64,000 bases of DNA, from assembly GCA_027620655.1 (NCBI GenBank), contig JAQCDS010000002.1, positions 248,001-312,000 of the forward strand, in the 5' to 3' direction. Below, in pieces: positions 1 through 64,000 of this stretch (its first letter is position 1; each line of letters opens with the position of its first letter). A program made the position numbers and the translations under genes. The notes under the pieces were generated by a model, which searched no databases, was not told where the DNA came from, and worked only from the letters and a program-made list of their open reading frames with translations. Origin of the DNA: Bacteroidota bacterium (GTDB lineage: Bacteria; Bacteroidota; Bacteroidia; Flavobacteriales; Flavobacteriaceae).

Positions 1-597
1 GCTTTTGAACAGGCAGGAGGTTTGTTAAATGTTTATACTTACCAAAAAACGGATTTATCTTTAGGAGACTTTATGGTGCCTGCTAGTTGGTTTCAATCTG
101 TTAATGCCATTTTTATTTTAATATTTGCAACTATTGTAGGTAGTTTTTGGGTCTGGTGGAAAAATCGAAAAAAAGAATCATCATCGTTGTTTAAAATGGC
201 TACTGGTGTTATTATTATGGGATGGGGTTTCTTTTTTATGTCAGCAGCTTCCATGGAATATGAAAGTACTGGTTCTTCAGCAATGTACTGGTTAATTTTT
301 GCTTATTTATTTCATACATTAGGAGAATTGTGTGCTTCACCCGTTGCACTATCTTTTATTACAAAACTTGCACCAGAACGTTGGATGGCATTTATGATGG
401 GTGCCTATTTTGCAGCAACAGGACTTGGTAATAAGGTTGCTGGACTTTTAGGAGAATCTGCATCCGAATTTGGGGAGTTTACAATCTTTACAGGAATCGC
501 AATATTCTGTACTATTTTTGGTATTTTGGTTATAGCAATACTCAAACCACTTAAAAGACTTACTCACGGTGCAGAAGAAATTTCATTAGAATCATAA
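1..597 (+). CDS. POT family proton-coupled peptide transporter, C-terminal part (cut by window start)
   Basis: The frame is open from the first base, so the N-terminal half lies outside the window; 198 residues are seen. They begin with AFEQAGG, the counterpart of AFEQAAG in the full-length gene that follows, and contain the AYLFHTLGELC block shared with that gene near its last helices, followed by GNKVAG. Proteins of this family (POT/PTR2, MFS fold) sit in the inner membrane and import di- and tripeptides with protons. About five hydrophobic segments are visible. The C-terminal part is some 60 residues shorter than in the neighbour because a membrane hairpin after the FEQ motif is missing, so the two are diverged paralogs and not a recent duplication. 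The next gene starts 18 bases downstream on the same strand, suggesting one operon. Confidence 0.9.
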   Translation, partial: AFEQAGGLLNVYTYQKTDLSLGDFMVPASWFQSVNAIFILIFATIVGSFWVWWKNRKKESSSLFKMATGVIIMGWGFFFMSAASMEYESTGSSAMYWLIFAYLFHTLGELCASPVALSFITKLAPERWMAFMMGAYFAATGLGNKVAGLLGESASEFGEFTIFTGIAIFCTIFGILVIAILKPLKRLTHGAEEISLES

Positions 598-615
598 TTA
601 CAAAAACTAACCAAA

Positions 616-2388
616 ATGAGTACTTCAACAGATCAAATTTTTAAAGACAAAGTATTAGGGCATCCAGCAGGACTGTTTGTATTATTTTTTACAGAAATGT
701 GGGAGCGTTTTTCATATTATGGAATGCGGGCCATTTTAGTCATATTCCTCACAGGAGTTGTTACTGGCGATAATCCTGGATGGGGTTGGAGTACACCAGC
801 AGCCCTCTCGCTTTTGGGGACCTATGCCATGTTTGTATACCTGACACCACTCGTTGGAGGTTGGCTGGCCGATAATAAAATTGGCTATAGAATGGCTGTT
901 GTTATTGGGGCACTTCTAATGACGCTTGGACATGCCGCAATGGCCGTAGAAACACCACTTTTTCTTTATATTGGAATTACGCTTCTAATCTTAGGAAATG
1001 GATTTTTTAAACCCAATATGACCTCTATTATTTCCAAAATGTACGAGGGTCAAGACGATAAAAAGGATGGTGCATACAATATTTTTTATATGGGTGTCAA
1101 TGCTGGTGCTTTTATAGGGATTATGCTTTGTGGATGGGTAGGAGAAAAAGAAGGTTGGAGTTATGGATTTGGCTTAGCAGGAATTTTTATGCTGTTGGGG
1201 ATGTTGCAATTTTATTTTGCTCAACCATTGTTTGGTGATATTGGTTCTAAACCCAAGAATGAACAAAACGACCTTATTGATACACTAGTTGACAATAAAT
1301 CGGTGGATGCCAAAACAGGGGTAAAACTCAATACCTTTCAGCCAATAGATTATATCCTGATTGGCATTTTTACCCTTTCTGCGCTTATTTTCATCATCAA
1401 TGATCCATTAAGTCAAATAGGTCAAATCAACACGCTTAACTTTACTATTGCAGGAATGAAAGATTCGGTGTTTTTTGCGCTTTTGGCAGCCATATCCTTT
1501 ATTTTACTTTTAATTATTAGAATTCCTCGATACAGCAGAATAGAAAGAGACCGAATGATTGCTTTTACTATTTTTTGTTTGTTTACAGTTTTCTTTTGGG
1601 CCGCTTTTGAACAAGCAGCCGGTTCGCTTCCTATATATACAAGAGACTTTACTGACCGATTTTTAGAAGGAAATGCCGCCAATATTTTTAAACTTATTGA
1701 TTTAATTGTTACTGTAGTTCCGTTGCTCATCATCACTTACGTACTTTGGAGTTTATTCCGTCAAACGTTTAGTAGAATTGGACGTTCAAACATTATTTTG
1801 GGCTCTAGCTTTGTGATTGTATGGGCTATAGTTATTTATAAATTATATACTGAATACCACGATACCAATACTGAAGTACCAGTGACTTGGTTTGCGATTC
1901 TCAACTCTTTATTCATCATCATATTTGCACCATTATTTACAAAGTGGTGGGACAGCCGCTACAATCCACCAGCATCCGTAAAATATTTCTTAGGATTATT
2001 CCTTTTAGGAGTTGGTTTTGCCTTTTTGGCCTTTGGCGCTAGAAACCTTCCTGCTGGAGCAGAAACAGCCACACTAAGTATGGCATGGTTAGTGTTTGCA
2101 TATTTATTCCATACGCTAGGCGAATTGTGTTTATCTCCAATGGGATTATCCTATTTGAGTAAGCTCATTCCGGCCAGAATGATTGCTGTAATGTTTGGGG
2201 TCTATTATTTGGCTATAGCTATTGGAAACAAATTGGCACACTCTGTTGGTGCAGAGGTTGAAAATATCACAAAAGAATATAGTTTATCGACGTTCTTTTT
2301 GATTTTTACCATTGTACCTATTGCGATGGGATTGGTGTCATTAGTTTTACATCCTTTGCTTAAAAAATTGATGCATGGCGTAAAATAA
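616..2388 (+). CDS. POT family proton-coupled peptide transporter
   Basis: Complete 590-residue member of the POT/PTR2 family, inner-membrane symporters that take up di- and tripeptides with protons. Residues 27-31 are E-M-W-E-R followed by FSYYG, the ExxER proton-coupling motif of helix 1; the FYMGVNAGAFIG block of helix 5 and the FEQ motif at residues 331-333 are also present. The length is larger than the usual 450-500 because of added hydrophobic segments between the two halves and near the C-terminus, as in many Bacteroidota members. It follows another transporter of the same family after 18 bases, and is followed after 11 bases by a small ORF. The substrate preference of the pair cannot be told from sequence. 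Confidence 0.93.
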   Translation: MSTSTDQIFKDKVLGHPAGLFVLFFTEMWERFSYYGMRAILVIFLTGVVTGDNPGWGWSTPAALSLLGTYAMFVYLTPLVGGWLADNKIGYRMAVVIGALLMTLGHAAMAVETPLFLYIGITLLILGNGFFKPNMTSIISKMYEGQDDKKDGAYNIFYMGVNAGAFIGIMLCGWVGEKEGWSYGFGLAGIFMLLGMLQFYFAQPLFGDIGSKPKNEQNDLIDTLVDNKSVDAKTGVKLNTFQPIDYILIGIFTLSALIFIINDPLSQIGQINTLNFTIAGMKDSVFFALLAAISFILLLIIRIPRYSRIERDRMIAFTIFCLFTVFFWAAFEQAAGSLPIYTRDFTDRFLEGNAANIFKLIDLIVTVVPLLIITYVLWSLFRQTFSRIGRSNIILGSSFVIVWAIVIYKLYTEYHDTNTEVPVTWFAILNSLFIIIFAPLFTKWWDSRYNPPASVKYFLGLFLLGVGFAFLAFGARNLPAGAETATLSMAWLVFAYLFHTLGELCLSPMGLSYLSKLIPARMIAVMFGVYYLAIAIGNKLAHSVGAEVENITKEYSLSTFFLIFTIVPIAMGLVSLVLHPLLKKLMHGVK

Positions 2389-2399
2389 AAATTTAAAAA

Positions 2400-2594
2400 A
2401 TGATTTGCATAAAAGCTGAAATACCAGAAGACTTGTGTCAAATTGATGACGAACTAAAAGCCATTTACCATAGTAAAGATTCTGTATGTATTTGGGTTTT
2501 TAAAACAAGAAAGGACAGAAATGCTTTTGTTGACGAAACTGTTGGGATGAACAAAAACCAGCGTACAAATCATTACAATGCAAACTATGCATAA
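2400..2594 (+). CDS. small hypothetical protein (64 aa)
   Basis: I do not recognise a family. The ORF starts 11 bases after the peptide transporter and its last 17 bases overlap the start of the thioredoxin gene, an arrangement that fits a translated member of this operon. The product is soluble and charged, with no signal peptide or membrane segment; the middle (SVCIWVFKTRKDRN) could form a strand and a basic helix. It could still be a chance reading frame, as there is no clear ribosome binding site. Confidence 0.5.
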   Translation: MICIKAEIPEDLCQIDDELKAIYHSKDSVCIWVFKTRKDRNAFVDETVGMNKNQRTNHYNANYA

Positions 2595-3132
2595 GTTAAA
2601 ATACATCTTAATATTATTTTTAGTTTCTGTGTTTGTTAATGCACAAGAAATCAATTGGTTAACCATGAATGAAGCGTTAGCTAAACAAAAAGATCAACCC
2701 AAAAAAATAATGATTGACATGTACACTGTATGGTGTGGGCCATGCAAAATGTTGGATCGCAATACATTTTCCAACAAAAAACTTGCTGAATATGTGAATG
2801 CCAATTATTATGCTGTAAAATTCAATGCCGAAGGAGATGAGTCGGTCGATTTTAAAGGGCAACCGCTTTCTAATCCCAAATATGACCCCGCCAAAGCCAG
2901 ACGCCGAAATAGCCAACACCAATTGACAGGATATTTTGGAGTATCGGCCTATCCAACAATTGTGTTTTTGGGCGAAAATGCAGAGTTTTTGGCCCCAATA
3001 CCAGGGTATAAAACTCCAGATCAATTGGAGCTGTATCTCAAACTTTTTGCCGAAGACCACTATAAAACCATCACGAGCCAAAAAGCTTTTAATGAGTATT
3101 ATAAAGCCTTTAAACCTTCTTTTAATCCTTGA
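2578..3132 (+). CDS. secreted thioredoxin-family protein
   Basis: 184 residues with an N-terminal signal peptide (hydrophobic residues 9-20, likely cut after FVNA-Q) and a thioredoxin fold of the Thioredoxin_7/DUF255-like kind. The active site is W-C-G-P-C at residues 52-56, preceded by MIDMYTV, and the cis-proline loop is AYPTIVF. Such periplasmic thioredoxins reduce or isomerise disulfides in exported proteins. An insertion rich in charged residues lies between the active site and the cis-proline. A second ATG nine bases downstream (2587) is an equally good start. The 3' end overlaps the 3' end of the opposite-strand comEC by 34 bases. Confidence 0.85.
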   Translation: MQTMHKLKYILILFLVSVFVNAQEINWLTMNEALAKQKDQPKKIMIDMYTVWCGPCKMLDRNTFSNKKLAEYVNANYYAVKFNAEGDESVDFKGQPLSNPKYDPAKARRRNSQHQLTGYFGVSAYPTIVFLGENAEFLAPIPGYKTPDQLELYLKLFAEDHYKTITSQKAFNEYYKAFKPSFNP

Positions 3133-5151
3133 TGATTTAAGTTATAAATAAAAGCGCCATCCTCAAAAGTATCATGAAAATAGATACTTTTTTTTGCACA
3201 TGTTTTTTGCCGCCGTTTTACGTAACTTTTATAATTACTACCGTCAGCAATAATTAATTTTGGTTTCAATATTTTTATAAGCTTTTCAAGGTTTATTTTT
3301 GGACTATTTCTAAGCAAAATCCAATCAAATTTTACGGATTTTAAATCAAAATGGCTTAGACTATCGATTATAATTAAATTATGATTATCTATTGAATAAA
3401 ATCGTTTCAGATGCGATTTGGATGTTTTATTTATACCTTCATTAGTGATGTAATCTTCTATGAACGAAAATTGTTCATTATTTTTTTCTGTATTATGAAT
3501 TTCAAAATTAGTCCCATTTTTAAATCCCAAAATGGTATGCTTTGTCTTTTGGAAAACAATAAATTCATTCTTAGAATTAATTTTAAAGACAAATAAAACA
3601 TAAAATTGAAAAATTAGAACAGAAGTTAATAAAAGTGCTATTTTTTTAAATGTCTTTGATATGATATATTTGAAAAATAGTACAATTATAATATAGAATA
3701 ACACCATCATATAGAAGTCAAAAGTGATGTTTTTAAAAAGTAAAAATTCAAACTTTGCTACCAAATGTGCCGATGTATTCATCAGATCAATTAAATTTTC
3801 AAAACCATAAGCTAGCCACTCACTGATTTTGAATCCTTCAAAAATAATAATCAAAATGCCTAGCCATAAACACACCACCAGTGCTGGAACAACCAATAAA
3901 TTAGCTAAAAAAAACATCCCAGTCAATTGATGAAAATAGTAGAGTCCAAGCGGTAAAATTCCAAGTTGAGCAGCAACAGACACTTTTAATAGCGTGGCAA
4001 TAGATTTTATTAAAACATGTTTTGGTGACCAAAAACGATTCAATATAGGGGTGACAATTAATAGACCTAAAACAGCACTATAACTCAATTGAAAGCCAAC
4101 ATCATAGACATAGTTTGGGTTTAAAATTAACAGCAGAAACGCGGAAATTGAAAGTGTATTGATGCTATTCGATTCACGATTTAATCCGCTTGCAAGGGCA
4201 AAACAACTGAACATTGTTACCGCACGAACAATAGAGGGACTTAGTCCTGTAACAAATGCAAAAGACCATAATATCTTGATAATCAAAAGACTACGAATTT
4301 TTCTACCTGGTTTTGATCTTGCCAAAGGGTACAATAAAAATTCTAATATTTTCAGTAAAATCCCCACATGAAGTCCAGAAAGCGCAAGGATGTGAATTAC
4401 TCCAGAATTTTTATAATCTGTTTTAATTTTATCAGGTATTTCACCTCGTTTTCCTAAATAAAATGCTTTTAGAAACGCTTGTGCAGTAGGATTAATATGT
4501 AGTTTGTCAATTTTTTTAGCTATAAAATTTCGAGCTAAGGATGCCATTCCATTGACGCTTTTTGTTCCTTTTCTTATGACATATGTAGTGTTTTGATGCA
4601 TTGAAATTTTATGAAAAATACCTTTACGTTCAAGGAAATTTTTATAATCAAAACCATGAGGGTTTTTAGGGGGGCTTATTGGGCTGAGTTGTATTTTTAG
4701 GAAATAATAGGTCATCGACTTTATGCGTCGGAATCATTGTGTCTTTTGAGGCTTCTATTAAAATTGTACCACTAGATTTTTTCTGATTGATCTCCAGTAC
4801 TTTTGCTATGTATCGGTAATTATATGTTGTTGGATTCATTTCTTTTGTGATACAAAGCAGTAGGGTTTCTGGCTCATTTTTTGTAAAATGACTATAATGG
4901 TTTTTAGTTGTTTTTGGATGTTGAAGTGTTGTATTTAATAACCCTAAAACAACAAATAAAAGGAACAAAAAGTATGATGAAATGATACTTTTATAAACAG
5001 AAGTTTTAAAATGAAAAAATAGTCCAAGGCAAAATGCTGCAACCAAAAAAATGAGTAGGATATCAATTTCCAAAGACACATAGGAACTTAAAAATATTCC
5101 ACAAATCAGGGCAATGGTTAACTTTGGGATGGGGTAGTAGTAGGGTTGCAT
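3099..5151 (-). pseudogene. comEC: ComEC/Rec2 DNA-uptake channel protein, split by a frameshift
   Basis: Two overlapping reading frames encode the two parts of one ComEC protein. The upstream frame (5151 to 4666, 161 aa) carries the first membrane helices and the start of the DUF4131 OB-fold domain; the downstream frame (up to 4715, ending 3099) carries the rest of that domain, the Competence domain with the LALSGLHVGIL motif and about eight helices, and a weak C-terminal metallo-hydrolase-like region. In a run of six G on the + strand (4669-4674) removing one base joins the frames as NKPP-KNPHGFDYKN, a sequence expected in this family, and gives 683 codons, the usual length. So one extra base is present: a sequencing error, a slippery on/off site or a true recent pseudogene. 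ComEC is the inner-membrane channel for transforming DNA. It is last in the operon surE-lpxB-comEC. Confidence 0.85.
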
Positions 5152-5179
5152 TTTAAATCATAAGTAGGTGTTAAATCTA

Positions 5180-6292
5180 TCAACATAGCGCTTTAAATAC
5201 TGCTTTGGCTACCTTTTGGCTGGCACCAGTGCCTCCTAGTTTTTGTTCTAGGGCAGTATATTCAGTATTGAGCTGCTGTTGGGTTTTGGGGTCTAAAATA
5301 TGGTTGAGTTCTGCCGTAAGGCGCTTTGTATTCAGGTCATTTTGGATCAATTCACAGACCACTTCGCGCTCCATTATAAGGTTAACCAAAGAAATATAAT
5401 CGAGCTTTACCAGCTGTTTTCCAATCTGGTAGGACAACCAACTGGATTTATAGCACACCACCTGGGGCACCTTAAATAAAGCTGTTTCTAAAGTGGCTGT
5501 CCCCGAAGTTACCAATGCGGCTTGTGCAATACTAAGCAGGTCGTAAGTGGCATTACTCACCAATTTGACGTTTTTGTTTTTAATGAATTTTTGATAAAAG
5601 TCTTTGACTTGGCTCGGTGCTCCAGCAATGACAAATTGGTGCTCTGGAAAGGCATCGACCACAGACAGCATCACATCGAGCATTTTTTTAATTTCTTGTT
5701 GTCTACTCCCCGGCAACAGTGCAACAATGGGTTTTTCGGATAGTCCGTATGTTTTTCGTAGGGTTTTAGCATCTGCTTTTGGGCGGTTGGCAATCGCATC
5801 TATTAGGGGATGCCCAACAAACGTCACAGGCATTTGGTGTTTTTTCTCGTAAAATGCTTTTTCAAACGGTAAAATCACATACATTTTATCAATATCTAGT
5901 TTGATGTGATGAATGCGATTTTCTTTCCATGCCCATAGTTGTGGCGAAATATAATAATGGGTTTTAAAATTTTGGGTTTTAGCCCATTTTGCAATACGCA
6001 TATTAAACCCTGGGTAATCAATAAAAATCAAAATATCTGGACGATAGTTTGCAATATCTTGTTTACAAAAGCTGATATTTTTTAGAATCGTTCTCAGATT
6101 CAAAAGGACTTCTAAAAAGCCCATAAATGCCAAATCTTTGTAATGTTTAACCAGAGTACCACCTGCATCCTGCATCAAATCGCCACCCCAAACACGACAT
6201 TCGGCCTTGGCATCTTCTTTTTGCAATGCTTTGATGAGGTTTGCGCCATGCAAATCTCCAGAAGCTTCTCCTGCGATGATGTAGTACTTCAT
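5180..6292 (-). CDS. lpxB: lipid-A-disaccharide synthase
   Basis: 370 residues, normal length for LpxB, a GT-B glycosyltransferase of family GT19 at the inner membrane that joins UDP-2,3-diacylglucosamine and lipid X into the lipid A disaccharide. The N-terminal GEASGD motif is at residues 8-13, and the C-terminal half has LLPGSRQQEI and the TSGTATLETAL motif of the nucleotide-sugar site. It starts three bases after the stop of the small membrane protein gene and is followed after 28 bases by comEC, so surE, the membrane protein, lpxB and comEC look like one transcript. The kdsA gene at 40120 belongs to the same LPS pathway. Confidence 0.96.
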   Translation of the reverse strand: MKYYIIAGEASGDLHGANLIKALQKEDAKAECRVWGGDLMQDAGGTLVKHYKDLAFMGFLEVLLNLRTILKNISFCKQDIANYRPDILIFIDYPGFNMRIAKWAKTQNFKTHYYISPQLWAWKENRIHHIKLDIDKMYVILPFEKAFYEKKHQMPVTFVGHPLIDAIANRPKADAKTLRKTYGLSEKPIVALLPGSRQQEIKKMLDVMLSVVDAFPEHQFVIAGAPSQVKDFYQKFIKNKNVKLVSNATYDLLSIAQAALVTSGTATLETALFKVPQVVCYKSSWLSYQIGKQLVKLDYISLVNLIMEREVVCELIQNDLNTKRLTAELNHILDPKTQQQLNTEYTALEQKLGGTGASQKVAKAVFKALC

Positions 6293-6295
6293 ATT

Positions 6296-6589
6296 TTACA
6301 GCTTAATTATAAATGTGAAAAGCGCCATACACAGTGTTGCAATCAATACGCCTGCGGCATAAGCATCTTTTTTCTTTCTGATAAAATAAAAAAAACAAAT
6401 CAGATTTAAAATCGCACCGAGACTAATGAGTTTTCCTAAAAAATTTTCAGCATGTGCGGCTTCCAAAACCCTCAAAAATCCATCATTTCTTCCAGAAGAT
6501 TTGGCCATAGTCATTACGACCACAAAGAGTCCTAAACCATTGGCCAAAATCCCAATGAAAAATCCTTTTAAAATTTGAATCTTATCCAT
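6296..6589 (-). CDS. small membrane protein between surE and lpxB (97 aa)
   Basis: Function unknown. I chose the ATG at 6589, which overlaps the surE stop codon by eight bases (ATGGATAA), over longer in-frame starts inside surE. The product begins MDKIQILKGF and has three hydrophobic segments (about residues 8-25, 49-65 and 75-95) separated by a soluble loop, SSGRNDGFLRVLEAAHAEN, and a basic RKKKD turn. It therefore looks like an integral inner-membrane protein. The tight packing between surE and lpxB suggests translational coupling. No catalytic motif is visible. Confidence 0.8.
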   Translation of the reverse strand: MDKIQILKGFFIGILANGLGLFVVVMTMAKSSGRNDGFLRVLEAAHAENFLGKLISLGAILNLICFFYFIRKKKDAYAAGVLIATLCMALFTFIIKL

Positions 6590-7349
6590 TGAGTTTCCAA
6601 TTGTTGAGTTCTTGAATATAATAATGAGCAGTGAGATCAAACTGTACTGGAACTACCGAAACGTAGCCTTGTTCAAGTGCCCATTCGTCGGTATCTTCAC
6701 CATTATCCTGATTGATAAATTCTCCTGTAAGCCAGTAATAATTTCGTCCCATTGGGCTTTGACGTTTATCAAATTTTTCTACCCAATTGGCATTCGCCTG
6801 ACGGCAAATTTTTATGCCTTTTAGAACCTTGTTTGGGAAATTTACATTGAGAATAATTCCTTTTTGTAAACCATTTTGTAAGACTTTAAGGCAAATGGTT
6901 TTTATGAATTCTTCCGTTGGTCCAAAATCGGCATCCCAATTGTAGTTCAACAAAGAAAATCCTATAGCAGGTATGCCCTCCATACCCGCTTCAATGGCGG
7001 CGCTCATTGTGCCCGAATAAATAACATTAATTGATGAATTGGAACCATGATTGATGCCTGAAACACACAAATCTGGTTTTCTGTCTAATAGTTCATGAAC
7101 GGCTAGTTTTACACAATCTGCTGGCGTGCCCGATGTACTGTATTCTTTTTGAGGCCCATTATCAATATGTTCTTCTCTACAATAAAGCGTATCGTTGATT
7201 GTAATGGCATGCCCCATGCCACTTTGTGGACTATCCGGTGCAACAACAACAACATCGCCAATGCGATTCATAACTTTAATTAAGGTTCTAATTCCAGGAG
7301 CCGTGATACCATCGTCATTGGTAACAAGAATAAGTGGTTTTTTTGGCAT
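6582..7349 (-). CDS. surE: 5'/3'-nucleotidase SurE
   Basis: 255 residues, typical of SurE, a cytoplasmic metal-dependent phosphatase acting on nucleoside monophosphates and short polyphosphates. The N-terminal VTNDDGITAPG carries the metal-binding aspartates at residues 12-13; SGTPADCV and the SGINHGSN loop supply the other metal and phosphate ligands. It is the first gene of the operon continuing with a small membrane protein, lpxB and comEC. On this strand TACTTTTG at 7377-7370, about 20 bases before the start, matches the Bacteroidota -7 box. Confidence 0.95.
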   Translation of the reverse strand: MPKKPLILVTNDDGITAPGIRTLIKVMNRIGDVVVVAPDSPQSGMGHAITINDTLYCREEHIDNGPQKEYSTSGTPADCVKLAVHELLDRKPDLCVSGINHGSNSSINVIYSGTMSAAIEAGMEGIPAIGFSLLNYNWDADFGPTEEFIKTICLKVLQNGLQKGIILNVNFPNKVLKGIKICRQANANWVEKFDKRQSPMGRNYYWLTGEFINQDNGEDTDEWALEQGYVSVVPVQFDLTAHYYIQELNNWKLNG

Positions 7350-7501
7350 TTTTTCTTTGTTTTCGTTTACAAAAGTAAGTATTTTGTTGGGGATTACTCA
7401 TTTTTGGGTGGTTTAACAAAAAATTATGTAGAAGAGCACACTTAATTTTGCAATTTTCTGTTATTTTAGGAACGAATTTGGATAAACATTTACTCAAGTC
7501 T
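7350..7501. promoter_or_regulatory. divergent promoter region between surE and the Prc protease gene
   Basis: A 152-base AT-rich gap between divergent genes. On the + strand TAATTTTG at 7443-7450 and on the - strand TACTTTTG at 7377-7370 both match the Bacteroidota TAnnTTTG -7 element. No good -33 TTTG was found at the right distance for either, so these are candidates by pattern only. Confidence 0.35.
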
Positions 7502-9616
7502 ATGAAACATATAAATATTTTTCTTTTGTCAATTTTTGTTGCATTAGCTTCATGTAGCTTTACAACCAAAACATTTGATAACCCTGACAAGGACAAACTC
7601 CTAATGCAACTCATTACATATTTGTTGGAACAAGGTCATTTTCAGCCTAAAGATTTTGATGATGAGTTTTCAGAGGAAGTGTACAGTAGATTTTTAAAAA
7701 CCGTGGATCCCTACAAGCACTATTTTTTCAGTTCAGATATAAAAGAATTCGAAGTTTATAAAACAGATTTGGATGATCAAATAAAAAACTATGATGTGCA
7801 GTTTTTTAATCTTGTTTACAATCGCCTTATCCAAAGAATTGAAGAATCAAAAGCGATTTATACGAAAATATTAGAACAGCCTTTTAATTACGATTTAGAT
7901 GAAAAATACCAGTCCAACCCTTATGAATTAGACTATGTTTCATCAAAAAAAGACATGACTGACCGTTGGCGTAAACAATTGAAATTTAACACCTTAACTA
8001 ATTATCATGATTTAGTATCTGACAATGAAAATGAAGAAAATGAAGATAAAAAAACCATTTCGGAATTGGAAGAAGAATCACGAGCTTCAACATTAAAAAA
8101 TTTACAAGAAGTTTCGGTTTATTTTGACGACATGAGACGTGATGATTGGCTTTCAATGTATATCAATGCAATTTCTGAAACATTTGACCCCCATACTTAC
8201 TATTTTGCACCACAAGTCAAAGATCGTTTTGATGCCGAAATGTCTGGAAAATACGAAGGTATTGGTGCAAGACTTCAAAAGAAAATGGATAAAATCAGTA
8301 TAACAGAACTCATTTCAGGAGGTTCTGCATGGCGTCAAAACAAACTTCAAGTTGGAGATGTCATTTTAAAAGTACGTCAAGAAGACGATGAAGAGGCAGT
8401 GAGTGTTGTTGGAATGCGTTTGGACGATGCTGTTAAACTTATCAAAGGTCCAAAAGGTACAAATGTAATTTTAACTCTAAAAAGAGTCGATGGAACTATT
8501 GAAGATTTGATGATTCCAAGAGATGAAATTGAGCTAGAGGAAACTTATGCAAAATCGAGTATCGTACAAAAAGAAAACTACAAATTTGGAGTCATTAATT
8601 TACCAAAATTTTACATTGATTTTGAAGATATCAACAGCAGAAATGCAACCTCTGATGTCAAAAGAGAAATTGAACGCCTCAAAGCAGAGGGAATGGAAGG
8701 TTTGGTTCTCGATTTGAGAAATAATGGAGGTGGTTCTCTAAAAACAGCTGTTGATATAGGAGGTTTATTTATTAAAGAAGGCCCTATTGTTCAAGTACGC
8801 TCTACTGGCGAAGATCGTCAAGTATTAAAAGATAAAGATTCTAGTGTAAGTTGGGATGGTCCATTGGTTATTTTGGTGAATGAATTTTCTGCTTCTGCAT
8901 CCGAAATTTTAGCTGCTGCAATGCAAGATTATAAGCGCGCTATTGTTATTGGAAGCAAGCAAACCTATGGTAAGGGAACGGTTCAAAATGTAATAGACCT
9001 AAACAGAATGATTCGTAATAACACTAATGGCGATATGGGTGCTTTTAAGTTTACTACCCAAAAATATTATCGTATCAATGGGGGGTCTACACAGTTAGAG
9101 GGCGTCAAAAGTGATGTTGTTTTGCCTAATCGTTACAGCTATGTTGATATGGGTGAAAAAGATCAAGACAACCCACTTCCGTGGGATGAGATTCAAGCTG
9201 CCGAATATGATTTTTGGGAAAGTTCTATTGACTATGAATTGACTGTCAAAAGAAGTAAGGAGCGCATGAACAATAGTGATGAGATCAAACTCATTGATGA
9301 AAATGCACAATGGATTGAAAAAGTACGTTCAAAGAATTTGTATAGCTTAAAGTATAACGATTATGATGCGAGTTTGAAACAAAATGAAAAAGAATCAGAA
9401 CGTTTTGAAGCTCTTTCCGATTATACCACAAATTTATCATTCGAATCTTTGCCATATGAAAAACCAATTATGGCAACAGATTCCATTTTCAAAACAAAAC
9501 GCGAGCGATGGCATGAATCTTTAAGTAAAGATATTTATATGAATGAGGCGCTTAATGTTTTAACGGATTTAAATAAAATGTTTAAAGTAAAAAAAGTATC
9601 CGCCCTTAAAAACTAA
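7502..9616 (+). CDS. prc: carboxy-terminal processing protease (tail-specific protease, S41A), lipoprotein
   Basis: 704 residues from the ATG at 7502; an earlier alternative start at 7448 would put 18 residues before the signal peptide and is rejected. MKHINIFLLSIFVALASC is a lipoprotein signal with the lipobox LASC, so the enzyme is probably anchored in the periplasm. It has the N-terminal Tsp domain, a PDZ domain (about residues 250-335, with GIGARLQK) and the S41 peptidase domain. The catalytic serine is about residue 465 in SASASE and the lysine about residue 491 in TYGKGTVQ, matching the Ser/Lys dyad of E. coli Prc. The C-terminal DUF3340 region follows. The family removes C-terminal degrons and trims envelope proteins such as murein hydrolases. 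Confidence 0.93.
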   Translation: MKHINIFLLSIFVALASCSFTTKTFDNPDKDKLLMQLITYLLEQGHFQPKDFDDEFSEEVYSRFLKTVDPYKHYFFSSDIKEFEVYKTDLDDQIKNYDVQFFNLVYNRLIQRIEESKAIYTKILEQPFNYDLDEKYQSNPYELDYVSSKKDMTDRWRKQLKFNTLTNYHDLVSDNENEENEDKKTISELEEESRASTLKNLQEVSVYFDDMRRDDWLSMYINAISETFDPHTYYFAPQVKDRFDAEMSGKYEGIGARLQKKMDKISITELISGGSAWRQNKLQVGDVILKVRQEDDEEAVSVVGMRLDDAVKLIKGPKGTNVILTLKRVDGTIEDLMIPRDEIELEETYAKSSIVQKENYKFGVINLPKFYIDFEDINSRNATSDVKREIERLKAEGMEGLVLDLRNNGGGSLKTAVDIGGLFIKEGPIVQVRSTGEDRQVLKDKDSSVSWDGPLVILVNEFSASASEILAAAMQDYKRAIVIGSKQTYGKGTVQNVIDLNRMIRNNTNGDMGAFKFTTQKYYRINGGSTQLEGVKSDVVLPNRYSYVDMGEKDQDNPLPWDEIQAAEYDFWESSIDYELTVKRSKERMNNSDEIKLIDENAQWIEKVRSKNLYSLKYNDYDASLKQNEKESERFEALSDYTTNLSFESLPYEKPIMATDSIFKTKRERWHESLSKDIYMNEALNVLTDLNKMFKVKKVSALKN

Positions 9617-9627
9617 GGTTCAAAACT

Positions 9628-10698
9628 ATGCAAGGATTAACAGCATTGGCATTCCAAAAATTTAAACATAACTATTTGGGAATGGCGAGTGTTTTTTTTA
9701 TAATTTTTGTGGGGTTTGTTTCAATTTTCGCCTATATATTAGCCCCTGATACCACTCAATATGCAAACCAAATGCATTTGAGTATTCATTCCAAACCGCC
9801 AGGATTTAGGGTTCAAATGCTTGTTCAACCCAATCCAAATAAAAGTCTTCAAAATCAATTTGATAAAATCTTTTTTGGTTCAAAATTCCCTGATAAACAA
9901 CAGCCCATTTCGAGTTATAAAATAGAAAAAGACCAATTGATATACACCCCTTATGAGGCGAAAAATATTCAAGGGATACAGCAATCTATTGATTACTCCA
10001 AAAATCCAAAACCTTTTGTAGAAAATAAAACCTTTTATTTAGGAACGGACAATTATGGTAGAGATGTTTTAAGTCGGTTATTAGTTGGTGCTCGAATTTC
10101 TTTTTTTATAGGTTTTGTTGCTGTTTTTATTTCATTAATAATTGGATTATTTTTAGGTAGTATTTCGGGTTATTTTGGAGGAAAAATAGATAATGCTATT
10201 ATGTTTTTAATTAATGTAGCATGGTCTATTCCAACGCTTTTATTGGTGATTGCTATAACTTTAGCGCTTGGCAAGGGCTATTGGCAGGTTTTTATAGCAG
10301 TAGGTCTAACGATGTGGGTAGAAGTGGCAAGAGTTGTACGAGGCGAAGTGATGAGCGTAAAAGAACAACAATATATAACCGCTGCTCGAGCTTTGGGGTA
10401 TACAGATTTTAGAATTATTTTTAAGCATATTCTTCCCAATGTTATGGCTCCTGTCATTGTAATTTCTGCAGCAAATTTTGCCGCTGCAATTCTTATAGAA
10501 AGCGGACTAAGTTTTTTAGGAATAGGAGCACAACCCCCAATGGCCAGTTGGGGCGCTATGATTAAAACCCACTATAACGACATCGTTTTGGGTCAACCCT
10601 ATTTGGCCATAATCCCAGGACTTTGTATTATGAGTCTTGTAATGGCTTTTATGCTTATGGGGAACACCCTAAGAGAGGCATTAGATGTTAAGGCGTAG
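9628..10698 (+). CDS. ABC transporter permease, OppC/DppC type, without partner genes
   Basis: 356 residues. The first helix (about residues 18-40) is followed by an extracytoplasmic stretch of about 90 residues and then the BPD-type permease domain with five helices; the EAA loop is seen as EQQYITAARALGYTDFRIIFKHILP. This is the architecture of OppC/DppC, one of two permeases in peptide importers. No OppB, ATPase or binding-protein gene is next to it: it follows the protease gene by 11 bases and meets the opposite-strand DUF4136 gene 5 bases after its end. Its partners must be encoded elsewhere; a link with products of the upstream protease is only an inference. Confidence 0.88.
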   Translation: MQGLTALAFQKFKHNYLGMASVFFIIFVGFVSIFAYILAPDTTQYANQMHLSIHSKPPGFRVQMLVQPNPNKSLQNQFDKIFFGSKFPDKQQPISSYKIEKDQLIYTPYEAKNIQGIQQSIDYSKNPKPFVENKTFYLGTDNYGRDVLSRLLVGARISFFIGFVAVFISLIIGLFLGSISGYFGGKIDNAIMFLINVAWSIPTLLLVIAITLALGKGYWQVFIAVGLTMWVEVARVVRGEVMSVKEQQYITAARALGYTDFRIIFKHILPNVMAPVIVISAANFAAAILIESGLSFLGIGAQPPMASWGAMIKTHYNDIVLGQPYLAIIPGLCIMSLVMAFMLMGNTLREALDVKA

Positions 10699-10703
10699 AG
10701 AAT

Positions 10704-11240
10704 TTATTTTTTTGCTTGTGGTGGATACTTCGACATAATAGAGGTTACAAATTCTTTAATACGCTCTTCCTTACGGTCCATTCTAGAGGTTAAATAGCCT
10801 TGTCCAATACCTTGCCAAACAAGTTCTTTTTTATTGGCATCTATCAAATCAATAAATAGGGTTCCACGAGATGAATTGGTTACATTGGTTTGATTCCAGC
10901 CCATCATTGGACCCCAGCCCCAACCCCAACCCCAACCGTACATGCCAAAGTTTTGATTGTAAACATTTACTTCTTGACGTTCTTTTGTAAAAATATTCAC
11001 CAATAAATCGGGGGTTTTAGATTTTGTAAAACCTTTCGCTAACAGTTCAGATTCAATGGCACGTAAAATTCTTCGCTTGTCCAAATCACTAATTTCTGCC
11101 TTATCTATACCATCTTTAAAAAAAGCAAAAGTTTTATAGGAGTTAAAGTCCGCAGAACGATCATAATCTGCAGCCACTCGAACAGAATCACAAGACGTAC
11201 TAATAAGTACTATAAACAGGAGTAATAAAAGACGTTTCAT
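10704..11240 (-). CDS. DUF4136 lipoprotein
   Basis: 178 residues from the ATG at 11240; longer frames upstream are rejected because MKRLLLLLFIVLISTSC is a complete lipoprotein signal with its cysteine. The mature part has the DUF4136 pattern: VAADYDRSADFNSYKTFAF near the start, a small-residue core, and a final region LVWQGIGQGYL. Residues around 90 form YGWGWGWGWG, a low-complexity turn coded by a G-rich repeat. Proteins of this family are envelope lipoproteins of unknown function. The gene starts 16 bases after urocanate hydratase on the same strand. Confidence 0.85.
   Translation of the reverse strand: MKRLLLLLFIVLISTSCDSVRVAADYDRSADFNSYKTFAFFKDGIDKAEISDLDKRRILRAIESELLAKGFTKSKTPDLLVNIFTKERQEVNVYNQNFGMYGWGWGWGWGPMMGWNQTNVTNSSRGTLFIDLIDANKKELVWQGIGQGYLTSRMDRKEERIKEFVTSIMSKYPPQAKK
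10912..10937 (-). repeat. G-rich tandem repeat inside the DUF4136 gene (possible G-quadruplex)
   Basis: Read on the coding (-) strand, four runs of four G are separated by two-base spacers (TT or CT), the unit being GGGGTT. The run encodes alternating Gly and Trp. Four G4 tracts with two-base loops meet the usual sequence rule for an intramolecular G-quadruplex, and the stretch stands out in this AT-rich region. Confidence 0.8.
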
Positions 11241-11256
11241 AAAGTATAGTTTTAAG

Positions 11257-13251
11257 TTAAAATGAATTAAAAAGAGAGTCATCAACACTATTTGGAATAG
11301 TAACTTTTAGGTTTGGTTCTTCTTCCATTGCTCGTTTTATTGCAAAAATTGCACCTTTGTTGCGTGCCCAATTTCGCCTAGCAATACCATTATTAACATC
11401 CCAAAATAACATAGATTTCAATTTTCTTTCTGATGCTTTAGAACCATCAAGAACCATACCAAAGCCACCATTTATGACTTCGCCCCAGCCAACCCCTCCG
11501 CCATTGTGTATGCTAACCCAAGTGGCGCCTCTAAAACTATCTCCAATTACATTGTGAATAGCCATATCAGCAGTGTATTTAGATCCGTCATAAATATTAC
11601 TTGTTTCTCTGTAGGGCGAGTCTGTTCCAGAAACATCATGGTGATCACGACCAAGAATTATTGGGCCAATTTTTCCTTCTGAAATTGCTGAATTGAATGC
11701 AGAGGCTATTTTTATTCGACCCTCGGCATCGGCATACAAAATTCGGGCTTGCGATCCAACTACCAAGTTATTGCTTTGTGCGCCTTTTATCCATTGGATA
11801 TTATCTTGCATTTGTTGTTGGATTTCTGGTGGTGAAGTCGCTTGAATTTTTTCCAAAACTTCACAAGCAATAGCATCTGTTTTTGCTAAATCTTCTGGTG
11901 TTCCACTTGCACAAACCCAGCGAAAAGGTCCAAAACCATAATCGAAGCACATAGGTCCCATGATGTCTTGAACGTAACTTGGGTATATAAAATCTTCTTG
12001 ATTTTCTTTTAAAATTTCTGCACCTGCACGAGACGCTTCCAACAAAAAAGCATTTCCGTAATCAAAGAAGTAAGTACCTTTATCGGTATGTTTTTTTATA
12101 ATAGAGGTATGACGTAATAGACTTTCTTGCACCTTCTCTTTAAACAAATCTGGTCTTTCATTCATCATTTCATTGGCGTCTTCAAATGACATTCCAACAG
12201 GGTAATATCCTCCTGCCCAAGGATTATGTAATGAGGTTTGATCACTTCCAATGTCTACAAAAATACCAGCATCAAAAAATGCTTCCCATACATCAATAAC
12301 GTTACCTTGATAGGCGATAGATACAATTTCTTTGTCTTGTTGTGCTATTTTTACCCGCTCAATTAATTCTTCTACAGACGAATACACTTCATCAACCCAA
12401 CCTTGTGAGTGTCTTGTTTGCGTTGCTTTTGGGTTGACTTCAGCACAAATGCTAATGCACTTTGCAATATTCCCAGCTTTTGGTTGAGCACCACTCATAC
12501 CACCTAATCCAGCGGTTAAAAAAATATGTCCTTCGGGGCTTTTTTTTATTTTTCTAAAAGCATTGAGCACTGTAATGGTGGTTCCGTGAACAATACCTTG
12601 CGGGCCAATATACATATAACTCCCCGCTGTCATTTGCCCATATTGTGTTACTCCTAAAGCATTAAATTTTTCCCAATCGTCTGGTTTTGAATAATTTGGG
12701 ATCATCATGCCATTGGTAACCACAACTCTTGGCGCTTCTTTGTGAGATGGAAACAGACCCATAGGATGACCAGAGTACATCACCAATGTTTGTTCATCGT
12801 TTATTTCGGATAAATATTTCATGGTGAGTCGGTATTGCGCCCAATTGGAAAATACGCCTCCATTGCCGCCATATGTAATCAGTTCGTGGGGATGTTGTGC
12901 TACGGCATCATCCAAATTATTTTGAATCATCAGCATAATAGCAGCGGCTTCTTTGCTTTTTGCTGGATAGTCGTCTATTGGGCGGGCATAGATTTTATGA
13001 TTTGGCCTATAACGATACATATAAATCCGCCCATAAGTTTCAAGTTCTTTTTTAAATTCTTTTAAAAGAATGGTGTGAAATTTTTTATCGAAATAGCGTA
13101 GGGCATTTTTTAAAGCTAGCTTTTGTTCTTCATTGTTTAAAATTGCTTTGCGTTTTGGAGCATGATTATAGGTTGGGTCAAAAGGTTTCAAAGACGGCAA
13201 CTCATTTGGAATGCCCTCTTTTATTTCTTCTTGAAAAGTTTTAGTGTTCAT
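11257..13251 (-). CDS. hutU: urocanate hydratase
   Basis: 664 residues from the ATG at 13251 (MNTKTFQEEIKEG); a longer in-frame start would overlap the upstream small gene. It converts urocanate to imidazolonepropionate in histidine breakdown, using tightly bound NAD+. Recognisable blocks are YGGNGGVFSNWAQYRLTMKYL (substrate and NAD side), VTNGMMIPNYS, TAGLGGMSGAQPKA (NAD-binding glycine loop) and the C-terminal HNGGGVGWGEV. The length is that of the long, animal-like form rather than the roughly 555-residue Pseudomonas form. No hutH, hutI or hutG is adjacent. It follows the DUF5522 gene after 4 bases and precedes the DUF4136 gene. Confidence 0.95.
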   Translation of the reverse strand: MNTKTFQEEIKEGIPNELPSLKPFDPTYNHAPKRKAILNNEEQKLALKNALRYFDKKFHTILLKEFKKELETYGRIYMYRYRPNHKIYARPIDDYPAKSKEAAAIMLMIQNNLDDAVAQHPHELITYGGNGGVFSNWAQYRLTMKYLSEINDEQTLVMYSGHPMGLFPSHKEAPRVVVTNGMMIPNYSKPDDWEKFNALGVTQYGQMTAGSYMYIGPQGIVHGTTITVLNAFRKIKKSPEGHIFLTAGLGGMSGAQPKAGNIAKCISICAEVNPKATQTRHSQGWVDEVYSSVEELIERVKIAQQDKEIVSIAYQGNVIDVWEAFFDAGIFVDIGSDQTSLHNPWAGGYYPVGMSFEDANEMMNERPDLFKEKVQESLLRHTSIIKKHTDKGTYFFDYGNAFLLEASRAGAEILKENQEDFIYPSYVQDIMGPMCFDYGFGPFRWVCASGTPEDLAKTDAIACEVLEKIQATSPPEIQQQMQDNIQWIKGAQSNNLVVGSQARILYADAEGRIKIASAFNSAISEGKIGPIILGRDHHDVSGTDSPYRETSNIYDGSKYTADMAIHNVIGDSFRGATWVSIHNGGGVGWGEVINGGFGMVLDGSKASERKLKSMLFWDVNNGIARRNWARNKGAIFAIKRAMEEEPNLKVTIPNSVDDSLFNSF

Positions 13252-13255
13252 AATC

Positions 13256-13420
13256 TTAATTTTGAATACGTTTTGATGTGTCGTATCCATAGGGGCAATG
13301 CTTACAATTACTCTCACAACAATATCCTCGCTTTAGGTGGTATTGTTCTGTAAAACAGCGATAGCCTTGTGGTGTCATATAAAAATCACCTTCTTCAATT
13401 GGGGGATTACGTTTCATCAT
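13256..13420 (-). CDS. DUF5522 small cysteine-rich protein (54 aa)
   Basis: A small gene ending four bases before the hutU start. The product starts MMKRNPPIEEGDFYMTP and contains FTEQYHLKRGYCC, then ESNCKHCPYGY: the four cysteines in CC-x3-C-x2-C spacing and the preceding YHLKRGYCC are the hallmark of DUF5522, a family of very short proteins that probably bind a metal ion. Function is unknown. The start could be the first or second ATG (13420 or 13417). TATATTTG on the - strand at 13431-13424 resembles a -7 box but lies only a few bases before the ATG. Confidence 0.85.
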   Translation of the reverse strand: MMKRNPPIEEGDFYMTPQGYRCFTEQYHLKRGYCCESNCKHCPYGYDTSKRIQN

Positions 13421-13523
13421 TAACAAATATAATGTAATTTTATATACTAATTATTTGCTTTTTTTAAGATTAAAAAACTATAGAGATTTAGTATTTTTAC
13501 ACACCAGGTTTTTTAAGTTATTA

Positions 13524-14414
13524 ATGTTAAATTTTCAGAAAGTCCAAAACATAAAGTTGACCTCTCAAGTTTCTATAAAACCTGAGTATAAAATTCATGA
13601 TACAGTTTCTGGTAATAAATTCAGAAAATTAAAATATAACTTAAAAGAACTCCAAGAAAGAGCTTCTGTTGGGATTTTAACTTTTGGAGGGGCATTTTCT
13701 AATCATATTGCAGCTACGGCTGCTGCTGGGCAATTACTAAATATTCCAACAGTTGGAATTATAAGAGGAGAGGAGTTGGTAACAGAGACTGAAACCAATC
13801 CAACATTGGCGTATGCCAAATCTTGTGGGATGCAGTTTGAATTTGTCAGTCGATCGGTATACAGACAAAAAACAGAAAGTTCTTACATTAACCACCTTCA
13901 AAAAAAATATCCAAAATATTACATTATTCCAGAGGGGGGAACAAATGATTTGGCTGTAAAGGGCTGTATGGAAATTTTATCAGAATTTGATAAAGAATTT
14001 GATGTTATTTGTTGTGCGGTAGGGACTGGGGGTACAATTTCAGGGCTTATAAATTCAAGTTTACCGACACAAAAAATAATTGGCTTTCCAGCCTTGAAAG
14101 GCGCATTTTTAAACGAAGATATTTGTAAATTTGCGACGCAGTCCAATTGGGAGTTATGTAATGACTATCATTTTGGAGGTTATGCAAAAGTGGATTCAGA
14201 TTTAATTCATTTTATAAATAACTTTAAAAAAGAATTTAAAATTCCACTCGATCCAGTGTATACTGGCAAAATGATGTTTGGTATTTTTGATTTGATTCAA
14301 AAAGGTGTTTTTTCTACGTCTGCAAAAATATTGGCAATTCATACAGGAGGATTACAGGGGATTGAAGGCATGAATCGCCAATTGAAACAAAAAAGAATGG
14401 AATTGATTGTTTAG
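13524..14414 (+). CDS. 1-aminocyclopropane-1-carboxylate deaminase / D-cysteine desulfhydrase family enzyme
   Basis: 296 residues from the ATG at 13524; a TTG further upstream would add a tail with no counterpart. It is a fold-type II PLP enzyme: VSGNKFRKLKYN has the PLP lysine at residue 32, GGAFSNHIAATAAAG is the substrate loop and GTGGTISGLI the phosphate-binding loop. Family members split ACC, D-cysteine or related amino acids, and many Bacteroidota members have no assigned substrate. The KRED motif usual just before the lysine loop is KPEY here. The gene is followed after three bases by the glucosaminidase gene, pointing to one operon with hemL. Confidence 0.88.
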   Translation: MLNFQKVQNIKLTSQVSIKPEYKIHDTVSGNKFRKLKYNLKELQERASVGILTFGGAFSNHIAATAAAGQLLNIPTVGIIRGEELVTETETNPTLAYAKSCGMQFEFVSRSVYRQKTESSYINHLQKKYPKYYIIPEGGTNDLAVKGCMEILSEFDKEFDVICCAVGTGGTISGLINSSLPTQKIIGFPALKGAFLNEDICKFATQSNWELCNDYHFGGYAKVDSDLIHFINNFKKEFKIPLDPVYTGKMMFGIFDLIQKGVFSTSAKILAIHTGGLQGIEGMNRQLKQKRMELIV

Positions 14415-14417
14415 AAT

Positions 14418-15191
14418 ATGAAAAAAATTGTAGGATTATTATTGGTATGTGTTGTGTTATCGAGTTGTGGTGCTCGCAATAAAGCAAACCAAAAAAAAGA
14501 GGTAAGAGTAGAAGTCAATATTCCACCCAGAGAAACCCCAGACACCCCTACAGTTGTTATCAAACCCATCTACAATTCTACAACTGAGTATATTGCATTT
14601 TTTAAGTCTGTCGCTATTCACGAAATGAAACTTTATGGCATACCAGCGAGTATTACTTTGGCACAAGGAATTTTAGAATCTGGTTCTGGCAAAGGTCGTC
14701 TTGCGAGAGATGCCAATAATCATTTTGGGATTAAATGCCATGATTGGACAGGTCAAAGAGTGTATCATGATGACGACAGAGCTCAGGAGTGTTTTAGAAA
14801 ATATAATGACCCTAATCAATCCTACAGAGATCACTCTTTGTTTTTAGCTAAAAGAAAACGCTATGCAAACCTATTTAAATACAAGCCAACTGATTATAAA
14901 GCATGGGCAAGAGGTTTAAAAAAAGCAGGGTATGCTACCGATCCAAAATACCCTCAAAAACTAATCAGTCTTATAGAACGTTATGAGTTGTATCAATATG
15001 ATATTTTTGACAAAAAGAGCCTTTCTCAAAACCAACAACCCTACTCCGAAAAGCATATAGTTATAAAAGGCGATACTTTGTATTCAATTTCCAAAAGATA
15101 TGGAATCTCAGTTGAACGTTTAAAAACATTAAATAAATTAAACTCTAATGCTTTAAGTATTGGTCAAACCCTTATCATTACATCAAATTAA
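14418..15191 (+). CDS. glucosaminidase-LysM lipoprotein (peptidoglycan hydrolase)
   Basis: 257 residues. [17 protein letters not shown] is a lipoprotein signal. Residues of about 55-195 form a glucosaminidase domain of the FlgJ/Bax type with [16 protein letters not shown], where the Glu is the likely catalytic acid, and [11 protein letters not shown]. The C-terminal 45 residues are one LysM domain ([16 protein letters not shown]), which binds peptidoglycan. It should cut the glycan strands of the wall from an envelope anchor. It lies three bases after the ACC-deaminase-like gene and five bases before hemL. Confidence 0.93.
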
Positions 15192-15196
15192 ATTGT

Positions 15197-16483
15197 ATGA
15201 AATACCAACGCAGTAGTCAATTATTTAAAGAAGCCAATGATGTTATACCTGGTGGGGTAAACTCGCCAGTACGTGCATTTAAGGCTGTAGGGGGTACACC
15301 AATATTTGTTAAAAAAGCCAAAGGTGCATATTTGTATGACGAAGATGGAAACCGTTTAATTGATTATATCAATTCTTGGGGTCCAATGATTTTAGGGCAT
15401 GCCTACAAGCCTGTTGTAGATGCAGTTGTAGACAAAGCAAAAAAAGGAACTTCATTTGGAATGCCAACTGAAATTGAAACAAAAATTGCAGAACTGGCCG
15501 TCTCAATGGTTCCTAATATTGATAAAATTCGATTTGTAAATTCTGGAACAGAAGCCTGTATGAGCGCTGTTCGATTGGCACGTGGATTTACAGGAAAAGA
15601 AAAAATTATAAAATTTGCAGGGTGTTATCATGGACATTCCGATTCATTTTTGATACAAGCGGGTAGTGGTGCCGTAACTTTTGGAAGTCCTAATAGCCCT
15701 GGAGTAACCCAAGGAACTGCCAGAGACACATTGCTTGCACCATACAATAATTTGGAAGCTGTAAAAAATATCTTTCAAGCCAACCCCAATGAAATTGCAG
15801 CCATAATTGTTGAACCAGTAGCAGGGAACATGGGATGCATTCCACCTGTTGATGGGTTTTTAGAAGGCCTTCGCAATTTGTGTAATGCGCATCAAGCCAT
15901 TCTTATTTTTGATGAAGTAATGACAGGTTTTCGATTGGCCAAAGGTGGTGTTCAAGAACTTTTTGGTATAAAAGCAGACATCGTTTGTTTTGGAAAAGTC
16001 ATAGGAGGAGGATTGCCAGTAGGTGCTTTTGCGGCACGAAAAGAAATTATGAGTCATTTGGCACCTGAAGGACCAGTGTATCAGGCTGGAACATTGAGTG
16101 GAAACCCTTTGGCAATGGCAGCAGGCTATGCGCTTTTAAATGTTTTGAATACGGATGATGAGGTGTATGAACGTCTTAAAAAGAAAACAGCATACTTGCA
16201 CGAAGGAATTTCTAAAGTATTAATAAATAACAACATAAAGCACACCATAAACAGAGTAGGCTCAATGATTTCTGTACATTTTTTGGAAACCCCAGTTGTG
16301 GATTTTAAAACAGCTGCTCATGGTAACAATGAACACTTTAAAGCATTTTTTCATGGTATGCTAGATGCTGGAGTTTATATTGCTCCTAGTGCTTTTGAGA
16401 GTTGGTTTATAACAGATGCCTTATCTTATGATGATTTGGATTTTACCATAGCGGCTGTAGAAACTGTGGTTAAAAAAATGTAG
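15197..16483 (+). CDS. hemL: glutamate-1-semialdehyde 2,1-aminomutase
   Basis: 428 residues, normal length. It makes 5-aminolevulinate, the tetrapyrrole precursor, by moving the amino group of glutamate-1-semialdehyde with PLP or [13 protein letters not shown] at the N-terminus, [16 protein letters not shown], the cofactor block [11 protein letters not shown] and the PLP lysine in [15 protein letters not shown] are all present, as is the ending [15 protein letters not shown]. It is the last gene of a three-gene run with the glucosaminidase and ACC-deaminase-like genes. Confidence 0.97.
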
Positions 16484-16555
16484 TTTTTATTTGTTTCGAT
16501 TTTGAGGCATTTTTCTACTACATCTGCTATCTATAGTAGTATTTTTCATTCATGA

Positions 16556-17134
16556 CTAGAGTACCTCTCTTTCTAAAGCTATAAAGTGTGTGGTTTTTCT
16601 TACTTTGTTGAAAAGCGGAAAAATATGTACCTCACAGGTATAGATAGATTTGTTTTTTCGATAATTAATAAGTGATGTTTTGAAGGGTTTGTTTTCTTTT
16701 AGCTTAAATTCTATTTCTGCTTTCTTTCTTTTAGAAGTCTTCGGACCTTGCAAAAACCCTGCTGTTTTTTTTATTGCTTCTTTTTTGGTGTAACCTGTCA
16801 TATCGGTAAAACCATCATTGACCCACTTGATCTTTTTGTTTTTATCTGTAAGAATTATTGCACTAAAATCTACGGATTTGAATAATGTTTCTATATTATT
16901 TTCCCAGCCATATTTTCTAGCAAAGCTTTTTATTTTTTTCAAATCCATACATTTTTTAGATGTATTTAATTTTTTAAAATAATGCTCACTAAACATGCCC
17001 CAGCTAATAAGCGGCATCAACTTAGAGCAATCGTCTTCCATTGTGTTGCTAATGATTTTTTGATCAGATTTTTTTAAGGTGTTGCCAGAGAGATAAATAT
17101 CTAGGCACATCATATTATTGAGGTCTTGTTTCAT
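16556..17134 (-). CDS. single PAS-domain protein, LOV-like without the photoactive cysteine
   Basis: 192 residues, no signal or membrane segment. The N-terminal 85 residues (with MMCLDIYLSG and LISWGMFSEHYF) are a helical extension seen in flavobacterial PAS proteins. The PAS domain, about residues 90-190, resembles LOV domains: WVNDGFTDMTGYTKKEA, FLQGPKTSKRKKAEI and INYRKNK. In true LOV photoreceptors the helix reads NCRFLQ; here it is TAGFLQ, so the cysteine that forms the flavin adduct is missing. There is no output domain, so it would have to act through a partner. The ligand is unknown. Confidence 0.82.
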   Translation of the reverse strand: MKQDLNNMMCLDIYLSGNTLKKSDQKIISNTMEDDCSKLMPLISWGMFSEHYFKKLNTSKKCMDLKKIKSFARKYGWENNIETLFKSVDFSAIILTDKNKKIKWVNDGFTDMTGYTKKEAIKKTAGFLQGPKTSKRKKAEIEFKLKENKPFKTSLINYRKNKSIYTCEVHIFPLFNKVRKTTHFIALEREVL

Positions 17135-17300
17135 AGCATTTAGGTTAAGTTTAAAATTATTTAGATTTAGGTAGCATCAAATAGTATGCCTATCATTAAA
17201 AATCTAATTTCAATTAAAAAATTTTAGTTTGATTTTTTAAGTTATAATTATAGAACTGGGGTTAGATTCTATGGCAATTTACAAAAAAACAAATAAAAAA

Positions 17301-17333
17301 AAGCGGCTTCCAAATGAAGCCGCTTTTAAAAAT
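17301..17333 (-). terminator. intrinsic terminator after glutamine synthetase II
   Basis: AAGCGGCTTC (17301-17310) and GAAGCCGCTT (17316-17325) form a perfect ten-base stem with a five-base loop. Read on the - strand it lies 35 bases past the glnA stop and is followed by a run of T. It is GC-rich in an AT-rich setting. In the + direction only two further T follow the stem, so it mainly serves the - strand. Confidence 0.85.
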
Positions 17334-17359
17334 TGAAAAATTTCAATTCCTAATTCAAA

Positions 17360-18376
17360 TTATACATCTGCAGATTTTACAGTTTTGATGATTCGTGCTG
17401 CAATTTTGTATGGATCACCGTTAGATGCAGGACGTCTATCTTCTAACCAGCCTTTCCATCCTTTTTCTACGGTAATGATTGGGATTCGTATTGACGCTCC
17501 ACGATCAGAAACTCCAAAAGAAAATTCATTAATAGAAGCAGTTTCATGAAGTCCGGTAAGACGTTGGTCATTGAATTCTCCGTAAACGGCTATATGCTCT
17601 TTAACTACTGGTCTAAATGCTTCACATATTTTTTCATACACTTCTCGAGATCCACATGTTCTTAAGGCAGTGTTTGAGAAATTGGCGTGCATTCCAGATC
17701 CATTCCAATCCATATCTTTCCCAAGTGGTTTTGGGTGATACTCAATGTAGTATCCATATTTTTCTGTCAAACGATCTAATAAATAGCGAGCTACCCATAT
17801 TTCATCTCCAGCTTTCTGAGCTCCTTTTGCAAACAACTGAAATTCCCATTGACCTGAAGCAACTTCTTGGTTGATACCTTCAAAGTTAAGTCCAGCATCA
17901 ATACACAAATTTGCATGCTCTTCGACAAGGTCGCGACCATGAGTATTTTTTCCACCTACAGAACAGTAATACATGCCTTGAGGGGCAGGATATCCACCAA
18001 CTGGGAATCCAAGAGGAAGCTGTGTTTTGGTGTCCATAATAAAATACTCTTGTTCAAATCCAAACCAGAAGTCATCATCTTCATCATCAATTGTTGCTCT
18101 TCCGTTTGATTCGTGTGGTGTACCATCGGCGTTCAATACTTCTGTCATTACCAAATATCCATCTCTTCTTGCAGGGTCTGGGTAAATAGCAACAGGCTTA
18201 AGTAGACAGTCCGAAGAGCCGCCTTCTGCTTGTCTTGTAGATGATCCATCAAAAGACCAAATTGGACAATCTTCTAATTTTCCACTAAAATTTTCTTCAA
18301 CTTTGGTTTTACTTCTCATATTTTGTGTTGGGTAATACCCATCCAACCAAATGTATTCTAACTTAGATTTTGCCAT
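17360..18376 (-). CDS. glnA: glutamine synthetase, type II (GSII)
   Basis: 338 residues, the length of the eukaryote-like GSII class, much shorter than bacterial GSI or GSIII. It makes glutamine from glutamate, ammonia and ATP. The beta-grasp domain is at the N-terminus (EYIWLDGYYPTQNMRSKT, WSFDGSSTRQAEG); the catalytic domain has FGFEQEYFIMD, NGSGMHANFSN and HETASINEFSFGVSDRGASIRIP. Class GSII is common in Flavobacteria. It is divergent from a GSIII gene across 255 bases and ends in a strong terminator. TATCTTTG on the - strand at 18421-18414 is a likely -7 box. Confidence 0.95.
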   Translation of the reverse strand: MAKSKLEYIWLDGYYPTQNMRSKTKVEENFSGKLEDCPIWSFDGSSTRQAEGGSSDCLLKPVAIYPDPARRDGYLVMTEVLNADGTPHESNGRATIDDEDDDFWFGFEQEYFIMDTKTQLPLGFPVGGYPAPQGMYYCSVGGKNTHGRDLVEEHANLCIDAGLNFEGINQEVASGQWEFQLFAKGAQKAGDEIWVARYLLDRLTEKYGYYIEYHPKPLGKDMDWNGSGMHANFSNTALRTCGSREVYEKICEAFRPVVKEHIAVYGEFNDQRLTGLHETASINEFSFGVSDRGASIRIPIITVEKGWKGWLEDRRPASNGDPYKIAARIIKTVKSADV

Positions 18377-18631
18377 AATTATATATTTTGAGTACTATAA
18401 ATGTTTTAAATAGCAAAGATACTAATAACCATGTGTACGCTTAAAATTTTAGGGTTAAAATTATCAACATTATTGTTTTTTTTATGTAACCCCTATTTTT
18501 TTGTAGGTATAATCGAAATATGTGTAATTTTTAATGAGATAAATTTTCAAATTGTTAATAAATAATATCTGCTTAGTGGGTTTTTACTTGTAAGAATTTT
18601 AATTTTGTATAAGAATTTAAAACCTATAATT
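18377..18631. promoter_or_regulatory. shared divergent control region of the GSII and GSIII genes
   Basis: 255 bases, strongly AT-rich, hold no gene. On the - strand TATCTTTG (18421-18414) and on the + strand TAATTTTG (18600-18607, 24 bases before the GSIII start) fit the Bacteroidota -7 element. No clear -33 boxes or long inverted repeat were seen. Shared control by a nitrogen regulator is an inference from the arrangement only. Confidence 0.45.
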
Positions 18632-20818
18632 ATGTCTACACTTCGATTTCATGCACTTAAATCATCAATGAATAGAGCTTCAGTTTCAGTTCAAGAAGAT
18701 TCCAAACGATCTCAAGTTTATGGTTCAAATGTTTTTGGAAATGCTGCCATGTACAGTTCTTTGCCAAAAGAAACGTTTAAAAACCTATCTACTGCCATTG
18801 AAAAAAATCAAACGATAAGTCGTGATATTGCCGACCAAATTGCAACAGCTATGAAAGAATGGGCAATGGCCAAAGGGGTAACACACTACACCCACTGGTT
18901 TCAACCTCTTACTGGTGCAACTGCTGAAAAACACGATGCTTTTTTCGAAACTGTAGGGCCTGGAGAAGCAATAGAACAATTTGAAGGCAACCAACTAGTG
19001 CAGCAAGAACCTGATGCATCCTCATTCCCAAATGGTGGAATTCGCAATACCTTTGAAGCTCGCGGATATACGGCATGGGATCCAACTTCTCCAGCTTTTA
19101 TTTTTGGAACAACGCTATGTATACCAACAGTTTTTGTAGCATATACTGGTGAAGCCCTTGACTATAAAACCCCACTTCTTCGCGCCTTACACGCTGTTGA
19201 TGATGCAGCGGCTGCAGTGGCTCGTTATTTTGATAAAAATGTCAAGAAAGTTTCGGCCTCATTGGGTTGGGAACAAGAATATTTTTTAATTGACAAATCC
19301 CTTGCTGTTTCTAGACCAGATTTGGAACTTACCGGAAGAACACTTTTAGGGCATTCCTCGGCAAAAGGACAGCAATTGGATGATCACTACTTCGGAACTA
19401 TTCCAACACGTGCTTTTAATTTTATGCGTGATTTAGAAAAAGAATCTATTCTTTTGGGAATACCTGTAAAAACACGTCACAACGAAGTTGCTCCAAACCA
19501 ATTTGAATTGGCACCAATCTATGAAGAAGCAAATCTTGCTGTTGATCATAACTCTTTGGTCATGGACTTGATGAAAAAAGTAGCTGAACGTCATCATTTT
19601 AAAGTTTTATTTCATGAAAAACCATTTGCAGGTGTCAATGGTTCAGGGAAACATAATAATTGGAGTTTAAGCACAGACACTGGTGTAAATCTTTTAGCAC
19701 CAGGGAAAACACCAATGAGTAATTTACAATTTCTTACCTTTTTTATTAATACAATTAAAGCAGTTTGTGATAATGAAGAATTATTGCGTGCATCTATTGC
19801 ATCAGCGAGTAACGACCATCGTCTTGGTGCAAATGAAGCTCCACCCGCGATTATGTCTGTATTTATTGGGGCACAACTCACAAAAGTTTTAAGTGAACTT
19901 GAAGGTGTTACGAAAGGTAAATTATCACCAAAAGAAAAAACAGATTTAAAACTGAATGTTGTCGGAAAAATCCCTGAAATTCTTTTAGATAATACAGATC
20001 GAAATCGAACATCACCTTTTGCTTTTACTGGAAACAAATTTGAATTTCGTGCTGTGGGGTCTACGGCCAATTGTGCCAATCCAATGACAGTACTCAATAC
20101 TATTGTTGCCAAACAACTCATAGATTTTAAAGCTGAAGCAGATATTTTAATAGACAAAAAAGGTCTTAAAAAAGATGAAGCTATTTTTAATGTTTTGAGA
20201 GAGTATATCAAAACTTCAAAATCGATTTTATTTGAAGGGAATGGGTATGGAGAAGCTTGGCAAAAAGAAGCTAAAAAGCGTGGCTTAAGCAACAATAAAA
20301 ATACACCAGAAGCTTTAAAAATAAAAATTGCACCATCAACAATAGCACTTTATGAAGGATTGGGAGTGATGAATAAAACTGAAATTAAAGCACGCTATGA
20401 AATTGAGGTTGAAGATTATATCAACCGAATTCAAATTGAAGGGCGTGTTCTTGGCGATGTTGCACGAAATCATATTATACCCACAGCGGTAAAATATCAA
20501 AATATCTTAATTAGTAATGTTCGAGGATTAAAAGATATTTATGGAAATGATTTTAAGAAATATGCTAGTGAGCAATTGATTTTGATCAAGGATATATCAA
20601 CCTATATTGAATCCATTAACTCTGGAGTAACAAAAATGATCAATGAACGAAAAAAAGCAAATGTTATTGAAGAATCCATCAACAAAGCTGAGGCTTATTG
20701 TAATAAGGTCAAGCCATTTTTTGATGAAATTCGTTACAATTGTGATAAACTAGAATTATTGATAGACGACGAACTATGGCCGCTGCCAAAATACAGGGAG
20801 TTACTTTTTACAAGATAG
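18632..20818 (+). CDS. glnN: glutamine synthetase, type III (GSIII, GlnN)
   Basis: 728 residues from the ATG at 18632 (MSTLRFHALKSSMNRAS); an earlier in-frame start is less likely because relatives begin near MSTLRF. GSIII is the long, dodecameric class typical of Bacteroidota and cyanobacteria. Key blocks are THWFQPLTGATAEKHDAF, SLGWEQEYFLID, EVAPNQFELAPIYEEANLA and FHEKPFAGVNGSGKHNNWS of the active site, with the C-terminal GSIII extension after ENRTSPF-like NRTSPFAFTGNKFEFR. It uses the same substrates as the divergent GSII gene, giving two isozymes of different class side by side. Confidence 0.96.
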   Translation: MSTLRFHALKSSMNRASVSVQEDSKRSQVYGSNVFGNAAMYSSLPKETFKNLSTAIEKNQTISRDIADQIATAMKEWAMAKGVTHYTHWFQPLTGATAEKHDAFFETVGPGEAIEQFEGNQLVQQEPDASSFPNGGIRNTFEARGYTAWDPTSPAFIFGTTLCIPTVFVAYTGEALDYKTPLLRALHAVDDAAAAVARYFDKNVKKVSASLGWEQEYFLIDKSLAVSRPDLELTGRTLLGHSSAKGQQLDDHYFGTIPTRAFNFMRDLEKESILLGIPVKTRHNEVAPNQFELAPIYEEANLAVDHNSLVMDLMKKVAERHHFKVLFHEKPFAGVNGSGKHNNWSLSTDTGVNLLAPGKTPMSNLQFLTFFINTIKAVCDNEELLRASIASASNDHRLGANEAPPAIMSVFIGAQLTKVLSELEGVTKGKLSPKEKTDLKLNVVGKIPEILLDNTDRNRTSPFAFTGNKFEFRAVGSTANCANPMTVLNTIVAKQLIDFKAEADILIDKKGLKKDEAIFNVLREYIKTSKSILFEGNGYGEAWQKEAKKRGLSNNKNTPEALKIKIAPSTIALYEGLGVMNKTEIKARYEIEVEDYINRIQIEGRVLGDVARNHIIPTAVKYQNILISNVRGLKDIYGNDFKKYASEQLILIKDISTYIESINSGVTKMINERKKANVIEESINKAEAYCNKVKPFFDEIRYNCDKLELLIDDELWPLPKYRELLFTR

Positions 20819-20867
20819 GCGCTAAAATTTTTAAACGGTTTTTATTCCAAAACATCAAATACTGTAT

Positions 20868-20875
20868 TACATTTG
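20868..20875 (+). promoter_or_regulatory. candidate -7 promoter box before purM
   Basis: TACATTTG fits the Bacteroidota TAnnTTTG consensus and lies 16 bases before the purM start, in a 73-base gap after the GSIII gene. No -33 TTTG was found at the expected distance. Confidence 0.4.
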
Positions 20876-20891
20876 TAATTCATAAAAATTT

Positions 20892-22070
20892 ATGGGAAAC
20901 GAGCTAAGCCAAAGGTATGCACAACGTGGTGTTTCAGCATCCAAAGAAGATGTGCACAATGCTATAAAAAATATAGACAAAGGATTGTTTCCCAAAGCAT
21001 TCTGTAAAATTGTTCCAGACCATCTAACGCATGATGATAACTATTGCCTTGTGATGCATGCCGATGGTGCGGGAACAAAAAGTTCGTTGGCCTATGCCTA
21101 TTGGAAAGAAACAGGTGATCTCTCTGTTTGGAAAGGTATTGCTCAAGATGCACTCATTATGAATATTGATGACTTATTATGTGTTGGAGCAACAGATGAT
21201 ATTATGCTATCATCTACAATAGGAAGGAATAAAAATTTGATTCCAGGAGAAGTAATTTCAGCAATTATTAATGGTACAGAGGAACTTATTTCAGATTTAA
21301 AAAAACACGGTATTACTATTCATTCAACAGGTGGAGAAACTGCTGATGTTGGTGATCTGGTTCGAACCATTATTGTTGACTCTACAGTAACCGCACGCAT
21401 GAAACGTAGCGCAGTCATAGATAATGCCAATATTCGTCCTGGCGATGTTATTGTTGGATTGGCCTCTTTTGGAAAAGCCACTTACGAACATCAGTATAAT
21501 GGCGGTATGGGGAGCAATGGATTGACCTCTGCAAGACACGATGTTTTTCATAAAAATATTGCCAAAAAATATCCAGAAACTTTTGATGCTGCTGTTCCCG
21601 AAGAATTGGTCTATTCAGGTCAAATTCAACTTACAGATGCTGTGGAAAATTCTCCAATAGATGCCGGTAAACTTGTACTTTCTCCTACACGTACCTATGC
21701 GCCAATCATCAAAGCAATTTTAGATACTTGCTCCGCAGAAAATATTCATGGGATGGTGCATTGTAGCGGAGGAGCACAAACAAAAATTCTACATTTTATT
21801 GACGAACATCACATCATAAAAGACAATATGTTCCCCATTCCGCCTTTGTTCAAATTGATTCAAGAACAGTCCAAAACAGATTGGAAAGAAATGTATCAGG
21901 TGTTCAATTGTGGTCATAGAATGGAACTGTATGTTCAACCAGAAATTGCAAAAGACATTATTGAAATTGCTTCAAAATTTGATGTTGATGCACAAATTAT
22001 AGGTCGAGTAGACGCTTCACCAACAAAAAAATTGACCATCAAAAGCGATTTTGGAACGTTTGAGTATTAG
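20892..22070 (+). CDS. purM: phosphoribosylformylglycinamidine cyclo-ligase (AIR synthase), Bacteroidota type
   Basis: 392 residues of the PurM/AIR-synthase ATP-grasp-like superfamily. MGNELSQRYAQRGVSASKEDVH starts the protein; HADGAGTKSSLAY and MNIDDLLCVGATDDIML are the ATP and metal-binding regions of the N-terminal domain, and STGGETADVGD follows. The C-terminal domain has GMVHCSGGAQTKIL. It would close formylglycinamidine ribotide to aminoimidazole ribotide, step five of purine synthesis. It is longer and diverged from E. coli PurM (about 345 residues), as is usual in this phylum. It precedes prfA and pyrF on the same strand. Confidence 0.9.
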   Translation: MGNELSQRYAQRGVSASKEDVHNAIKNIDKGLFPKAFCKIVPDHLTHDDNYCLVMHADGAGTKSSLAYAYWKETGDLSVWKGIAQDALIMNIDDLLCVGATDDIMLSSTIGRNKNLIPGEVISAIINGTEELISDLKKHGITIHSTGGETADVGDLVRTIIVDSTVTARMKRSAVIDNANIRPGDVIVGLASFGKATYEHQYNGGMGSNGLTSARHDVFHKNIAKKYPETFDAAVPEELVYSGQIQLTDAVENSPIDAGKLVLSPTRTYAPIIKAILDTCSAENIHGMVHCSGGAQTKILHFIDEHHIIKDNMFPIPPLFKLIQEQSKTDWKEMYQVFNCGHRMELYVQPEIAKDIIEIASKFDVDAQIIGRVDASPTKKLTIKSDFGTFEY

Positions 22071-22099
22071 TTTTTAAGCTAAATTTCATCTTAAAGTAC

Positions 22100-22107
22100 T
22101 ATTTTTG
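22100..22107 (+). promoter_or_regulatory. candidate -7 promoter box before prfA
   Basis: TATTTTTG, 19 bases before the prfA start in a 56-base gap, fits TAnnTTTG. No convincing -33 element accompanies it, so transcription may also read through from purM. Confidence 0.35.
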
Positions 22108-22126
22108 TTCACAATATTTATAATTC

Positions 22127-23203
22127 ATGTTAGAGAGAATTCAAATTATACAACAACGTTTCGATGAGGTGAGCGACCTTATTATTCAACCAGATATTAT
22201 TTCTGATCAAAAGCGTTATGTTCAAATTAACAAGGAATATAAAGATTTAAAGAAAATTTTAGATCGGGGAGAAATCTATAAATCGCTTGTATCAAACATA
22301 GATGAAGCACAAGAAATTATTGCAGACGGAAGTGATGCAGAAATGGTAGAAATGGCCAAAATGCAACTCGAGGAAGCCAAATCAAAACTCCCTGAAATTG
22401 AAGAAGAAATTAAATTTCTATTGATTCCAAAAGACCCTGAAGACGCCAAAAATGTGGTTGTTGAGGTTCGCGCAGGAACTGGAGGAGATGAGGCTAGTAT
22501 TTTTGCAGGCGACTTACATAGAATGTATACAAAATATTGTGAATCAAAAGGTTGGAAAGTAGATGTTGTAGATTTTAATGAAGGCACTTCGGGAGGATAC
22601 AAAGAAATTATTTTTGAAGTCTCAGGAGAAGATGTCTATGGGACTATGAAATTTGAAGCAGGAGTACATCGTGTACAACGCGTACCTCAAACAGAAACTC
22701 AAGGTAGAGTACATACAAGTGCGGCCTCTGTTATTGTTTTGCCCGAAGCCGAAGAATTTGATGTTGAACTTGATATGTCAGAGGTTAGAATTGAAAGAAC
22801 AACATCAACAGGACCTGGCGGTCAGTCTGTAAATACAACCTACTCTGCGATTAAACTTCATCATGAGCCAACAGGAATGATTGTAAGTTGTCAAGATCAA
22901 AAATCATCTCACAAAAATCTAGAAAAAGCTCTAAAAGTTTTGCGCTCTCGTTTATATGAAATGGAGCTAGCCAAAAAACAAGCACTCGACTCCGAAAAAC
23001 GAAAAAGTATGGTATCTTCTGGAGATCGAAGTGCAAAAATTAGAACTTACAACTACCCACAAGGCCGAGTTACTGACCATAGAATTGGATTAACTTTATA
23101 CGATTTATCCAATATCATAAATGGGGACGTACAAAAAATAATAGACGAGCTGATGCTTGCCGAAAATACAGAAAAATTAAAAGCCGATTCAGACTTAATT
23201 TAA
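22127..23203 (+). CDS. prfA: peptide chain release factor 1
   Basis: 358 residues, normal length. It recognises UAA and UAG stop codons in the ribosome and triggers release of the finished chain. The GGQ motif lies in [18 protein letters not shown], and the codon-recognition part has [15 protein letters not shown] in the domain 2 region typical of class I factors; [14 protein letters not shown] near the end is the conserved C-terminal block. The N-terminal 90 residues are the helical GTPase-interaction domain. pyrF starts four bases after it. Confidence 0.97.
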
Positions 23204-23207
23204 GCCT

Positions 23208-24032
23208 ATGAATACAGAAAAATTGGTATCAGAAATAAAAAGAAAACAATCGTTTCTTTGCATTGGGTTGGATGTTGATTTATCCAAAATCCCAGCACAT
23301 CTTCTTGAGCTATCCTCACCAATTTTTGAATTTAACAAAGCCATAATAGATGCAACACATCATTTGTGCGTTGCCTATAAACCTAATATTGCTTTTTATG
23401 AGGCTTATGGTTTAGAGGGGTGGAAAGCCCTAAAACTTACCATCGATTATTTAAATACAAATTATCCCGAAATATTCACTATTGCTGATGCAAAACGTGG
23501 TGATATTGGAAATACAAGCAGTATGTATGCCATAGCATTTTTTGAAGATTTAGGCTTTGACAGTATAACTACCGCTCCATATATGGGCAAAGATTCTATT
23601 GAACCTTTTTTAGCCTTTGAGGATAAACATACTATTTTATTAGCACTAACCTCAAATCCAGGAGCTTTTGATTTTCAGACTTTAGAGTCTAATTCAAAAC
23701 CCTTTTACCAATCGGTTTTGGAAACCTCAAAAACATGGAACAATTCCAAGAATTTAATGTATGTTGTTGGTGCTACAAAAGCTGAATTTTTTAAATCCAT
23801 TAGAGAAATTATTCCAGATCACTTTTTGTTGGTGCCAGGTATTGGTGCACAAGGAGGAAGTTTGGAAGACGTTTGTAAATATGGTTTAAATTCAAATATA
23901 GGCCTATTGATTAACTCATCAAGAGCGATCATTTATGCCTCCAAAACCAAAGATTTTGCTGCACATGCAGCACAAAAAGCCAAAGATTTACAACAGCAAA
24001 TGAAAGCGATTTTGGTTAAAAATAAAACTTAG
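23208..24032 (+). CDS. pyrF: orotidine 5'-phosphate decarboxylase, type 2
   Basis: 274 residues. It decarboxylates OMP to UMP, the last step of UMP synthesis. [14 protein letters not shown] begins the barrel; [16 protein letters not shown] holds the catalytic D-x-K-x-x-D set, and [15 protein letters not shown] is the phosphate-binding loop. The length and these motifs fit the longer subfamily-2 enzymes and not the 230-residue E. coli form. It is four bases after prfA, so the two are co-transcribed. Confidence 0.95.
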
Positions 24033-24105
24033 TATTGACCAAAATAACGTCAAAAATTTAATTACAAATTACTCATTGATTATGAGGTAAACAAAAAGAA
24101 AAAGA

Positions 24106-24498
24106 TTACAATGTTAGCATCCACTGTTTTTGTAGTTTTTTAAATTTCTTAAGTTCTTTTTTAAAAATCAATAAAAAATCTCGACCATTACTATTACAGT
24201 GTTGTAAGCGTTTACAATTTTGTGTAAGTTTATAGGTAAGCCATTTCAAAGTATCAGCATGAAAATATTTTTTTTCTGAAAAAGAAGATGCTTCTGCTTT
24301 TAAAAGTTCAGTTGATAGCGAAATGGAGTGTTGAACAATATCTCCAGAAAAATAAATATCTGGGTTTTCTTTTCCATTTTCAGAGAGAGGAGCAAGATCG
24401 GTATTTAAGTAATCGGAGATGTGTTTCGAAAGCACACCAATCTCTTGCGCTTTTTTATAAATCGCTGAATTAAAGTAGGAATTGCTTTTGTGATACAT
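24106..24498 (-). CDS. conserved hypothetical protein (130 aa), probably helical
   Basis: No family name is known to me. The product is soluble and largely helical (YHKSNSYFNSAIYKKAQEIG, LKWLTYKLTQNCKRLQHC) and ends with FKKELKKFKKLQKQWMLTL, a strongly basic helix. The DIYFSGDIVQHSISLS segment and NSNGRDF look like conserved loops. It is divergent from the Lrp-type regulator gene at 24620 across 121 AT-rich bases and convergent with pyrF. A helical-bundle fold is a guess from the pattern of hydrophobic residues. Confidence 0.7.
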   Translation of the reverse strand: MYHKSNSYFNSAIYKKAQEIGVLSKHISDYLNTDLAPLSENGKENPDIYFSGDIVQHSISLSTELLKAEASSFSEKKYFHADTLKWLTYKLTQNCKRLQHCNSNGRDFLLIFKKELKKFKKLQKQWMLTL

Positions 24499-24619
24499 CT
24501 CAAATCATAAATTATAGTGTAAAATTACAAATGATTAAAACTATTTTTATTTAAAAATTTATGTATTATTTAAATTTTTATTAATATTTTTATTATTTTT
24601 AACTAATTATCATTAAAAA

Positions 24620-25060
24620 ATGAAATTAGATCCTATTCATTCCAAGATTTTAAATTTTTTACAAAAAAATTCCCGTATTTCAAGTACTGAGATTGCAAAG
24701 CAAGTTGGGATTTCTTCTCCTGCCGTTACAGAGCGTATTAAAAAAATGGAGGATTTTGGCATTATTTCGGGGTATTATACAAAAGTAGACCACAACAAAC
24801 TTGGTTATGGTCTTCGAGCGCTAATTACTGTCCGTGCTTTTATGGGGCGTCTAAAACCTTTTTTACATCATGTAAAATCTTACAAAGAGGTTGTCAATTG
24901 CTATAGAATTACTGGTAACGAAAATATTGTGATGGAAGTCGTTTTTGAAAACCAACACCATTTAGAGAAATTTATTGACGAACTCATCACATATGGTGAA
25001 ACTAAAACACAAATCATTCTTTCTAATGTCGTTGCACACAACCCAATTGATAAAGTTTAG
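24620..25060 (+). CDS. Lrp/AsnC family transcriptional regulator
   Basis: 146 residues, normal for the family. The N-terminal winged helix-turn-helix reads ILNFLQKNSRISSTEIAKQVGISSPAVTERIKKMEDFGIISGYY, and the C-terminal RAM (ligand-binding, octamer-forming) domain follows, with CYRITGNENIVMEVVF. Such proteins sense amino acids and control their metabolism or transport. The targets are unknown; the divergent hypothetical gene and its own promoter are the usual first candidates. The DUF1684 gene starts four bases downstream. Confidence 0.93.
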   Translation: MKLDPIHSKILNFLQKNSRISSTEIAKQVGISSPAVTERIKKMEDFGIISGYYTKVDHNKLGYGLRALITVRAFMGRLKPFLHHVKSYKEVVNCYRITGNENIVMEVVFENQHHLEKFIDELITYGETKTQIILSNVVAHNPIDKV

Positions 25061-25064
25061 TCTT

Positions 25065-25670
25065 ATGAATTTTAGGTTAAAAATAGGTTTAATTGTCATT
25101 GGTTTACTTTTGTTCCATGTTTCTTGTACAGAAAAAAAAGTTCGAATGACATACAACTCAGCATTTCAAAAAAAAATGAATGAAATGTTTAAGGATGCTT
25201 CAAAATCGCCACTAAAACCTAATGATTTAAAAACGTTTTCATCGCTTTCATTTTTTCCAATAGATTCTAGTTTCGTGGTCAAAGCAAAATTGACACCAAC
25301 TCCAAACTCCGAATATTTTGACATGAAAACAACTACAGAACGGGTGTCAAAAGAACGTGTTTATGGCGTATTATCTTTTGAATTACTGCAACAAACTTTT
25401 GAGCTGAAGGTCTATCAAGGAAAAGACTCTACAGAAATAAAATCCAATTATCTTTTTCTTCCTTTTTTGGATGATACCAATGGTATTTCTACCTATGTTG
25501 GCGGTCGTTATATGGATTTGGAAGTGCCTAAATCAGATAGCATTTGGCTTGATTTCAATACAGCCTATAATCCTTATTGTGCATATAATGAGCGTTATTC
25601 TTGTCCAATTGTCCCGCGTCAAAATTACGTTCCTTTAGAGATTAAAGCAGGAGTAAAACGCTTCAAGTAA
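25065..25670 (+). CDS. DUF1684 lipoprotein
   Basis: 201 residues from the ATG at 25065. The N-terminus (MNFRLKIGLIVIGLLLFHVSC) is a lipoprotein signal with its cysteine. The mature part matches DUF1684: FFPIDSSFVVKAKL, TTERVSKERVYGVLSF, the loop YVGGRYMDLEVP, AYNPYCAYNERYSCPIVP and the final VPLEIKAGVKRF. The conserved cysteine and asparagine residues suggest a binding or catalytic pocket, but the function is not established. It lies four bases after the Lrp-type gene and meets crcB tail to tail. Confidence 0.9.
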   Translation: MNFRLKIGLIVIGLLLFHVSCTEKKVRMTYNSAFQKKMNEMFKDASKSPLKPNDLKTFSSLSFFPIDSSFVVKAKLTPTPNSEYFDMKTTTERVSKERVYGVLSFELLQQTFELKVYQGKDSTEIKSNYLFLPFLDDTNGISTYVGGRYMDLEVPKSDSIWLDFNTAYNPYCAYNERYSCPIVPRQNYVPLEIKAGVKRFK

Positions 25671-25671
25671 T

Positions 25672-26043
25672 TTAGAGGTTTTTCGATATAATTAGGCCCA
25701 AAACTACAGCAGCAATTCCCAAAATTAATGACCCTAAAGTATAGCTGATAAATTGCACATAATCACCAGATTTTAGAAACATTTGATTTTCCATAGCAAA
25801 GGCCGAAAATGTGGTAAATCCGCCACAAAATCCTGTAACCAAAAGTAAGCTTTGAGTTTCTGAAAGCCCACCATTCTTTAGCCCAAGACCAAAGAGAATC
25901 CCAATCAGCAGACTTCCAAAAATATTGACGGTCATTGTACCTATTGGAAATGCACCTAATAAATTATGAAATAACTTTCCAATCAAGTATCGTAAAACAC
26001 TTCCAAATCCACCACCTATAAATACTAATAAAGCATATTTCAT
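25672..26043 (-). CDS. crcB: fluoride efflux channel CrcB/Fluc
   Basis: 123 residues, four hydrophobic segments, normal for a dual-topology Fluc channel that lets fluoride leave the cell. GGGFGSVLRYLIGKLF in helix 1, TVNIFGSLLIGILFG in helix 2 with the pore asparagine, and GFCGGFTTFSAFAME with the phenylalanine box are present. Only one crcB gene is here, as expected for a homodimer. The SRPBCC gene ends 19 bases upstream; no fluoride riboswitch fits in that gap. Confidence 0.95.
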   Translation of the reverse strand: MKYALLVFIGGGFGSVLRYLIGKLFHNLLGAFPIGTMTVNIFGSLLIGILFGLGLKNGGLSETQSLLLVTGFCGGFTTFSAFAMENQMFLKSGDYVQFISYTLGSLILGIAAVVLGLIISKNL

Positions 26044-26062
26044 ATCATTTTTTTATTTTTAA

Positions 26063-27085
26063 TTAATTTAAAATCGGGATAAAAAGTTCTGTAACCCAAT
26101 TTGCTGGGTTGGGGTTTTCTTGTGGGTTTGTCAAATAGATTTCAAAGGGTTTCAGTTTTGAAGGTCTTAGATTCATTTTAGCCATATTTTGATAGCTAAT
26201 TGTCCAAGCTTCTTCTAAGTTTTTATAGTTGCCTTTTAATGTTGTTTTAAGCGCTTTTGTTCTTGGCATATAGCCACATAAAATTCCACTTGCATCTTTT
26301 ATTCTATAGTTTTGACGTACAGGAATTGCACAACTCATAATCATTGCTCCATCTTCTGGATTTCGAAATTGATATAAACTCATGGGATGACCATTACTCT
26401 CTATATTGTTCACATTCATATAGTTATATAGGGTAGCGTAATTTTTTTCCATCGTCATACTGATATTTTCTGGAGTTGTACTTGAGGTGATATACAAATA
26501 AAATCCGCCGCCATAATCAATAACTCCATGGTCTTCTATGTTGTAAACCGCCATTTGTTTTTGCAAATGTGTATCTAAATTTTCTAAGCCTTTTTCGTAG
26601 TCTGGACCAATCATTTTGTCCATTCCACCATTAATTAATGCAAAAAATTTGAGCATAAAAGGGACATCATCACTTTTCATACCCCAAGTTACTTCTGTGC
26701 TGTTTGGGCTTTTGTATTCAAAATTCCAATACACTTGTGATGCTGGAAATTGTTCAAACTTCAGTTCTTGTAGTAATGAATCATTTGGAACAGCAACAAG
26801 GGTTTTCATTGTGCCTTTTCCATCTTTTCCAGTCCAAGAATAAGAACCTCCAACTCCTGCTGTTTTTTCTGGATATTTTAGATATAGTGTAGGTTCTTTT
26901 TCTTTCCATGGCGACCACGGTTCCCATTGCCGAAAATCTTCTACGGTGTTATAAATAACACTTACGGGTGCAGAAATAGTACGTGTACGAGAAAGATCAT
27001 AACTATTGGGCTGTACAGCCAAATAGCTGCTTCCAGCCAGTAATAAAAATAAAAGTAGGAATAAAATAAATTTGAGTGATTTCAT
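26063..27085 (-). CDS. SRPBCC (polyketide cyclase-like) and GyrI-like two-domain membrane-anchored protein
   Basis: 340 residues. The first 25 residues form one membrane helix or uncleaved signal (LKFILFLLLFLLLAGSSYLA). Residues of about 30-175 are an SRPBCC/START-like domain (SRTRTISAPVSVIYNTVEDFRQWEPWSPW), a fold with a hydrophobic ligand cavity. Residues of about 180-340 resemble the GyrI-like small-molecule binding domain, ending in IYLTNPQENPNPANWVTELFIPI. The combination is common in Flavobacteria; ligand and role are not known. It is followed by crcB and is divergent from dipeptidyl peptidase III. Confidence 0.82.
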   Translation of the reverse strand: MKSLKFILFLLLFLLLAGSSYLAVQPNSYDLSRTRTISAPVSVIYNTVEDFRQWEPWSPWKEKEPTLYLKYPEKTAGVGGSYSWTGKDGKGTMKTLVAVPNDSLLQELKFEQFPASQVYWNFEYKSPNSTEVTWGMKSDDVPFMLKFFALINGGMDKMIGPDYEKGLENLDTHLQKQMAVYNIEDHGVIDYGGGFYLYITSSTTPENISMTMEKNYATLYNYMNVNNIESNGHPMSLYQFRNPEDGAMIMSCAIPVRQNYRIKDASGILCGYMPRTKALKTTLKGNYKNLEEAWTISYQNMAKMNLRPSKLKPFEIYLTNPQENPNPANWVTELFIPILN

Positions 27086-27123
27086 GAGATTTGATATATT
27101 TTAGTTTCTACTAAATTATAAAT

Positions 27124-27147
27124 TTCTTTGAACACCGTATCAAAGAA
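27124..27147. promoter_or_regulatory. inverted repeat in the divergent region before dipeptidyl peptidase III
   Basis: TTCTTTGA (27124-27131) and TCAAAGAA (27140-27147) are a perfect eight-base inverted repeat with an eight-base spacer, 39 bases upstream of the SRPBCC gene and 84 bases before the peptidase gene. It could be an operator; the T-rich run after it in the + direction also allows an RNA hairpin. No regulator is assigned. Confidence 0.45.
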
Positions 27148-27231
27148 TTTAATTTTTTATGTTTTTCAAAATAAACTATATTCGTAGACTTTGAATATTA
27201 AATCACAAATCAAAACAAACACAATAATACT

Positions 27232-29279
27232 ATGAAATTCAGCTACAAATTAATGCTCGTTGTTTTTGCATGTTCACAATTATTTTTTTCATGTAAAAAT
27301 GACAACTCAACTTCGGCAAATGACGATTTATTCGTTACTGTAGATACAGAGAGTTTTCCATACATGGTGGAACAATTTGCTGACCTCAAAATTTTACGTT
27401 ATCAATTACCAGGATGGGAAAATCTTACCTTAAAAGAACAAAAACTCGTGTATTACCTTACACAAGCAGGTCTTTCTGGCCGAGATATCATGTGGGATCA
27501 AAACTATCGTCACAATCTTACCATTCGTGAAGCTTTGGAGACCATTTATACAACTTTTGACGGCGATAAATCAACAGAAGAATGGACTGCTTTTGAAACT
27601 TACTTAAAACGTGTTTGGTTTAGCAATGGTATTCATCACCACTATAGCAATGCAAAACTAAGCCCAGAGTTTTCTTCCGCTTATTTAAAATCTTTACTGG
27701 AGGCAACCCCTGCAACCTTAGAGGGCGAAGCCTTTGAGGTGCTTTTTAATGATAAGGATTCTAAAAAAGTAAATCAAGCGAAAAATGCGGATAATGTTTT
27801 GGAATCTGCGGTTAACTTTTATGGCCCCAATGTGACTAACAAAGATGTTGAAACATTTTATGCTGCTAAATCTTCACCAAATCCTGACAAACCACTGTCT
27901 TTTGGTTTAAACTCTCAACTTGTAAAAGAAAATGGCACACTCAAAGAACGTGTCTACAAATCTGGAGGGCTTTATGGATCGGCAATTGATGAAATTGTAA
28001 AATGGTTAGAATTGGCCCAAGGGGTGGCCGAAAATAAAGCCCAAGGCGATGCTCTTGGTTTATTGATTCAATATTACAAAACAGGCGACTTGCAAACTTG
28101 GGATGATTACAACGTGGCATGGACTGCTGCTACCGAGGGTAATATTGATTATATCAATAGTTTTATTGAAGTCTATAACGACCCATTGGGCTACAGAGGC
28201 TCATATGAAACCATCGTTCAAATAAAGGATTTTGATATGTCTGCAAAAATGGCGGTCTTGTCTGAAATGCGCAATGGTTTGAAGACAATTCCCCTTTAAT
28301 GCCAGAGCACAAAAAGAAAAATGTTGTTGGTGTAAGTTATAAAACTGTAAATGTTGCTGGCGAAGCAGGAGATGCCTCACCATCGACACCAATAGGAGTT
28401 AATTTACCAAATGCCAATTGGATTCGTGCCGAAGTTGGTAGCAAGTCTGTTTCATTAGGAAATATCATTAATGCCTACAATAACTCTGGAAGCTCAGGGC
28501 GATTAAAAGAATTTGTTCATGATGATCAAGAATACGAACTAGAGAAAAAACATGGTCAGCTAGCCGATAAACTTCATACCGCACTTCACGAGGTTGTTGG
28601 ACATGCCTCTGGGCAATTGAATCCAGGTGTTGGTGAAACCAAAGAAACTTTAAAAAATTATGCCTCAACACTAGAAGAGGGGCGCGCCGACTTGGTGGGC
28701 TTGTACTACCTCTATGATTCAAAATTACAAGAATTGGGGTTAGTCGAAGACTGGAAAGCTGTTGGAATGGCGGCTTTTGATGGTTATATTAGAAATGGCC
28801 TAATGACGCAGCTTATTCGCTTAGAACTTGGGGATGATGTAGAAGAAGCGCATATGCGCAATAGACAATGGGTAAGTGCTTGGGCTTTTGAAAAAGGACA
28901 AAAAGACAATGTTATTGAAAAAGTCACTAGAGATGGTAAAACCTATTTTAACATCAACGATTATGATAAACTTCACGAGCTTTTTGGACAACTATTAAGA
29001 GAAACACAGCGTATTAAATCAGAAGGTGATTTTAAAGCTGTTCAAGCCTTGGTAGAGGGCTACGGCGTAAAAGTTGACCAAGCGATTCATGCGGAGGTTT
29101 TAGAAAGAAACAAGCAATTTAAATCTGCACCTTATGGTGGATTTGTCAATCCTGTACTGGAGCCTGTAACGGATGAAAATGGTGAAATAACAGCGATTAA
29201 TGTAAACTATGCAAAAGACTTTAAAAGTCAAATGCTTTATTATTCAAAACACTATAACTTTTTACCAAACGTAAACTAA
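27232..29279 (+). pseudogene. dipeptidyl peptidase III (M49) lipoprotein, interrupted by a one-base deletion
   Basis: Two frames encode one protein: 27232-28299 (355 aa) and 28299-29279 (326 aa). The first ends in LSEMRNGLKTIPL-stop. Adding one A in the short A run at 28265-28267 restores LSENAQWFEDNSPL and joins directly to MPEHKKKN of the second frame, giving 682 residues, the family length. The N-terminus is a lipoprotein signal ending FFSC. The zinc motif HEVVGH falls at restored residues 453-458 and EEGRAD at 482-487, the M49 arrangement. Such peptidases remove dipeptides from the N-termini of oligopeptides. All conserved blocks remain, so the lesion is either recent or an error in the sequence. 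Confidence 0.88.
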
Positions 29280-29310
29280 AAAGATAGTCTTTTGGATTAA
29301 AAAAATTAAA

Positions 29311-29342
29311 GGCCACTTGTAAGTAATTATGAGTGGTTTTTT
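29311..29342 (+). terminator. intrinsic terminator after dipeptidyl peptidase III
   Basis: GGCCACT (29311-29317) pairs with AGTGGTT (29332-29338), with two G-U pairs at the base, and six T follow. It begins 31 bases after the peptidase stop, and its T run reaches the stop codon of the opposite small gene. Confidence 0.6.
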
Positions 29343-29529
29343 AGTAGCCCAAAAGAAATTTAATAGCGGCAATACCCAAAATAAAACTGATAAAAATCAA
29401 AAGAATCCAAAGACTGCCTTTGTAATATTTTTTGTTTAAAGCAGCATCTTTTCTATAAGACATAAAAATGATGACCACAAAAACGATGGCAAAAAGAATT
29501 CCGAAAATTAGTTGTCCTCGACTAAACAT
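29341..29529 (-). CDS. small two-helix membrane protein (62 aa)
   Basis: Begins MFSRGQLIFGILFAIVFVVIIFM, then a cytoplasmic-looking loop SYRKDAALNKKYYKGS and a second helix WILLIFISFILGIAAIKFLL. The SYRKD-x-K-x-YYKGS loop between two helices is a pattern I recall in short membrane proteins of Flavobacteria, but no function is known. It is divergent from the pyrophosphohydrolase gene, with 54 bases between starts. Confidence 0.75.
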   Translation of the reverse strand: MFSRGQLIFGILFAIVFVVIIFMSYRKDAALNKKYYKGSLWILLIFISFILGIAAIKFLLGY

Positions 29530-29583
29530 AATTGTGTATTTTTAGTATTTGAATTCTATTACAAAATTACAAAAATTAAATAT

Positions 29584-29970
29584 ATGAAAGACAAAATAGA
29601 AGCGGTTCAACGGTTCCATGATGCATTTAAAATAGGCTATAGAACTTCTCCAAAGGCAAATCTTGGTGTTTCAAAAAATCAGCTCCGTTTTGATTTGATG
29701 AAAGAGGAAAATGAAGAATATTTTGAAGCGGCACAAAATAATGATCTTGTGGAGGTTGCCGATGCCCTAGGCGATATGCTTTACATTCTTTGTGGTACTA
29801 TTATTGAGCATGGACTGCAACACAAAATAGAAGCCGTTTTCGAGGAAATTCAACGCAGTAATATGAGTAAACTTGGAGAGGATGGCCAACCCATATATAG
29901 AGAGGACGGAAAAGTCCTAAAAGGCCCAAAATATTTTAAACCAAATATAGAATCGATACTAAATTCGTAA
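29584..29970 (+). CDS. MazG-like nucleotide pyrophosphohydrolase
   Basis: 128 residues from the ATG at 29584; an in-frame start at 29512 would lie across the promoter and is rejected. The all-alpha MazG/HisE-type fold is shown by KEENEEYFEAAQNNDLVEVADALGDMLYILCG, where the acidic residues of EExxE and ExxD bind magnesium. Relatives hydrolyse (d)NTPs or related compounds to monophosphate and pyrophosphate and may clean the nucleotide pool. The C-terminal KVLKGPKYFKPNI is typical of the bacterial branch annotated as phosphoribosyl-ATP pyrophosphohydrolase-like. The substrate is not fixed. Confidence 0.87.
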   Translation: MKDKIEAVQRFHDAFKIGYRTSPKANLGVSKNQLRFDLMKEENEEYFEAAQNNDLVEVADALGDMLYILCGTIIEHGLQHKIEAVFEEIQRSNMSKLGEDGQPIYREDGKVLKGPKYFKPNIESILNS

Positions 29971-29975
29971 AGATT

Positions 29976-31028
29976 TTAGACTTTAAAACGCCATCCAAAT
30001 GGGTCTTCTGCACTATTGGTTTGGATGGATGTTATTTTTTCCTTTAAAAAACTAGCGTAAGATTTTTCTATTTCTGGAAGATCATAATCTTGATCTCTAA
30101 AACCAAATGATGAAATAGGGGAGATGACTGCTGCTGTACCAGCACCAAACATTTCTTTAAGTCTTCCATTTTTTGAAGCCTCAATAACCTCTGCAACAGT
30201 AAATTTTCTAACTTCAACAGGAATATTTTCTGCATTAGCAATATCAAGAATGCTTTTTCTTGTAACCCCATCCAAAATGCGATCACTTGTAGGGCCAGTG
30301 ATAAGCGTATCATCTATACGGATAAAGATGTTCATTGCCCCAGCTTCTTCAATATATTCGTGGGTATTATCGTCCGTCCAAATCACTTGATTATAGCCTT
30401 TTTCAATAGCAAGTTGCGTTGGGTAAAACTGTCCAGCGTAATTTCCACCTGCTTTGGCATAACCTACACCACCATTGGCCGATCTTGAATATTTTTCTTC
30501 AATAAGGACACTAACTTTTCCAGAAAAATAAGGACCAGAAGGTGCTGTAGCAATCAAAAAGCGATAACCGTCTGCGGGTGAAGCATGAAAACCTTCTCCA
30601 GTTGCAAAAATAATTGGTCTGATATATAATGAACTTCCTTTGACTGTAGGAATCCAATCATTGTCCACTTTTAATAATGCTTTAAGCCCTTCAAAAAATA
30701 CTGCTTTGGGAAGCTCAGGAATTGCCAAACGTTTGGCCGATTTGTTTAGACGGTTAAAATTTTCTTCGGGACGAAAAAGCCATGTATTAGAGTCGTTGTC
30801 TTTGTAGGCTTTCATGCCTTCAAAAATGGATTGTCCGTAATGAAAAATTTTGGCAGAAGGCATTAGTGACATGGGCTGAAATGGAACAATTTCAGGTTGT
30901 CCCCAAGCCCCATTTTTATAATCACAAATAAGCATATGATCGGAAAATACACTTCCGAATCCAAGATTGTTGAAATCAATTTCACTTCGTTTTGATTGCG
31001 CTATTTTTGTTGTTTTTATTTGGATCAT
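29976..31028 (-). CDS. ilvE: branched-chain amino acid aminotransferase
   Basis: 350 residues from the ATG at 31028 (MIQIKTTKI). Fold-type IV PLP enzyme interconverting leucine, isoleucine and valine with their 2-oxo acids. FGSVFSDHMLICDY, the arginine-containing LYIRPIIFATG, the PLP lysine in GYAKAGGNYAG and the TSDRILDGVTRKSIL segment fit the longer BCAT-II-like class. The C-terminus meets the pyrophosphohydrolase gene tail to tail. On the - strand TTTG at 31086-31083 and TAATTTTG at 31065-31058, 17 bases apart, make a fair Bacteroidota promoter. Confidence 0.95.
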   Translation of the reverse strand: MIQIKTTKIAQSKRSEIDFNNLGFGSVFSDHMLICDYKNGAWGQPEIVPFQPMSLMPSAKIFHYGQSIFEGMKAYKDNDSNTWLFRPEENFNRLNKSAKRLAIPELPKAVFFEGLKALLKVDNDWIPTVKGSSLYIRPIIFATGEGFHASPADGYRFLIATAPSGPYFSGKVSVLIEEKYSRSANGGVGYAKAGGNYAGQFYPTQLAIEKGYNQVIWTDDNTHEYIEEAGAMNIFIRIDDTLITGPTSDRILDGVTRKSILDIANAENIPVEVRKFTVAEVIEASKNGRLKEMFGAGTAAVISPISSFGFRDQDYDLPEIEKSYASFLKEKITSIQTNSAEDPFGWRFKV

Positions 31029-31057
31029 GGTAAAAAATTTCTGAGTCAAATTTAAAA

Positions 31058-31086
31058 CAAAATTATTAAAATTAGTATCGAACAAA
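31058..31086 (-). promoter_or_regulatory. candidate promoter of ilvE
   Basis: On the - strand TTTG (31086-31083) and TAATTTTG (31065-31058) are separated by 17 bases and the -7 box ends 29 bases before the ilvE start. Both boxes fit the Bacteroidota consensus TTTG / TAnnTTTG, though the spacing is a little short. Confidence 0.4.
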
Positions 31087-31140
31087 CATAACATTCGTAA
31101 AAGTTATTATCTTTAGATTTTTTTAATAAATAGTCAAGCA

Positions 31141-31629
31141 ATGAAAAACCAGCTTCTTATTCTCTTTACCTTAATATTTTTATTTTCTTGTAAAGAAAAA
31201 CATTCGAGCCGAACGCCTGTTCAAGTCCAATCAATGACCTATAATTTGTATGGTGATGCGTTTGAAACTGATGCCGTTTTATCGCTTGACGAACTGTCCC
31301 AAAAAATTGAAAAAATTGGAGATACACTGCAGCTTACCCTTAAGGGAACAATCAAAGAAGTATGTACCAAAAAAGGATGTTGGATGACACTTTCTATGGA
31401 AAATGACTCAGAAATGATGGTCCGTTTTAAAGATTATGGATTTTTTGTTCCACTTGATGCAAGTGGCGAAGTTTTAATTCATGGGAAAGCGTTTATATCT
31501 GAAACTTCTGTTGATGATTTACGGCACTATGCAGAAGATGCTGGCGCATCTGATGATGAAATTGCAGCGATAACTACACCAAAAACAAGCTATAATTTTG
31601 AAGCTGATGGCGTTTTAATTTCACAATAA
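31141..31629 (+). CDS. DUF4920 lipoprotein
   Basis: 162 residues with the lipoprotein signal MKNQLLILFTLIFLFSC. The mature domain matches DUF4920: YNLYGDAFE, LTLKGTIKEVCTKKGCWMTL and MMVRFKDYGFFVP. The two cysteines of VCTKKGCW, in C-x4-C spacing, are conserved in the family and could bind metal or form a disulfide. An OB-like fold is likely from the strand pattern. The function is not known. mnmD follows after seven bases. Confidence 0.88.
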   Translation: MKNQLLILFTLIFLFSCKEKHSSRTPVQVQSMTYNLYGDAFETDAVLSLDELSQKIEKIGDTLQLTLKGTIKEVCTKKGCWMTLSMENDSEMMVRFKDYGFFVPLDASGEVLIHGKAFISETSVDDLRHYAEDAGASDDEIAAITTPKTSYNFEADGVLISQ

Positions 31630-31636
31630 TTCACAC

Positions 31637-32311
31637 TTGAAACGCTCCATAATCACTACGGCAGACGGAAGTAAAACCATTCAAATTGAAGATTGGAACG
31701 AACAATACCACTCCATACATGGTGCACTTCAGGAAGCAAAACATGTTTATATTGAAAATGGTTTGCATGAATTTTTACAACGACAACCAAATCAAAAGCA
31801 AATCAACATTTTAGAAATCGGTTTTGGTACTGGACTTAATGCAATGCTTAGCGCTACAGATGAATTGGCATTGCAAAAATCAATTTTATATCATAGCATA
31901 GAGGCCTATCCAGTTTCAAGCGATGAACTTCAAGCCCTTAATTATTCGTCTTTATTGACTCTAAAGTCAGAAATTTTTGACCAACTCCATAGTGCATCAT
32001 GGAACAAAGAAAGCCAAATTATAAAGCACTTTGTTTTGAAAAAGCGTCAGGAGTTTTTTGCAGATATAAAAGATGTAAACACTTTTGATATTGTTTATTT
32101 TGATGCCTTTAGCCCACGTGTACAACCAGACCTTTGGATACCATCTATTTTTAAAATGATGTATACTGCCATGCGTTTTGGTGGTATTTTGGTGACTTAC
32201 TCTGCCAAAGGCAGTGTTAGACGTGCCATGCAAGAGGTTGGTTTTGAGGTGAAACGTTTGGCAGGACCACCAGGCAAAAGAGAAATGCTTCGCGCCACAA
32301 AAATTAGCTAG
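31637..32311 (+). CDS. mnmD: tRNA 5-methylaminomethyl-2-thiouridine methyltransferase, stand-alone MnmD
   Basis: 224 residues, starting at a TTG codon (31637): a stop lies 21 bases upstream in frame and no ATG gives the expected MKRSIITTADGSKTIQ start. It transfers a methyl group from SAM to finish mnm5s2U at the wobble base of tRNAs. EIGFGTGLNAML is the SAM site, and FDIVYFDAFSPRVQPDLW the catalytic region. The DUF752-type enzyme is free-standing here; in E. coli it is fused with the MnmC oxidase. Lys/Glu/Gln tRNAs are the expected substrates. Confidence 0.93.
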   Translation: MKRSIITTADGSKTIQIEDWNEQYHSIHGALQEAKHVYIENGLHEFLQRQPNQKQINILEIGFGTGLNAMLSATDELALQKSILYHSIEAYPVSSDELQALNYSSLLTLKSEIFDQLHSASWNKESQIIKHFVLKKRQEFFADIKDVNTFDIVYFDAFSPRVQPDLWIPSIFKMMYTAMRFGGILVTYSAKGSVRRAMQEVGFEVKRLAGPPGKREMLRATKIS

Positions 32312-32413
32312 ATTCGCACTCTTTTTGTTGTTTTTTATTAAAATAAGCATAAATAATTGTTAAACAACACGATTTTAACATAGGGCTGCAACAGTATTCA
32401 ATAATTTTGCTAA

Positions 32414-33331
32414 ATGGTAGCTACAGTATTGATAACAGGCGCAACGGGTTTAGTGGGTAAAAAACTCACACAACACCTTTTGGACAAAGGGTATAGAGTT
32501 CATATCCTAACCACTCAAAAGGCGTTATCATCCACTGAAACAAACATTCAATATTTTTATTGGAATCCTCAAAATAATAAGATCGATATTTCTTGTTTTA
32601 AAGGTGTTGAAGTTGTAATTAACCTTGCAGGAAGCCCAATAGCACAACGCTGGACAAAATCAGCCAAAGCGTCTATTTTGAATAGTCGTGTACAAGCATT
32701 GAATGTTTTGGCCAGTGCCATTAAAGAAAATAAGTTTCCAATACAACATTTAATCTCTGCAAGTGCCATTGGGATTTATCCTGATTCAAAAACGAATTAT
32801 TATCAGGAGGAGGATGTTGTTTCAGAAAACTGTTCGTTTTTAAGAACAGTAGTTCAGAAATGGGAAGCTGCAGCCCAACAATTTGAAGCATTAAATATTA
32901 AAATAACAATACTTCGTATTGGGATTGTTTTAGATAATAATGGAGGTGCTCTTCCAAAAATAATGACACCCATTCAAAACTATTTTGGTGCCGTTTTGGC
33001 ATCTGGTGAGCAATGGCAATCATGGATTCATAGTGATGATCTAGTAGCCATGTTTGTTTATATTTTGGAATCCAAAAAAGAAGGTGTGTATAACGCTGTA
33101 GCACCAAACCCAGTACGTCAATCAGAACTGACAAAAACAATAGGGCATGTTATAAAAAAGCCGATTTTTTTACCCAATGTTCCAGAGTTCATGCTAAAAC
33201 TGATGCTTGGAGGTATGAGTGCGGTTGTGCTTGAAAGTCAACGCGTATCTTCAAAAAAAATTCAATCCATAGGGTTTAAATTTGAATATCATGAGCTTTC
33301 AGCGGCACTAAATGATCTTCTGAAAAAGTAA
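32414..33331 (+). CDS. TIGR01777 family NAD(P)-dependent epimerase-like protein
   Basis: 305 residues of the extended SDR fold. ITGATGLVGKKL is the nucleotide-binding GxxGxxG motif; NLAGSPIAQRWT, SASAIGIYPD and the RIGIVLDNNGGALPKI block are family marks, followed by WIHSDDLVAMF and the C-terminal DUF1731 domain ending in ALNDLLKK. Substrate unknown; an effect on cell division has been proposed for the E. coli relative YfcH, without proof. It follows mnmD after 102 bases and precedes the grpE promoter. Confidence 0.9.
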   Translation: MVATVLITGATGLVGKKLTQHLLDKGYRVHILTTQKALSSTETNIQYFYWNPQNNKIDISCFKGVEVVINLAGSPIAQRWTKSAKASILNSRVQALNVLASAIKENKFPIQHLISASAIGIYPDSKTNYYQEEDVVSENCSFLRTVVQKWEAAAQQFEALNIKITILRIGIVLDNNGGALPKIMTPIQNYFGAVLASGEQWQSWIHSDDLVAMFVYILESKKEGVYNAVAPNPVRQSELTKTIGHVIKKPIFLPNVPEFMLKLMLGGMSAVVLESQRVSSKKIQSIGFKFEYHELSAALNDLLKK

Positions 33332-33370
33332 TTTAAAACCTCAAACGTCATCTTTTTAAAATTTTTTTCG

Positions 33371-33411
33371 TGACATTTTGACATTTTATCTAGAATGGCA
33401 GTACTTTTGCC
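33371..33411 (+). promoter_or_regulatory. sigma-54-like promoter with upstream TGACA repeats before grpE-dnaJ
   Basis: TGGCAGTACTTTTGCC (33396-33411) fits the sigma-54 (RpoN) pattern TGGCAC-N5-TTGCA: GG and GC are exactly 12 bases apart, with one mismatch in each half. Nine bases upstream TGACATTTTGACATTTT (33371-33387) is a direct repeat of TGACATTTT. The promoter ends 35 bases before the grpE start. The same stretch holds the inverted repeat ATGGC/GCCAT, so a repressor site is an alternative reading. Confidence 0.5.
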
Positions 33412-33445
33412 ATCAATTAAATCAAATAATTAATTTCTTTTTAAA

Positions 33446-33961
33446 ATGACCAAAAAGGCAACAAAGCAAAAAGTAAAAGAAGAAGAATCAAAAGCGCCAG
33501 AAGTTGAAATCTCTGTTGAGGAACAACTCCAATCAGAACTAGCGCAAGAAAAAGATAAATTTTTACGCCTTTTCGCAGAATTTGAAAACTACAAACGCCG
33601 CACCTCAAAAGAGCGTATAGAATTGTTTTCTACAGCAAGTCAAGATGTGATTCAGGCATTATTACCAGTTTTGGACGATTTTGATCGTGCAATGGTAGAA
33701 CTATCAAAACACGAAGAATCGGAGCTTTCTAAAGGCGTTGAACTCATAAAAAATAAGCTCAACAATACCTTACAACAAAAAGGATTAAGTCTTGTTGAAG
33801 TTAATAAAGGCGATGATTTTAATGCCGACAATCATGAGGCAGTAACACAAATTCCTGCACCTACCGATGATTTAAAAGGAAAAATTATAGACGTTATAGA
33901 GCAAGGATATAAACTTGGGGAAAAAGTGATTCGTTTCCCAAAAGTAGTCATAGGGCAATAA
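33446..33961 (+). CDS. grpE: nucleotide exchange factor GrpE
   Basis: 171 residues. It dimerises through a long N-terminal helix and opens the nucleotide site of DnaK. The charged N-terminus (KVKEEESKAPEVE) leads into the coiled coil, with FLRLFAEFENYKRRTSKER; the C-terminal beta domain has GDDFNADNHEAVTQIP and GYKLGEKVIRFPKVVIG, the GrpE signature. dnaJ begins 21 bases later, giving the co-chaperone pair in one transcript; dnaK is not in the window. Confidence 0.96.
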   Translation: MTKKATKQKVKEEESKAPEVEISVEEQLQSELAQEKDKFLRLFAEFENYKRRTSKERIELFSTASQDVIQALLPVLDDFDRAMVELSKHEESELSKGVELIKNKLNNTLQQKGLSLVEVNKGDDFNADNHEAVTQIPAPTDDLKGKIIDVIEQGYKLGEKVIRFPKVVIGQ

Positions 33962-33982
33962 AAAAATAAATCCAATTAACAC

Positions 33983-35092
33983 ATGGCAAAGCAGGATTAT
34001 TATGAAGTATTGGGGGTAAGCAAAAATGCTTCTGCAGCAGAAATTAAAAAAGCGTATAGAAAAATGGCTATTAAGTATCATCCGGATAAAAATCCAGATG
34101 ATAAATCTGCAGAAGAAAAATTTAAAGTTGCTGCTGAAGCTTACGAAGTTTTAAGTGACCCCGATAAAAAGGCACGATACGATCAATTTGGACACCAGGC
34201 ATTTGAAGGTGCTGGTGGATTTGGTGGTGGTTCCATGAATATGGATGATATTTTTAGTCAATTTGGCGACATATTTGGTGGTGCTTTTGGCGGCGGTGGT
34301 TTTGGCGGTCAGCGCAGACAAAGAACCGCTAGAGGAACAAATCTTAGAATTCGTGTCAAACTTACACTTGAAGAAATTGCTAATGGTGTTGAGAAAAAAA
34401 TAAAAGTAAAACGAAAAAAGCAAGCCAAAGGGGTTACTTATAAAACTTGTGGTACTTGTAATGGAACAGGCCAGATAACACGCATTACAAACACGATTTT
34501 GGGACGAATGCAAACAGCTACACCATGTACTACTTGTGGTGGCTCTGGTCAAATTATAGATCATCGTCCAGCCAATGCTGATGCCAATGGTTTTGTGGTG
34601 GAAGAAGAAACAGTATCTATCAAAATTCCAGCGGGTGTAGAAGATGGGATGCAACTCAAAGTTTCGGGAAAAGGCAATGCAGCACCAGGAAATGGTATTT
34701 CAGGGGATTTGTTGGTTGCTATTTCAGAAGAAGCACATCCAAAATTACAGCGAGAAGGCGATAATTTACACTACGATTTATATGTTAGTTTGTCCGATGC
34801 TGTTCTGGGCTCATCTGTAGAAATTGAAACGGTCTCAGGTAATGTTAGACTTAAAATTGAAGCTGGTGTTCAGTCTGGTAAAATACTACGCTTACGTGGT
34901 AAAGGAATTCCAAATATCAATGGATACAACAAAGGAGATTTATTGGTTCATATCAATGTTTGGACACCAAAAACTCTGAATAAAGAACAAAAATCATTCT
35001 TTGAAAAAATGCGTAACAATGAGCATTTTGAACCTAAACCAGAACACTCTGATAAATCCTTTTTTGAAAAAGTAAAAGATATGTTTTCATAA
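33983..35092 (+). CDS. dnaJ: chaperone DnaJ, Bacteroidota type with reduced zinc-finger domain
   Basis: 369 residues. J domain at 1-70 with YHPDKNP (HPD motif), a Gly/Phe-rich linker, then the cysteine-rich domain and the C-terminal substrate-binding domains. The zinc region has just two CxxCxGxG motifs, C156-C159 (CGTCNGTG) and C182-C185 (CTTCGGSG), 22 residues apart, where E. coli DnaJ has four. So one zinc site remains; this is the usual state in Flavobacteria as far as I recall. It stimulates the DnaK ATPase and delivers unfolded proteins. A terminator follows. Confidence 0.96.
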
Positions 35093-35111
35093 CAGAGATT
35101 TTTTTTTCTTG

Positions 35112-35143
35112 TTGTTAGAGGTTGATTTCTAACAAATTTTTTT
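35112..35143 (+). terminator. intrinsic terminator after dnaJ
   Basis: TTGTTAGA (35112-35119) and TCTAACAA (35128-35135) form a perfect eight-base stem with an eight-base loop, followed by A and seven T. It closes the grpE-dnaJ unit 19 bases after the dnaJ stop. Confidence 0.8.
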
Positions 35144-35202
35144 AGATTTACAGTGTAACAAAAAGCTCCATTGCACGTCCTAAATAAAATCTAAAATCAA
35201 AA

Positions 35203-36135
35203 ATGAGTACTCTCCTTGAAGCAACTAATATTTCCAAAAACTTCGGTGAATTCAAAGCACTTTCCGATGTTTCAATTCAAGTTCCAAAACATAGTATTTT
35301 TGGGCTTTTAGGCCCAAATGGGGCTGGAAAAACAACCCTTATTCGCATCATTAATCAAATAATCATGCCAGATGTTGGTCATGTGATTTTAGATGGTGAG
35401 CCACTAAAACCAGAGCATGTCCAATATATTGGATATTTACCCGAAGAGCGAGGGCTCTACAAATCAATGAAAGTTGGCGAACAGGCCTTGTACTTGGCGC
35501 AGCTCAAAGGGTTAAGTTATAGGCAAGCAAAACAGAGACTTAATCATTGGTTTGAAAAATTTGAAATTAGTCATTGGTGGGATAAAAAAATTGAAGAACT
35601 TTCTAAAGGAATGGCGCAAAAAATACAATTTATTGTAACTGTCTTGCATCAACCAAAGCTTTTAATTTTTGACGAACCATTCTCTGGTTTTGATCCTATA
35701 AATGCTAATCTTATTAAGGATGAAATCTTGCAACTTAGAGACGAGGGCGCAACGGTTATTTTTTCTACACACCGTATGGAATCCGTTGAAGAATTATGCG
35801 ATCATATTGCATTGATTCATCAATCAAAAAAAATATTAGATGGCAACCTTATCGACATAAAACGTAAACACAAAACAAATACTTTTGAAGTTGGCTTATC
35901 TTCTAGTAATTTGAGCGACTTAGAAAAACAAATTTCAGCGCGTTTTGATATTTCTCCTGCAGATTTTAGATCTCTGGAGGATGATTTAAAATTAAAGATA
36001 AATTTAAAGGCATCCGAAACCCCAAATGATTTGTTAACTTTTTTAAATGCTAATGCATATATCAATCATTTTGTGGAAGTGATTCCAAATGCCAACGATA
36101 TTTTTATTCAAACTGTAAAAAACAACTCATTATGA
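35203..36135 (+). CDS. ABC transporter ATP-binding protein, NatA-like
   Basis: 310 residues. The nucleotide-binding domain has Walker A GPNGAGKTT, the signature LSKGMAQKIQF in place of LSGGQ, Walker B LLIFDEPFSGFD and the switch histidine in STHRME. A C-terminal extension of about 80 residues (DUF4162-like) follows, common in NatA and drug-exporter ATPases. It overlaps the next gene, the membrane part, by four bases (ATGA), so the two form one exporter. Sodium export is the name-giving role in Bacillus NatAB; the substrate here is unknown. Confidence 0.9.
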   Translation: MSTLLEATNISKNFGEFKALSDVSIQVPKHSIFGLLGPNGAGKTTLIRIINQIIMPDVGHVILDGEPLKPEHVQYIGYLPEERGLYKSMKVGEQALYLAQLKGLSYRQAKQRLNHWFEKFEISHWWDKKIEELSKGMAQKIQFIVTVLHQPKLLIFDEPFSGFDPINANLIKDEILQLRDEGATVIFSTHRMESVEELCDHIALIHQSKKILDGNLIDIKRKHKTNTFEVGLSSSNLSDLEKQISARFDISPADFRSLEDDLKLKINLKASETPNDLLTFLNANAYINHFVEVIPNANDIFIQTVKNNSL

Positions 36136-37436
36136 ACCACTTACCTTTAATCATTAAAAGAGAATATTTAGCTAAAGTGAAGAACAAGTCGTTTATTTTG
36201 ATGACATTTTTGAGTCCTCTTATTTTGGTAGGACTTCTATCACTAGTTGCCTATTTAACAAGTGTAAATAATGAAAAAGTCCGTACAATTGCCGTATTAG
36301 ACGAAGCTGGATTTTTAAATGAAGCACTTGTTTCTACAGATCAAATGATTTATGAAAACCTTACTGATATCAGTTTGGAAGAGGCTAAAAAATTATCAAA
36401 TGAGAATAATTCTTATGGATTGTTGCACGTACCCAATTTAGCCATTGATGAGGTTTCAAGTCAAATTAAATTTTATTCAAAAGAATCTCCATCCTTAACT
36501 TTGATTTCAAATTTGGAATCAAAAATTGAAAAACGTCTTGGTGAACTCAAACTAAAGAAATTAGGCGTTGATTTGAGTAAAATTAAAGCCGCAAAAACCT
36601 ATGTAGATATAAATCAGGAAGACTATCAAGGCGTAAAAACGTCAAAGACTGGAAGTTTCTTAAAGTTAATTTTTGGTGGTGCTGCGGGCTATTTGCTTTT
36701 TATGTTTATTATAATTTATGGAAACTTGATAATGCGTAGCGTTATTGAAGAAAAAACAAGTCGAATTATTGAAGTCATAATTTCTTCTGTAAAACCCATG
36801 CAATTGATGCTGGGTAAAATCTTTGGAACTTCACTAGCAGGAATTACTCAATTTGCCATTTGGATTGTTTTAATAGGTGTTTTATCTGTAGTATCCTCTT
36901 ATATTTTTGGGGTAGATATTTCTGCTACACCACAACAAGAACTAATGTCAGGTGCTGTTGCTGATGTGAATACCAATGCTGAACTTCAGGCAATCATCTC
37001 AGAATTTCATTCATTACCATTGTTGAATTTAGTAGTTGCTTTTATTTTATTTTTTGCTGGGGGGTATTTACTGTACAGTTCACTTTATGCCGCCATTGGC
37101 GCAGCAGTCGATAATGAAACTGATACACAACAATTTTTAATGCCTATTGTGATGCTTTTGGTGGTTGGGTTTTATGTTGGTTTCTTTACCTCATTAGAAG
37201 ACCCTCATGGTACCATTTCAAAAGTTTTTTCTTATATTCCATTCACATCACCAATTGTAATGCTAATTCGTATTCCTTTTGGTGTTCCAATTTGGGAGCA
37301 AGCTTTGTCCTTTGCAATTTTGATATTTACATTTGTGATCACAGTTTGGATTGCTGCCAAAATTTATCGTGTTGGAATTTTGATGTACGGAAAAAAACCA
37401 AGTTATAAAGAGCTTATAAAGTGGTTGAAATATTAA
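36132..37436 (+). CDS. ABC-2 type transporter permease, NatB-like
   Basis: 434 residues. One N-terminal helix (about residues 20-40) is followed by an extracytoplasmic domain of about 150 residues and five to six C-terminal helices, the ABC-2 exporter layout. IEEKTSRIIEVIISSVKPMQLMLGKIFGTSLAGITQF is the coupling region typical of NatB-like permeases; only part of it is quoted in other databases. It pairs with the overlapping ATPase gene. The response regulator gene starts 28 bases downstream. Confidence 0.88.
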   Translation: MNHLPLIIKREYLAKVKNKSFILMTFLSPLILVGLLSLVAYLTSVNNEKVRTIAVLDEAGFLNEALVSTDQMIYENLTDISLEEAKKLSNENNSYGLLHVPNLAIDEVSSQIKFYSKESPSLTLISNLESKIEKRLGELKLKKLGVDLSKIKAAKTYVDINQEDYQGVKTSKTGSFLKLIFGGAAGYLLFMFIIIYGNLIMRSVIEEKTSRIIEVIISSVKPMQLMLGKIFGTSLAGITQFAIWIVLIGVLSVVSSYIFGVDISATPQQELMSGAVADVNTNAELQAIISEFHSLPLLNLVVAFILFFAGGYLLYSSLYAAIGAAVDNETDTQQFLMPIVMLLVVGFYVGFFTSLEDPHGTISKVFSYIPFTSPIVMLIRIPFGVPIWEQALSFAILIFTFVITVWIAAKIYRVGILMYGKKPSYKELIKWLKY

Positions 37437-37464
37437 AATATTAGCGTTTAAACCTAAAAAAAAG

Positions 37465-38631
37465 ATGTCAAAAATATTAATCATAGAAGACGAAGAAGCG
37501 ATTCGCCGTGTTTTGGTAAAAATCTTAACGGAAGAAAATAAGGATTATCAAGTTTCTGAATCTGAAGATGGACTCGCTGGAATTGAATTGATTAAAGCAT
37601 CAGATTTTGATTTAATATTATGTGATATTAAAATGCCAAAGATGGACGGTGTTGAAGTCTTAGAGGCTGTTAAAAAGATAAAACCAGAAATTCCAATTGT
37701 AATGATATCTGGTCATGGTGATTTGGACACTGCCGTTAACACCATGCGTTTGGGTGCCTATGACTATATTTCAAAACCACCAGACTTAAATCGCCTTTTG
37801 AATACCATTAGAAATGCACTCGACAGAAAAGAATTGGTTGTAGAAAACAAACGTCTGAAACGAAAAATAAGTCAAAACTATAAAATGATTGGCGAAAGTG
37901 CACCTATGTCAAACATAAAGTCAATCATTGAAAAAGTAGCGCCTACTGAAGCTCGTGTGCTTATTACAGGGCCAAACGGAACAGGAAAAGAGTTGGTTGC
38001 ACATTGGTTGCATCAAAAAAGTGAACGTTCTAGAGGACCTATGGTAGAAGTCAATTGTGCGGCTATTCCAGCAGAACTTATTGAAAGTGAGCTTTTTGGA
38101 CATATCAAAGGCGCTTTTACAAGTGCTCATAAAGACCGTGCTGGAAAATTTGAGGCTGCGAACAAAGGCACTCTATTTTTGGATGAAATTGGAGATATGA
38201 GCTTGTCTGCTCAAGCCAAAGTGCTGCGTGCACTTCAAGAAAATAAAATTCAGCGTGTAGGAAACGATAAAGATATTAAAGTAGACGTAAGAGTTGTTGC
38301 AGCGACCAATAAAGATTTAAAAAAGGAAATTGCTGAAGGTCGTTTTAGAGAAGATTTATACCATCGGCTTGCTGTAATTCTAATAAAAGTACCTGCATTA
38401 AATGACAGACGAGATGATATTCCGCTATTGGTTGACTTTTTTAGTACCAAAATTGCATCGGAACAAGGGACTGCAAAAAAACAATTTTCAGGAGCTGCTC
38501 TAGAGCTTTTAAAGGGTTACAATTGGACGGGTAACATCAGAGAATTGCGCAATGTAGTTGAGCGTCTAATTATACTTGGTTCTGATGAAATCTCAGAAAA
38601 TGATGTAATTTCTTTTGCCAGTAAATCTTAA
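37465..38631 (+). CDS. sigma-54-dependent response regulator lacking a C-terminal HTH
   Basis: 388 residues. The receiver domain (1-120) has the phosphoacceptor D54 in LILCDIKMPKMDG and the acidic pair at residues 8-11. The AAA+ domain (about 140-375) has Walker A GPNGTGKE at 169-176, the sigma-54 contact loop as GAFTSA at 216-221 (normally GAFTGA), and Walker B LFLDEIGD. The protein ends shortly after NWTGNIRELRNVVERLI with ISFASKS, so the Fis-type helix-turn-helix of NtrC proteins (usually up to about 450 residues) is absent. It should activate sigma-54 promoters without binding an enhancer itself. No histidine kinase gene is adjacent. Confidence 0.92.
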   Translation: MSKILIIEDEEAIRRVLVKILTEENKDYQVSESEDGLAGIELIKASDFDLILCDIKMPKMDGVEVLEAVKKIKPEIPIVMISGHGDLDTAVNTMRLGAYDYISKPPDLNRLLNTIRNALDRKELVVENKRLKRKISQNYKMIGESAPMSNIKSIIEKVAPTEARVLITGPNGTGKELVAHWLHQKSERSRGPMVEVNCAAIPAELIESELFGHIKGAFTSAHKDRAGKFEAANKGTLFLDEIGDMSLSAQAKVLRALQENKIQRVGNDKDIKVDVRVVAATNKDLKKEIAEGRFREDLYHRLAVILIKVPALNDRRDDIPLLVDFFSTKIASEQGTAKKQFSGAALELLKGYNWTGNIRELRNVVERLIILGSDEISENDVISFASKS

Positions 38632-38698
38632 ATATTTTATGATTTAATTATAAAACTAAGAACTTAGTAATTTTATATTTACACCCAAATCCTTTATT

Positions 38699-40102
38699 AT
38701 GAAATTTAAAATTTTAGCAACACTTTTAAGTCTGAGTTTTTTTTCTTTTTCACAAGACGATACAAAACAACTTGAAAAAATTTATAAAACATCACTTACC
38801 AATGGAAAAAGTTATGAGTGGTTGTCCTATTTATCAAATGAAATAGGAGGGCGTTTGTCGGGTTCATTAAATGCAGAACTTGCCGTAGAATACACCAAAA
38901 AGGAATTAGAATCAATCGGATTAGATAAAGTTTGGCTTCAACCTGTAATGGTACCAAAGTGGGTGCGTGGTAATCCTGAATTTGCATATATAGAAACCGC
39001 CCCTGGAAAAACAATTCCAGTAAATCTTTGTGCTTTAGGAGGCTCAGTATCTACACCACTTCAAGGCATTAAAGCTCAAGTGGTTGAAGTTCAGGGGATT
39101 GAAGATTTAAAATTGATGAATCGTTCAGAGGTTGAAGGAAAAATAGTATTTTACAACCGTCCCATGCAAGCCGATTTAATTCAAACCTTTGAAGCATATG
39201 GAGGATGTGTGGACCAACGTTATGATGGCGCTAAAGAAGCTGGCAAACTTGGTGCGGCGGGTACTATAGTCCGATCGATGAATTTGCGCTTGGATGATTT
39301 ACCTCATACTGGTTCAATGTCATATGGAGACACACCAGTAAACCAACGTATTCCATCGGCGGCCATCAGTACAAATGATGCAGAACGCTTGAGTGGTATG
39401 TTAAAAATTGACCCAAATATTAAATTTTATTTCAAACAAAATTGCAAACAACTCAAAGATGTTCAATCTTATAATGTTATTGGCGAAATTAAAGGCAGTC
39501 AATTTCCAAATGAAATTATTGTAGTTGGCGGTCATTTAGACTCCTGGGATTTGGGCGATGGCTCACACGATGATGGCGCAGGATGTGTACAGTCTATGGA
39601 TGTATTACGACTTTTGAAAGAAACTGGAATTCGTCCAAAACGCACCATACGAGTTGTGCTATTTATGAATGAGGAAAACGGATTACGGGGCGGTCGAAAA
39701 TACGCAGAAGTTGCCAAGAAAAAAGGTGAAAAACATATTTTTGCTTTAGAAAGCGATTCAGGTGGATTCACGCCAAGAGGGTTTTCATTTAGCGGACCAG
39801 ATTACAAAATCAATCAAATTTTAATATGGAAACCTCTTTTTGAACCCTATTTAATTCATTATTTCAAAAAAGGAGGAAGTGGAGCGGATATTGGACCGCT
39901 GAAGAATGATGCTATTGTTTTGGCAGGATTACGTCCAGATTCTCAACGTTATTTCGATCATCACCATGCTTCAAATGATACTTTCAATGCGGTAAATAAA
40001 CGCGAATTGGAATTGGGTGCAGCAACCATGACTTCGCTAATTTATCTTATCGATAGATATGGATTAAATGCGATTCAAAGTCAAAATCAACTGAAAGATT
40101 AA
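38699..40102 (+). CDS. secreted M28 family aminopeptidase
   Basis: 467 residues with a signal peptide (MKFKILATLLSLSFFSFSQ). An inserted PA-like domain lies at about residues 110-240, and the M28 peptidase domain follows. Zinc ligands and catalytic residues are seen in order: GGHLDSWDLGDGSHDDGAG (His and bridging Asp), MNEENGLRGG (catalytic Glu), ALESDSGGF (Asp) and FDHHHASNDTF (His). It should release amino acids from peptides in the periplasm or outside. It ends tail to tail with kdsA. Confidence 0.93.
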   Translation: MKFKILATLLSLSFFSFSQDDTKQLEKIYKTSLTNGKSYEWLSYLSNEIGGRLSGSLNAELAVEYTKKELESIGLDKVWLQPVMVPKWVRGNPEFAYIETAPGKTIPVNLCALGGSVSTPLQGIKAQVVEVQGIEDLKLMNRSEVEGKIVFYNRPMQADLIQTFEAYGGCVDQRYDGAKEAGKLGAAGTIVRSMNLRLDDLPHTGSMSYGDTPVNQRIPSAAISTNDAERLSGMLKIDPNIKFYFKQNCKQLKDVQSYNVIGEIKGSQFPNEIIVVGGHLDSWDLGDGSHDDGAGCVQSMDVLRLLKETGIRPKRTIRVVLFMNEENGLRGGRKYAEVAKKKGEKHIFALESDSGGFTPRGFSFSGPDYKINQILIWKPLFEPYLIHYFKKGGSGADIGPLKNDAIVLAGLRPDSQRYFDHHHASNDTFNAVNKRELELGAATMTSLIYLIDRYGLNAIQSQNQLKD

Positions 40103-40119
40103 AGATATTTTAGTTTAAT

Positions 40120-40938
40120 TTAAAGACTATTTATTGTCTTTCTAATCGCAGAAAGATTAGTTAGAAGTTTTTCTAAGTGATTTAAATCCAACATATTAGC
40201 ACCATCACTTTTGGCATTTGCAGGGTCAAAGTGAGTTTCAATAAATAAGCCATCAACATGATTGACAACACCCGCTCTAGCAATGGTTTCGATCATTTCT
40301 GGGCGACCACCTGTTACACCACTATTTTGATTGGGTTGCTGCAATGAATGTGTAACATCCAAAACTGTTGGTGCAAACTGTTTCATAGTTGGAATCCCTC
40401 TAAAATCTACAATCATATCTTGGTATCCAAACATTGTTCCACGATCTGTAATCCAAACTTTTTCGTTGCCTGAGTCTTTCACTTTTTGTACCGCATGTTT
40501 CATCGCTTCAGGACTCATAAATTGTCCTTTTTTAAGATTAACCACTTTTCCAGTTTTTGCAGCCGCTACTACCAAGTCCGTTTGACGTACAAGAAATGCT
40601 GGGATTTGCAAAACATCAACATATTGTGCTGCCAAAACGGCATCGCTTATTTCATGAATGTCTGTAATGGTTGGAATATCAAATGTTTTTGAAACTTTTT
40701 GAAGAATTTTTAATGCTTTTTCATCACCAATGCCGGTAAAACTATCAATTCGACTGCGGTTTGCTTTCTTAAAACTACCTTTAAAAACAAAAGGGATTTC
40801 CAGTTTATTTGTAATCTCACAAATGCGTTCTGCAATTTGAAGCGCCATTGTTTCTCCTTCTATGGCACAGGGGCCTGCAAGTAAAAAAAACTGATTTGAA
40901 CTGGTGTGTTTTAACTTTGGTATGGACTGAAGTTGCAT
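40120..40938 (-). CDS. kdsA: 3-deoxy-8-phosphooctulonate synthase
   Basis: 272 residues, normal length. It condenses phosphoenolpyruvate with arabinose 5-phosphate to make KDO 8-phosphate for the inner LPS core. FLLAGPCAIEGE, FKGSFKKANRSR, the TDIHE segment and GVTGGRPEMIETIARAG are the expected barrel motifs. Together with lpxB it shows a lipid-A/KDO envelope. It is divergent from typA across 112 bases. Confidence 0.95.
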   Translation of the reverse strand: MQLQSIPKLKHTSSNQFFLLAGPCAIEGETMALQIAERICEITNKLEIPFVFKGSFKKANRSRIDSFTGIGDEKALKILQKVSKTFDIPTITDIHEISDAVLAAQYVDVLQIPAFLVRQTDLVVAAAKTGKVVNLKKGQFMSPEAMKHAVQKVKDSGNEKVWITDRGTMFGYQDMIVDFRGIPTMKQFAPTVLDVTHSLQQPNQNSGVTGGRPEMIETIARAGVVNHVDGLFIETHFDPANAKSDGANMLDLNHLEKLLTNLSAIRKTINSL

Positions 40939-41021
40939 TGATTTTTATTTATGATGCAAATATAAACAATTTTGCAGGGCTACTATACATTAATAATTCT
41001 CAATAATCCTAAAATTAAGTG

Positions 41022-41050
41022 TACCTTTGCACGCTCAAAAAGGTGAATAA
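41022..41050 (+). promoter_or_regulatory. typA promoter box and ribosome binding site
   Basis: TACCTTTG (41022-41029) is a close match to the Bacteroidota -7 element, 21 bases before the typA ATG. AAGGTG (41040-41045) just before the ATG is one of the few Shine-Dalgarno-like sequences in the window. A -33 TTTG was not found at the right place. Confidence 0.5.
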
Positions 41051-42850
41051 ATGAACCAAGTTAAAAATATTGCTATTATTGCCCATGTCGATCATGGTAA
41101 AACAACGTTAGTTGATAAAATTTTATACCACTGTCAATTATTTCGTGAAAATGAAAATACAGGAGATTTAATTTTAGATAATAATGATCTAGAGCGTGAG
41201 CGTGGAATTACCATCACTTCCAAGAATGTATCTGTAGTTTATAAAAATACAAAAATCAATATTATTGATACGCCTGGTCACGCAGATTTTGGTGGTGAAG
41301 TCGAGCGTGTACTTAATATGGCAGACGGCGTTTTACTTCTTGTTGATGCTTTTGAAGGTCCAATGCCACAAACGCGCTTTGTTCTTCAAAAAGCCATTCA
41401 AATGGGACTAAAACCATGTGTGGTAATCAATAAAGTTGATAAAGAAAATTGTACCCCTGATGAGGTTCATGAAGCTGTTTTTGATTTAATGTTTGAATTG
41501 GAAGCCGAAGAATGGCAATTGGATTTTCCAACCGTATATGGCTCTGCCAAAAACAATTGGATGAGCGAAGATTGGAAATCAGAAACAGATTCTATTGCAC
41601 CACTTTTGGATATGGTGATAGATCATATACCTGCCCCAAAATTTGATGAAGGCACTACACAAATGCTAATCACATCTTTGGATTATTCGTCATTTACAGG
41701 GAGAATAGCGATTGGTCGTCTTCAAAGAGGTACCTTGAGTACAAATCAAACAGTATCTCTAATAAAAAGAGATGGTTCAATATTAAAATCAAAAATAAAA
41801 GAGCTTCATATTTTTGAAGGTTTAGGAAGAAAAAAAGTAGATACTATTTCTGCTGGAGAAATATGTGCGCTTGTTGGTTTGGATGGTTTTGAAATTGGCG
41901 ATACAATTGCCGATGCAGAGAGTCCTGAGGCATTAGAAACCATTGCAATAGATGAGCCTACAATGAGTATGCTTTTTACTATAAACGATTCTCCATTTTT
42001 TGGAAAAGATGGAAAATTTGTAACATCTAGACATTTGAAAGAACGTCTGGAAAAAGAGCTTGAAAAAAACTTAGCACTTCGTGTGGAAGACACCAACAGT
42101 GCCGATAAATTTATGGTTTTTGGTCGTGGGGTTTTGCATTTGTCTGTTTTGATTGAAACCATGCGAAGAGAAGGCTATGAGCTACAAATTGGTCAACCTC
42201 AGGTTATTATCAAAGAAATAGATGGTGTAAAATGTGAACCTATAGAAGAAATGACTATTGATTTACCAGAACATATTTCGGGAAAAGCAGTAGAGATGGT
42301 TACTATGCGAAAAGGAGAACTTTTGAGTATGGAAATCAAAGGTCAGCGTATGGTTTGCCAATTCATCATACCATCACGTGGCATTATTGGACTTAGAAAT
42401 CAATTGCTTACCGCAACAGCAGGAGAAGCTATAATGGCACATCGTTTCAAAGAATATCAACCTCTAAAAGGTGGTATTCCAGAACGTCAAAATGGCTCAT
42501 TGGTATCTATGGAAAATGGAACTGCAATTCCATATTCTATTGATAAACTTCAGGAGCGTGGAAAGTTTTTTGTTGATCCAGGAGAGTCTATTTATGAAGG
42601 CCAAGTGATTGGAGAAAATTCTCGTGGTGATGACATGGTTGTGAATGTTACTAAAACAAAAAAACTAAGTAACGTTCGTAGCGCGGGTGCAGACGATAAG
42701 GCAAAAATTGTACCTGCTATAAAATTTTCTTTGGAAGAAGCTCTTGAATATATCCAAAAAGACGAATATGTAGAGGTTACACCAAGCCATTTAAGATTAA
42801 GAAAAATTTATCTTAAAGAAGTCGATCGCAAACGCAATAAAGCATTGTAA
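41051..42850 (+). CDS. typA: translational GTPase TypA/BipA
   Basis: 599 residues. Ribosome-associated GTPase of the EF-G type, involved in 50S subunit assembly and stress adaptation. G1 [10 protein letters not shown]3 [11 protein letters not shown] and G4 NKVDK are intact, the switch region [10 protein letters not shown] is standard, and the C-terminal TypA-specific domain has [23 protein letters not shown]. The next gene starts one base after the stop, suggesting translational coupling. Confidence 0.97.
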
Positions 42851-42851
42851 A

Positions 42852-43082
42852 ATGGAGTTTTTTGGGATTGAAATAGCAGAATGGGTGGGGTATATTGCGA
42901 CTTTAGTTTTGCTGACTTCCTTTACAATGAAACGCTTGAAGTCATTAAGAATTATAAATTCCATAGCGTGTTTGCTTTTTGTTGTATATGGAATTATGTT
43001 ATCCAATGCATGGCCTATTATTATTTCCAATGCGGCCATTTTTACAATAAATTTCTACTATTTATTTGTAAAGAAAAATTAG
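42852..43082 (+). CDS. small membrane protein after typA (76 aa)
   Basis: Begins one base after the typA stop. Three hydrophobic segments: EWVGYIATLVLLTSFTM, IINSIACLLFVVYGIML and the C-terminal IIISNAAIFTINFYYLFV, with a basic KRLKSLR loop after the first. The arrangement resembles one half of YgjV/SemiSWEET-like membrane proteins, but I cannot assign a substrate. The compact start and good hydrophobic pattern make it a real gene. Confidence 0.75.
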   Translation: MEFFGIEIAEWVGYIATLVLLTSFTMKRLKSLRIINSIACLLFVVYGIMLSNAWPIIISNAAIFTINFYYLFVKKN

Positions 43083-43112
43083 TAACTTCACAACATAAAT
43101 TAAATAATTGCC

Positions 43113-44063
43113 ATTATTTTTTTAGTAAAAAAATACCGATCTGATTTAAGAGCGTCTTGGAATGAATTTGTATCAAAATCTAAAAATGCTACATTTTTGT
43201 TTTATCGCGATTACATGGACTATCATAGTGATCGCTTTAACGATTTTTCTATTCTAATTTATAAGAATAAATCTTTAGTAGGACTTATTCCAGCTAACAT
43301 TTTTGAAAATTCCGTTTATTCGCATCAAGGACTCTCATACGGAGGACTTCTATTGGAAACTAATTTTAAAACTACATTTTTGGAGGAGATGATGAGGTCT
43401 GTAATGGAATTTTACAAGGACAATGGCGTCAATGGTTTTCAGCTAAAGGCATATCCAAGTAGTTATCCACAATGCCATGTCATACCATATTTTTCTATTT
43501 TCAAAAATTCTAAAGCTAAAATCATAACTACACATAAAAGTCTGGCAATTGATTATTCTAAAGGATTTAAGTTTCATAAGACAAAATTAAAACACCAACG
43601 AAAAGGATTAGAGCGCGGATTAGAAGTTCGTTTAGATAATGATTTTAAAGCTTTTTGGGATAAAGTTCTAACCCCAATGCTTAAAGATCGGTTTCAAGCA
43701 AAACCGGTTCATTCACTTGAAGAAATTGAACTACTTCACTCATTTTTTCCTGATAAAATTCTGCAATTTAATGTGTATTTAAAAGACAAAATTTTAGGTG
43801 GAATTACGATTTATAATAAAGGTGCAATTGTTAAATCTCAATACAGCGGAACAACGCTTGAAGGGCAACATAATTACGCAATAGATGTTTTGTTTATGAA
43901 TTTAATAGAGCATTATAAAAATTGTGGCACACAATTTTTTTGCATGGGTACAGTTACAACTAATGATTCGTTAGGATATAGCCCTGGTTTACTTAAACAA
44001 AAGCAAGAACTCGGTTGTAGTATCTATGAACAACAGATTATTAATTTCTCATGGCATGATTAA
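43113..44063 (+). CDS. FemAB/GNAT-like transferase of the polysaccharide locus, start codon unclear
   Basis: The conserved N-terminus of this GNAT-superfamily group ([21 protein letters not shown], then [16 protein letters not shown]) lies upstream of the first usual start codon in frame, a TTG at 43197. Upstream the frame is open back to a stop at 43101 but holds no ATG, GTG or TTG; ATT codons at 43113 and 43116 are the best placed. The protein then runs to 316 residues with [11 protein letters not shown] and the C-terminal acyltransferase part with [18 protein letters not shown]. Relatives add acyl or aminoacyl groups in surface-polymer pathways. It overlaps the next gene by eight bases. 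Confidence 0.75.
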
Positions 44064-45156
44064 ATTCCTAGACCTTCAAAGAATCAATAAAAGATATAAA
44101 ACTGCCTTTAAAAACCGTTTTGATCATTTTCTGTCAGAGGGTTATTATATTTTAGGTTCTGAAGTGTCAAGGTTTGAAACTAATTATGCTTCTTATTGTA
44201 ATACTCAATATTGTATCGGTGTTGCCAATGGGCTAGATGCGTTAACACTGATATTCAAAGCTTATATACAATTGGGCAAACTTTCATTCGGCGATTCAGT
44301 TTTAGTCCCTGCAAACACCTATATAGCAAGCATTTTATCTATTATTATTTCAGGTCTAAAACCCGTTTTCATTGAACCTGATTCAGAGACCTATAATATT
44401 TCTCCAAAACTCATTAAAGAAGCTATATCTTCTGAGGTCAAAGCCATTTTAGTTGTTCATTTATATGGACAATTAGCGGCTATGGAAGAGCTTCATAAGA
44501 TAGCAGATCGTCATAATTTATTAGTCATTGAAGATGCTGCACAAGCACATGGCGCTATAGATGCCAAAGGACAAAAAGCAGGTAGTTTAAGTCATGCTGC
44601 AGCATTTAGTTTTTATCCGTCCAAAAATCTTGGTGCTCTTGGAGATGCAGGTGCCATAACAACTAACGATTCTGTATTGGCGGACCTTATTAAAAAATTA
44701 AGAAATTACGGAAGTCCTAAAAAATATGTGAATTCAGTCGTTGGGTTTAATAGTCGGTTAGATGAATTACAGGCCGCTTTTTTGAATCTTAAACTTTCCA
44801 ATTTAGATGAAGACAACGCCAAAAGACGCTCTGTTGCTAAGCAGTATTTAAACGGAATCAAAAACATTAAAATTAAACTCCCTTATTACTCAGGGACTAA
44901 AGATCATGTGTTTCACTTATTTGTAGTTTTAGTTGAAGATCGAAATCATTTCATGACCTATCTGAAGGATTGTTCTATTGAATCCCTGATTCATTATCCA
45001 ATTCCGCCTCATAAACAGGAAGCCCTAATATCTTATCGCGACTTACATCTCCCTCTTACAGAGAAAATTCACCAACAGTTAGTGAGTATTCCGATGAGTC
45101 CTGTGCTTAAACATGAAGAAGTTAAATCGATCATTGAAACTTTAAACGCCTATTAA
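44056..45156 (+). CDS. DegT/DnrJ/EryC1/StrS sugar aminotransferase
   Basis: 366 residues from the ATG at 44056, which overlaps the previous stop codon (ATGATTAA). A fold-type I PLP enzyme that aminates nucleotide-linked keto sugars. Marks: [34 protein letters not shown] and the PLP lysine K190 in [14 protein letters not shown]. The sequence is of the FdtB/QdtB kind that puts an amino group at C3 of a 6-deoxy sugar; with the FdtA-like isomerase at 47414 and the acyltransferase at 46660 this makes a full 3-acylamino-6-deoxyhexose set, an inference from the three genes together. Confidence 0.93.
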
Positions 45157-45163
45157 TTAGTAA

Positions 45164-46654
45164 ATGTCTCAACAGAAAAAATCCTATATTCAAATTATGA
45201 AATCGACGTCTCTTTTTGGAGGTGTTCAGGTTTTTAATACTTTGATTTCTGTGATTCGTTCTAAAGCCATTGCAATTCTTATTGGGCCTGTAGGGTTTGG
45301 AGTTATAGGTCTTTTAAACTCAACACTTCGTATTATTGGAGATTTCACTAAAATAGGACTTGATACTAGTGCTGTTAAAGAAATTTCAGAAAAAAATTCT
45401 GATAAAAATTCTTCAAAAGTAACTGAAATAATATTCGTATTAGAGAAATTAATTTGGTTTACAGGATCCGCTGGAGCACTATTAACGCTTCTTTTTTCTA
45501 AATATGTTAGTCAATTTACTTTTGGAAACACTGAATATACTTTTGCTTTTGTTTGGTTGTCAATAGCAGTTTTTTTTACTCAATTGGCCAAAGGTAAAAT
45601 AGCAATTCTTCAAGGGACTCGTCGCCTTAAAAAATTAGCATCTGCAAATTTAACAGCGAGCACGGTTTCTCTTTTATTAACGCTGCCACTCTATTATATT
45701 TTTGAATTAAAAGGGATTGTACCTGCTTTGATTGCTTCAGCTATAATTACATTTATTGTTTTTAAACTTTTTACTAAAGATATAGACATTCCACGTTTTA
45801 GTTTTTCTAAATCGGAGCTATTTCACAAAAGTAAAGCCATGTTAACTCTGGGAGCTACAATGAGTTTTACTTCGATGGTTGTGGCCTTGTCAGCGTTTTT
45901 AGTTCAAGTATTCATACGTTCAACAGATGGGTTAGATGCTGTTGGGTTTTACAGTGCTGGTTTTTTAATTGTTAATGCTTATGTGGGGATGATTTTTTCG
46001 GCGATGTCTACAGATTATTTCCCAAGACTTGCGGCTATTAATACGGATAATGAAAAAATGAACATAGCTGTCAATCAACAAGCAGATGTAGCCATCCTTT
46101 TGATTACGCCCGTGATTGTGTTGTTTATAACTTTTACACCTTTTATCGTTGAATTGTTATATTCAAGTAAATTTAATGTAATTATTGGTTTTGTTACCTT
46201 TGGTGTGTTAGGTACTTTTTTTAAAGCTGTTTCATTTTCAATGGGCTATGTCATTATAGCCAAAGGGCATTCAAAAGTATTTATTATACTTTCGATACTA
46301 TTTAATACATCCTTTTTGGTCATTTGTGTTCTATCTTACAGTAGTGGTGGCCTAACGGGAATTGGGCTAGGGTATCTGCTTTATTATTTTTTACACTTTG
46401 TGACTTTAAAAATTTTGACCAAGCAGTTATATGGAATTAGTTTCACAAAATCTTTGTATGAGACTCTTATAATATGCGCTTTAATTTGTGCTTCGTGTTA
46501 TGGTGCATCATTAGTAGAATCTCTGTATCTTCGTTACAGTTTATTGCTAATTTTAGTTGGAGTTTCTGCTGGGTATTCAATAGTTAAATTTCAACAAAAA
46601 ATGGATTTAAAACAATTATTGAATTCTGTGTTTAAGAGGTGCAAAAAAGATTAA
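45164..46654 (+). CDS. O-antigen flippase (Wzx-like)
   Basis: 496 residues with about 12-14 hydrophobic segments, a MATE/MVF-type polysaccharide flippase. The N-terminus (SLFGGVQVFNTLISVIRSKAIAILIGPVGFGVIGLLNS) is typical of O-antigen translocases. It moves lipid-linked sugar units across the inner membrane. It lies seven bases after the aminotransferase gene and five before the acyltransferase gene, in one transcript. Confidence 0.92.
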   Translation: MSQQKKSYIQIMKSTSLFGGVQVFNTLISVIRSKAIAILIGPVGFGVIGLLNSTLRIIGDFTKIGLDTSAVKEISEKNSDKNSSKVTEIIFVLEKLIWFTGSAGALLTLLFSKYVSQFTFGNTEYTFAFVWLSIAVFFTQLAKGKIAILQGTRRLKKLASANLTASTVSLLLTLPLYYIFELKGIVPALIASAIITFIVFKLFTKDIDIPRFSFSKSELFHKSKAMLTLGATMSFTSMVVALSAFLVQVFIRSTDGLDAVGFYSAGFLIVNAYVGMIFSAMSTDYFPRLAAINTDNEKMNIAVNQQADVAILLITPVIVLFITFTPFIVELLYSSKFNVIIGFVTFGVLGTFFKAVSFSMGYVIIAKGHSKVFIILSILFNTSFLVICVLSYSSGGLTGIGLGYLLYYFLHFVTLKILTKQLYGISFTKSLYETLIICALICASCYGASLVESLYLRYSLLLILVGVSAGYSIVKFQQKMDLKQLLNSVFKRCKKD

Positions 46655-46659
46655 ACTTA

Positions 46660-47400
46660 ATGATACAAAGCTTGCGAAACATAAAAAGAAAGTTTGAAAT
46701 TGCGCGTAAAGTTAATTGGGTCAAAACACTTTATTTTAATTTCAAGATGTTTCCATTTCCGATTGCTAAAAAAATACCTGTATTCTTTTATGGCAGTGTA
46801 AAGTTTACGTCGCTAAAAGGAGAAATTAAAATCATTGCACCTATCAAATCTGGTATGATTGGTTTTGGACAGCCATATGAAATGACTACGAGATCTCGCG
46901 GAATTGCTGAATTATTTTTGGAAGGAAGAATAATTATCAATGGGCATATTCAATTTGGTAAAGATTGTTTTGTGTATGTCAAAAAGGATGCTCAACTGCA
47001 AATGGGCCATATGGCTTCTTTGGCAAGTCTAGGAAAAATTATATGTACCAATTCTATCACTCTTGGTACTTGGGCTCGTATAGGTTCTGAATCTCAGTTA
47101 ATAGACACTAACTTCCATCAAATGATTGACACAAAGAATGATGAAAAAATTCACACTACTAATACCATAGCGATTGGAAATTACAATTTTATTTCAAATA
47201 GAGTTTCGATAATGTCTAACACTTTAACACCAGATTTTTGTACAATTGCCTCTAATAGTTTAACTAATAAAAATTATGTTTCATTGGGACAAAATACGCT
47301 TATAGGAGGGCTACCTGCCAAGCTGCTCAAAGAAAATATTAGTAGAGATTGGGTAGGGGAAAAAAAATCACTAGAAAAAAACTTAATTATTAACTTTTAG
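46660..47400 (+). CDS. hexapeptide-repeat (LbetaH) acyltransferase
   Basis: 246 residues from the ATG at 46660; a frame starting inside the flippase gene is rejected. The first 75 residues are basic and helical, the rest forms a left-handed beta-helix with imperfect hexapeptide repeats (IIINGHIQFGKDC, LASLGKIICTNSITLG, IGNYNFISNRVSIMS) and ends with NTLIGGLPAKLLKEN, usual for sugar acetyltransferases. The repeat series is less regular than in FdtC. It probably acetylates an amino sugar or a glycan of this locus. Confidence 0.85.
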   Translation: MIQSLRNIKRKFEIARKVNWVKTLYFNFKMFPFPIAKKIPVFFYGSVKFTSLKGEIKIIAPIKSGMIGFGQPYEMTTRSRGIAELFLEGRIIINGHIQFGKDCFVYVKKDAQLQMGHMASLASLGKIICTNSITLGTWARIGSESQLIDTNFHQMIDTKNDEKIHTTNTIAIGNYNFISNRVSIMSNTLTPDFCTIASNSLTNKNYVSLGQNTLIGGLPAKLLKENISRDWVGEKKSLEKNLIINF

Positions 47401-47413
47401 TTGATTGAATATT

Positions 47414-47803
47414 ATGTCTAAAATTATCAATATTCCTAAAATCACTGACACACGCGGAAATCTTGGTGTCCTTGAAAAAGAGACCGTTCCATTTGATATA
47501 AAACGCGTGTACTATTTATTTGATGTCCCTAGCTCTGCGTATCGTGGAGGACATGCACATATAGATCAATTGGAGTTATTGGTGGCGCTTAGCGGTAGTT
47601 TTGACGTCAAGCTACACGATGGTAAATCAGAAACTTTGGTAAGGCTTAATAAACCCGATAAAGGATTGCTTATTGAAAAAGGTGTATGGCGTGAACTAGA
47701 TAATTTTTCATCTGGAGCAGTATGTCTTGTCTTGGCCTCTGATGAGTTTGATGAAACAGATTATATCCGAGATTTTGAAACATTTAAAATACGTTATTCC
47801 TAG
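47414..47803 (+). CDS. FdtA/QdtA-like sugar 3,4-ketoisomerase (cupin)
   Basis: 129 residues from the ATG at 47414. The WxcM-like cupin fold shows in DTRGNLGVLE, the active-site histidines in YRGGHAHIDQ, LLIEKGVWREL and VLASDEFDETDYIRDFE, all standard for dTDP-4-oxo-6-deoxyglucose 3,4-ketoisomerases. These move the keto group to C3 so a DegT enzyme can aminate there. The residue after HAH is Ile instead of the frequent Lys. Its stop codon TAG touches the stop of the opposite-strand glycosyltransferase (TAGCTA). Confidence 0.9.
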   Translation: MSKIINIPKITDTRGNLGVLEKETVPFDIKRVYYLFDVPSSAYRGGHAHIDQLELLVALSGSFDVKLHDGKSETLVRLNKPDKGLLIEKGVWRELDNFSSGAVCLVLASDEFDETDYIRDFETFKIRYS

Positions 47804-48940
47804 CTATGAATTCCAAGTGTCTAAATAGGTTTGAGCCACTTTTTTATAGTCATGATACGTTTCAATATAAGCTCTTGCGTTATTACTAATTTCTATAATT
47901 TCTTTTGGATTTTCAATTAACCAACTCAAGTTTTTGACAATTTCACCTACATCAGGCGTGGCGTGAATTCCAATTTTTTTTGTAATAGCATAATGCGCTT
48001 TAAATCCATCGCTAAATCCGCTAAATACTACTTTTCCTTGTGCCATTGCTTCTAAGGCATTGTACCCTTGGTCATAAGCATATGCTTGATCCAATAAAAT
48101 ATGAGATTCTTCATAGAGTTTGATGTAGTCCAAATATGATATATTTTCTACTTGAACGATCTCGATTTTATGAGCATATTTCTCTTGAACTTGTTTTAAG
48201 GATTGAACAAATACATCATTTCCTTTCTTGAAATAATTGCTACGATTGATGCCGTGAAAAATTTTAATCTTCCCATTGATGTGTAAAGATTTAAATTTAA
48301 TTTTTTCAATGTTTACAGGAAAAGGAATAAGTGGTTTTGCTTTAGGAAGATTTTTATATGCCATTTCATAATCAAAATCTCCAGGAATAATATAAGCAAC
48401 ATTTTTTTTAACAAATTCACTTAATTTTTTAAAGGAAGGTTTTAAATAGTCAAGGCTGTAATTAAAATAAGGCCTTAATTTTTTATTGTTCAGTAACGGA
48501 GTTAGAATATGGTGAGGTAAATCGGAGTCGATCAAATAGTTTAAATAGGTTACATCATCTCCGCAAGCCGATAACATTACTTTTTTATTATGTTTAAAAA
48601 TAAATTTCAAAATCAACATTTCTAAAAAGGGGGTTGTTTTTAAAGGGTATTCATTAATTAATTGAACAACATCAAAACCCTTAAAGTGATTCCGGTTTAT
48701 TAAAAAATTTATAAAGATTTCTAAAACTGAAAGATCAAATTTAAAAAGTAGGTATAATAAGTTTTTTAATTTCCTGAAAGGATACAACATAAATAGTTTT
48801 GGTTCTAAGCTAATATCCAATTTGAATTCTTTGAAACCATCCTTTCTGCCAGACAAAAGAACACTATGGCCATTTTTTTCTAGCGCAGCTTTTAGGGTAC
48901 TGTGAAAGTTACTATATTCCCCAAATAAAAGTATCCGCAT
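47804..48940 (-). CDS. glycosyltransferase, GT-B fold (GT4-like)
   Basis: 378 residues from the ATG at 48940. N-terminal Rossmann part MRILLFGEYSNFHSTLKAALEKNGHSV; C-terminal donor-binding part with KIKIFHGINRSNYFKKG, LLDQAYAYDQGYNALEAMAQGKVVFSG, in which the Glu of the GT4 E-x7-E-like region is present. It should add a sugar to the growing glycan. It lies on the opposite strand from the flippase operon and is divergent from the next glycosyltransferase with 44 bases between starts. Confidence 0.88.
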   Translation of the reverse strand: MRILLFGEYSNFHSTLKAALEKNGHSVLLSGRKDGFKEFKLDISLEPKLFMLYPFRKLKNLLYLLFKFDLSVLEIFINFLINRNHFKGFDVVQLINEYPLKTTPFLEMLILKFIFKHNKKVMLSACGDDVTYLNYLIDSDLPHHILTPLLNNKKLRPYFNYSLDYLKPSFKKLSEFVKKNVAYIIPGDFDYEMAYKNLPKAKPLIPFPVNIEKIKFKSLHINGKIKIFHGINRSNYFKKGNDVFVQSLKQVQEKYAHKIEIVQVENISYLDYIKLYEESHILLDQAYAYDQGYNALEAMAQGKVVFSGFSDGFKAHYAITKKIGIHATPDVGEIVKNLSWLIENPKEIIEISNNARAYIETYHDYKKVAQTYLDTWNS

Positions 48941-48984
48941 CAAAATTTATATTTGTTTTGTAATTTAATAGTTTTTAAGGCATC

Positions 48985-50067
48985 GTGCAAAATTTAAAAA
49001 AGAAAGTATGTTTAATTGTTGACAGTTTGTCTACGGGTGGTGCCGAAAAAGTTGCAGCTTTGTTGTCAGTTGAGCTAGATAAATTAGATTATCAAGTTTC
49101 TATAATTTGTTTGAGAGATGAGATTAGTTATTCTTTTCAAGGGGAGTTGTATAATTTAGGATTGAATACTTCTATTATTAAGATAGTAAAACAAGTTTCT
49201 AAGTTTTTAAAATTTAAAAATGCCTTTAACAATACCAATGCGGATATCTACATTGATTTTCGAATGCGAAATCGATCTTTACTTGAGCGTTTATTGCATG
49301 CATTCGTTTTTGATCTTTCAAAAATGATTTTTACAATTCATAGCTCTAATGTTTTTTATCATATTCCGAAAAATAAATGGTTTTACGCTCAATATGCCAA
49401 AGCTCGTGCTATCGTATGTGTGTCAAAAGCAATGAAAGATAATATGTATTCTATATATCAATTTCAAAATTTAAAATATATACCAAATTTTATAACCTCC
49501 TCATCACATCCAGATTTGGTTGTGGAATCAATTCCTGAGTATGATTATGTCATCGCCGTTGGACGTTTAGATAATCACGTAAAGCAGTTTGATCAGTTAA
49601 TTATTGCATACAAAAATTCTAAGCTATTTATTCAAAATATACCACTATTTATTCTTGGTAGAGGCCCTGATGAAGAACCATTGAGACTTCAAATAGAATT
49701 ATTAGAATTAGAAAATCATGTTAAATTATTGGGGTTCAAATCCAATGTCATAAATTTTATGAAATCTGCTAAATTTTTGATATTATCAAGCCGATTTGAA
49801 GGCTTTCCGTTGGTTCTAACAGAGGCATTATCTGTTGGAACTCCTGTAATTTCCTTTGATTGCCACTCTGGTCCCTCAGAAATTGTCAAAAATAAATCAA
49901 ACGGACTTTTGGTAAAATCACAAAACTTTGAAGCTTTATCAAAAGCTATGAGCCTTCTGTATGAGGACAAAGAACTTTATAAAAAATGCAAATCTAACTC
50001 CAAAAGCTCAGTTGAGAAATTTTCCTTTCCAAATATTTCACCAAAATGGTTAGATTTACTTCAGTAG
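48985..50067 (+). CDS. glycosyltransferase family 4
   Basis: 360 residues starting at a GTG codon (48985). VDSLSTGGAEKVAALLS is the N-terminal glycine loop of GT4 enzymes, AVGRLDNHVKQFDQLI starts the donor domain, and LSSRFEGFPLVLTEALSVGTPVISFD holds the E-x7-E motif. Retaining sugar transferase at the inner membrane face. Its last seven bases overlap the tail of the opposite GT2 gene. Confidence 0.93.
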   Translation: MQNLKKKVCLIVDSLSTGGAEKVAALLSVELDKLDYQVSIICLRDEISYSFQGELYNLGLNTSIIKIVKQVSKFLKFKNAFNNTNADIYIDFRMRNRSLLERLLHAFVFDLSKMIFTIHSSNVFYHIPKNKWFYAQYAKARAIVCVSKAMKDNMYSIYQFQNLKYIPNFITSSSHPDLVVESIPEYDYVIAVGRLDNHVKQFDQLIIAYKNSKLFIQNIPLFILGRGPDEEPLRLQIELLELENHVKLLGFKSNVINFMKSAKFLILSSRFEGFPLVLTEALSVGTPVISFDCHSGPSEIVKNKSNGLLVKSQNFEALSKAMSLLYEDKELYKKCKSNSKSSVEKFSFPNISPKWLDLLQ

Positions 50068-51002
50068 GATGTTAGTCGGATATTCTTTCTGAGAAAATAA
50101 ATTTTAATTTTTTTAAAAAGTTTAATAATAACTAAAGGACATTTAAGTAAAAATCGCTGTTTCATAGTTAGATTTGAAACTATCAAATTCTCTTTTAACT
50201 TTTGAAGATTCACTAAATCTCTATTTATTTTACAATCAATAATAAAATAGTAACGGTAACGATCAATGTATTTTTTTAATGATATGTTTTTTGTGCAAAA
50301 TTTTTCAAATTGGTTAAAATCAATAATAGTTTTTCCTTTAAAACCCGCTCTGGTCATTTGGTTTGGAATATTAAATTGAATCTTCACAAGTGATTTGTAA
50401 CAGTATGCAAGTTTGTAGTTTAAATTACACTTTATAAAAAACTCAATATCTTCGCCAAACTGGGTTTTTTCATTGAATTTAACTATTTCATAAATGGACT
50501 TTTTAAAGGCAAAATTACTGGATGTAAATATGGGTTGATATAGACTTATTTTAAAGTAATTATCAACTAAAAAAGAGGTGTTTTTTAATTCTTTTGAAAT
50601 ATTTTTTTTTGGTTTTAAAAAATTTTCCTTTGAGTATAGCTCAATATAATCAGTTCCAAATAAATCAGCACTAGGAAATTTTTTTTGAAGTTCATATATT
50701 GAAAATAAATAATTTGAATTCCAAAAATCGTCTGCATCTAAAAGAGCAATGATATCACCCTTAGCTTTTTTTATTCCAAAATTTCTTGTAGCACTTAATC
50801 CAAAATTCTTACGATTAAATAGTCTAATATTTGAATTTTGACTAAAATTCTGTTCAACAACCATTAAACTATCATCTGTAGAGCCATCATTCACCACAAT
50901 AATTTCAAAATCTTTAAAGGTTTGATTAAGAACACTTTCAATAGTGTTTTGAATATGCTTTTCTTTATTATAAAGTGGTATGATGATAGAAAAAACTGGC
51001 AT
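50061..51002 (-). CDS. glycosyltransferase family 2
   Basis: 313 residues. GT-A fold: FSIIIPLYNKEKHIQNTIESVLNQTF, then EIIVVNDGSTDDS and the DxD-like LLDADDFW. A C-terminal extension of about 100 residues is basic and ends with KKIKIYFLRKN, probably a membrane-associated helix. It is directly upstream in coordinates of another GT2 gene on the same strand, with no gap between stop and start. Confidence 0.92.
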   Translation of the reverse strand: MPVFSIIIPLYNKEKHIQNTIESVLNQTFKDFEIIVVNDGSTDDSLMVVEQNFSQNSNIRLFNRKNFGLSATRNFGIKKAKGDIIALLDADDFWNSNYLFSIYELQKKFPSADLFGTDYIELYSKENFLKPKKNISKELKNTSFLVDNYFKISLYQPIFTSSNFAFKKSIYEIVKFNEKTQFGEDIEFFIKCNLNYKLAYCYKSLVKIQFNIPNQMTRAGFKGKTIIDFNQFEKFCTKNISLKKYIDRYRYYFIIDCKINRDLVNLQKLKENLIVSNLTMKQRFLLKCPLVIIKLFKKIKIYFLRKNIRLTSY

Positions 51003-51896
51003 TTACTTTCTAGATATATAACAAAGATAACTCAATCGATATAAATCAAAAATGAACAAAGATGGTGTATTGGACAAAAGATTTTTTTCAAATCTTGTTT
51101 TCAATGATGGATAAATTGTTGAAAGGAGTAAATCAAGTTTAAATTTTTGAAGTCTATTTTTTACCCTCGAAATTCTGATGTAATTGGCATTAATTAATTT
51201 TTGTTTTAAAAACAAATTCAAAGCCTCTAAAGATTCTTTTGATTTACTTAAGAAAATTTCACTACTTTCTAAACCAAGATGACAAACAGGGTTTTCGATG
51301 TGTGTTATTGGAATTTTTTTTCGTTTTAAATCATAAGAAAATAAAGTGTCTTCATATCTTAAATTTGGGATATTTTCATTAAATATAGCCTTCTCAAATG
51401 TGTCTTTTTGAATTATAAAATTTAATGTTAAAAAGCTCACATATATATCTTTTTTTCTTATTTCTGAACTCAGAGCCTCTCGTTCTCTTCCATACACCCA
51501 TCGTAGTAATTGCGTTTGATTTGGCCTTTCTTCTTGATATGAAATTCCCCCATAAATTATTGGTTTAGAGTCTGATAATGATTTTATATAATTGAATACA
51601 AAATGATTATTTACAGGCATCACATCGGCATCCAAAAACAAAAGCCAGTTGTATTGTGCACTTTTTGCAAGTTTGTTGCGAATGGCACTTCTTCCAATGT
51701 TAGATTTCAAAGTGGTGTAGGAGGTGTTTTCTAAAGCATTGATTGAGGCGTTTTTTTTTCTGACTTCTAAATCTGTCGAAGCATCATCAAAAACAAGAAT
51801 TTCAAACACAATGTTACACGACTTTGATTGTTTATGAACTTCAACAACTAAAGCTGTTATATCATAATTAAATGTTGGAATTAAAATTGAAAGCAT
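51003..51896 (-). CDS. glycosyltransferase family 2
   Basis: 297 residues. LSILIPTFNYDITALVVE begins the GT-A domain, with EILVFDDASTD and LLFLDADVMPV (DxD). The region GGISYQEERPNQTQLLRWVYGRERE resembles the acceptor loop of glycosyltransferases acting on GlcNAc- or rhamnose-type acceptors, too weak to name one. The stop of this gene abuts the start of the next GT2 on the - strand; the ftsE stop lies two bases upstream, so ftsE and both GT2 genes may share a transcript. Confidence 0.9.
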   Translation of the reverse strand: MLSILIPTFNYDITALVVEVHKQSKSCNIVFEILVFDDASTDLEVRKKNASINALENTSYTTLKSNIGRSAIRNKLAKSAQYNWLLFLDADVMPVNNHFVFNYIKSLSDSKPIIYGGISYQEERPNQTQLLRWVYGREREALSSEIRKKDIYVSFLTLNFIIQKDTFEKAIFNENIPNLRYEDTLFSYDLKRKKIPITHIENPVCHLGLESSEIFLSKSKESLEALNLFLKQKLINANYIRISRVKNRLQKFKLDLLLSTIYPSLKTRFEKNLLSNTPSLFIFDLYRLSYLCYISRK

Positions 51897-51898
51897 TC

Positions 51899-52582
51899 TT
51901 ATTCTTTTCTTTGTACCACTTCAAATACTCTGTTGTTTTCGCATTTTAGGGTCTTACTTGGGTACTTCAGCAATAGGCCATAGTCGTGTGTAGCCATAAG
52001 AATTGTATTTCCTTTTTTATTTAAATCTTGTAAAACTTCCATGACTTCAATACTCGTTTCTGGATCTAGATTTCCAGTAGGTTCATCTGCTAAAATAAGT
52101 TCAGGGTCATTCAATAATGCCCTGGCAATAGCTACGCGTTGTTGCTCGCCACCGGATAATTCATAAGGAAATTTATGGCCTTTGTTTTGAATACTCACTT
52201 TAGTCAATACGTCTTCTATTTTTTGTTTAATTTTTGCCTTATCCTTCCATCCTGTGGCACGTAAAACAAAATCTAAATTATTGTTTATTGTACGTTCATT
52301 GAGCAGCTTAAAATCTTGAAAAACAATGCCTAACTTTCTTCTCAAAAAAGGAATGTTTTTGTCTTTCATTGCATTCAAATCAAAACCAACGATTTCTCCT
52401 TTACCATGCGCAAGTCCCAAATCGCCATAAAGTGTTTTTAAAAGACTACTTTTTCCTGAGCCAGTTTTTCCAATTAAGTAAACAAATTCCCCTTTTTTTA
52501 CATCAATATTGACTTCGTTAAGGATTAAATTTTTATCTTGAAAAATTGAAGCATTTTGTAGTTTTAAAACGGATTCGGACAT
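51899..52582 (-). CDS. ftsE: cell division ATP-binding protein FtsE
   Basis: 227 residues. ABC ATPase with Walker A GKTGSGKSSL, the signature LSGGEQQRVAIARALLNDPELI, Walker B ILADEPTGNLD and the switch histidine in MATHDYGLL. The FtsE-specific FLRRKLGIVFQDFKLL segment supports the name. FtsEX regulates peptidoglycan hydrolases at the division site; the ftsX gene is not adjacent, which is common in this phylum. LolD is the alternative name but the FVYLIGKTGSGKSSLLKTLYG start fits FtsE better. Confidence 0.85.
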   Translation of the reverse strand: MSESVLKLQNASIFQDKNLILNEVNIDVKKGEFVYLIGKTGSGKSSLLKTLYGDLGLAHGKGEIVGFDLNAMKDKNIPFLRRKLGIVFQDFKLLNERTINNNLDFVLRATGWKDKAKIKQKIEDVLTKVSIQNKGHKFPYELSGGEQQRVAIARALLNDPELILADEPTGNLDPETSIEVMEVLQDLNKKGNTILMATHDYGLLLKYPSKTLKCENNRVFEVVQRKE

Positions 52583-52760
52583 GAATTGATATTAAAATTA
52601 TTTTATAAAAGTATTACTATTCAAAGCAATAATCAAATTTCATTAGCATTAAACTTCTTCAGTTTCTCAAAACTTAAATTTTTAGCTATAATTTATTTGC
52701 AAACCCAACGTTATAAATAGTATAAATTTTATATTTGAATACAAATCGAGAACAATTCGT

Positions 52761-55700
52761 ATGAATTATAAAAGTCTATTTTTTTCTTTTTTCATTTTAT
52801 GTTTTACTCTTTCACTATATGCTCAAAAAACGGAAGCCCAGTATCAACTTCAAAAATCATATCAGAAAGCTATTTCTCTTTTTGATAATGGCGCCTATGT
52901 TTCTGCTCAAGATATATTTGATGACTTACAACAGCAATCAAAATCACCTCAAATGGCTTATGAGGCTGCATATTATTTTGTTGTATGTTCCATTAGGTTA
53001 AATCAATCCAATGCAGAACAATCTATTGAGCAATTTTTGGAAAACTATCCTACTAGCCCAAGACAAAACACTATTTATCTTGATGCGGGGGATTATTATT
53101 TTGCGAATGCCAAATATGTTCGTGCCCAAAAATGGTATAAAAATGTAAAAATCAATACATTACCAGCTCCAAAAAAAGAACAATTTTACTTTAATAATGG
53201 TTATGTCAACTATGTAACCAAAAACTACAAAGAAGCCCAACAAAATTTATCTAAAGTTGAATATTCTGATGTGTATGGCGCTCAGGCAAAATATTATATG
53301 GGTTTTATGTCCTACGAAGTTGACGATTATGATAGTGCCTCAAAATATCTAGGTCAAGTTTCAAATCAAGAGCGTTACAAAAATGAGTTGAATTATTTTC
53401 AGGCCGATTTGAATTTTAAAATTGGAGCGTTTCAAAAAGCATTGGAAATGGCCAAAAAAGCACTAGAAAATGCCAATAAAGAAGAAACTTCGGAACTTTC
53501 AAAAATAATTGGAGAAAGTTATTTCAACTTAAAACAATACAACGAAGCCATTCCTTATTTAAAAGCATACAAAGGAAAAAACGGGAAGTGTATCAACGTT
53601 GATTTTTATCAGTTGGGGTATGCCTATTTTAAGCAAAATGACTTTGAAAATGCAATTGGTGAGTTCAATAAAATTATCAACGGAAACAATGCCATTGCTC
53701 AAAATGCTTATTATCATTTGGGTGAAAGTTATATCAATTTAGATAAAAAACAAGAGTCTCTTAATGCATTTAGAAGTGCTTCTGAAATGGATTTTAATGC
53801 CAATATCAAAGAAGATGCATGGTTAAATTATGCCAAGTTAAGTTATGATATTGGAAACCCATATATGTCTACGCCTCAAGTATTGAGTGATTTTTTGAGT
53901 GCTTACCCAAAGTCGCCCTTTAAAGAAACCATCGAATCCCTTTTGGTTGATTCCTATATTTCTTCCAAAAATTATAAAGAAGCGCTTTTGCTTTTGGAAT
54001 CTAATATGCGAAATGCTTTAAAGCCGAGTTATCAAAAGGTGGCATTTTTTAGAGCATTAGAATTATATAATAGCGCTGATTATTCTGAAGCGCAACCCCT
54101 TTTCAAAAAGGCAATTACAATAGGAGTTGATCCTGTAATTACGGCTAGAGCTGCGTATTGGAATGCAGAAATTGAATTTTTGAATTTAAATTTTGAAAAC
54201 GCACTTCAGTATTTTTTAATCTTTAAAAATAGTAGTGCTGCATCACAATCTCCAGAACAAAACCATTTGAACTATAATTTGGGGTACACTTACTTTAAAT
54301 TAAAACAATATCCAAAAGCCATTACAGCTTTTCAGTCTTATGTTTCAAATAGTGATGAAAATATATCTTATATAAACGATGCTTTTCTTCGTATGGCCGA
54401 TGCCTATTATGTTAGCAAATTATACAATAAAGCAATAGATGCATATACTAAAGTTGTTAATAACAACGCACCATCTTCAGATTATGCGACGTTTCAAACT
54501 GCTGTAAGCTATGGTTTTTTAGGCCAAACGGAAGCTAAATTAAGTCATCTTAAAAAAGTTCTTAAGTATAAAAAATCAACATATTTAGATCAAGTTCATT
54601 TTGAGTTAGCCAATACCTACAGCAATCAAAATGATTCTCAGGGTGCACTTACAGAATATGATATTGTCATCAATAATTTCAGCAAAAGCGCATTGGTTTC
54701 CAAGGCATTATTGCGTAAAGGATTATTACTTTATAATGCCAATAACACCAAAAAAGCACTAGAAGTATTTAAAAGAGTAGCCAAAGAATATCCTTCGACA
54801 CCAGAGTCGTATCAAGCCATAGGCTCTGCGCGTTCTATTTATGTAGATAATGGAAATGTAGAAGATTACGCCAAATGGATAGGCACCTTGAAGTATGTTG
54901 CTATTACGGACGCCAATTTAGAAAAAACAACATATGAATCTGCTGAAAAACAATACCTTGATAACAATACAGGCAAAGCTATTTCACTTTTCAATGGCTA
55001 TATTTCAAAGTTTCCTATTGGGACTCAAATTATAAAAGCCCATTTTTATTTGGCTGCTTTGTATTTCAAACAGGATTTGAAACAAAATGCTTTGCCACAT
55101 TATGAATATGTTGTGCAGCAATCAGCAAATGAATTTACAGAACAAGCCCTTCAAAAAGTATGTGCCATAAAACTTCAAAATAAAGAGGATGCCGAATCAG
55201 ATTTGAAACGCTTAGAACTTGAGGCAAAATCTCCTCAAAATATTCTTTTTGCGCAATCCAATTTAATGAAAATAGCGTTTAAAAATAAAACCTATTCTTC
55301 TGCTCTAGATTATGCAAAAATTATACTAGACAACCCAAGTACCGATGACTACATTAAAAATGATGCACACATCATTACAGCCCGATCTGCCATTGCTTTG
55401 GGTGATGAAAATTTGGCTAGGACATCCTATTCAACAGTGGCATCATTTGGTTCGTCTAATTATGGTGCAGAGGCCCAATATTATGCTGCTTTTTTTCACA
55501 ATAAAGACCATAATTTTGAAGTTTCAAATAAGAGTATTCAACAACTGATTCAGCAATTTCCTAGTCAAAAAGAATTTGCGGCAAAAGGATTGATTTTGAT
55601 GGCCAAAAATTATTATGCTTTAAATGATGCTTTCCAAGCGACATATATTTTGGAAAATGTAGTAAAAAATTTCTCAAATTTTGTTGAATTAAAAACTGAA

Positions 55701-55796
55701 GCAACGCAGTTGCTAGAAAACTATGAGCGTGAACTTTCAAAATCCAATGCATCTATTGAAGCAGAACAAGAAAAAACAAATATAGATGAAGAATAA
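52761..55796 (+). CDS. large periplasmic TPR protein
   Basis: 1011 residues with a signal peptide (MNYKSLFFSFFILCFTLSLYA-Q) and tetratricopeptide repeats along almost the whole length, for example NAYYHLGESYINLDKKQESL, LNYNLGYTYFKLKQYPKAI and KAHFYLAALYFKQDLKQNAL. The C-terminus is charged (ERELSKSNASIEAEQEKTN). It probably scaffolds protein complexes in the periplasm. It overlaps the outer-membrane barrel gene by 11 bases, suggesting that they work together; TATATTTG at 52730-52737 is a candidate -7 box. Confidence 0.88.
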   Translation: MNYKSLFFSFFILCFTLSLYAQKTEAQYQLQKSYQKAISLFDNGAYVSAQDIFDDLQQQSKSPQMAYEAAYYFVVCSIRLNQSNAEQSIEQFLENYPTSPRQNTIYLDAGDYYFANAKYVRAQKWYKNVKINTLPAPKKEQFYFNNGYVNYVTKNYKEAQQNLSKVEYSDVYGAQAKYYMGFMSYEVDDYDSASKYLGQVSNQERYKNELNYFQADLNFKIGAFQKALEMAKKALENANKEETSELSKIIGESYFNLKQYNEAIPYLKAYKGKNGKCINVDFYQLGYAYFKQNDFENAIGEFNKIINGNNAIAQNAYYHLGESYINLDKKQESLNAFRSASEMDFNANIKEDAWLNYAKLSYDIGNPYMSTPQVLSDFLSAYPKSPFKETIESLLVDSYISSKNYKEALLLLESNMRNALKPSYQKVAFFRALELYNSADYSEAQPLFKKAITIGVDPVITARAAYWNAEIEFLNLNFENALQYFLIFKNSSAASQSPEQNHLNYNLGYTYFKLKQYPKAITAFQSYVSNSDENISYINDAFLRMADAYYVSKLYNKAIDAYTKVVNNNAPSSDYATFQTAVSYGFLGQTEAKLSHLKKVLKYKKSTYLDQVHFELANTYSNQNDSQGALTEYDIVINNFSKSALVSKALLRKGLLLYNANNTKKALEVFKRVAKEYPSTPESYQAIGSARSIYVDNGNVEDYAKWIGTLKYVAITDANLEKTTYESAEKQYLDNNTGKAISLFNGYISKFPIGTQIIKAHFYLAALYFKQDLKQNALPHYEYVVQQSANEFTEQALQKVCAIKLQNKEDAESDLKRLELEAKSPQNILFAQSNLMKIAFKNKTYSSALDYAKIILDNPSTDDYIKNDAHIITARSAIALGDENLARTSYSTVASFGSSNYGAEAQYYAAFFHNKDHNFEVSNKSIQQLIQQFPSQKEFAAKGLILMAKNYYALNDAFQATYILENVVKNFSNFVELKTEATQLLENYERELSKSNASIEAEQEKTNIDEE

Positions 55797-57528
55797 ATTT
55801 ATACATATCGTTTTTTTATTTGTCGCTTCACTTAATTGTGGTCAAATTTTGGGACAATCCGAAAGCACAAAAGATTCTTTAGATACGCAGCTGGTTAAAG
55901 TGGTGAAGCCTTATACGCCAAAAATTTCCGATGCTTTTAAAATAAAACAATCTCCATCAAAAGATGATCAAGAAAACTCTACGAAAAGACCTATAGACTA
56001 TACTATTTTTTCGGTACCTGTGGCCTCTGTTTTTACGCCTTCGAAATCAAAATCTGTGGCTTTAGAACAACTTAAAAGAGAAAAAAAATTCAGTAATGTA
56101 GCGTCACTTTCTGGTGGTAATTATACTACGATTCAAGGTCATTTATTTTTAAATACATCCATTTCAAAAGGGAGAGACTTTGCAGCCTATTTAAGTCATC
56201 ATTCTTCACAAGGCGGGATCAAAGATTTATTTCTAAACGATAATTTTTCCACAAACACTGCTCAGTTAAAATATGAAGTTTCAAACCGTAATATGAATTG
56301 GAATGTAAGGGCTGGAGCCCAACGATTTGTTTCTAATTTTTATGGATTATTTCCAGATTTTGACACAAGTCAACAGCAATTATTTGATTCAAAACAAATG
56401 GTATCGGTGTATGAAACAAAAGGCGGTTTAAATACAAACGAAGGCATTTTTGAATCAGTCGATGCCAAGTTTTATTTCCTTTCAGATGATTTTGAGTCTA
56501 AGGAAATAAGAGGTCAATTGGATTCGAAATTGAACTTTGAGTTATTTAATTCACCAATTAAAACTAGTTTTGGTTTAGATTTCCTTAAAGGATCATTCGT
56601 ACAAAATTTTATTCAAGAAAATTCTGAAAAATATGGAAATTTAACAGCGTCAATTTCCCCAAGCTACAATTTAAATCCTTCAAATTTTAATTTGAATATT
56701 GGATTGAAAACAATTTATTTTAATGATTTAGAGCATTCAAAACAAAAATTTTATATCTACCCAAAAATCAAAGCTAGTATTGCTGTGGTAAACTCCATTT
56801 TAATCGTCTATGGTGGGGTAGATGGTGACCTTTTTCAGAACACTTATAGAAATTTATATACAGAAAACGCTTTTGTGTCACCTACGCTTGACATCAAGCC
56901 AACATCCATGCCATATAAATTATTTTTAGGAACAAAAGGAAAGTTAACCAACAGTTTGGCCTATGACATAAAAGGTGCTTTAATGCAAAAAAACGATGCC
57001 TTATTTTTTCAAAAAAATAGCTCAAACAGTACTTTTAACTCAACAGCTTATGCCAACGGAAATTCTTTTGGTTTAGTATATGACAACTTACAGACGATAT
57101 CAGTTAGAGGATCACTTAATTTTGAATTGAATGATAAGTTTAATTTTAGCGGCACAGCAATTTTTAATTCCTATATCTTAGATACTCAAGATAAAGCATG
57201 GAACTTGCCACAAATCGAATCAACAGTAATGATGCGCTATTATCCCACAGATCGATTATCTTTTGGTGTTCAAGGGTTTTTTACAGGTGAGAGATTTGAT
57301 TTTCAAAAAATTGAATCTTCCTCAATTGCAAATGTTTATTTGAATAAAATCACTAATCTAGAAGCCTTTTTTGACTTAAATTTTGATGCGTCTTATGTGA
57401 TAAATAACCGATGGTCTACAACCTTAAAATTGAATAATATTTTAGGGCAAAACTACCAGCGCTGGATGCATTTCCCTGTGCAAGGATTTCAAATTTCAGC
57501 AGGAGCTTTATATAAATTTGACCTTTAG
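55786..57528 (+). CDS. outer-membrane beta-barrel protein, TonB-receptor-like
   Basis: 580 residues. Signal peptide MKNKFIHIVFLFVASLNCGQILGQ; then VVKPYTPKISDAFKIKQ, a motif seen just after the signal in relatives. From about residue 110 on, alternating strands with aromatic ends (YNLNPSNFNLNIGLKTIYF, KLNNILGQNYQRWMHFPVQG, final AGALYKFDL) describe a barrel of TonB-dependent receptor type. I see no plug domain, so it may not be an active transporter. The start overlaps the TPR gene, so coupled translation and a shared role are likely. Confidence 0.82.
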   Translation: MKNKFIHIVFLFVASLNCGQILGQSESTKDSLDTQLVKVVKPYTPKISDAFKIKQSPSKDDQENSTKRPIDYTIFSVPVASVFTPSKSKSVALEQLKREKKFSNVASLSGGNYTTIQGHLFLNTSISKGRDFAAYLSHHSSQGGIKDLFLNDNFSTNTAQLKYEVSNRNMNWNVRAGAQRFVSNFYGLFPDFDTSQQQLFDSKQMVSVYETKGGLNTNEGIFESVDAKFYFLSDDFESKEIRGQLDSKLNFELFNSPIKTSFGLDFLKGSFVQNFIQENSEKYGNLTASISPSYNLNPSNFNLNIGLKTIYFNDLEHSKQKFYIYPKIKASIAVVNSILIVYGGVDGDLFQNTYRNLYTENAFVSPTLDIKPTSMPYKLFLGTKGKLTNSLAYDIKGALMQKNDALFFQKNSSNSTFNSTAYANGNSFGLVYDNLQTISVRGSLNFELNDKFNFSGTAIFNSYILDTQDKAWNLPQIESTVMMRYYPTDRLSFGVQGFFTGERFDFQKIESSSIANVYLNKITNLEAFFDLNFDASYVINNRWSTTLKLNNILGQNYQRWMHFPVQGFQISAGALYKFDL

Positions 57529-57530
57529 TA

Positions 57531-58232
57531 TTAGTCTTTCAGAGTGATTTGTGCTAAAAAATCGTGATGAGGTCCGTCCATCACTTTTTTACAATTTAGG
57601 TCAACACTTGTACAAGCCGTTTTTAGCCGTTCAAAATCTAAATACATCCAAAGAAAAGAATCCTCTTTATTTTTGTAGCGCACCCTATATTCTAATTCTC
57701 CATAATAAGCGCTATGCGCATCCACCCAAAATCCGCCATCGTCATCTTCGTACATGTATTTTATATCTGAAGAATCTACTAGAATTTGACCGTTTTTATT
57801 AAGTAATGTTTTGAGGTACGCCAAAACTTCTGGGGTCTGTTCTAAGGATTTAAAAATCCCAGAACCATTCATCAAAAGCAGCAATGTATCGAAAGAATCG
57901 GTTTCATTTAATACATTCAAAACGTCTACATTTTTCAAACCTCTTAGGCGACAACATGAAATAGCTTTTGGAGAGATATCAATAGATTTTATCTCAAATC
58001 CTTTTTCTTGTAAGAATAAACTATGACTTCCAGCACCACAGCCAATATCTAAAATTGTTCCTTTAGCCATATTTAGTGCTGTTTGTTCCAACAATGGCAT
58101 GTCATCAAAAGTTCGAAATAAATAGGATACTTTTAGAGGTTCATCATCGGAAATACTTGTAGATGTGATGATATCTTCTTTGCATTTCCCAAGTTGATAG
58201 TCTAAAATTGCCTCCCCAAAAACATCGTTCAT
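57531..58232 (-). CDS. class I SAM-dependent methyltransferase
   Basis: 233 residues. ILDIGCGAGSHSLFLQEKGF is the SAM-binding motif I, with SIDISPKAISCC as motif II and LLLLMNGSGIF around motif IV. The C-terminal third, with DDGGFWVDAHSAYYGELEYRVRYK, is a beta-rich cap. Substrate not known. It ends two bases after the barrel gene on the opposite strand and is divergent from the YkgJ gene, 28 bases apart. Confidence 0.9.
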   Translation of the reverse strand: MNDVFGEAILDYQLGKCKEDIITSTSISDDEPLKVSYLFRTFDDMPLLEQTALNMAKGTILDIGCGAGSHSLFLQEKGFEIKSIDISPKAISCCRLRGLKNVDVLNVLNETDSFDTLLLLMNGSGIFKSLEQTPEVLAYLKTLLNKNGQILVDSSDIKYMYEDDDGGFWVDAHSAYYGELEYRVRYKNKEDSFLWMYLDFERLKTACTSVDLNCKKVMDGPHHDFLAQITLKD

Positions 58233-58260
58233 AAATTATTTTTTATTGTATTTTTGCACC

Positions 58261-58752
58261 ATGCAAGACCAATTGAATGATTTGCCCAAGCGTACCAAAG
58301 ATAAGCATAAGGCACACAAAACTTTTCTAGCAAAGCTAAAAAAGAAATCTCCAAAGCAGTTGGACTACTTAATGCAAGAATTACACGAAGAGGAATTTCA
58401 ACGGACAGACTGTTTAAAATGTGCCAATTGTTGCAAAACTACAGGGCCGTTGTTTACCCCGAAAGACATTGAACGCATTTCAAAATCATTTCGAATGAAA
58501 CCCTCAAAATTCATTGCGGATTATTTAAAAATAGATGAAGACAATGATTACGTTTTGCAAGCTGTCCCATGTGTTTTTTTGAGTCAAGATAACAAGTGTA
58601 GTATATATGATATTCGTCCAAAAGCATGTCGTGAATTTCCGCATACTGACCGCAGAAAATTTCAGCAAATTTCAAATCTTACTCTAAAAAATGTAAAAAT
58701 TTGCCCAGCGGCGTTCAATATAGTAGAAGCCATGATGAAAAAAATAAATTAG
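58261..58752 (+). CDS. YkgJ-family cysteine cluster protein
   Basis: 163 residues from the ATG at 58261. The cysteines of CLKCANCCKTTGP and VPCVFLSQDNKCSIYDIRPKACREFP follow the YkgJ (CxxCxxCC...C) pattern, which binds zinc or an iron-sulfur cluster. The family is often linked to modification or oxidation reactions but has no settled function. TATTTTTG at 58249-58256 lies just before the start. Confidence 0.9.
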   Translation: MQDQLNDLPKRTKDKHKAHKTFLAKLKKKSPKQLDYLMQELHEEEFQRTDCLKCANCCKTTGPLFTPKDIERISKSFRMKPSKFIADYLKIDEDNDYVLQAVPCVFLSQDNKCSIYDIRPKACREFPHTDRRKFQQISNLTLKNVKICPAAFNIVEAMMKKIN

Positions 58753-58773
58753 TATCTTTGAATCAAGTTAATC

Positions 58774-59619
58774 ATGGAACACATTTTAAATTATTTTGAA
58801 ACCATTCCTTCTTTGCACAGGAGTATCATTCTTGTTGGCGGATTGACTTTTTTTTGGATTTTAGAAGGGTCTGTGCCATTATTTCAATTTGATTATAAAA
58901 AATGGCGCCACGCATGGCCCAATTTGTTTTTTACGGGGACTACAATTGTTATCAATTTTAGTTTAGCATTTTTACTTCTTGCCTCTGCCGATTGGGTGGT
59001 TCAAAATGAGATTGGACTATTGTACTGGCTTCCAGAAATGCCCTTGTGGTTATTTACTGTTTTAGGAATATTGCTCATGGATTTAGTAGGAGCTTATCTT
59101 CCTCACTTTACTGAACACAAAATCAAACCGCTGTGGATGATTCATTTGGTACATCATTCAGATCACAAAGTGGATACCACAACCGCCAATAGACATCATC
59201 CACTCGAAAGTGTGGTGCGTTATGTGTTTACACTTTTTGGTGTTTTTATTATTGGTACACCCATTGCTATCGTAATGTTGTATCAATCACTTTCTTTGGT
59301 AGCCACTCAGTTTAGTCATGCCAACATAAAACTTCCAAAAGCTGTGGACAAAGCATTGAGTTATATTTTGGTCTCTCCTGATATGCACAAAACACATCAT
59401 CATTACAAATTACCGCATACGGATTCTAATTATGGAAATATTTTTTCGATTTGGGATCGATTTTTTGGAACTTACAGCTATTTGGATCGTGATGCACTTG
59501 TCTATGGGGTGGATACATTTCCAGATGAAATTGAAAATAGCAGTTTGAAATCTTTACTCAAACAACCCTTTCAACCCTACAGAAAACCCACTACGGATAC
59601 AGAAGGTAATTTGCTCTAA
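58774..59619 (+). CDS. sterol desaturase / fatty acid hydroxylase superfamily protein
   Basis: 281 residues, four to five membrane helices. The histidine boxes of the diiron hydroxylase family are complete: HFTEH, HLVHHSDH, then NRHHPLE and HKTHHHYK. Such inner-membrane enzymes oxidise lipids. The substrate is open: carotenoid, fatty acid or sterol-like lipids. Its last 29 bases overlap the tail of the opposite-strand NamZ gene. Confidence 0.92.
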   Translation: MEHILNYFETIPSLHRSIILVGGLTFFWILEGSVPLFQFDYKKWRHAWPNLFFTGTTIVINFSLAFLLLASADWVVQNEIGLLYWLPEMPLWLFTVLGILLMDLVGAYLPHFTEHKIKPLWMIHLVHHSDHKVDTTTANRHHPLESVVRYVFTLFGVFIIGTPIAIVMLYQSLSLVATQFSHANIKLPKAVDKALSYILVSPDMHKTHHHYKLPHTDSNYGNIFSIWDRFFGTYSYLDRDALVYGVDTFPDEIENSSLKSLLKQPFQPYRKPTTDTEGNLL

Positions 59620-60796
59620 TTTTTTTGAACGCTTCTAGATCTTTTTGCCAACTTTCACGAATATCATTGGCACTCCTTCCGCTTTCGATTTGTTGTTGTA
59701 GTTGAGTTTGACCTGCTAGTTTTGTAAAAAATGGATTAAAAAAATCAGATTTATTGGATGTATTGTTGTATGCATCAATAAGCCATTCTAAATTAATAGA
59801 ACTCAAAAACTCTGAGTCTGTAAGGTCTTTTCCAAAACATTTTACACCATTGTGCATGGGGTTTTTTGCCCCAAGATTTGGTTTTGGAGTAAACACATAG
59901 TTGTATTTTTCTGAATTTAGAAAAGGGCTTCCATAAACTTGAAATTGAGTGCTTGTACCTCGCCCAGAACTCACGTTAGTACCCTCAAAAAAACATAAGC
60001 TAGAGTATAAATTTACTGCTTTAGCATTTGGAATGTTAGGCGATGGTTTTATGGGTAAGTGATAGGTTTTTTTATGGTGATAATTAACAACAGGAATAAT
60101 TTTTAATTCACATTGAATACCATTTTCAAGCCAACCTTCACCATTAATCATTTTTGCATATTCTCCAATAGTCATTCCATACACTACTGGTACAGGATGC
60201 ATCCCAACAAAACTTTTGTAATTTAAATCTAAAATAGGCCCATCAATATAGTGACCATTAGGATTGGGGCGATCTAAAATCAAAATAGGAATATTCATCG
60301 TGGCACAGGTTTCCATCATATAATGCAGTGTGGAAACAAAAGTGTAAAACCGTGCGCCAACATCCTGAACATCAAAAATTACAACATCAAGATCTCTTAA
60401 AATTTCAGGGTTTGGTTTTCTATTAGCACCATAAAGTGATACTATGGGGAGTCCCGTTTTGATATCTAGACCATCTTTTACATATTCGCCTGCATCAGCT
60501 TTTCCTCTATATCCATGCTCTGGTGCAAATACTTTTTTAATCTTAATTCCTAATTTTAATAGTGAATCTACCAAGTGTGTATGCGCTCCACTTGACTCTT
60601 TATTATTTTTAAAAATTACCGTAGTTTGATTGGCAACAACACCAATATTTTTTCCATTGAGAAATGGCAAATAAAGTGCCAACTGATTGGCGCCCACAAT
60701 GGGGAAACTTTCGTTTTTAACAGTTGATCGATTTCCACAAGAAAGAAGTACCACAACAAATAATAAAACTGTATTTTTGATAAACTTTAATTTCAT
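59591..60796 (-). CDS. namZ: exo-beta-N-acetylmuramidase NamZ family (DUF1343) lipoprotein
   Basis: 401 residues with a lipoprotein signal (FIKNTVLLFVVVLLSC). DUF1343 blocks: VVANQTTV, FAPEHGYRGKADAGE, VSLYGANRKP, VIFDVQDVGARFYT, LDRPNPNGHYIDGP and FFEGTNVSSGRGTSTQFQVYG. Founding members cleave MurNAc from the non-reducing end of wall fragments and so recycle peptidoglycan. Its start is only nine bases from the start of the divergent permease gene. Confidence 0.92.
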   Translation of the reverse strand: MKLKFIKNTVLLFVVVLLSCGNRSTVKNESFPIVGANQLALYLPFLNGKNIGVVANQTTVIFKNNKESSGAHTHLVDSLLKLGIKIKKVFAPEHGYRGKADAGEYVKDGLDIKTGLPIVSLYGANRKPNPEILRDLDVVIFDVQDVGARFYTFVSTLHYMMETCATMNIPILILDRPNPNGHYIDGPILDLNYKSFVGMHPVPVVYGMTIGEYAKMINGEGWLENGIQCELKIIPVVNYHHKKTYHLPIKPSPNIPNAKAVNLYSSLCFFEGTNVSSGRGTSTQFQVYGSPFLNSEKYNYVFTPKPNLGAKNPMHNGVKCFGKDLTDSEFLSSINLEWLIDAYNNTSNKSDFFNPFFTKLAGQTQLQQQIESGRSANDIRESWQKDLEAFKKIRANYLLYP

Positions 60797-60805
60797 TTTT
60801 TAGAT

Positions 60806-62041
60806 TTGAATTTCGAATTTTTTATTGCAAAACGTCTAATCAGCGCAAAGTCCTATAAAAGTAGTGTTTCGGCACCAATTATAAAAATAGGAATTGCAGC
60901 AATTGCAATAAGTATGATTGTAATGCTAGTTGCTGTCGCCGTTAGTATTGGATTACAACATAAAATTCGTGATAAGGCAGTTGCTTTCAACGGACATATT
61001 ACCATTTCAAATTTTGACAGTAATGCCTCTCAAGGCGCACAAGTTCCTATTGCATTAGATCAAACGTTTTATCCAGAGTTTTCGTCTGTTGATGGGATAA
61101 ATCATATTCAGGCGGTGGCCCATAAATTTGGAATCATTAGAACCGCGACAGACTTTGAAGGTCTTTTTGTTAAAGGGGTTGGAGAGGATTACAATTGGCG
61201 TTATTTTGAAGATTTTTTAATTGAAGGACGATTACCAAATTATTCAAACACCTACAGCGAAGAGGTGCTTATTTCAGAATATTTAAGTCGTAGACTTCAT
61301 TTAAAAGTAGGGCAAACATTTCAAATGTATTTTCTTAAATCTGATGCCAGTCGTCCCCCCAGTATTATAAAATTTTCTGTTGTAGGGATTTATAATTCAG
61401 GATTTGAAGAATTGGATAAAACATTTTTAATAGGGGATATAAATCATGTCAAACGTCTCAACCGTTGGAAAAAAGATCAAGTGGGACAATTTGAAGTTTT
61501 TGTTGAAGATTTTAACTCCTTAGATGACAAAGGTTTGGAAGTCTATGCACAAACCCCATCCACCCTCAATGCAGAAACCATCAAACAAAAATATGCTCTT
61601 ATTTTCGAATGGATTTCCATTTTTGACAAAAACACTTATGGTATTATTGGGATGATGATTCTCGTTGGGGTGATTAATATGATTACTGCACTGCTTGTTT
61701 TGATTCTGGAAAGAACCCATATGATTGGTATTCTAAAAGCATTGGGTTGTACCAATTGGAGCATTCAAAAAGTGTTTTTATATACCGCTAGTTATTTAGC
61801 AATTGTAGGTCTGATTATTGGAAATGGAATAGGGTTGTTGGTGTTATTTATTCAAAAATATTGGCATCCAATTTCTTTAGATCCATCAGTATATTATGTG
61901 ACTAGTGCTCCTGTACACATTGATTTTGGATATATCATTGGTTTGAATTTGATGACTTTTTCTATATGCTTTTTCGTACTCATCATTCCATCTTATTTGA
62001 TTACAAAAATCAATCCAGTACAAGCCATTAAATTTAACTAG
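60806..62041 (+). CDS. FtsX/LolCE-like ABC transporter permease
   Basis: 411 residues from a TTG codon (60806), the only start that gives the expected short N-terminus MNFEFFIAKRL. Helix 1 (SMIVMLVAVAVSIGLQHKIRDK) is followed by a large periplasmic MacB-like domain and three C-terminal helices of the FtsX type, with ERTHMIGILKALGCTNWSIQKVFL. This fits LolC/LolE, which pull lipoproteins out of the inner membrane, though LolC and LolE cannot be told apart here and no LolD is adjacent. Confidence 0.88.
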   Translation: MNFEFFIAKRLISAKSYKSSVSAPIIKIGIAAIAISMIVMLVAVAVSIGLQHKIRDKAVAFNGHITISNFDSNASQGAQVPIALDQTFYPEFSSVDGINHIQAVAHKFGIIRTATDFEGLFVKGVGEDYNWRYFEDFLIEGRLPNYSNTYSEEVLISEYLSRRLHLKVGQTFQMYFLKSDASRPPSIIKFSVVGIYNSGFEELDKTFLIGDINHVKRLNRWKKDQVGQFEVFVEDFNSLDDKGLEVYAQTPSTLNAETIKQKYALIFEWISIFDKNTYGIIGMMILVGVINMITALLVLILERTHMIGILKALGCTNWSIQKVFLYTASYLAIVGLIIGNGIGLLVLFIQKYWHPISLDPSVYYVTSAPVHIDFGYIIGLNLMTFSICFFVLIIPSYLITKINPVQAIKFN

Positions 62042-62062
62042 TTCAACTTCATTGGTTTACGC

Positions 62063-62093
62063 TTGCAACACCTTTTTATTTGATGTAAATTTG
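62063..62093 (+). promoter_or_regulatory. candidate promoter of the cysteine synthase gene
   Basis: TTG (62063-62065) and TAAATTTG (62086-62093) are 20 bases apart, the Bacteroidota -33/-7 arrangement, and the -7 box ends 15 bases before the ATG at 62109. This is the best-formed promoter of this kind in the window. Confidence 0.5.
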
Positions 62094-62108
62094 CTTAAAT
62101 TTTTCTAG

Positions 62109-63089
62109 ATGAAATACGCCAAAAATATTCTTGAAACTATTGGGGAAACGCCGCTTGTGAAAATAAATAAACTGACCAAAGAATTGCCATGTTTAGTCCT
62201 TGCAAAGTACGAAACCTTCAATCCCGGAAACTCAGTAAAAGATCGAATGGCATTACAGATGATTGAGGATGCAGAGGCCGATGGCCGATTAAAACCAGGA
62301 GGAACAATCATTGAGGGAACATCTGGAAATACAGGTATGGGGTTGGCACTTGCAGCCATTGTAAAAGGGTATAAATGTATTTTTGTTTTATCAGACAAAC
62401 AATCCAAAGAAAAAATGGATATTCTAAGAGCTGTTGGAGCAAAGGTGGTGGTGTGTCCAACTGATGTAGCACCTGAAGATCCTCGCTCATATTATTCTGT
62501 TTCTAAACGACTATCCGAAGAAACACCAAACTCTTGGTATGTTAATCAATATGACAATCCAAGTAATTGCAAGGCACATTTTAAAAGCACAGGTCCAGAA
62601 ATTTGGGAACAAACTGATGGAAAAGTAACTCATTTTGTGGTCGGTGTAGGAACTGGAGGTACTATTTCTGGAGTAGGGAGCTATTTGAAAATGAAAAATC
62701 CGAATGTAAAAGTTTGGGGAATTGACACTTACGGAAGTGTATTTAAAAAATACCATGAAACAGGAATTTTTGATGAAAATGAAATCTACCCCTATGTTAC
62801 CGAGGGGATTGGCGAAGATATTCTCCCTGCAAATGTCAATTTTGGTCTAATTGATGGATTTACAAAGGTAACAGATAAGGACGCAGCAGTCTATACACAA
62901 CGATTGGCTAAAGAAGAAGGGATGTTTTTAGGAAATTCTGCAGGAGCCGCTATAAAAGGCGTATTGCAACTTAAAGAACATTTTGGCCCAGATGACGTCG
63001 TGGTGGTTTTGTTTCACGATCACGGTAGTCGTTATGTTGGCAAAATGTTTAATGAGGAGTGGATGCGTAAAATGGGGTATATAGACTAA
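62109..63089 (+). CDS. cysM: cysteine synthase / cystathionine beta-synthase family enzyme
   Basis: 326 residues, fold-type II PLP enzyme. The PLP lysine is K44 in NPGNSVKDRMAL, the substrate loop is EGTSGNTGMGLAL and the phosphate loop GTGGTISGVG. EGIGEDILPANVNFGLIDGF resembles the catalytic core of cystathionine beta-synthase as much as CysM, and no CBS regulatory domain follows. It would make cysteine from O-acetylserine and sulfide, or cystathionine from serine and homocysteine. Confidence 0.9.
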   Translation: MKYAKNILETIGETPLVKINKLTKELPCLVLAKYETFNPGNSVKDRMALQMIEDAEADGRLKPGGTIIEGTSGNTGMGLALAAIVKGYKCIFVLSDKQSKEKMDILRAVGAKVVVCPTDVAPEDPRSYYSVSKRLSEETPNSWYVNQYDNPSNCKAHFKSTGPEIWEQTDGKVTHFVVGVGTGGTISGVGSYLKMKNPNVKVWGIDTYGSVFKKYHETGIFDENEIYPYVTEGIGEDILPANVNFGLIDGFTKVTDKDAAVYTQRLAKEEGMFLGNSAGAAIKGVLQLKEHFGPDDVVVVLFHDHGSRYVGKMFNEEWMRKMGYID

Positions 63090-63161
63090 CCTTTTTCTAT
63101 ATTTTTCTAAAACCTTTATCTTTTATTTTTGTTTTTTCTTTGTATTGGTTAAATTTATACC

Positions 63162-64000
63162 ATGCAAGAAGACTTTTTACATCATGTCTGGTTGCATAAA
63201 AAATTCGCCCTAGAATCGTTGCAAACAACAGAAAATCAACCCATTACAATAAAATCGGTTGGTTTGCCTAATGTCAATTCAGGCCCCGATTTTTTTAATG
63301 CACAAATTTATATTGATAATCAATTGTGGGTAGGCACAGTGGAAATTCATCTGCAATCATCTGATTGGTATACCCATCATCATGAAAAAGACCCTGCCTA
63401 TGACAACGTTATTTTGCATGTTGTTTGGGAGCATAAATCAGAAGTATTTCGAGCCGATAATTCTAGGATTCCTACTCTGGTTTTGCAACCTTTTGTACAT
63501 CCTCAAATTTTAATTAACTACAAAAAATTAAAAGCGAGTAAAAATAAATGGATCGCCTGTGCGTCACAGTTTTCTGCGGTGAGTGATTTTCAGATTTCCA
63601 ATTGGCTGGAGCGTCTTTATTTTGAGCGATTGGAACAAAAATATAACCCCATTCAAAAGCAACTTTTGGCTACAAAGCAAGATTGGGAAGCTGTAATGTT
63701 TTGGCAATTGGCACGAGGTTTTGGCGCAAAAGTCAATGGTGATGCTTTTTGGAGTTTGGCCAAATCATTCCCATTTTCTGTGTTTCGAAAACTTCAAAAT
63801 GATCCTATACAAATGGAAGCTATATTGTTTGGCCAGTCGGGGTTGCTCGAAGACGATATTGAAGATCCTTATTTTAGAGAACTGAAATCTGCATATTATT
63901 TTTTAAAACAAAAGCATCAACTTTTAAATTTTGGGGTACTTCCAATCCAGTTTTTTCGTCTAAGACCCCCCAATTTTCCTACCATTCGATTGGCACAATT
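63162..64000 (+). CDS. DUF2851 protein, N-terminal part (cut by window end)
   Basis: Reading frame open to the window end; 279 residues seen. Starts MQEDFLHHVWLHKKF, with NSGPDFFNAQIYIDNQLWVGTVEIH and SDWYTHHHEKDPAYDNVILHVVWEH, the conserved start of DUF2851, a Bacteroidota-specific family of about 420 residues. The charged residues in EIHLQSSDW and the following histidines recall nuclease-like folds, but there is no experimental role I can name. Confidence 0.88.
   Translation, partial: MQEDFLHHVWLHKKFALESLQTTENQPITIKSVGLPNVNSGPDFFNAQIYIDNQLWVGTVEIHLQSSDWYTHHHEKDPAYDNVILHVVWEHKSEVFRADNSRIPTLVLQPFVHPQILINYKKLKASKNKWIACASQFSAVSDFQISNWLERLYFERLEQKYNPIQKQLLATKQDWEAVMFWQLARGFGAKVNGDAFWSLAKSFPFSVFRKLQNDPIQMEAILFGQSGLLEDDIEDPYFRELKSAYYFLKQKHQLLNFGVLPIQFFRLRPPNFPTIRLAQ

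Follow-up and report, generated by a model that had tools for sequence, protein, structure and literature searches.

The grpE and dnaJ genes described here lie in a 64-kb window (the whole stretch of DNA that was analysed) of a 1.9 Mb genome in 18 contigs, and are followed by genes for an ABC-transporter ATPase, its permease and EBP1, in that order. Between the end of the preceding gene (33331) and the start of grpE (33446) lies TGACATTTTGACATTTTATCTAGAATGGCAGTACTTTTGCC, with an operator and a sigma-54 core (Table 1). TGGCAGTACTTTTGCC begins at position 33396, with its GG pair at 33397-33398 and its GC pair at 33409-33410, and the segment TGGCA-N6-TTGC (33396-33410) matches nine of the nine fixed bases of the sigma-54 core. 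An earlier note on this DNA had remarked on a 12-base spacing between the two pairs, and this is correct: counted from the first base of each pair the distance is 12, and 10 bases separate the two, which is the sigma-54 spacing. Further upstream is the direct repeat TGACATTT-TGACATTT, with a period of 8 and its first base at 33371; the operator ends 12 bases before the -24 box. The note had taken this repeat for a possible activator or heat-shock element. The repeat is present and its assignment as an activator-type element is retained, with the correction that it is better read as TGWCA-N3-TGWCA, which is direct at grpE and inverted at dnaK. The core also doubles as an inverted repeat, with 33396-33412 reading TGGCA-N7-TGCCA, an arrangement that is kept only in part of the family.

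Table 1. Features of the grpE-dnaJ locus and the two candidate activators.
Feature	Position	Strand	Remarks
Operator TGACA-N3-TGACA	33371..33383	+	Two TGWCA half-sites, 8 bases apart; centre about -45 from the predicted sigma-54 start
-24 element TGGCA	33396..33400	+	Sequence
TACTTTTG, overlapping	33402..33409	+	Matches TAnnTTTG, the housekeeping -7 box of Bacteroidota; start expected near 33414
-12 element TTGC	33407..33410	+	Sequence
Predicted sigma-54 transcription start	33422..33422	+	Placed by known sigma-54 geometry 12 bases (± 1-2) past the GC pair
grpE	33446..33961	+	Pfam PF01025
dnaJ	33983..35092	+	Pfam PF00226, PF01556
EBP1	37465..38631	+	Receiver and sigma-54 AAA+ domain (Pfam); candidate second activator
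EBP2	C18:99292-100551		PF00158 at 13-179 with GAFTGA, HTH_8 at 382-418; nothing N-terminal of AAA+

The core alone is not above chance: when one mismatch is allowed, the window contains 22 matches where 18.4 would be expected. Exact TGGCA-N6-TTGC occurs 24 times in the genome (five times for a reversed-pattern control), and these matches were rejected as a regulon because 22 of them are inside stop-free frames of at least 191 codons and only the one at grpE has an operator. The second exact match of the window (60667-60681, minus strand) is inside a 402-codon stop-free frame, has no operator and is ascribed to chance. The exact direct repeat, TGACATTTTGACATTTT, was found once in the genome and its near matches were not above the reversed control (15 + 14 versus 14 + 19); as this search was uninformative, the operator was relaxed to TGWCA. 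The composite of operator and core, on the other hand, is a single site in the window at the threshold used, with none in five shuffled windows.

Sixty relatives were compared, one of which had no GrpE match, leaving 59 grpE upstream regions. The composite scores at least 16/19 in 57 of these, and the remaining two score 12 and 14; none of the shuffled grpE regions (n = 1180) reaches 16, their maximum being 15. A chance origin of the composite was rejected on the basis of the shuffled windows and the shuffled grpE regions. Anchoring was also carried out on the core alone (8 or 9 of 9 bases), so that the operator does not select the sites. In the 56 grpE regions anchored in this way, an operator of at least 9/10 bases is located at offset -25 in 41 and at -24 or -26 in five more, and all other offsets, over a span of about 190, total eight. 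At the level of sequence, the composite site is conserved across the sample of the order Flavobacteriales. In other orders of the class, 13 of the 16 grpE regions outscore every one of their 20 shuffles. None of 20 grpE regions from outside the class, where grpE may not head its operon, scores 15 or more, and L396, also from outside it, scores 14.

The module is carried mainly by chaperone genes. A pattern search of the 60 relatives, which allowed up to three mismatches, gave 111 places in 50 genomes, compared with three for the reversed pattern. Ninety-two of these places precede five chaperone families: 44 grpE, 29 dnaK (one with its gene cut by a contig end), eight groES, seven htpG and four hsp20 (the last by Pfam). 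The remaining 19 consist of 12 at other genes or no gene, secA and two proteins of ~100 residues without a known family being among them, and seven chance-like places (G059:C21, G007:C50, G007:C55, G002:C38, G010:C112, G037:C108 and G039:C1), which were counted as non-chaperone without gene inspection and make up 7 of the 67 non-grpE places. Recurrence before dnaK, groES, clpB and htpG had been proposed in the earlier note as a check. In the same genome, the element is found before dnaK (C13:85023, with the start codon 50 bases downstream; gene confirmed as HSP70), groES (L303:5522, spacer 13, score 16; confirmed as Cpn10) and clpB (L417:8536, score 16; confirmed as ClpB), the groES and clpB sites deviating from the consensus; the htpG gene of this genome was not located, and its rpoN has no such site upstream. 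In the relatives, the element recurs before dnaK, groES, htpG and hsp20. The pattern used to scan a collection of some 85 000 genomes required both operator and core, and consequently shows which genes have the module rather than how many lack it. Among the matches listed, 76 of 80 loci precede grpE, two groES and two clpB, the last four all being from Bacteroidales.

One RpoN is encoded in this genome, together with two strong PF00158 activators, and RpoN is present in all 60 relatives. Of 105 sites, 104 keep the GG and 104 keep the -13 G, counts that are favoured because the sets were chosen by composite score or pattern. The overlapping TACTTTTG allows a different assignment, in which it would be the -7 box of a housekeeping (sigma-A) promoter, with TTG at 33378-33380 as the -33 box 21 bases away, and the likeness to sigma-54 would be coincidental. 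The Bacteroidota housekeeping consensus is TAnnTTTG at -12 to -5 (Guerin et al., 2021, PMC9723704). This site has a perfect box, as have 30 of the 37 grpE sites within the family, and two relatives (G003 and G002; L009 and L011) keep it yet lack the C in their GC pair at -12. TAnnTTTG is nevertheless found in only 31 of the 105 sites, which apart from those 30 amount to one of 20 grpE sites of other families, none of 29 dnaK sites and none of 19 groES, htpG and hsp20 sites. This contrast in TAnnTTTG (30/37 in the family grpE sites, 1/68 beyond them) is not favoured by the way in which the sites were chosen, unlike the 104/105 for the GG and the -13 G. In addition, the half-site spelling TGACATTATGACA of several relatives destroys the TTG of the -33 box, and the published grpE-dnaJ start of Flavobacterium psychrophilum belongs to a sigma-54 motif (PMC9723704). 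Judged by the TAnnTTTG distribution, a plain sigma-A promoter is very improbable and was set aside.

The core interior, GTACTT, is conserved throughout the family beyond what sigma-54 needs. In this family the two promoters might overlap, with sigma-A providing the basal and sigma-54 the induced level of grpE-dnaJ from starts 8 bases apart. The near-invariance of the interior in the family, compared with its freedom elsewhere, would suit such a dual promoter. The same conservation could serve the sigma-54 spacer itself, however, and a second grpE start is absent from the published F. psychrophilum table (PMC9723704). We consider a dual promoter possible but rather doubtful.

The preferred assignment to sigma-54 is consistent with published data. 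In the main text of the F. psychrophilum start-site map (PMC9723704), grpE-dnaJ, dnaK, groES-groEL, htpG, clpB and lon are placed under the sigma-54 motif SM4; as at the present site, -24/-12 elements precede the first five of these, and their starts were mapped. Non-chaperone genes are also placed under the motif there, and a heat-shock regulon is consequently not defined by its sigma factor alone. A 2025 PLoS One survey (PMC12316311) describes chaperone genes as enriched under predicted sigma-54 promoters in Bacteroidota and cites grpE of B. thetaiotaomicron and of F. psychrophilum as sigma-54 dependent. In view of the map and the survey the promoter class is not new, and the grpE-dnaJ site is an instance of it. 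The sigma-54-like promoter that the earlier note placed before grpE-dnaJ is thus supported by its core, its recurrence, the presence of RpoN and the published F. psychrophilum start.

The position of the operator was analysed by taking the best core in each of 59 grpE and 60 groES regions and listing all operators of at least 9/10 bases. The spacer between operator and -24 box is 11-13 bases in 47 grpE and 29 groES regions and exactly 12 in 43 of the 59 grpE regions. Distal operators (spacer above 13) number 28, or 0.235 per region compared with 0.009 in shuffles, and 26 of them fall at spacers of 22-23 (two), 32-34 (14) or 42-44 (10), with single cases at 20, which equals 12 plus the 8-base half-site step, and 76. 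Eight operators are out of phase, at spacers of 4, 6 or 7; 16 of the 119 regions have a core without an operator of 9/10, and six have no core. Of the 12 periods tried, 10.75 gives the strongest distal phasing (mean resultant 0.86), and the Rayleigh p at a period of 10.5 is 2.6e-9, a value that takes no account of shared descent. In the sequences compared, the operator sits 12 bases from the -24 box or approximately one, two or three helical turns beyond. Spacer steps of 10-11 bases fit an activator bound on one face of the helix, and this phasing points to an activator site. An operator centred near -45 is unusual, since most known sigma-54 activator sites lie farther upstream.

In one small genome of 0.34 Mb (G051, L411), groES is preceded by a perfect operator, TGACATTATGTCA, at a spacer of 23, one turn above the usual distance. 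RpoN, EBP2 and groES are retained in this genome; its grpE has no acceptable core.

EBP2 is the better candidate for the protein that reads the operator. Its gene lies in the order miaB-EBP2-small gene-TPR-like gene-secG-groES-groEL, the two middle genes having no family assignment. EBP2 is found in all 60 relatives at E values below 1e-130, is single-copy in 58 and, in 48 of the 60 genomes, is encoded no more than 5 kb from groES. It is the sole strong PF00158 match in six of 14 small genomes, and all six carry one or more operators (at least 9/10 bases) separated from a core by 12-13, 23, 42 or 44 bases. The recognition helix ISxRTLYRK varies little among the 25 EBP2 loci compared, a comparison in which frames were chosen by the presence of RTLYRK and all 25 loci had one. 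Between the AAA+ domain and the helix-turn-helix, residues ~281-303 of the linker form a conserved stretch, EREILYKVLFDMKSDLNDLKK, which has no family match and is possibly a docking site. The second candidate, EBP1, has GAFTSA in place of GAFTGA and no DNA-binding domain by Pfam. At least 35 of the 59 genomes encode it no more than 8 kb from grpE, and the six single-activator genomes, which retain operators, have no protein of its type.

From this co-occurrence, EBP2 probably binds the operator. It is also conceivable, albeit unlikely, that another protein, a repressor or a class-II-like activator, occupies the operator while EBP2 or EBP1 acts from solution or from elsewhere. The usual 12-base spacer, seen in most grpE regions, is tight for an enhancer, and the location of EBP1 beside grpE, combined with its lack of a DNA-binding domain, would be accommodated by such an arrangement. 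The phased steps, in contrast, suit an activator site, and operators are kept in the single-activator genomes even though an EBP1-type protein is missing there.

Control by HrcA and CIRCE was considered and rejected. The absence of a CIRCE element stated in the earlier note is borne out, the best match in 33151-33450 having 10 of the 18 specified bases. HrcA exceeds the cut-off in none of the 60 genomes, with two weak matches overall, and the match in the genome studied here is sub-threshold (19.9 bits versus a cut-off of 22.2). Control by sigma-32 (RpoH) or by HrcA/CIRCE has the same target genes; the latter differs from the present case in that here CIRCE is absent and HrcA is not detected above the cut-off.

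Taken together, grpE-dnaJ are best described as having a sigma-54 promoter next to an operator for its activator. We assign a probability of about 0.8 to this reading, and a lower one to the step in which EBP2, the most likely activator, binds the operator. The sequences themselves show the core and the operator, that both are conserved, that chaperone genes are the targets and that the spacers are phased; the use of sigma-54 in this organism is what we infer. In the proposed mechanism, RNA polymerase with RpoN would bind TGGCA-N6-TTGC and wait, while the activator would occupy TGWCA-N3-TGWCA on the helix face that its distance from the -24 box dictates. As unfolded proteins accumulate, the activator would open the complex with ATP, and grpE-dnaJ would be induced jointly with dnaK, groESL, clpB, htpG and hsp20. 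The activity of EBP2 would be set by a restraining partner, which must exist in this scheme because EBP2 is without a sensor domain; given that chaperones are the targets, our guess, by analogy, is that free chaperones are this partner. In its broadest form, to which we give even odds, the proposal is that the heat-shock response of Bacteroidia is run by one ancestral sensorless activator, EBP2, which reads the helix-phased TGWCA-N3-TGWCA and replaces sigma-32 and HrcA. If true, control by EBP2 would explain why RpoN and EBP2 are retained in the 0.34 Mb genome, with groES and a perfect operator adjacent.

Two known systems resemble this arrangement. PspF of Escherichia coli has its AAA+ domain first and a Fis-type helix-turn-helix last, has no sensor domain and is restrained by PspA. 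EBP2 has the same domain order and likewise no sensor domain; PspF, however, serves envelope stress and pspA, whereas EBP2 is encoded beside groESL and contains a conserved stretch in its long linker. In Myxococcus xanthus, the heat-shock gene lonD is under the sigma-54 activator of the HsfA/HsfB system, in which a kinase is paired with the response regulator HsfA. A heat-shock gene and a sigma-54 activator are common to both cases, but EBP2 is without a receiver domain. Neither an operator nor an activator is assigned to the SM4 promoters in the section of the F. psychrophilum study that lists them, and 'palindrom' and 'inverted repeat' do not occur in its main text (PMC9723704). The passages of the 2025 survey on chaperone genes give no activator or activator site for them, and 'upstream activating' and 'helical' are not used (PMC12316311). 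The phased operator and its likely reader were not found in searches of the open-licence literature, supplements aside.

Bacteroidia are dominant in the sea and in the gut, and the shared operator, the candidate activator and the start-site prediction make the switching of their chaperones testable. Our reading also suggests why every sampled genome of the order has RpoN, and would provide an example of a sigma-54 activator site near the core with strict helical steps. The related switches before other chaperone genes suggest how these bacteria manage a heat-shock response in which no repressor is known.

Module-like sites also occur before other genes. In two genera of one family, genes for proteins of ~101 residues with no Pfam match (L292:571-873 and L294:1671-1973) have such a site 27-30 bases upstream, and their products are possibly a stress protein of a new kind. 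A further module-like site, with three mismatches, lies ahead of secA in L291.
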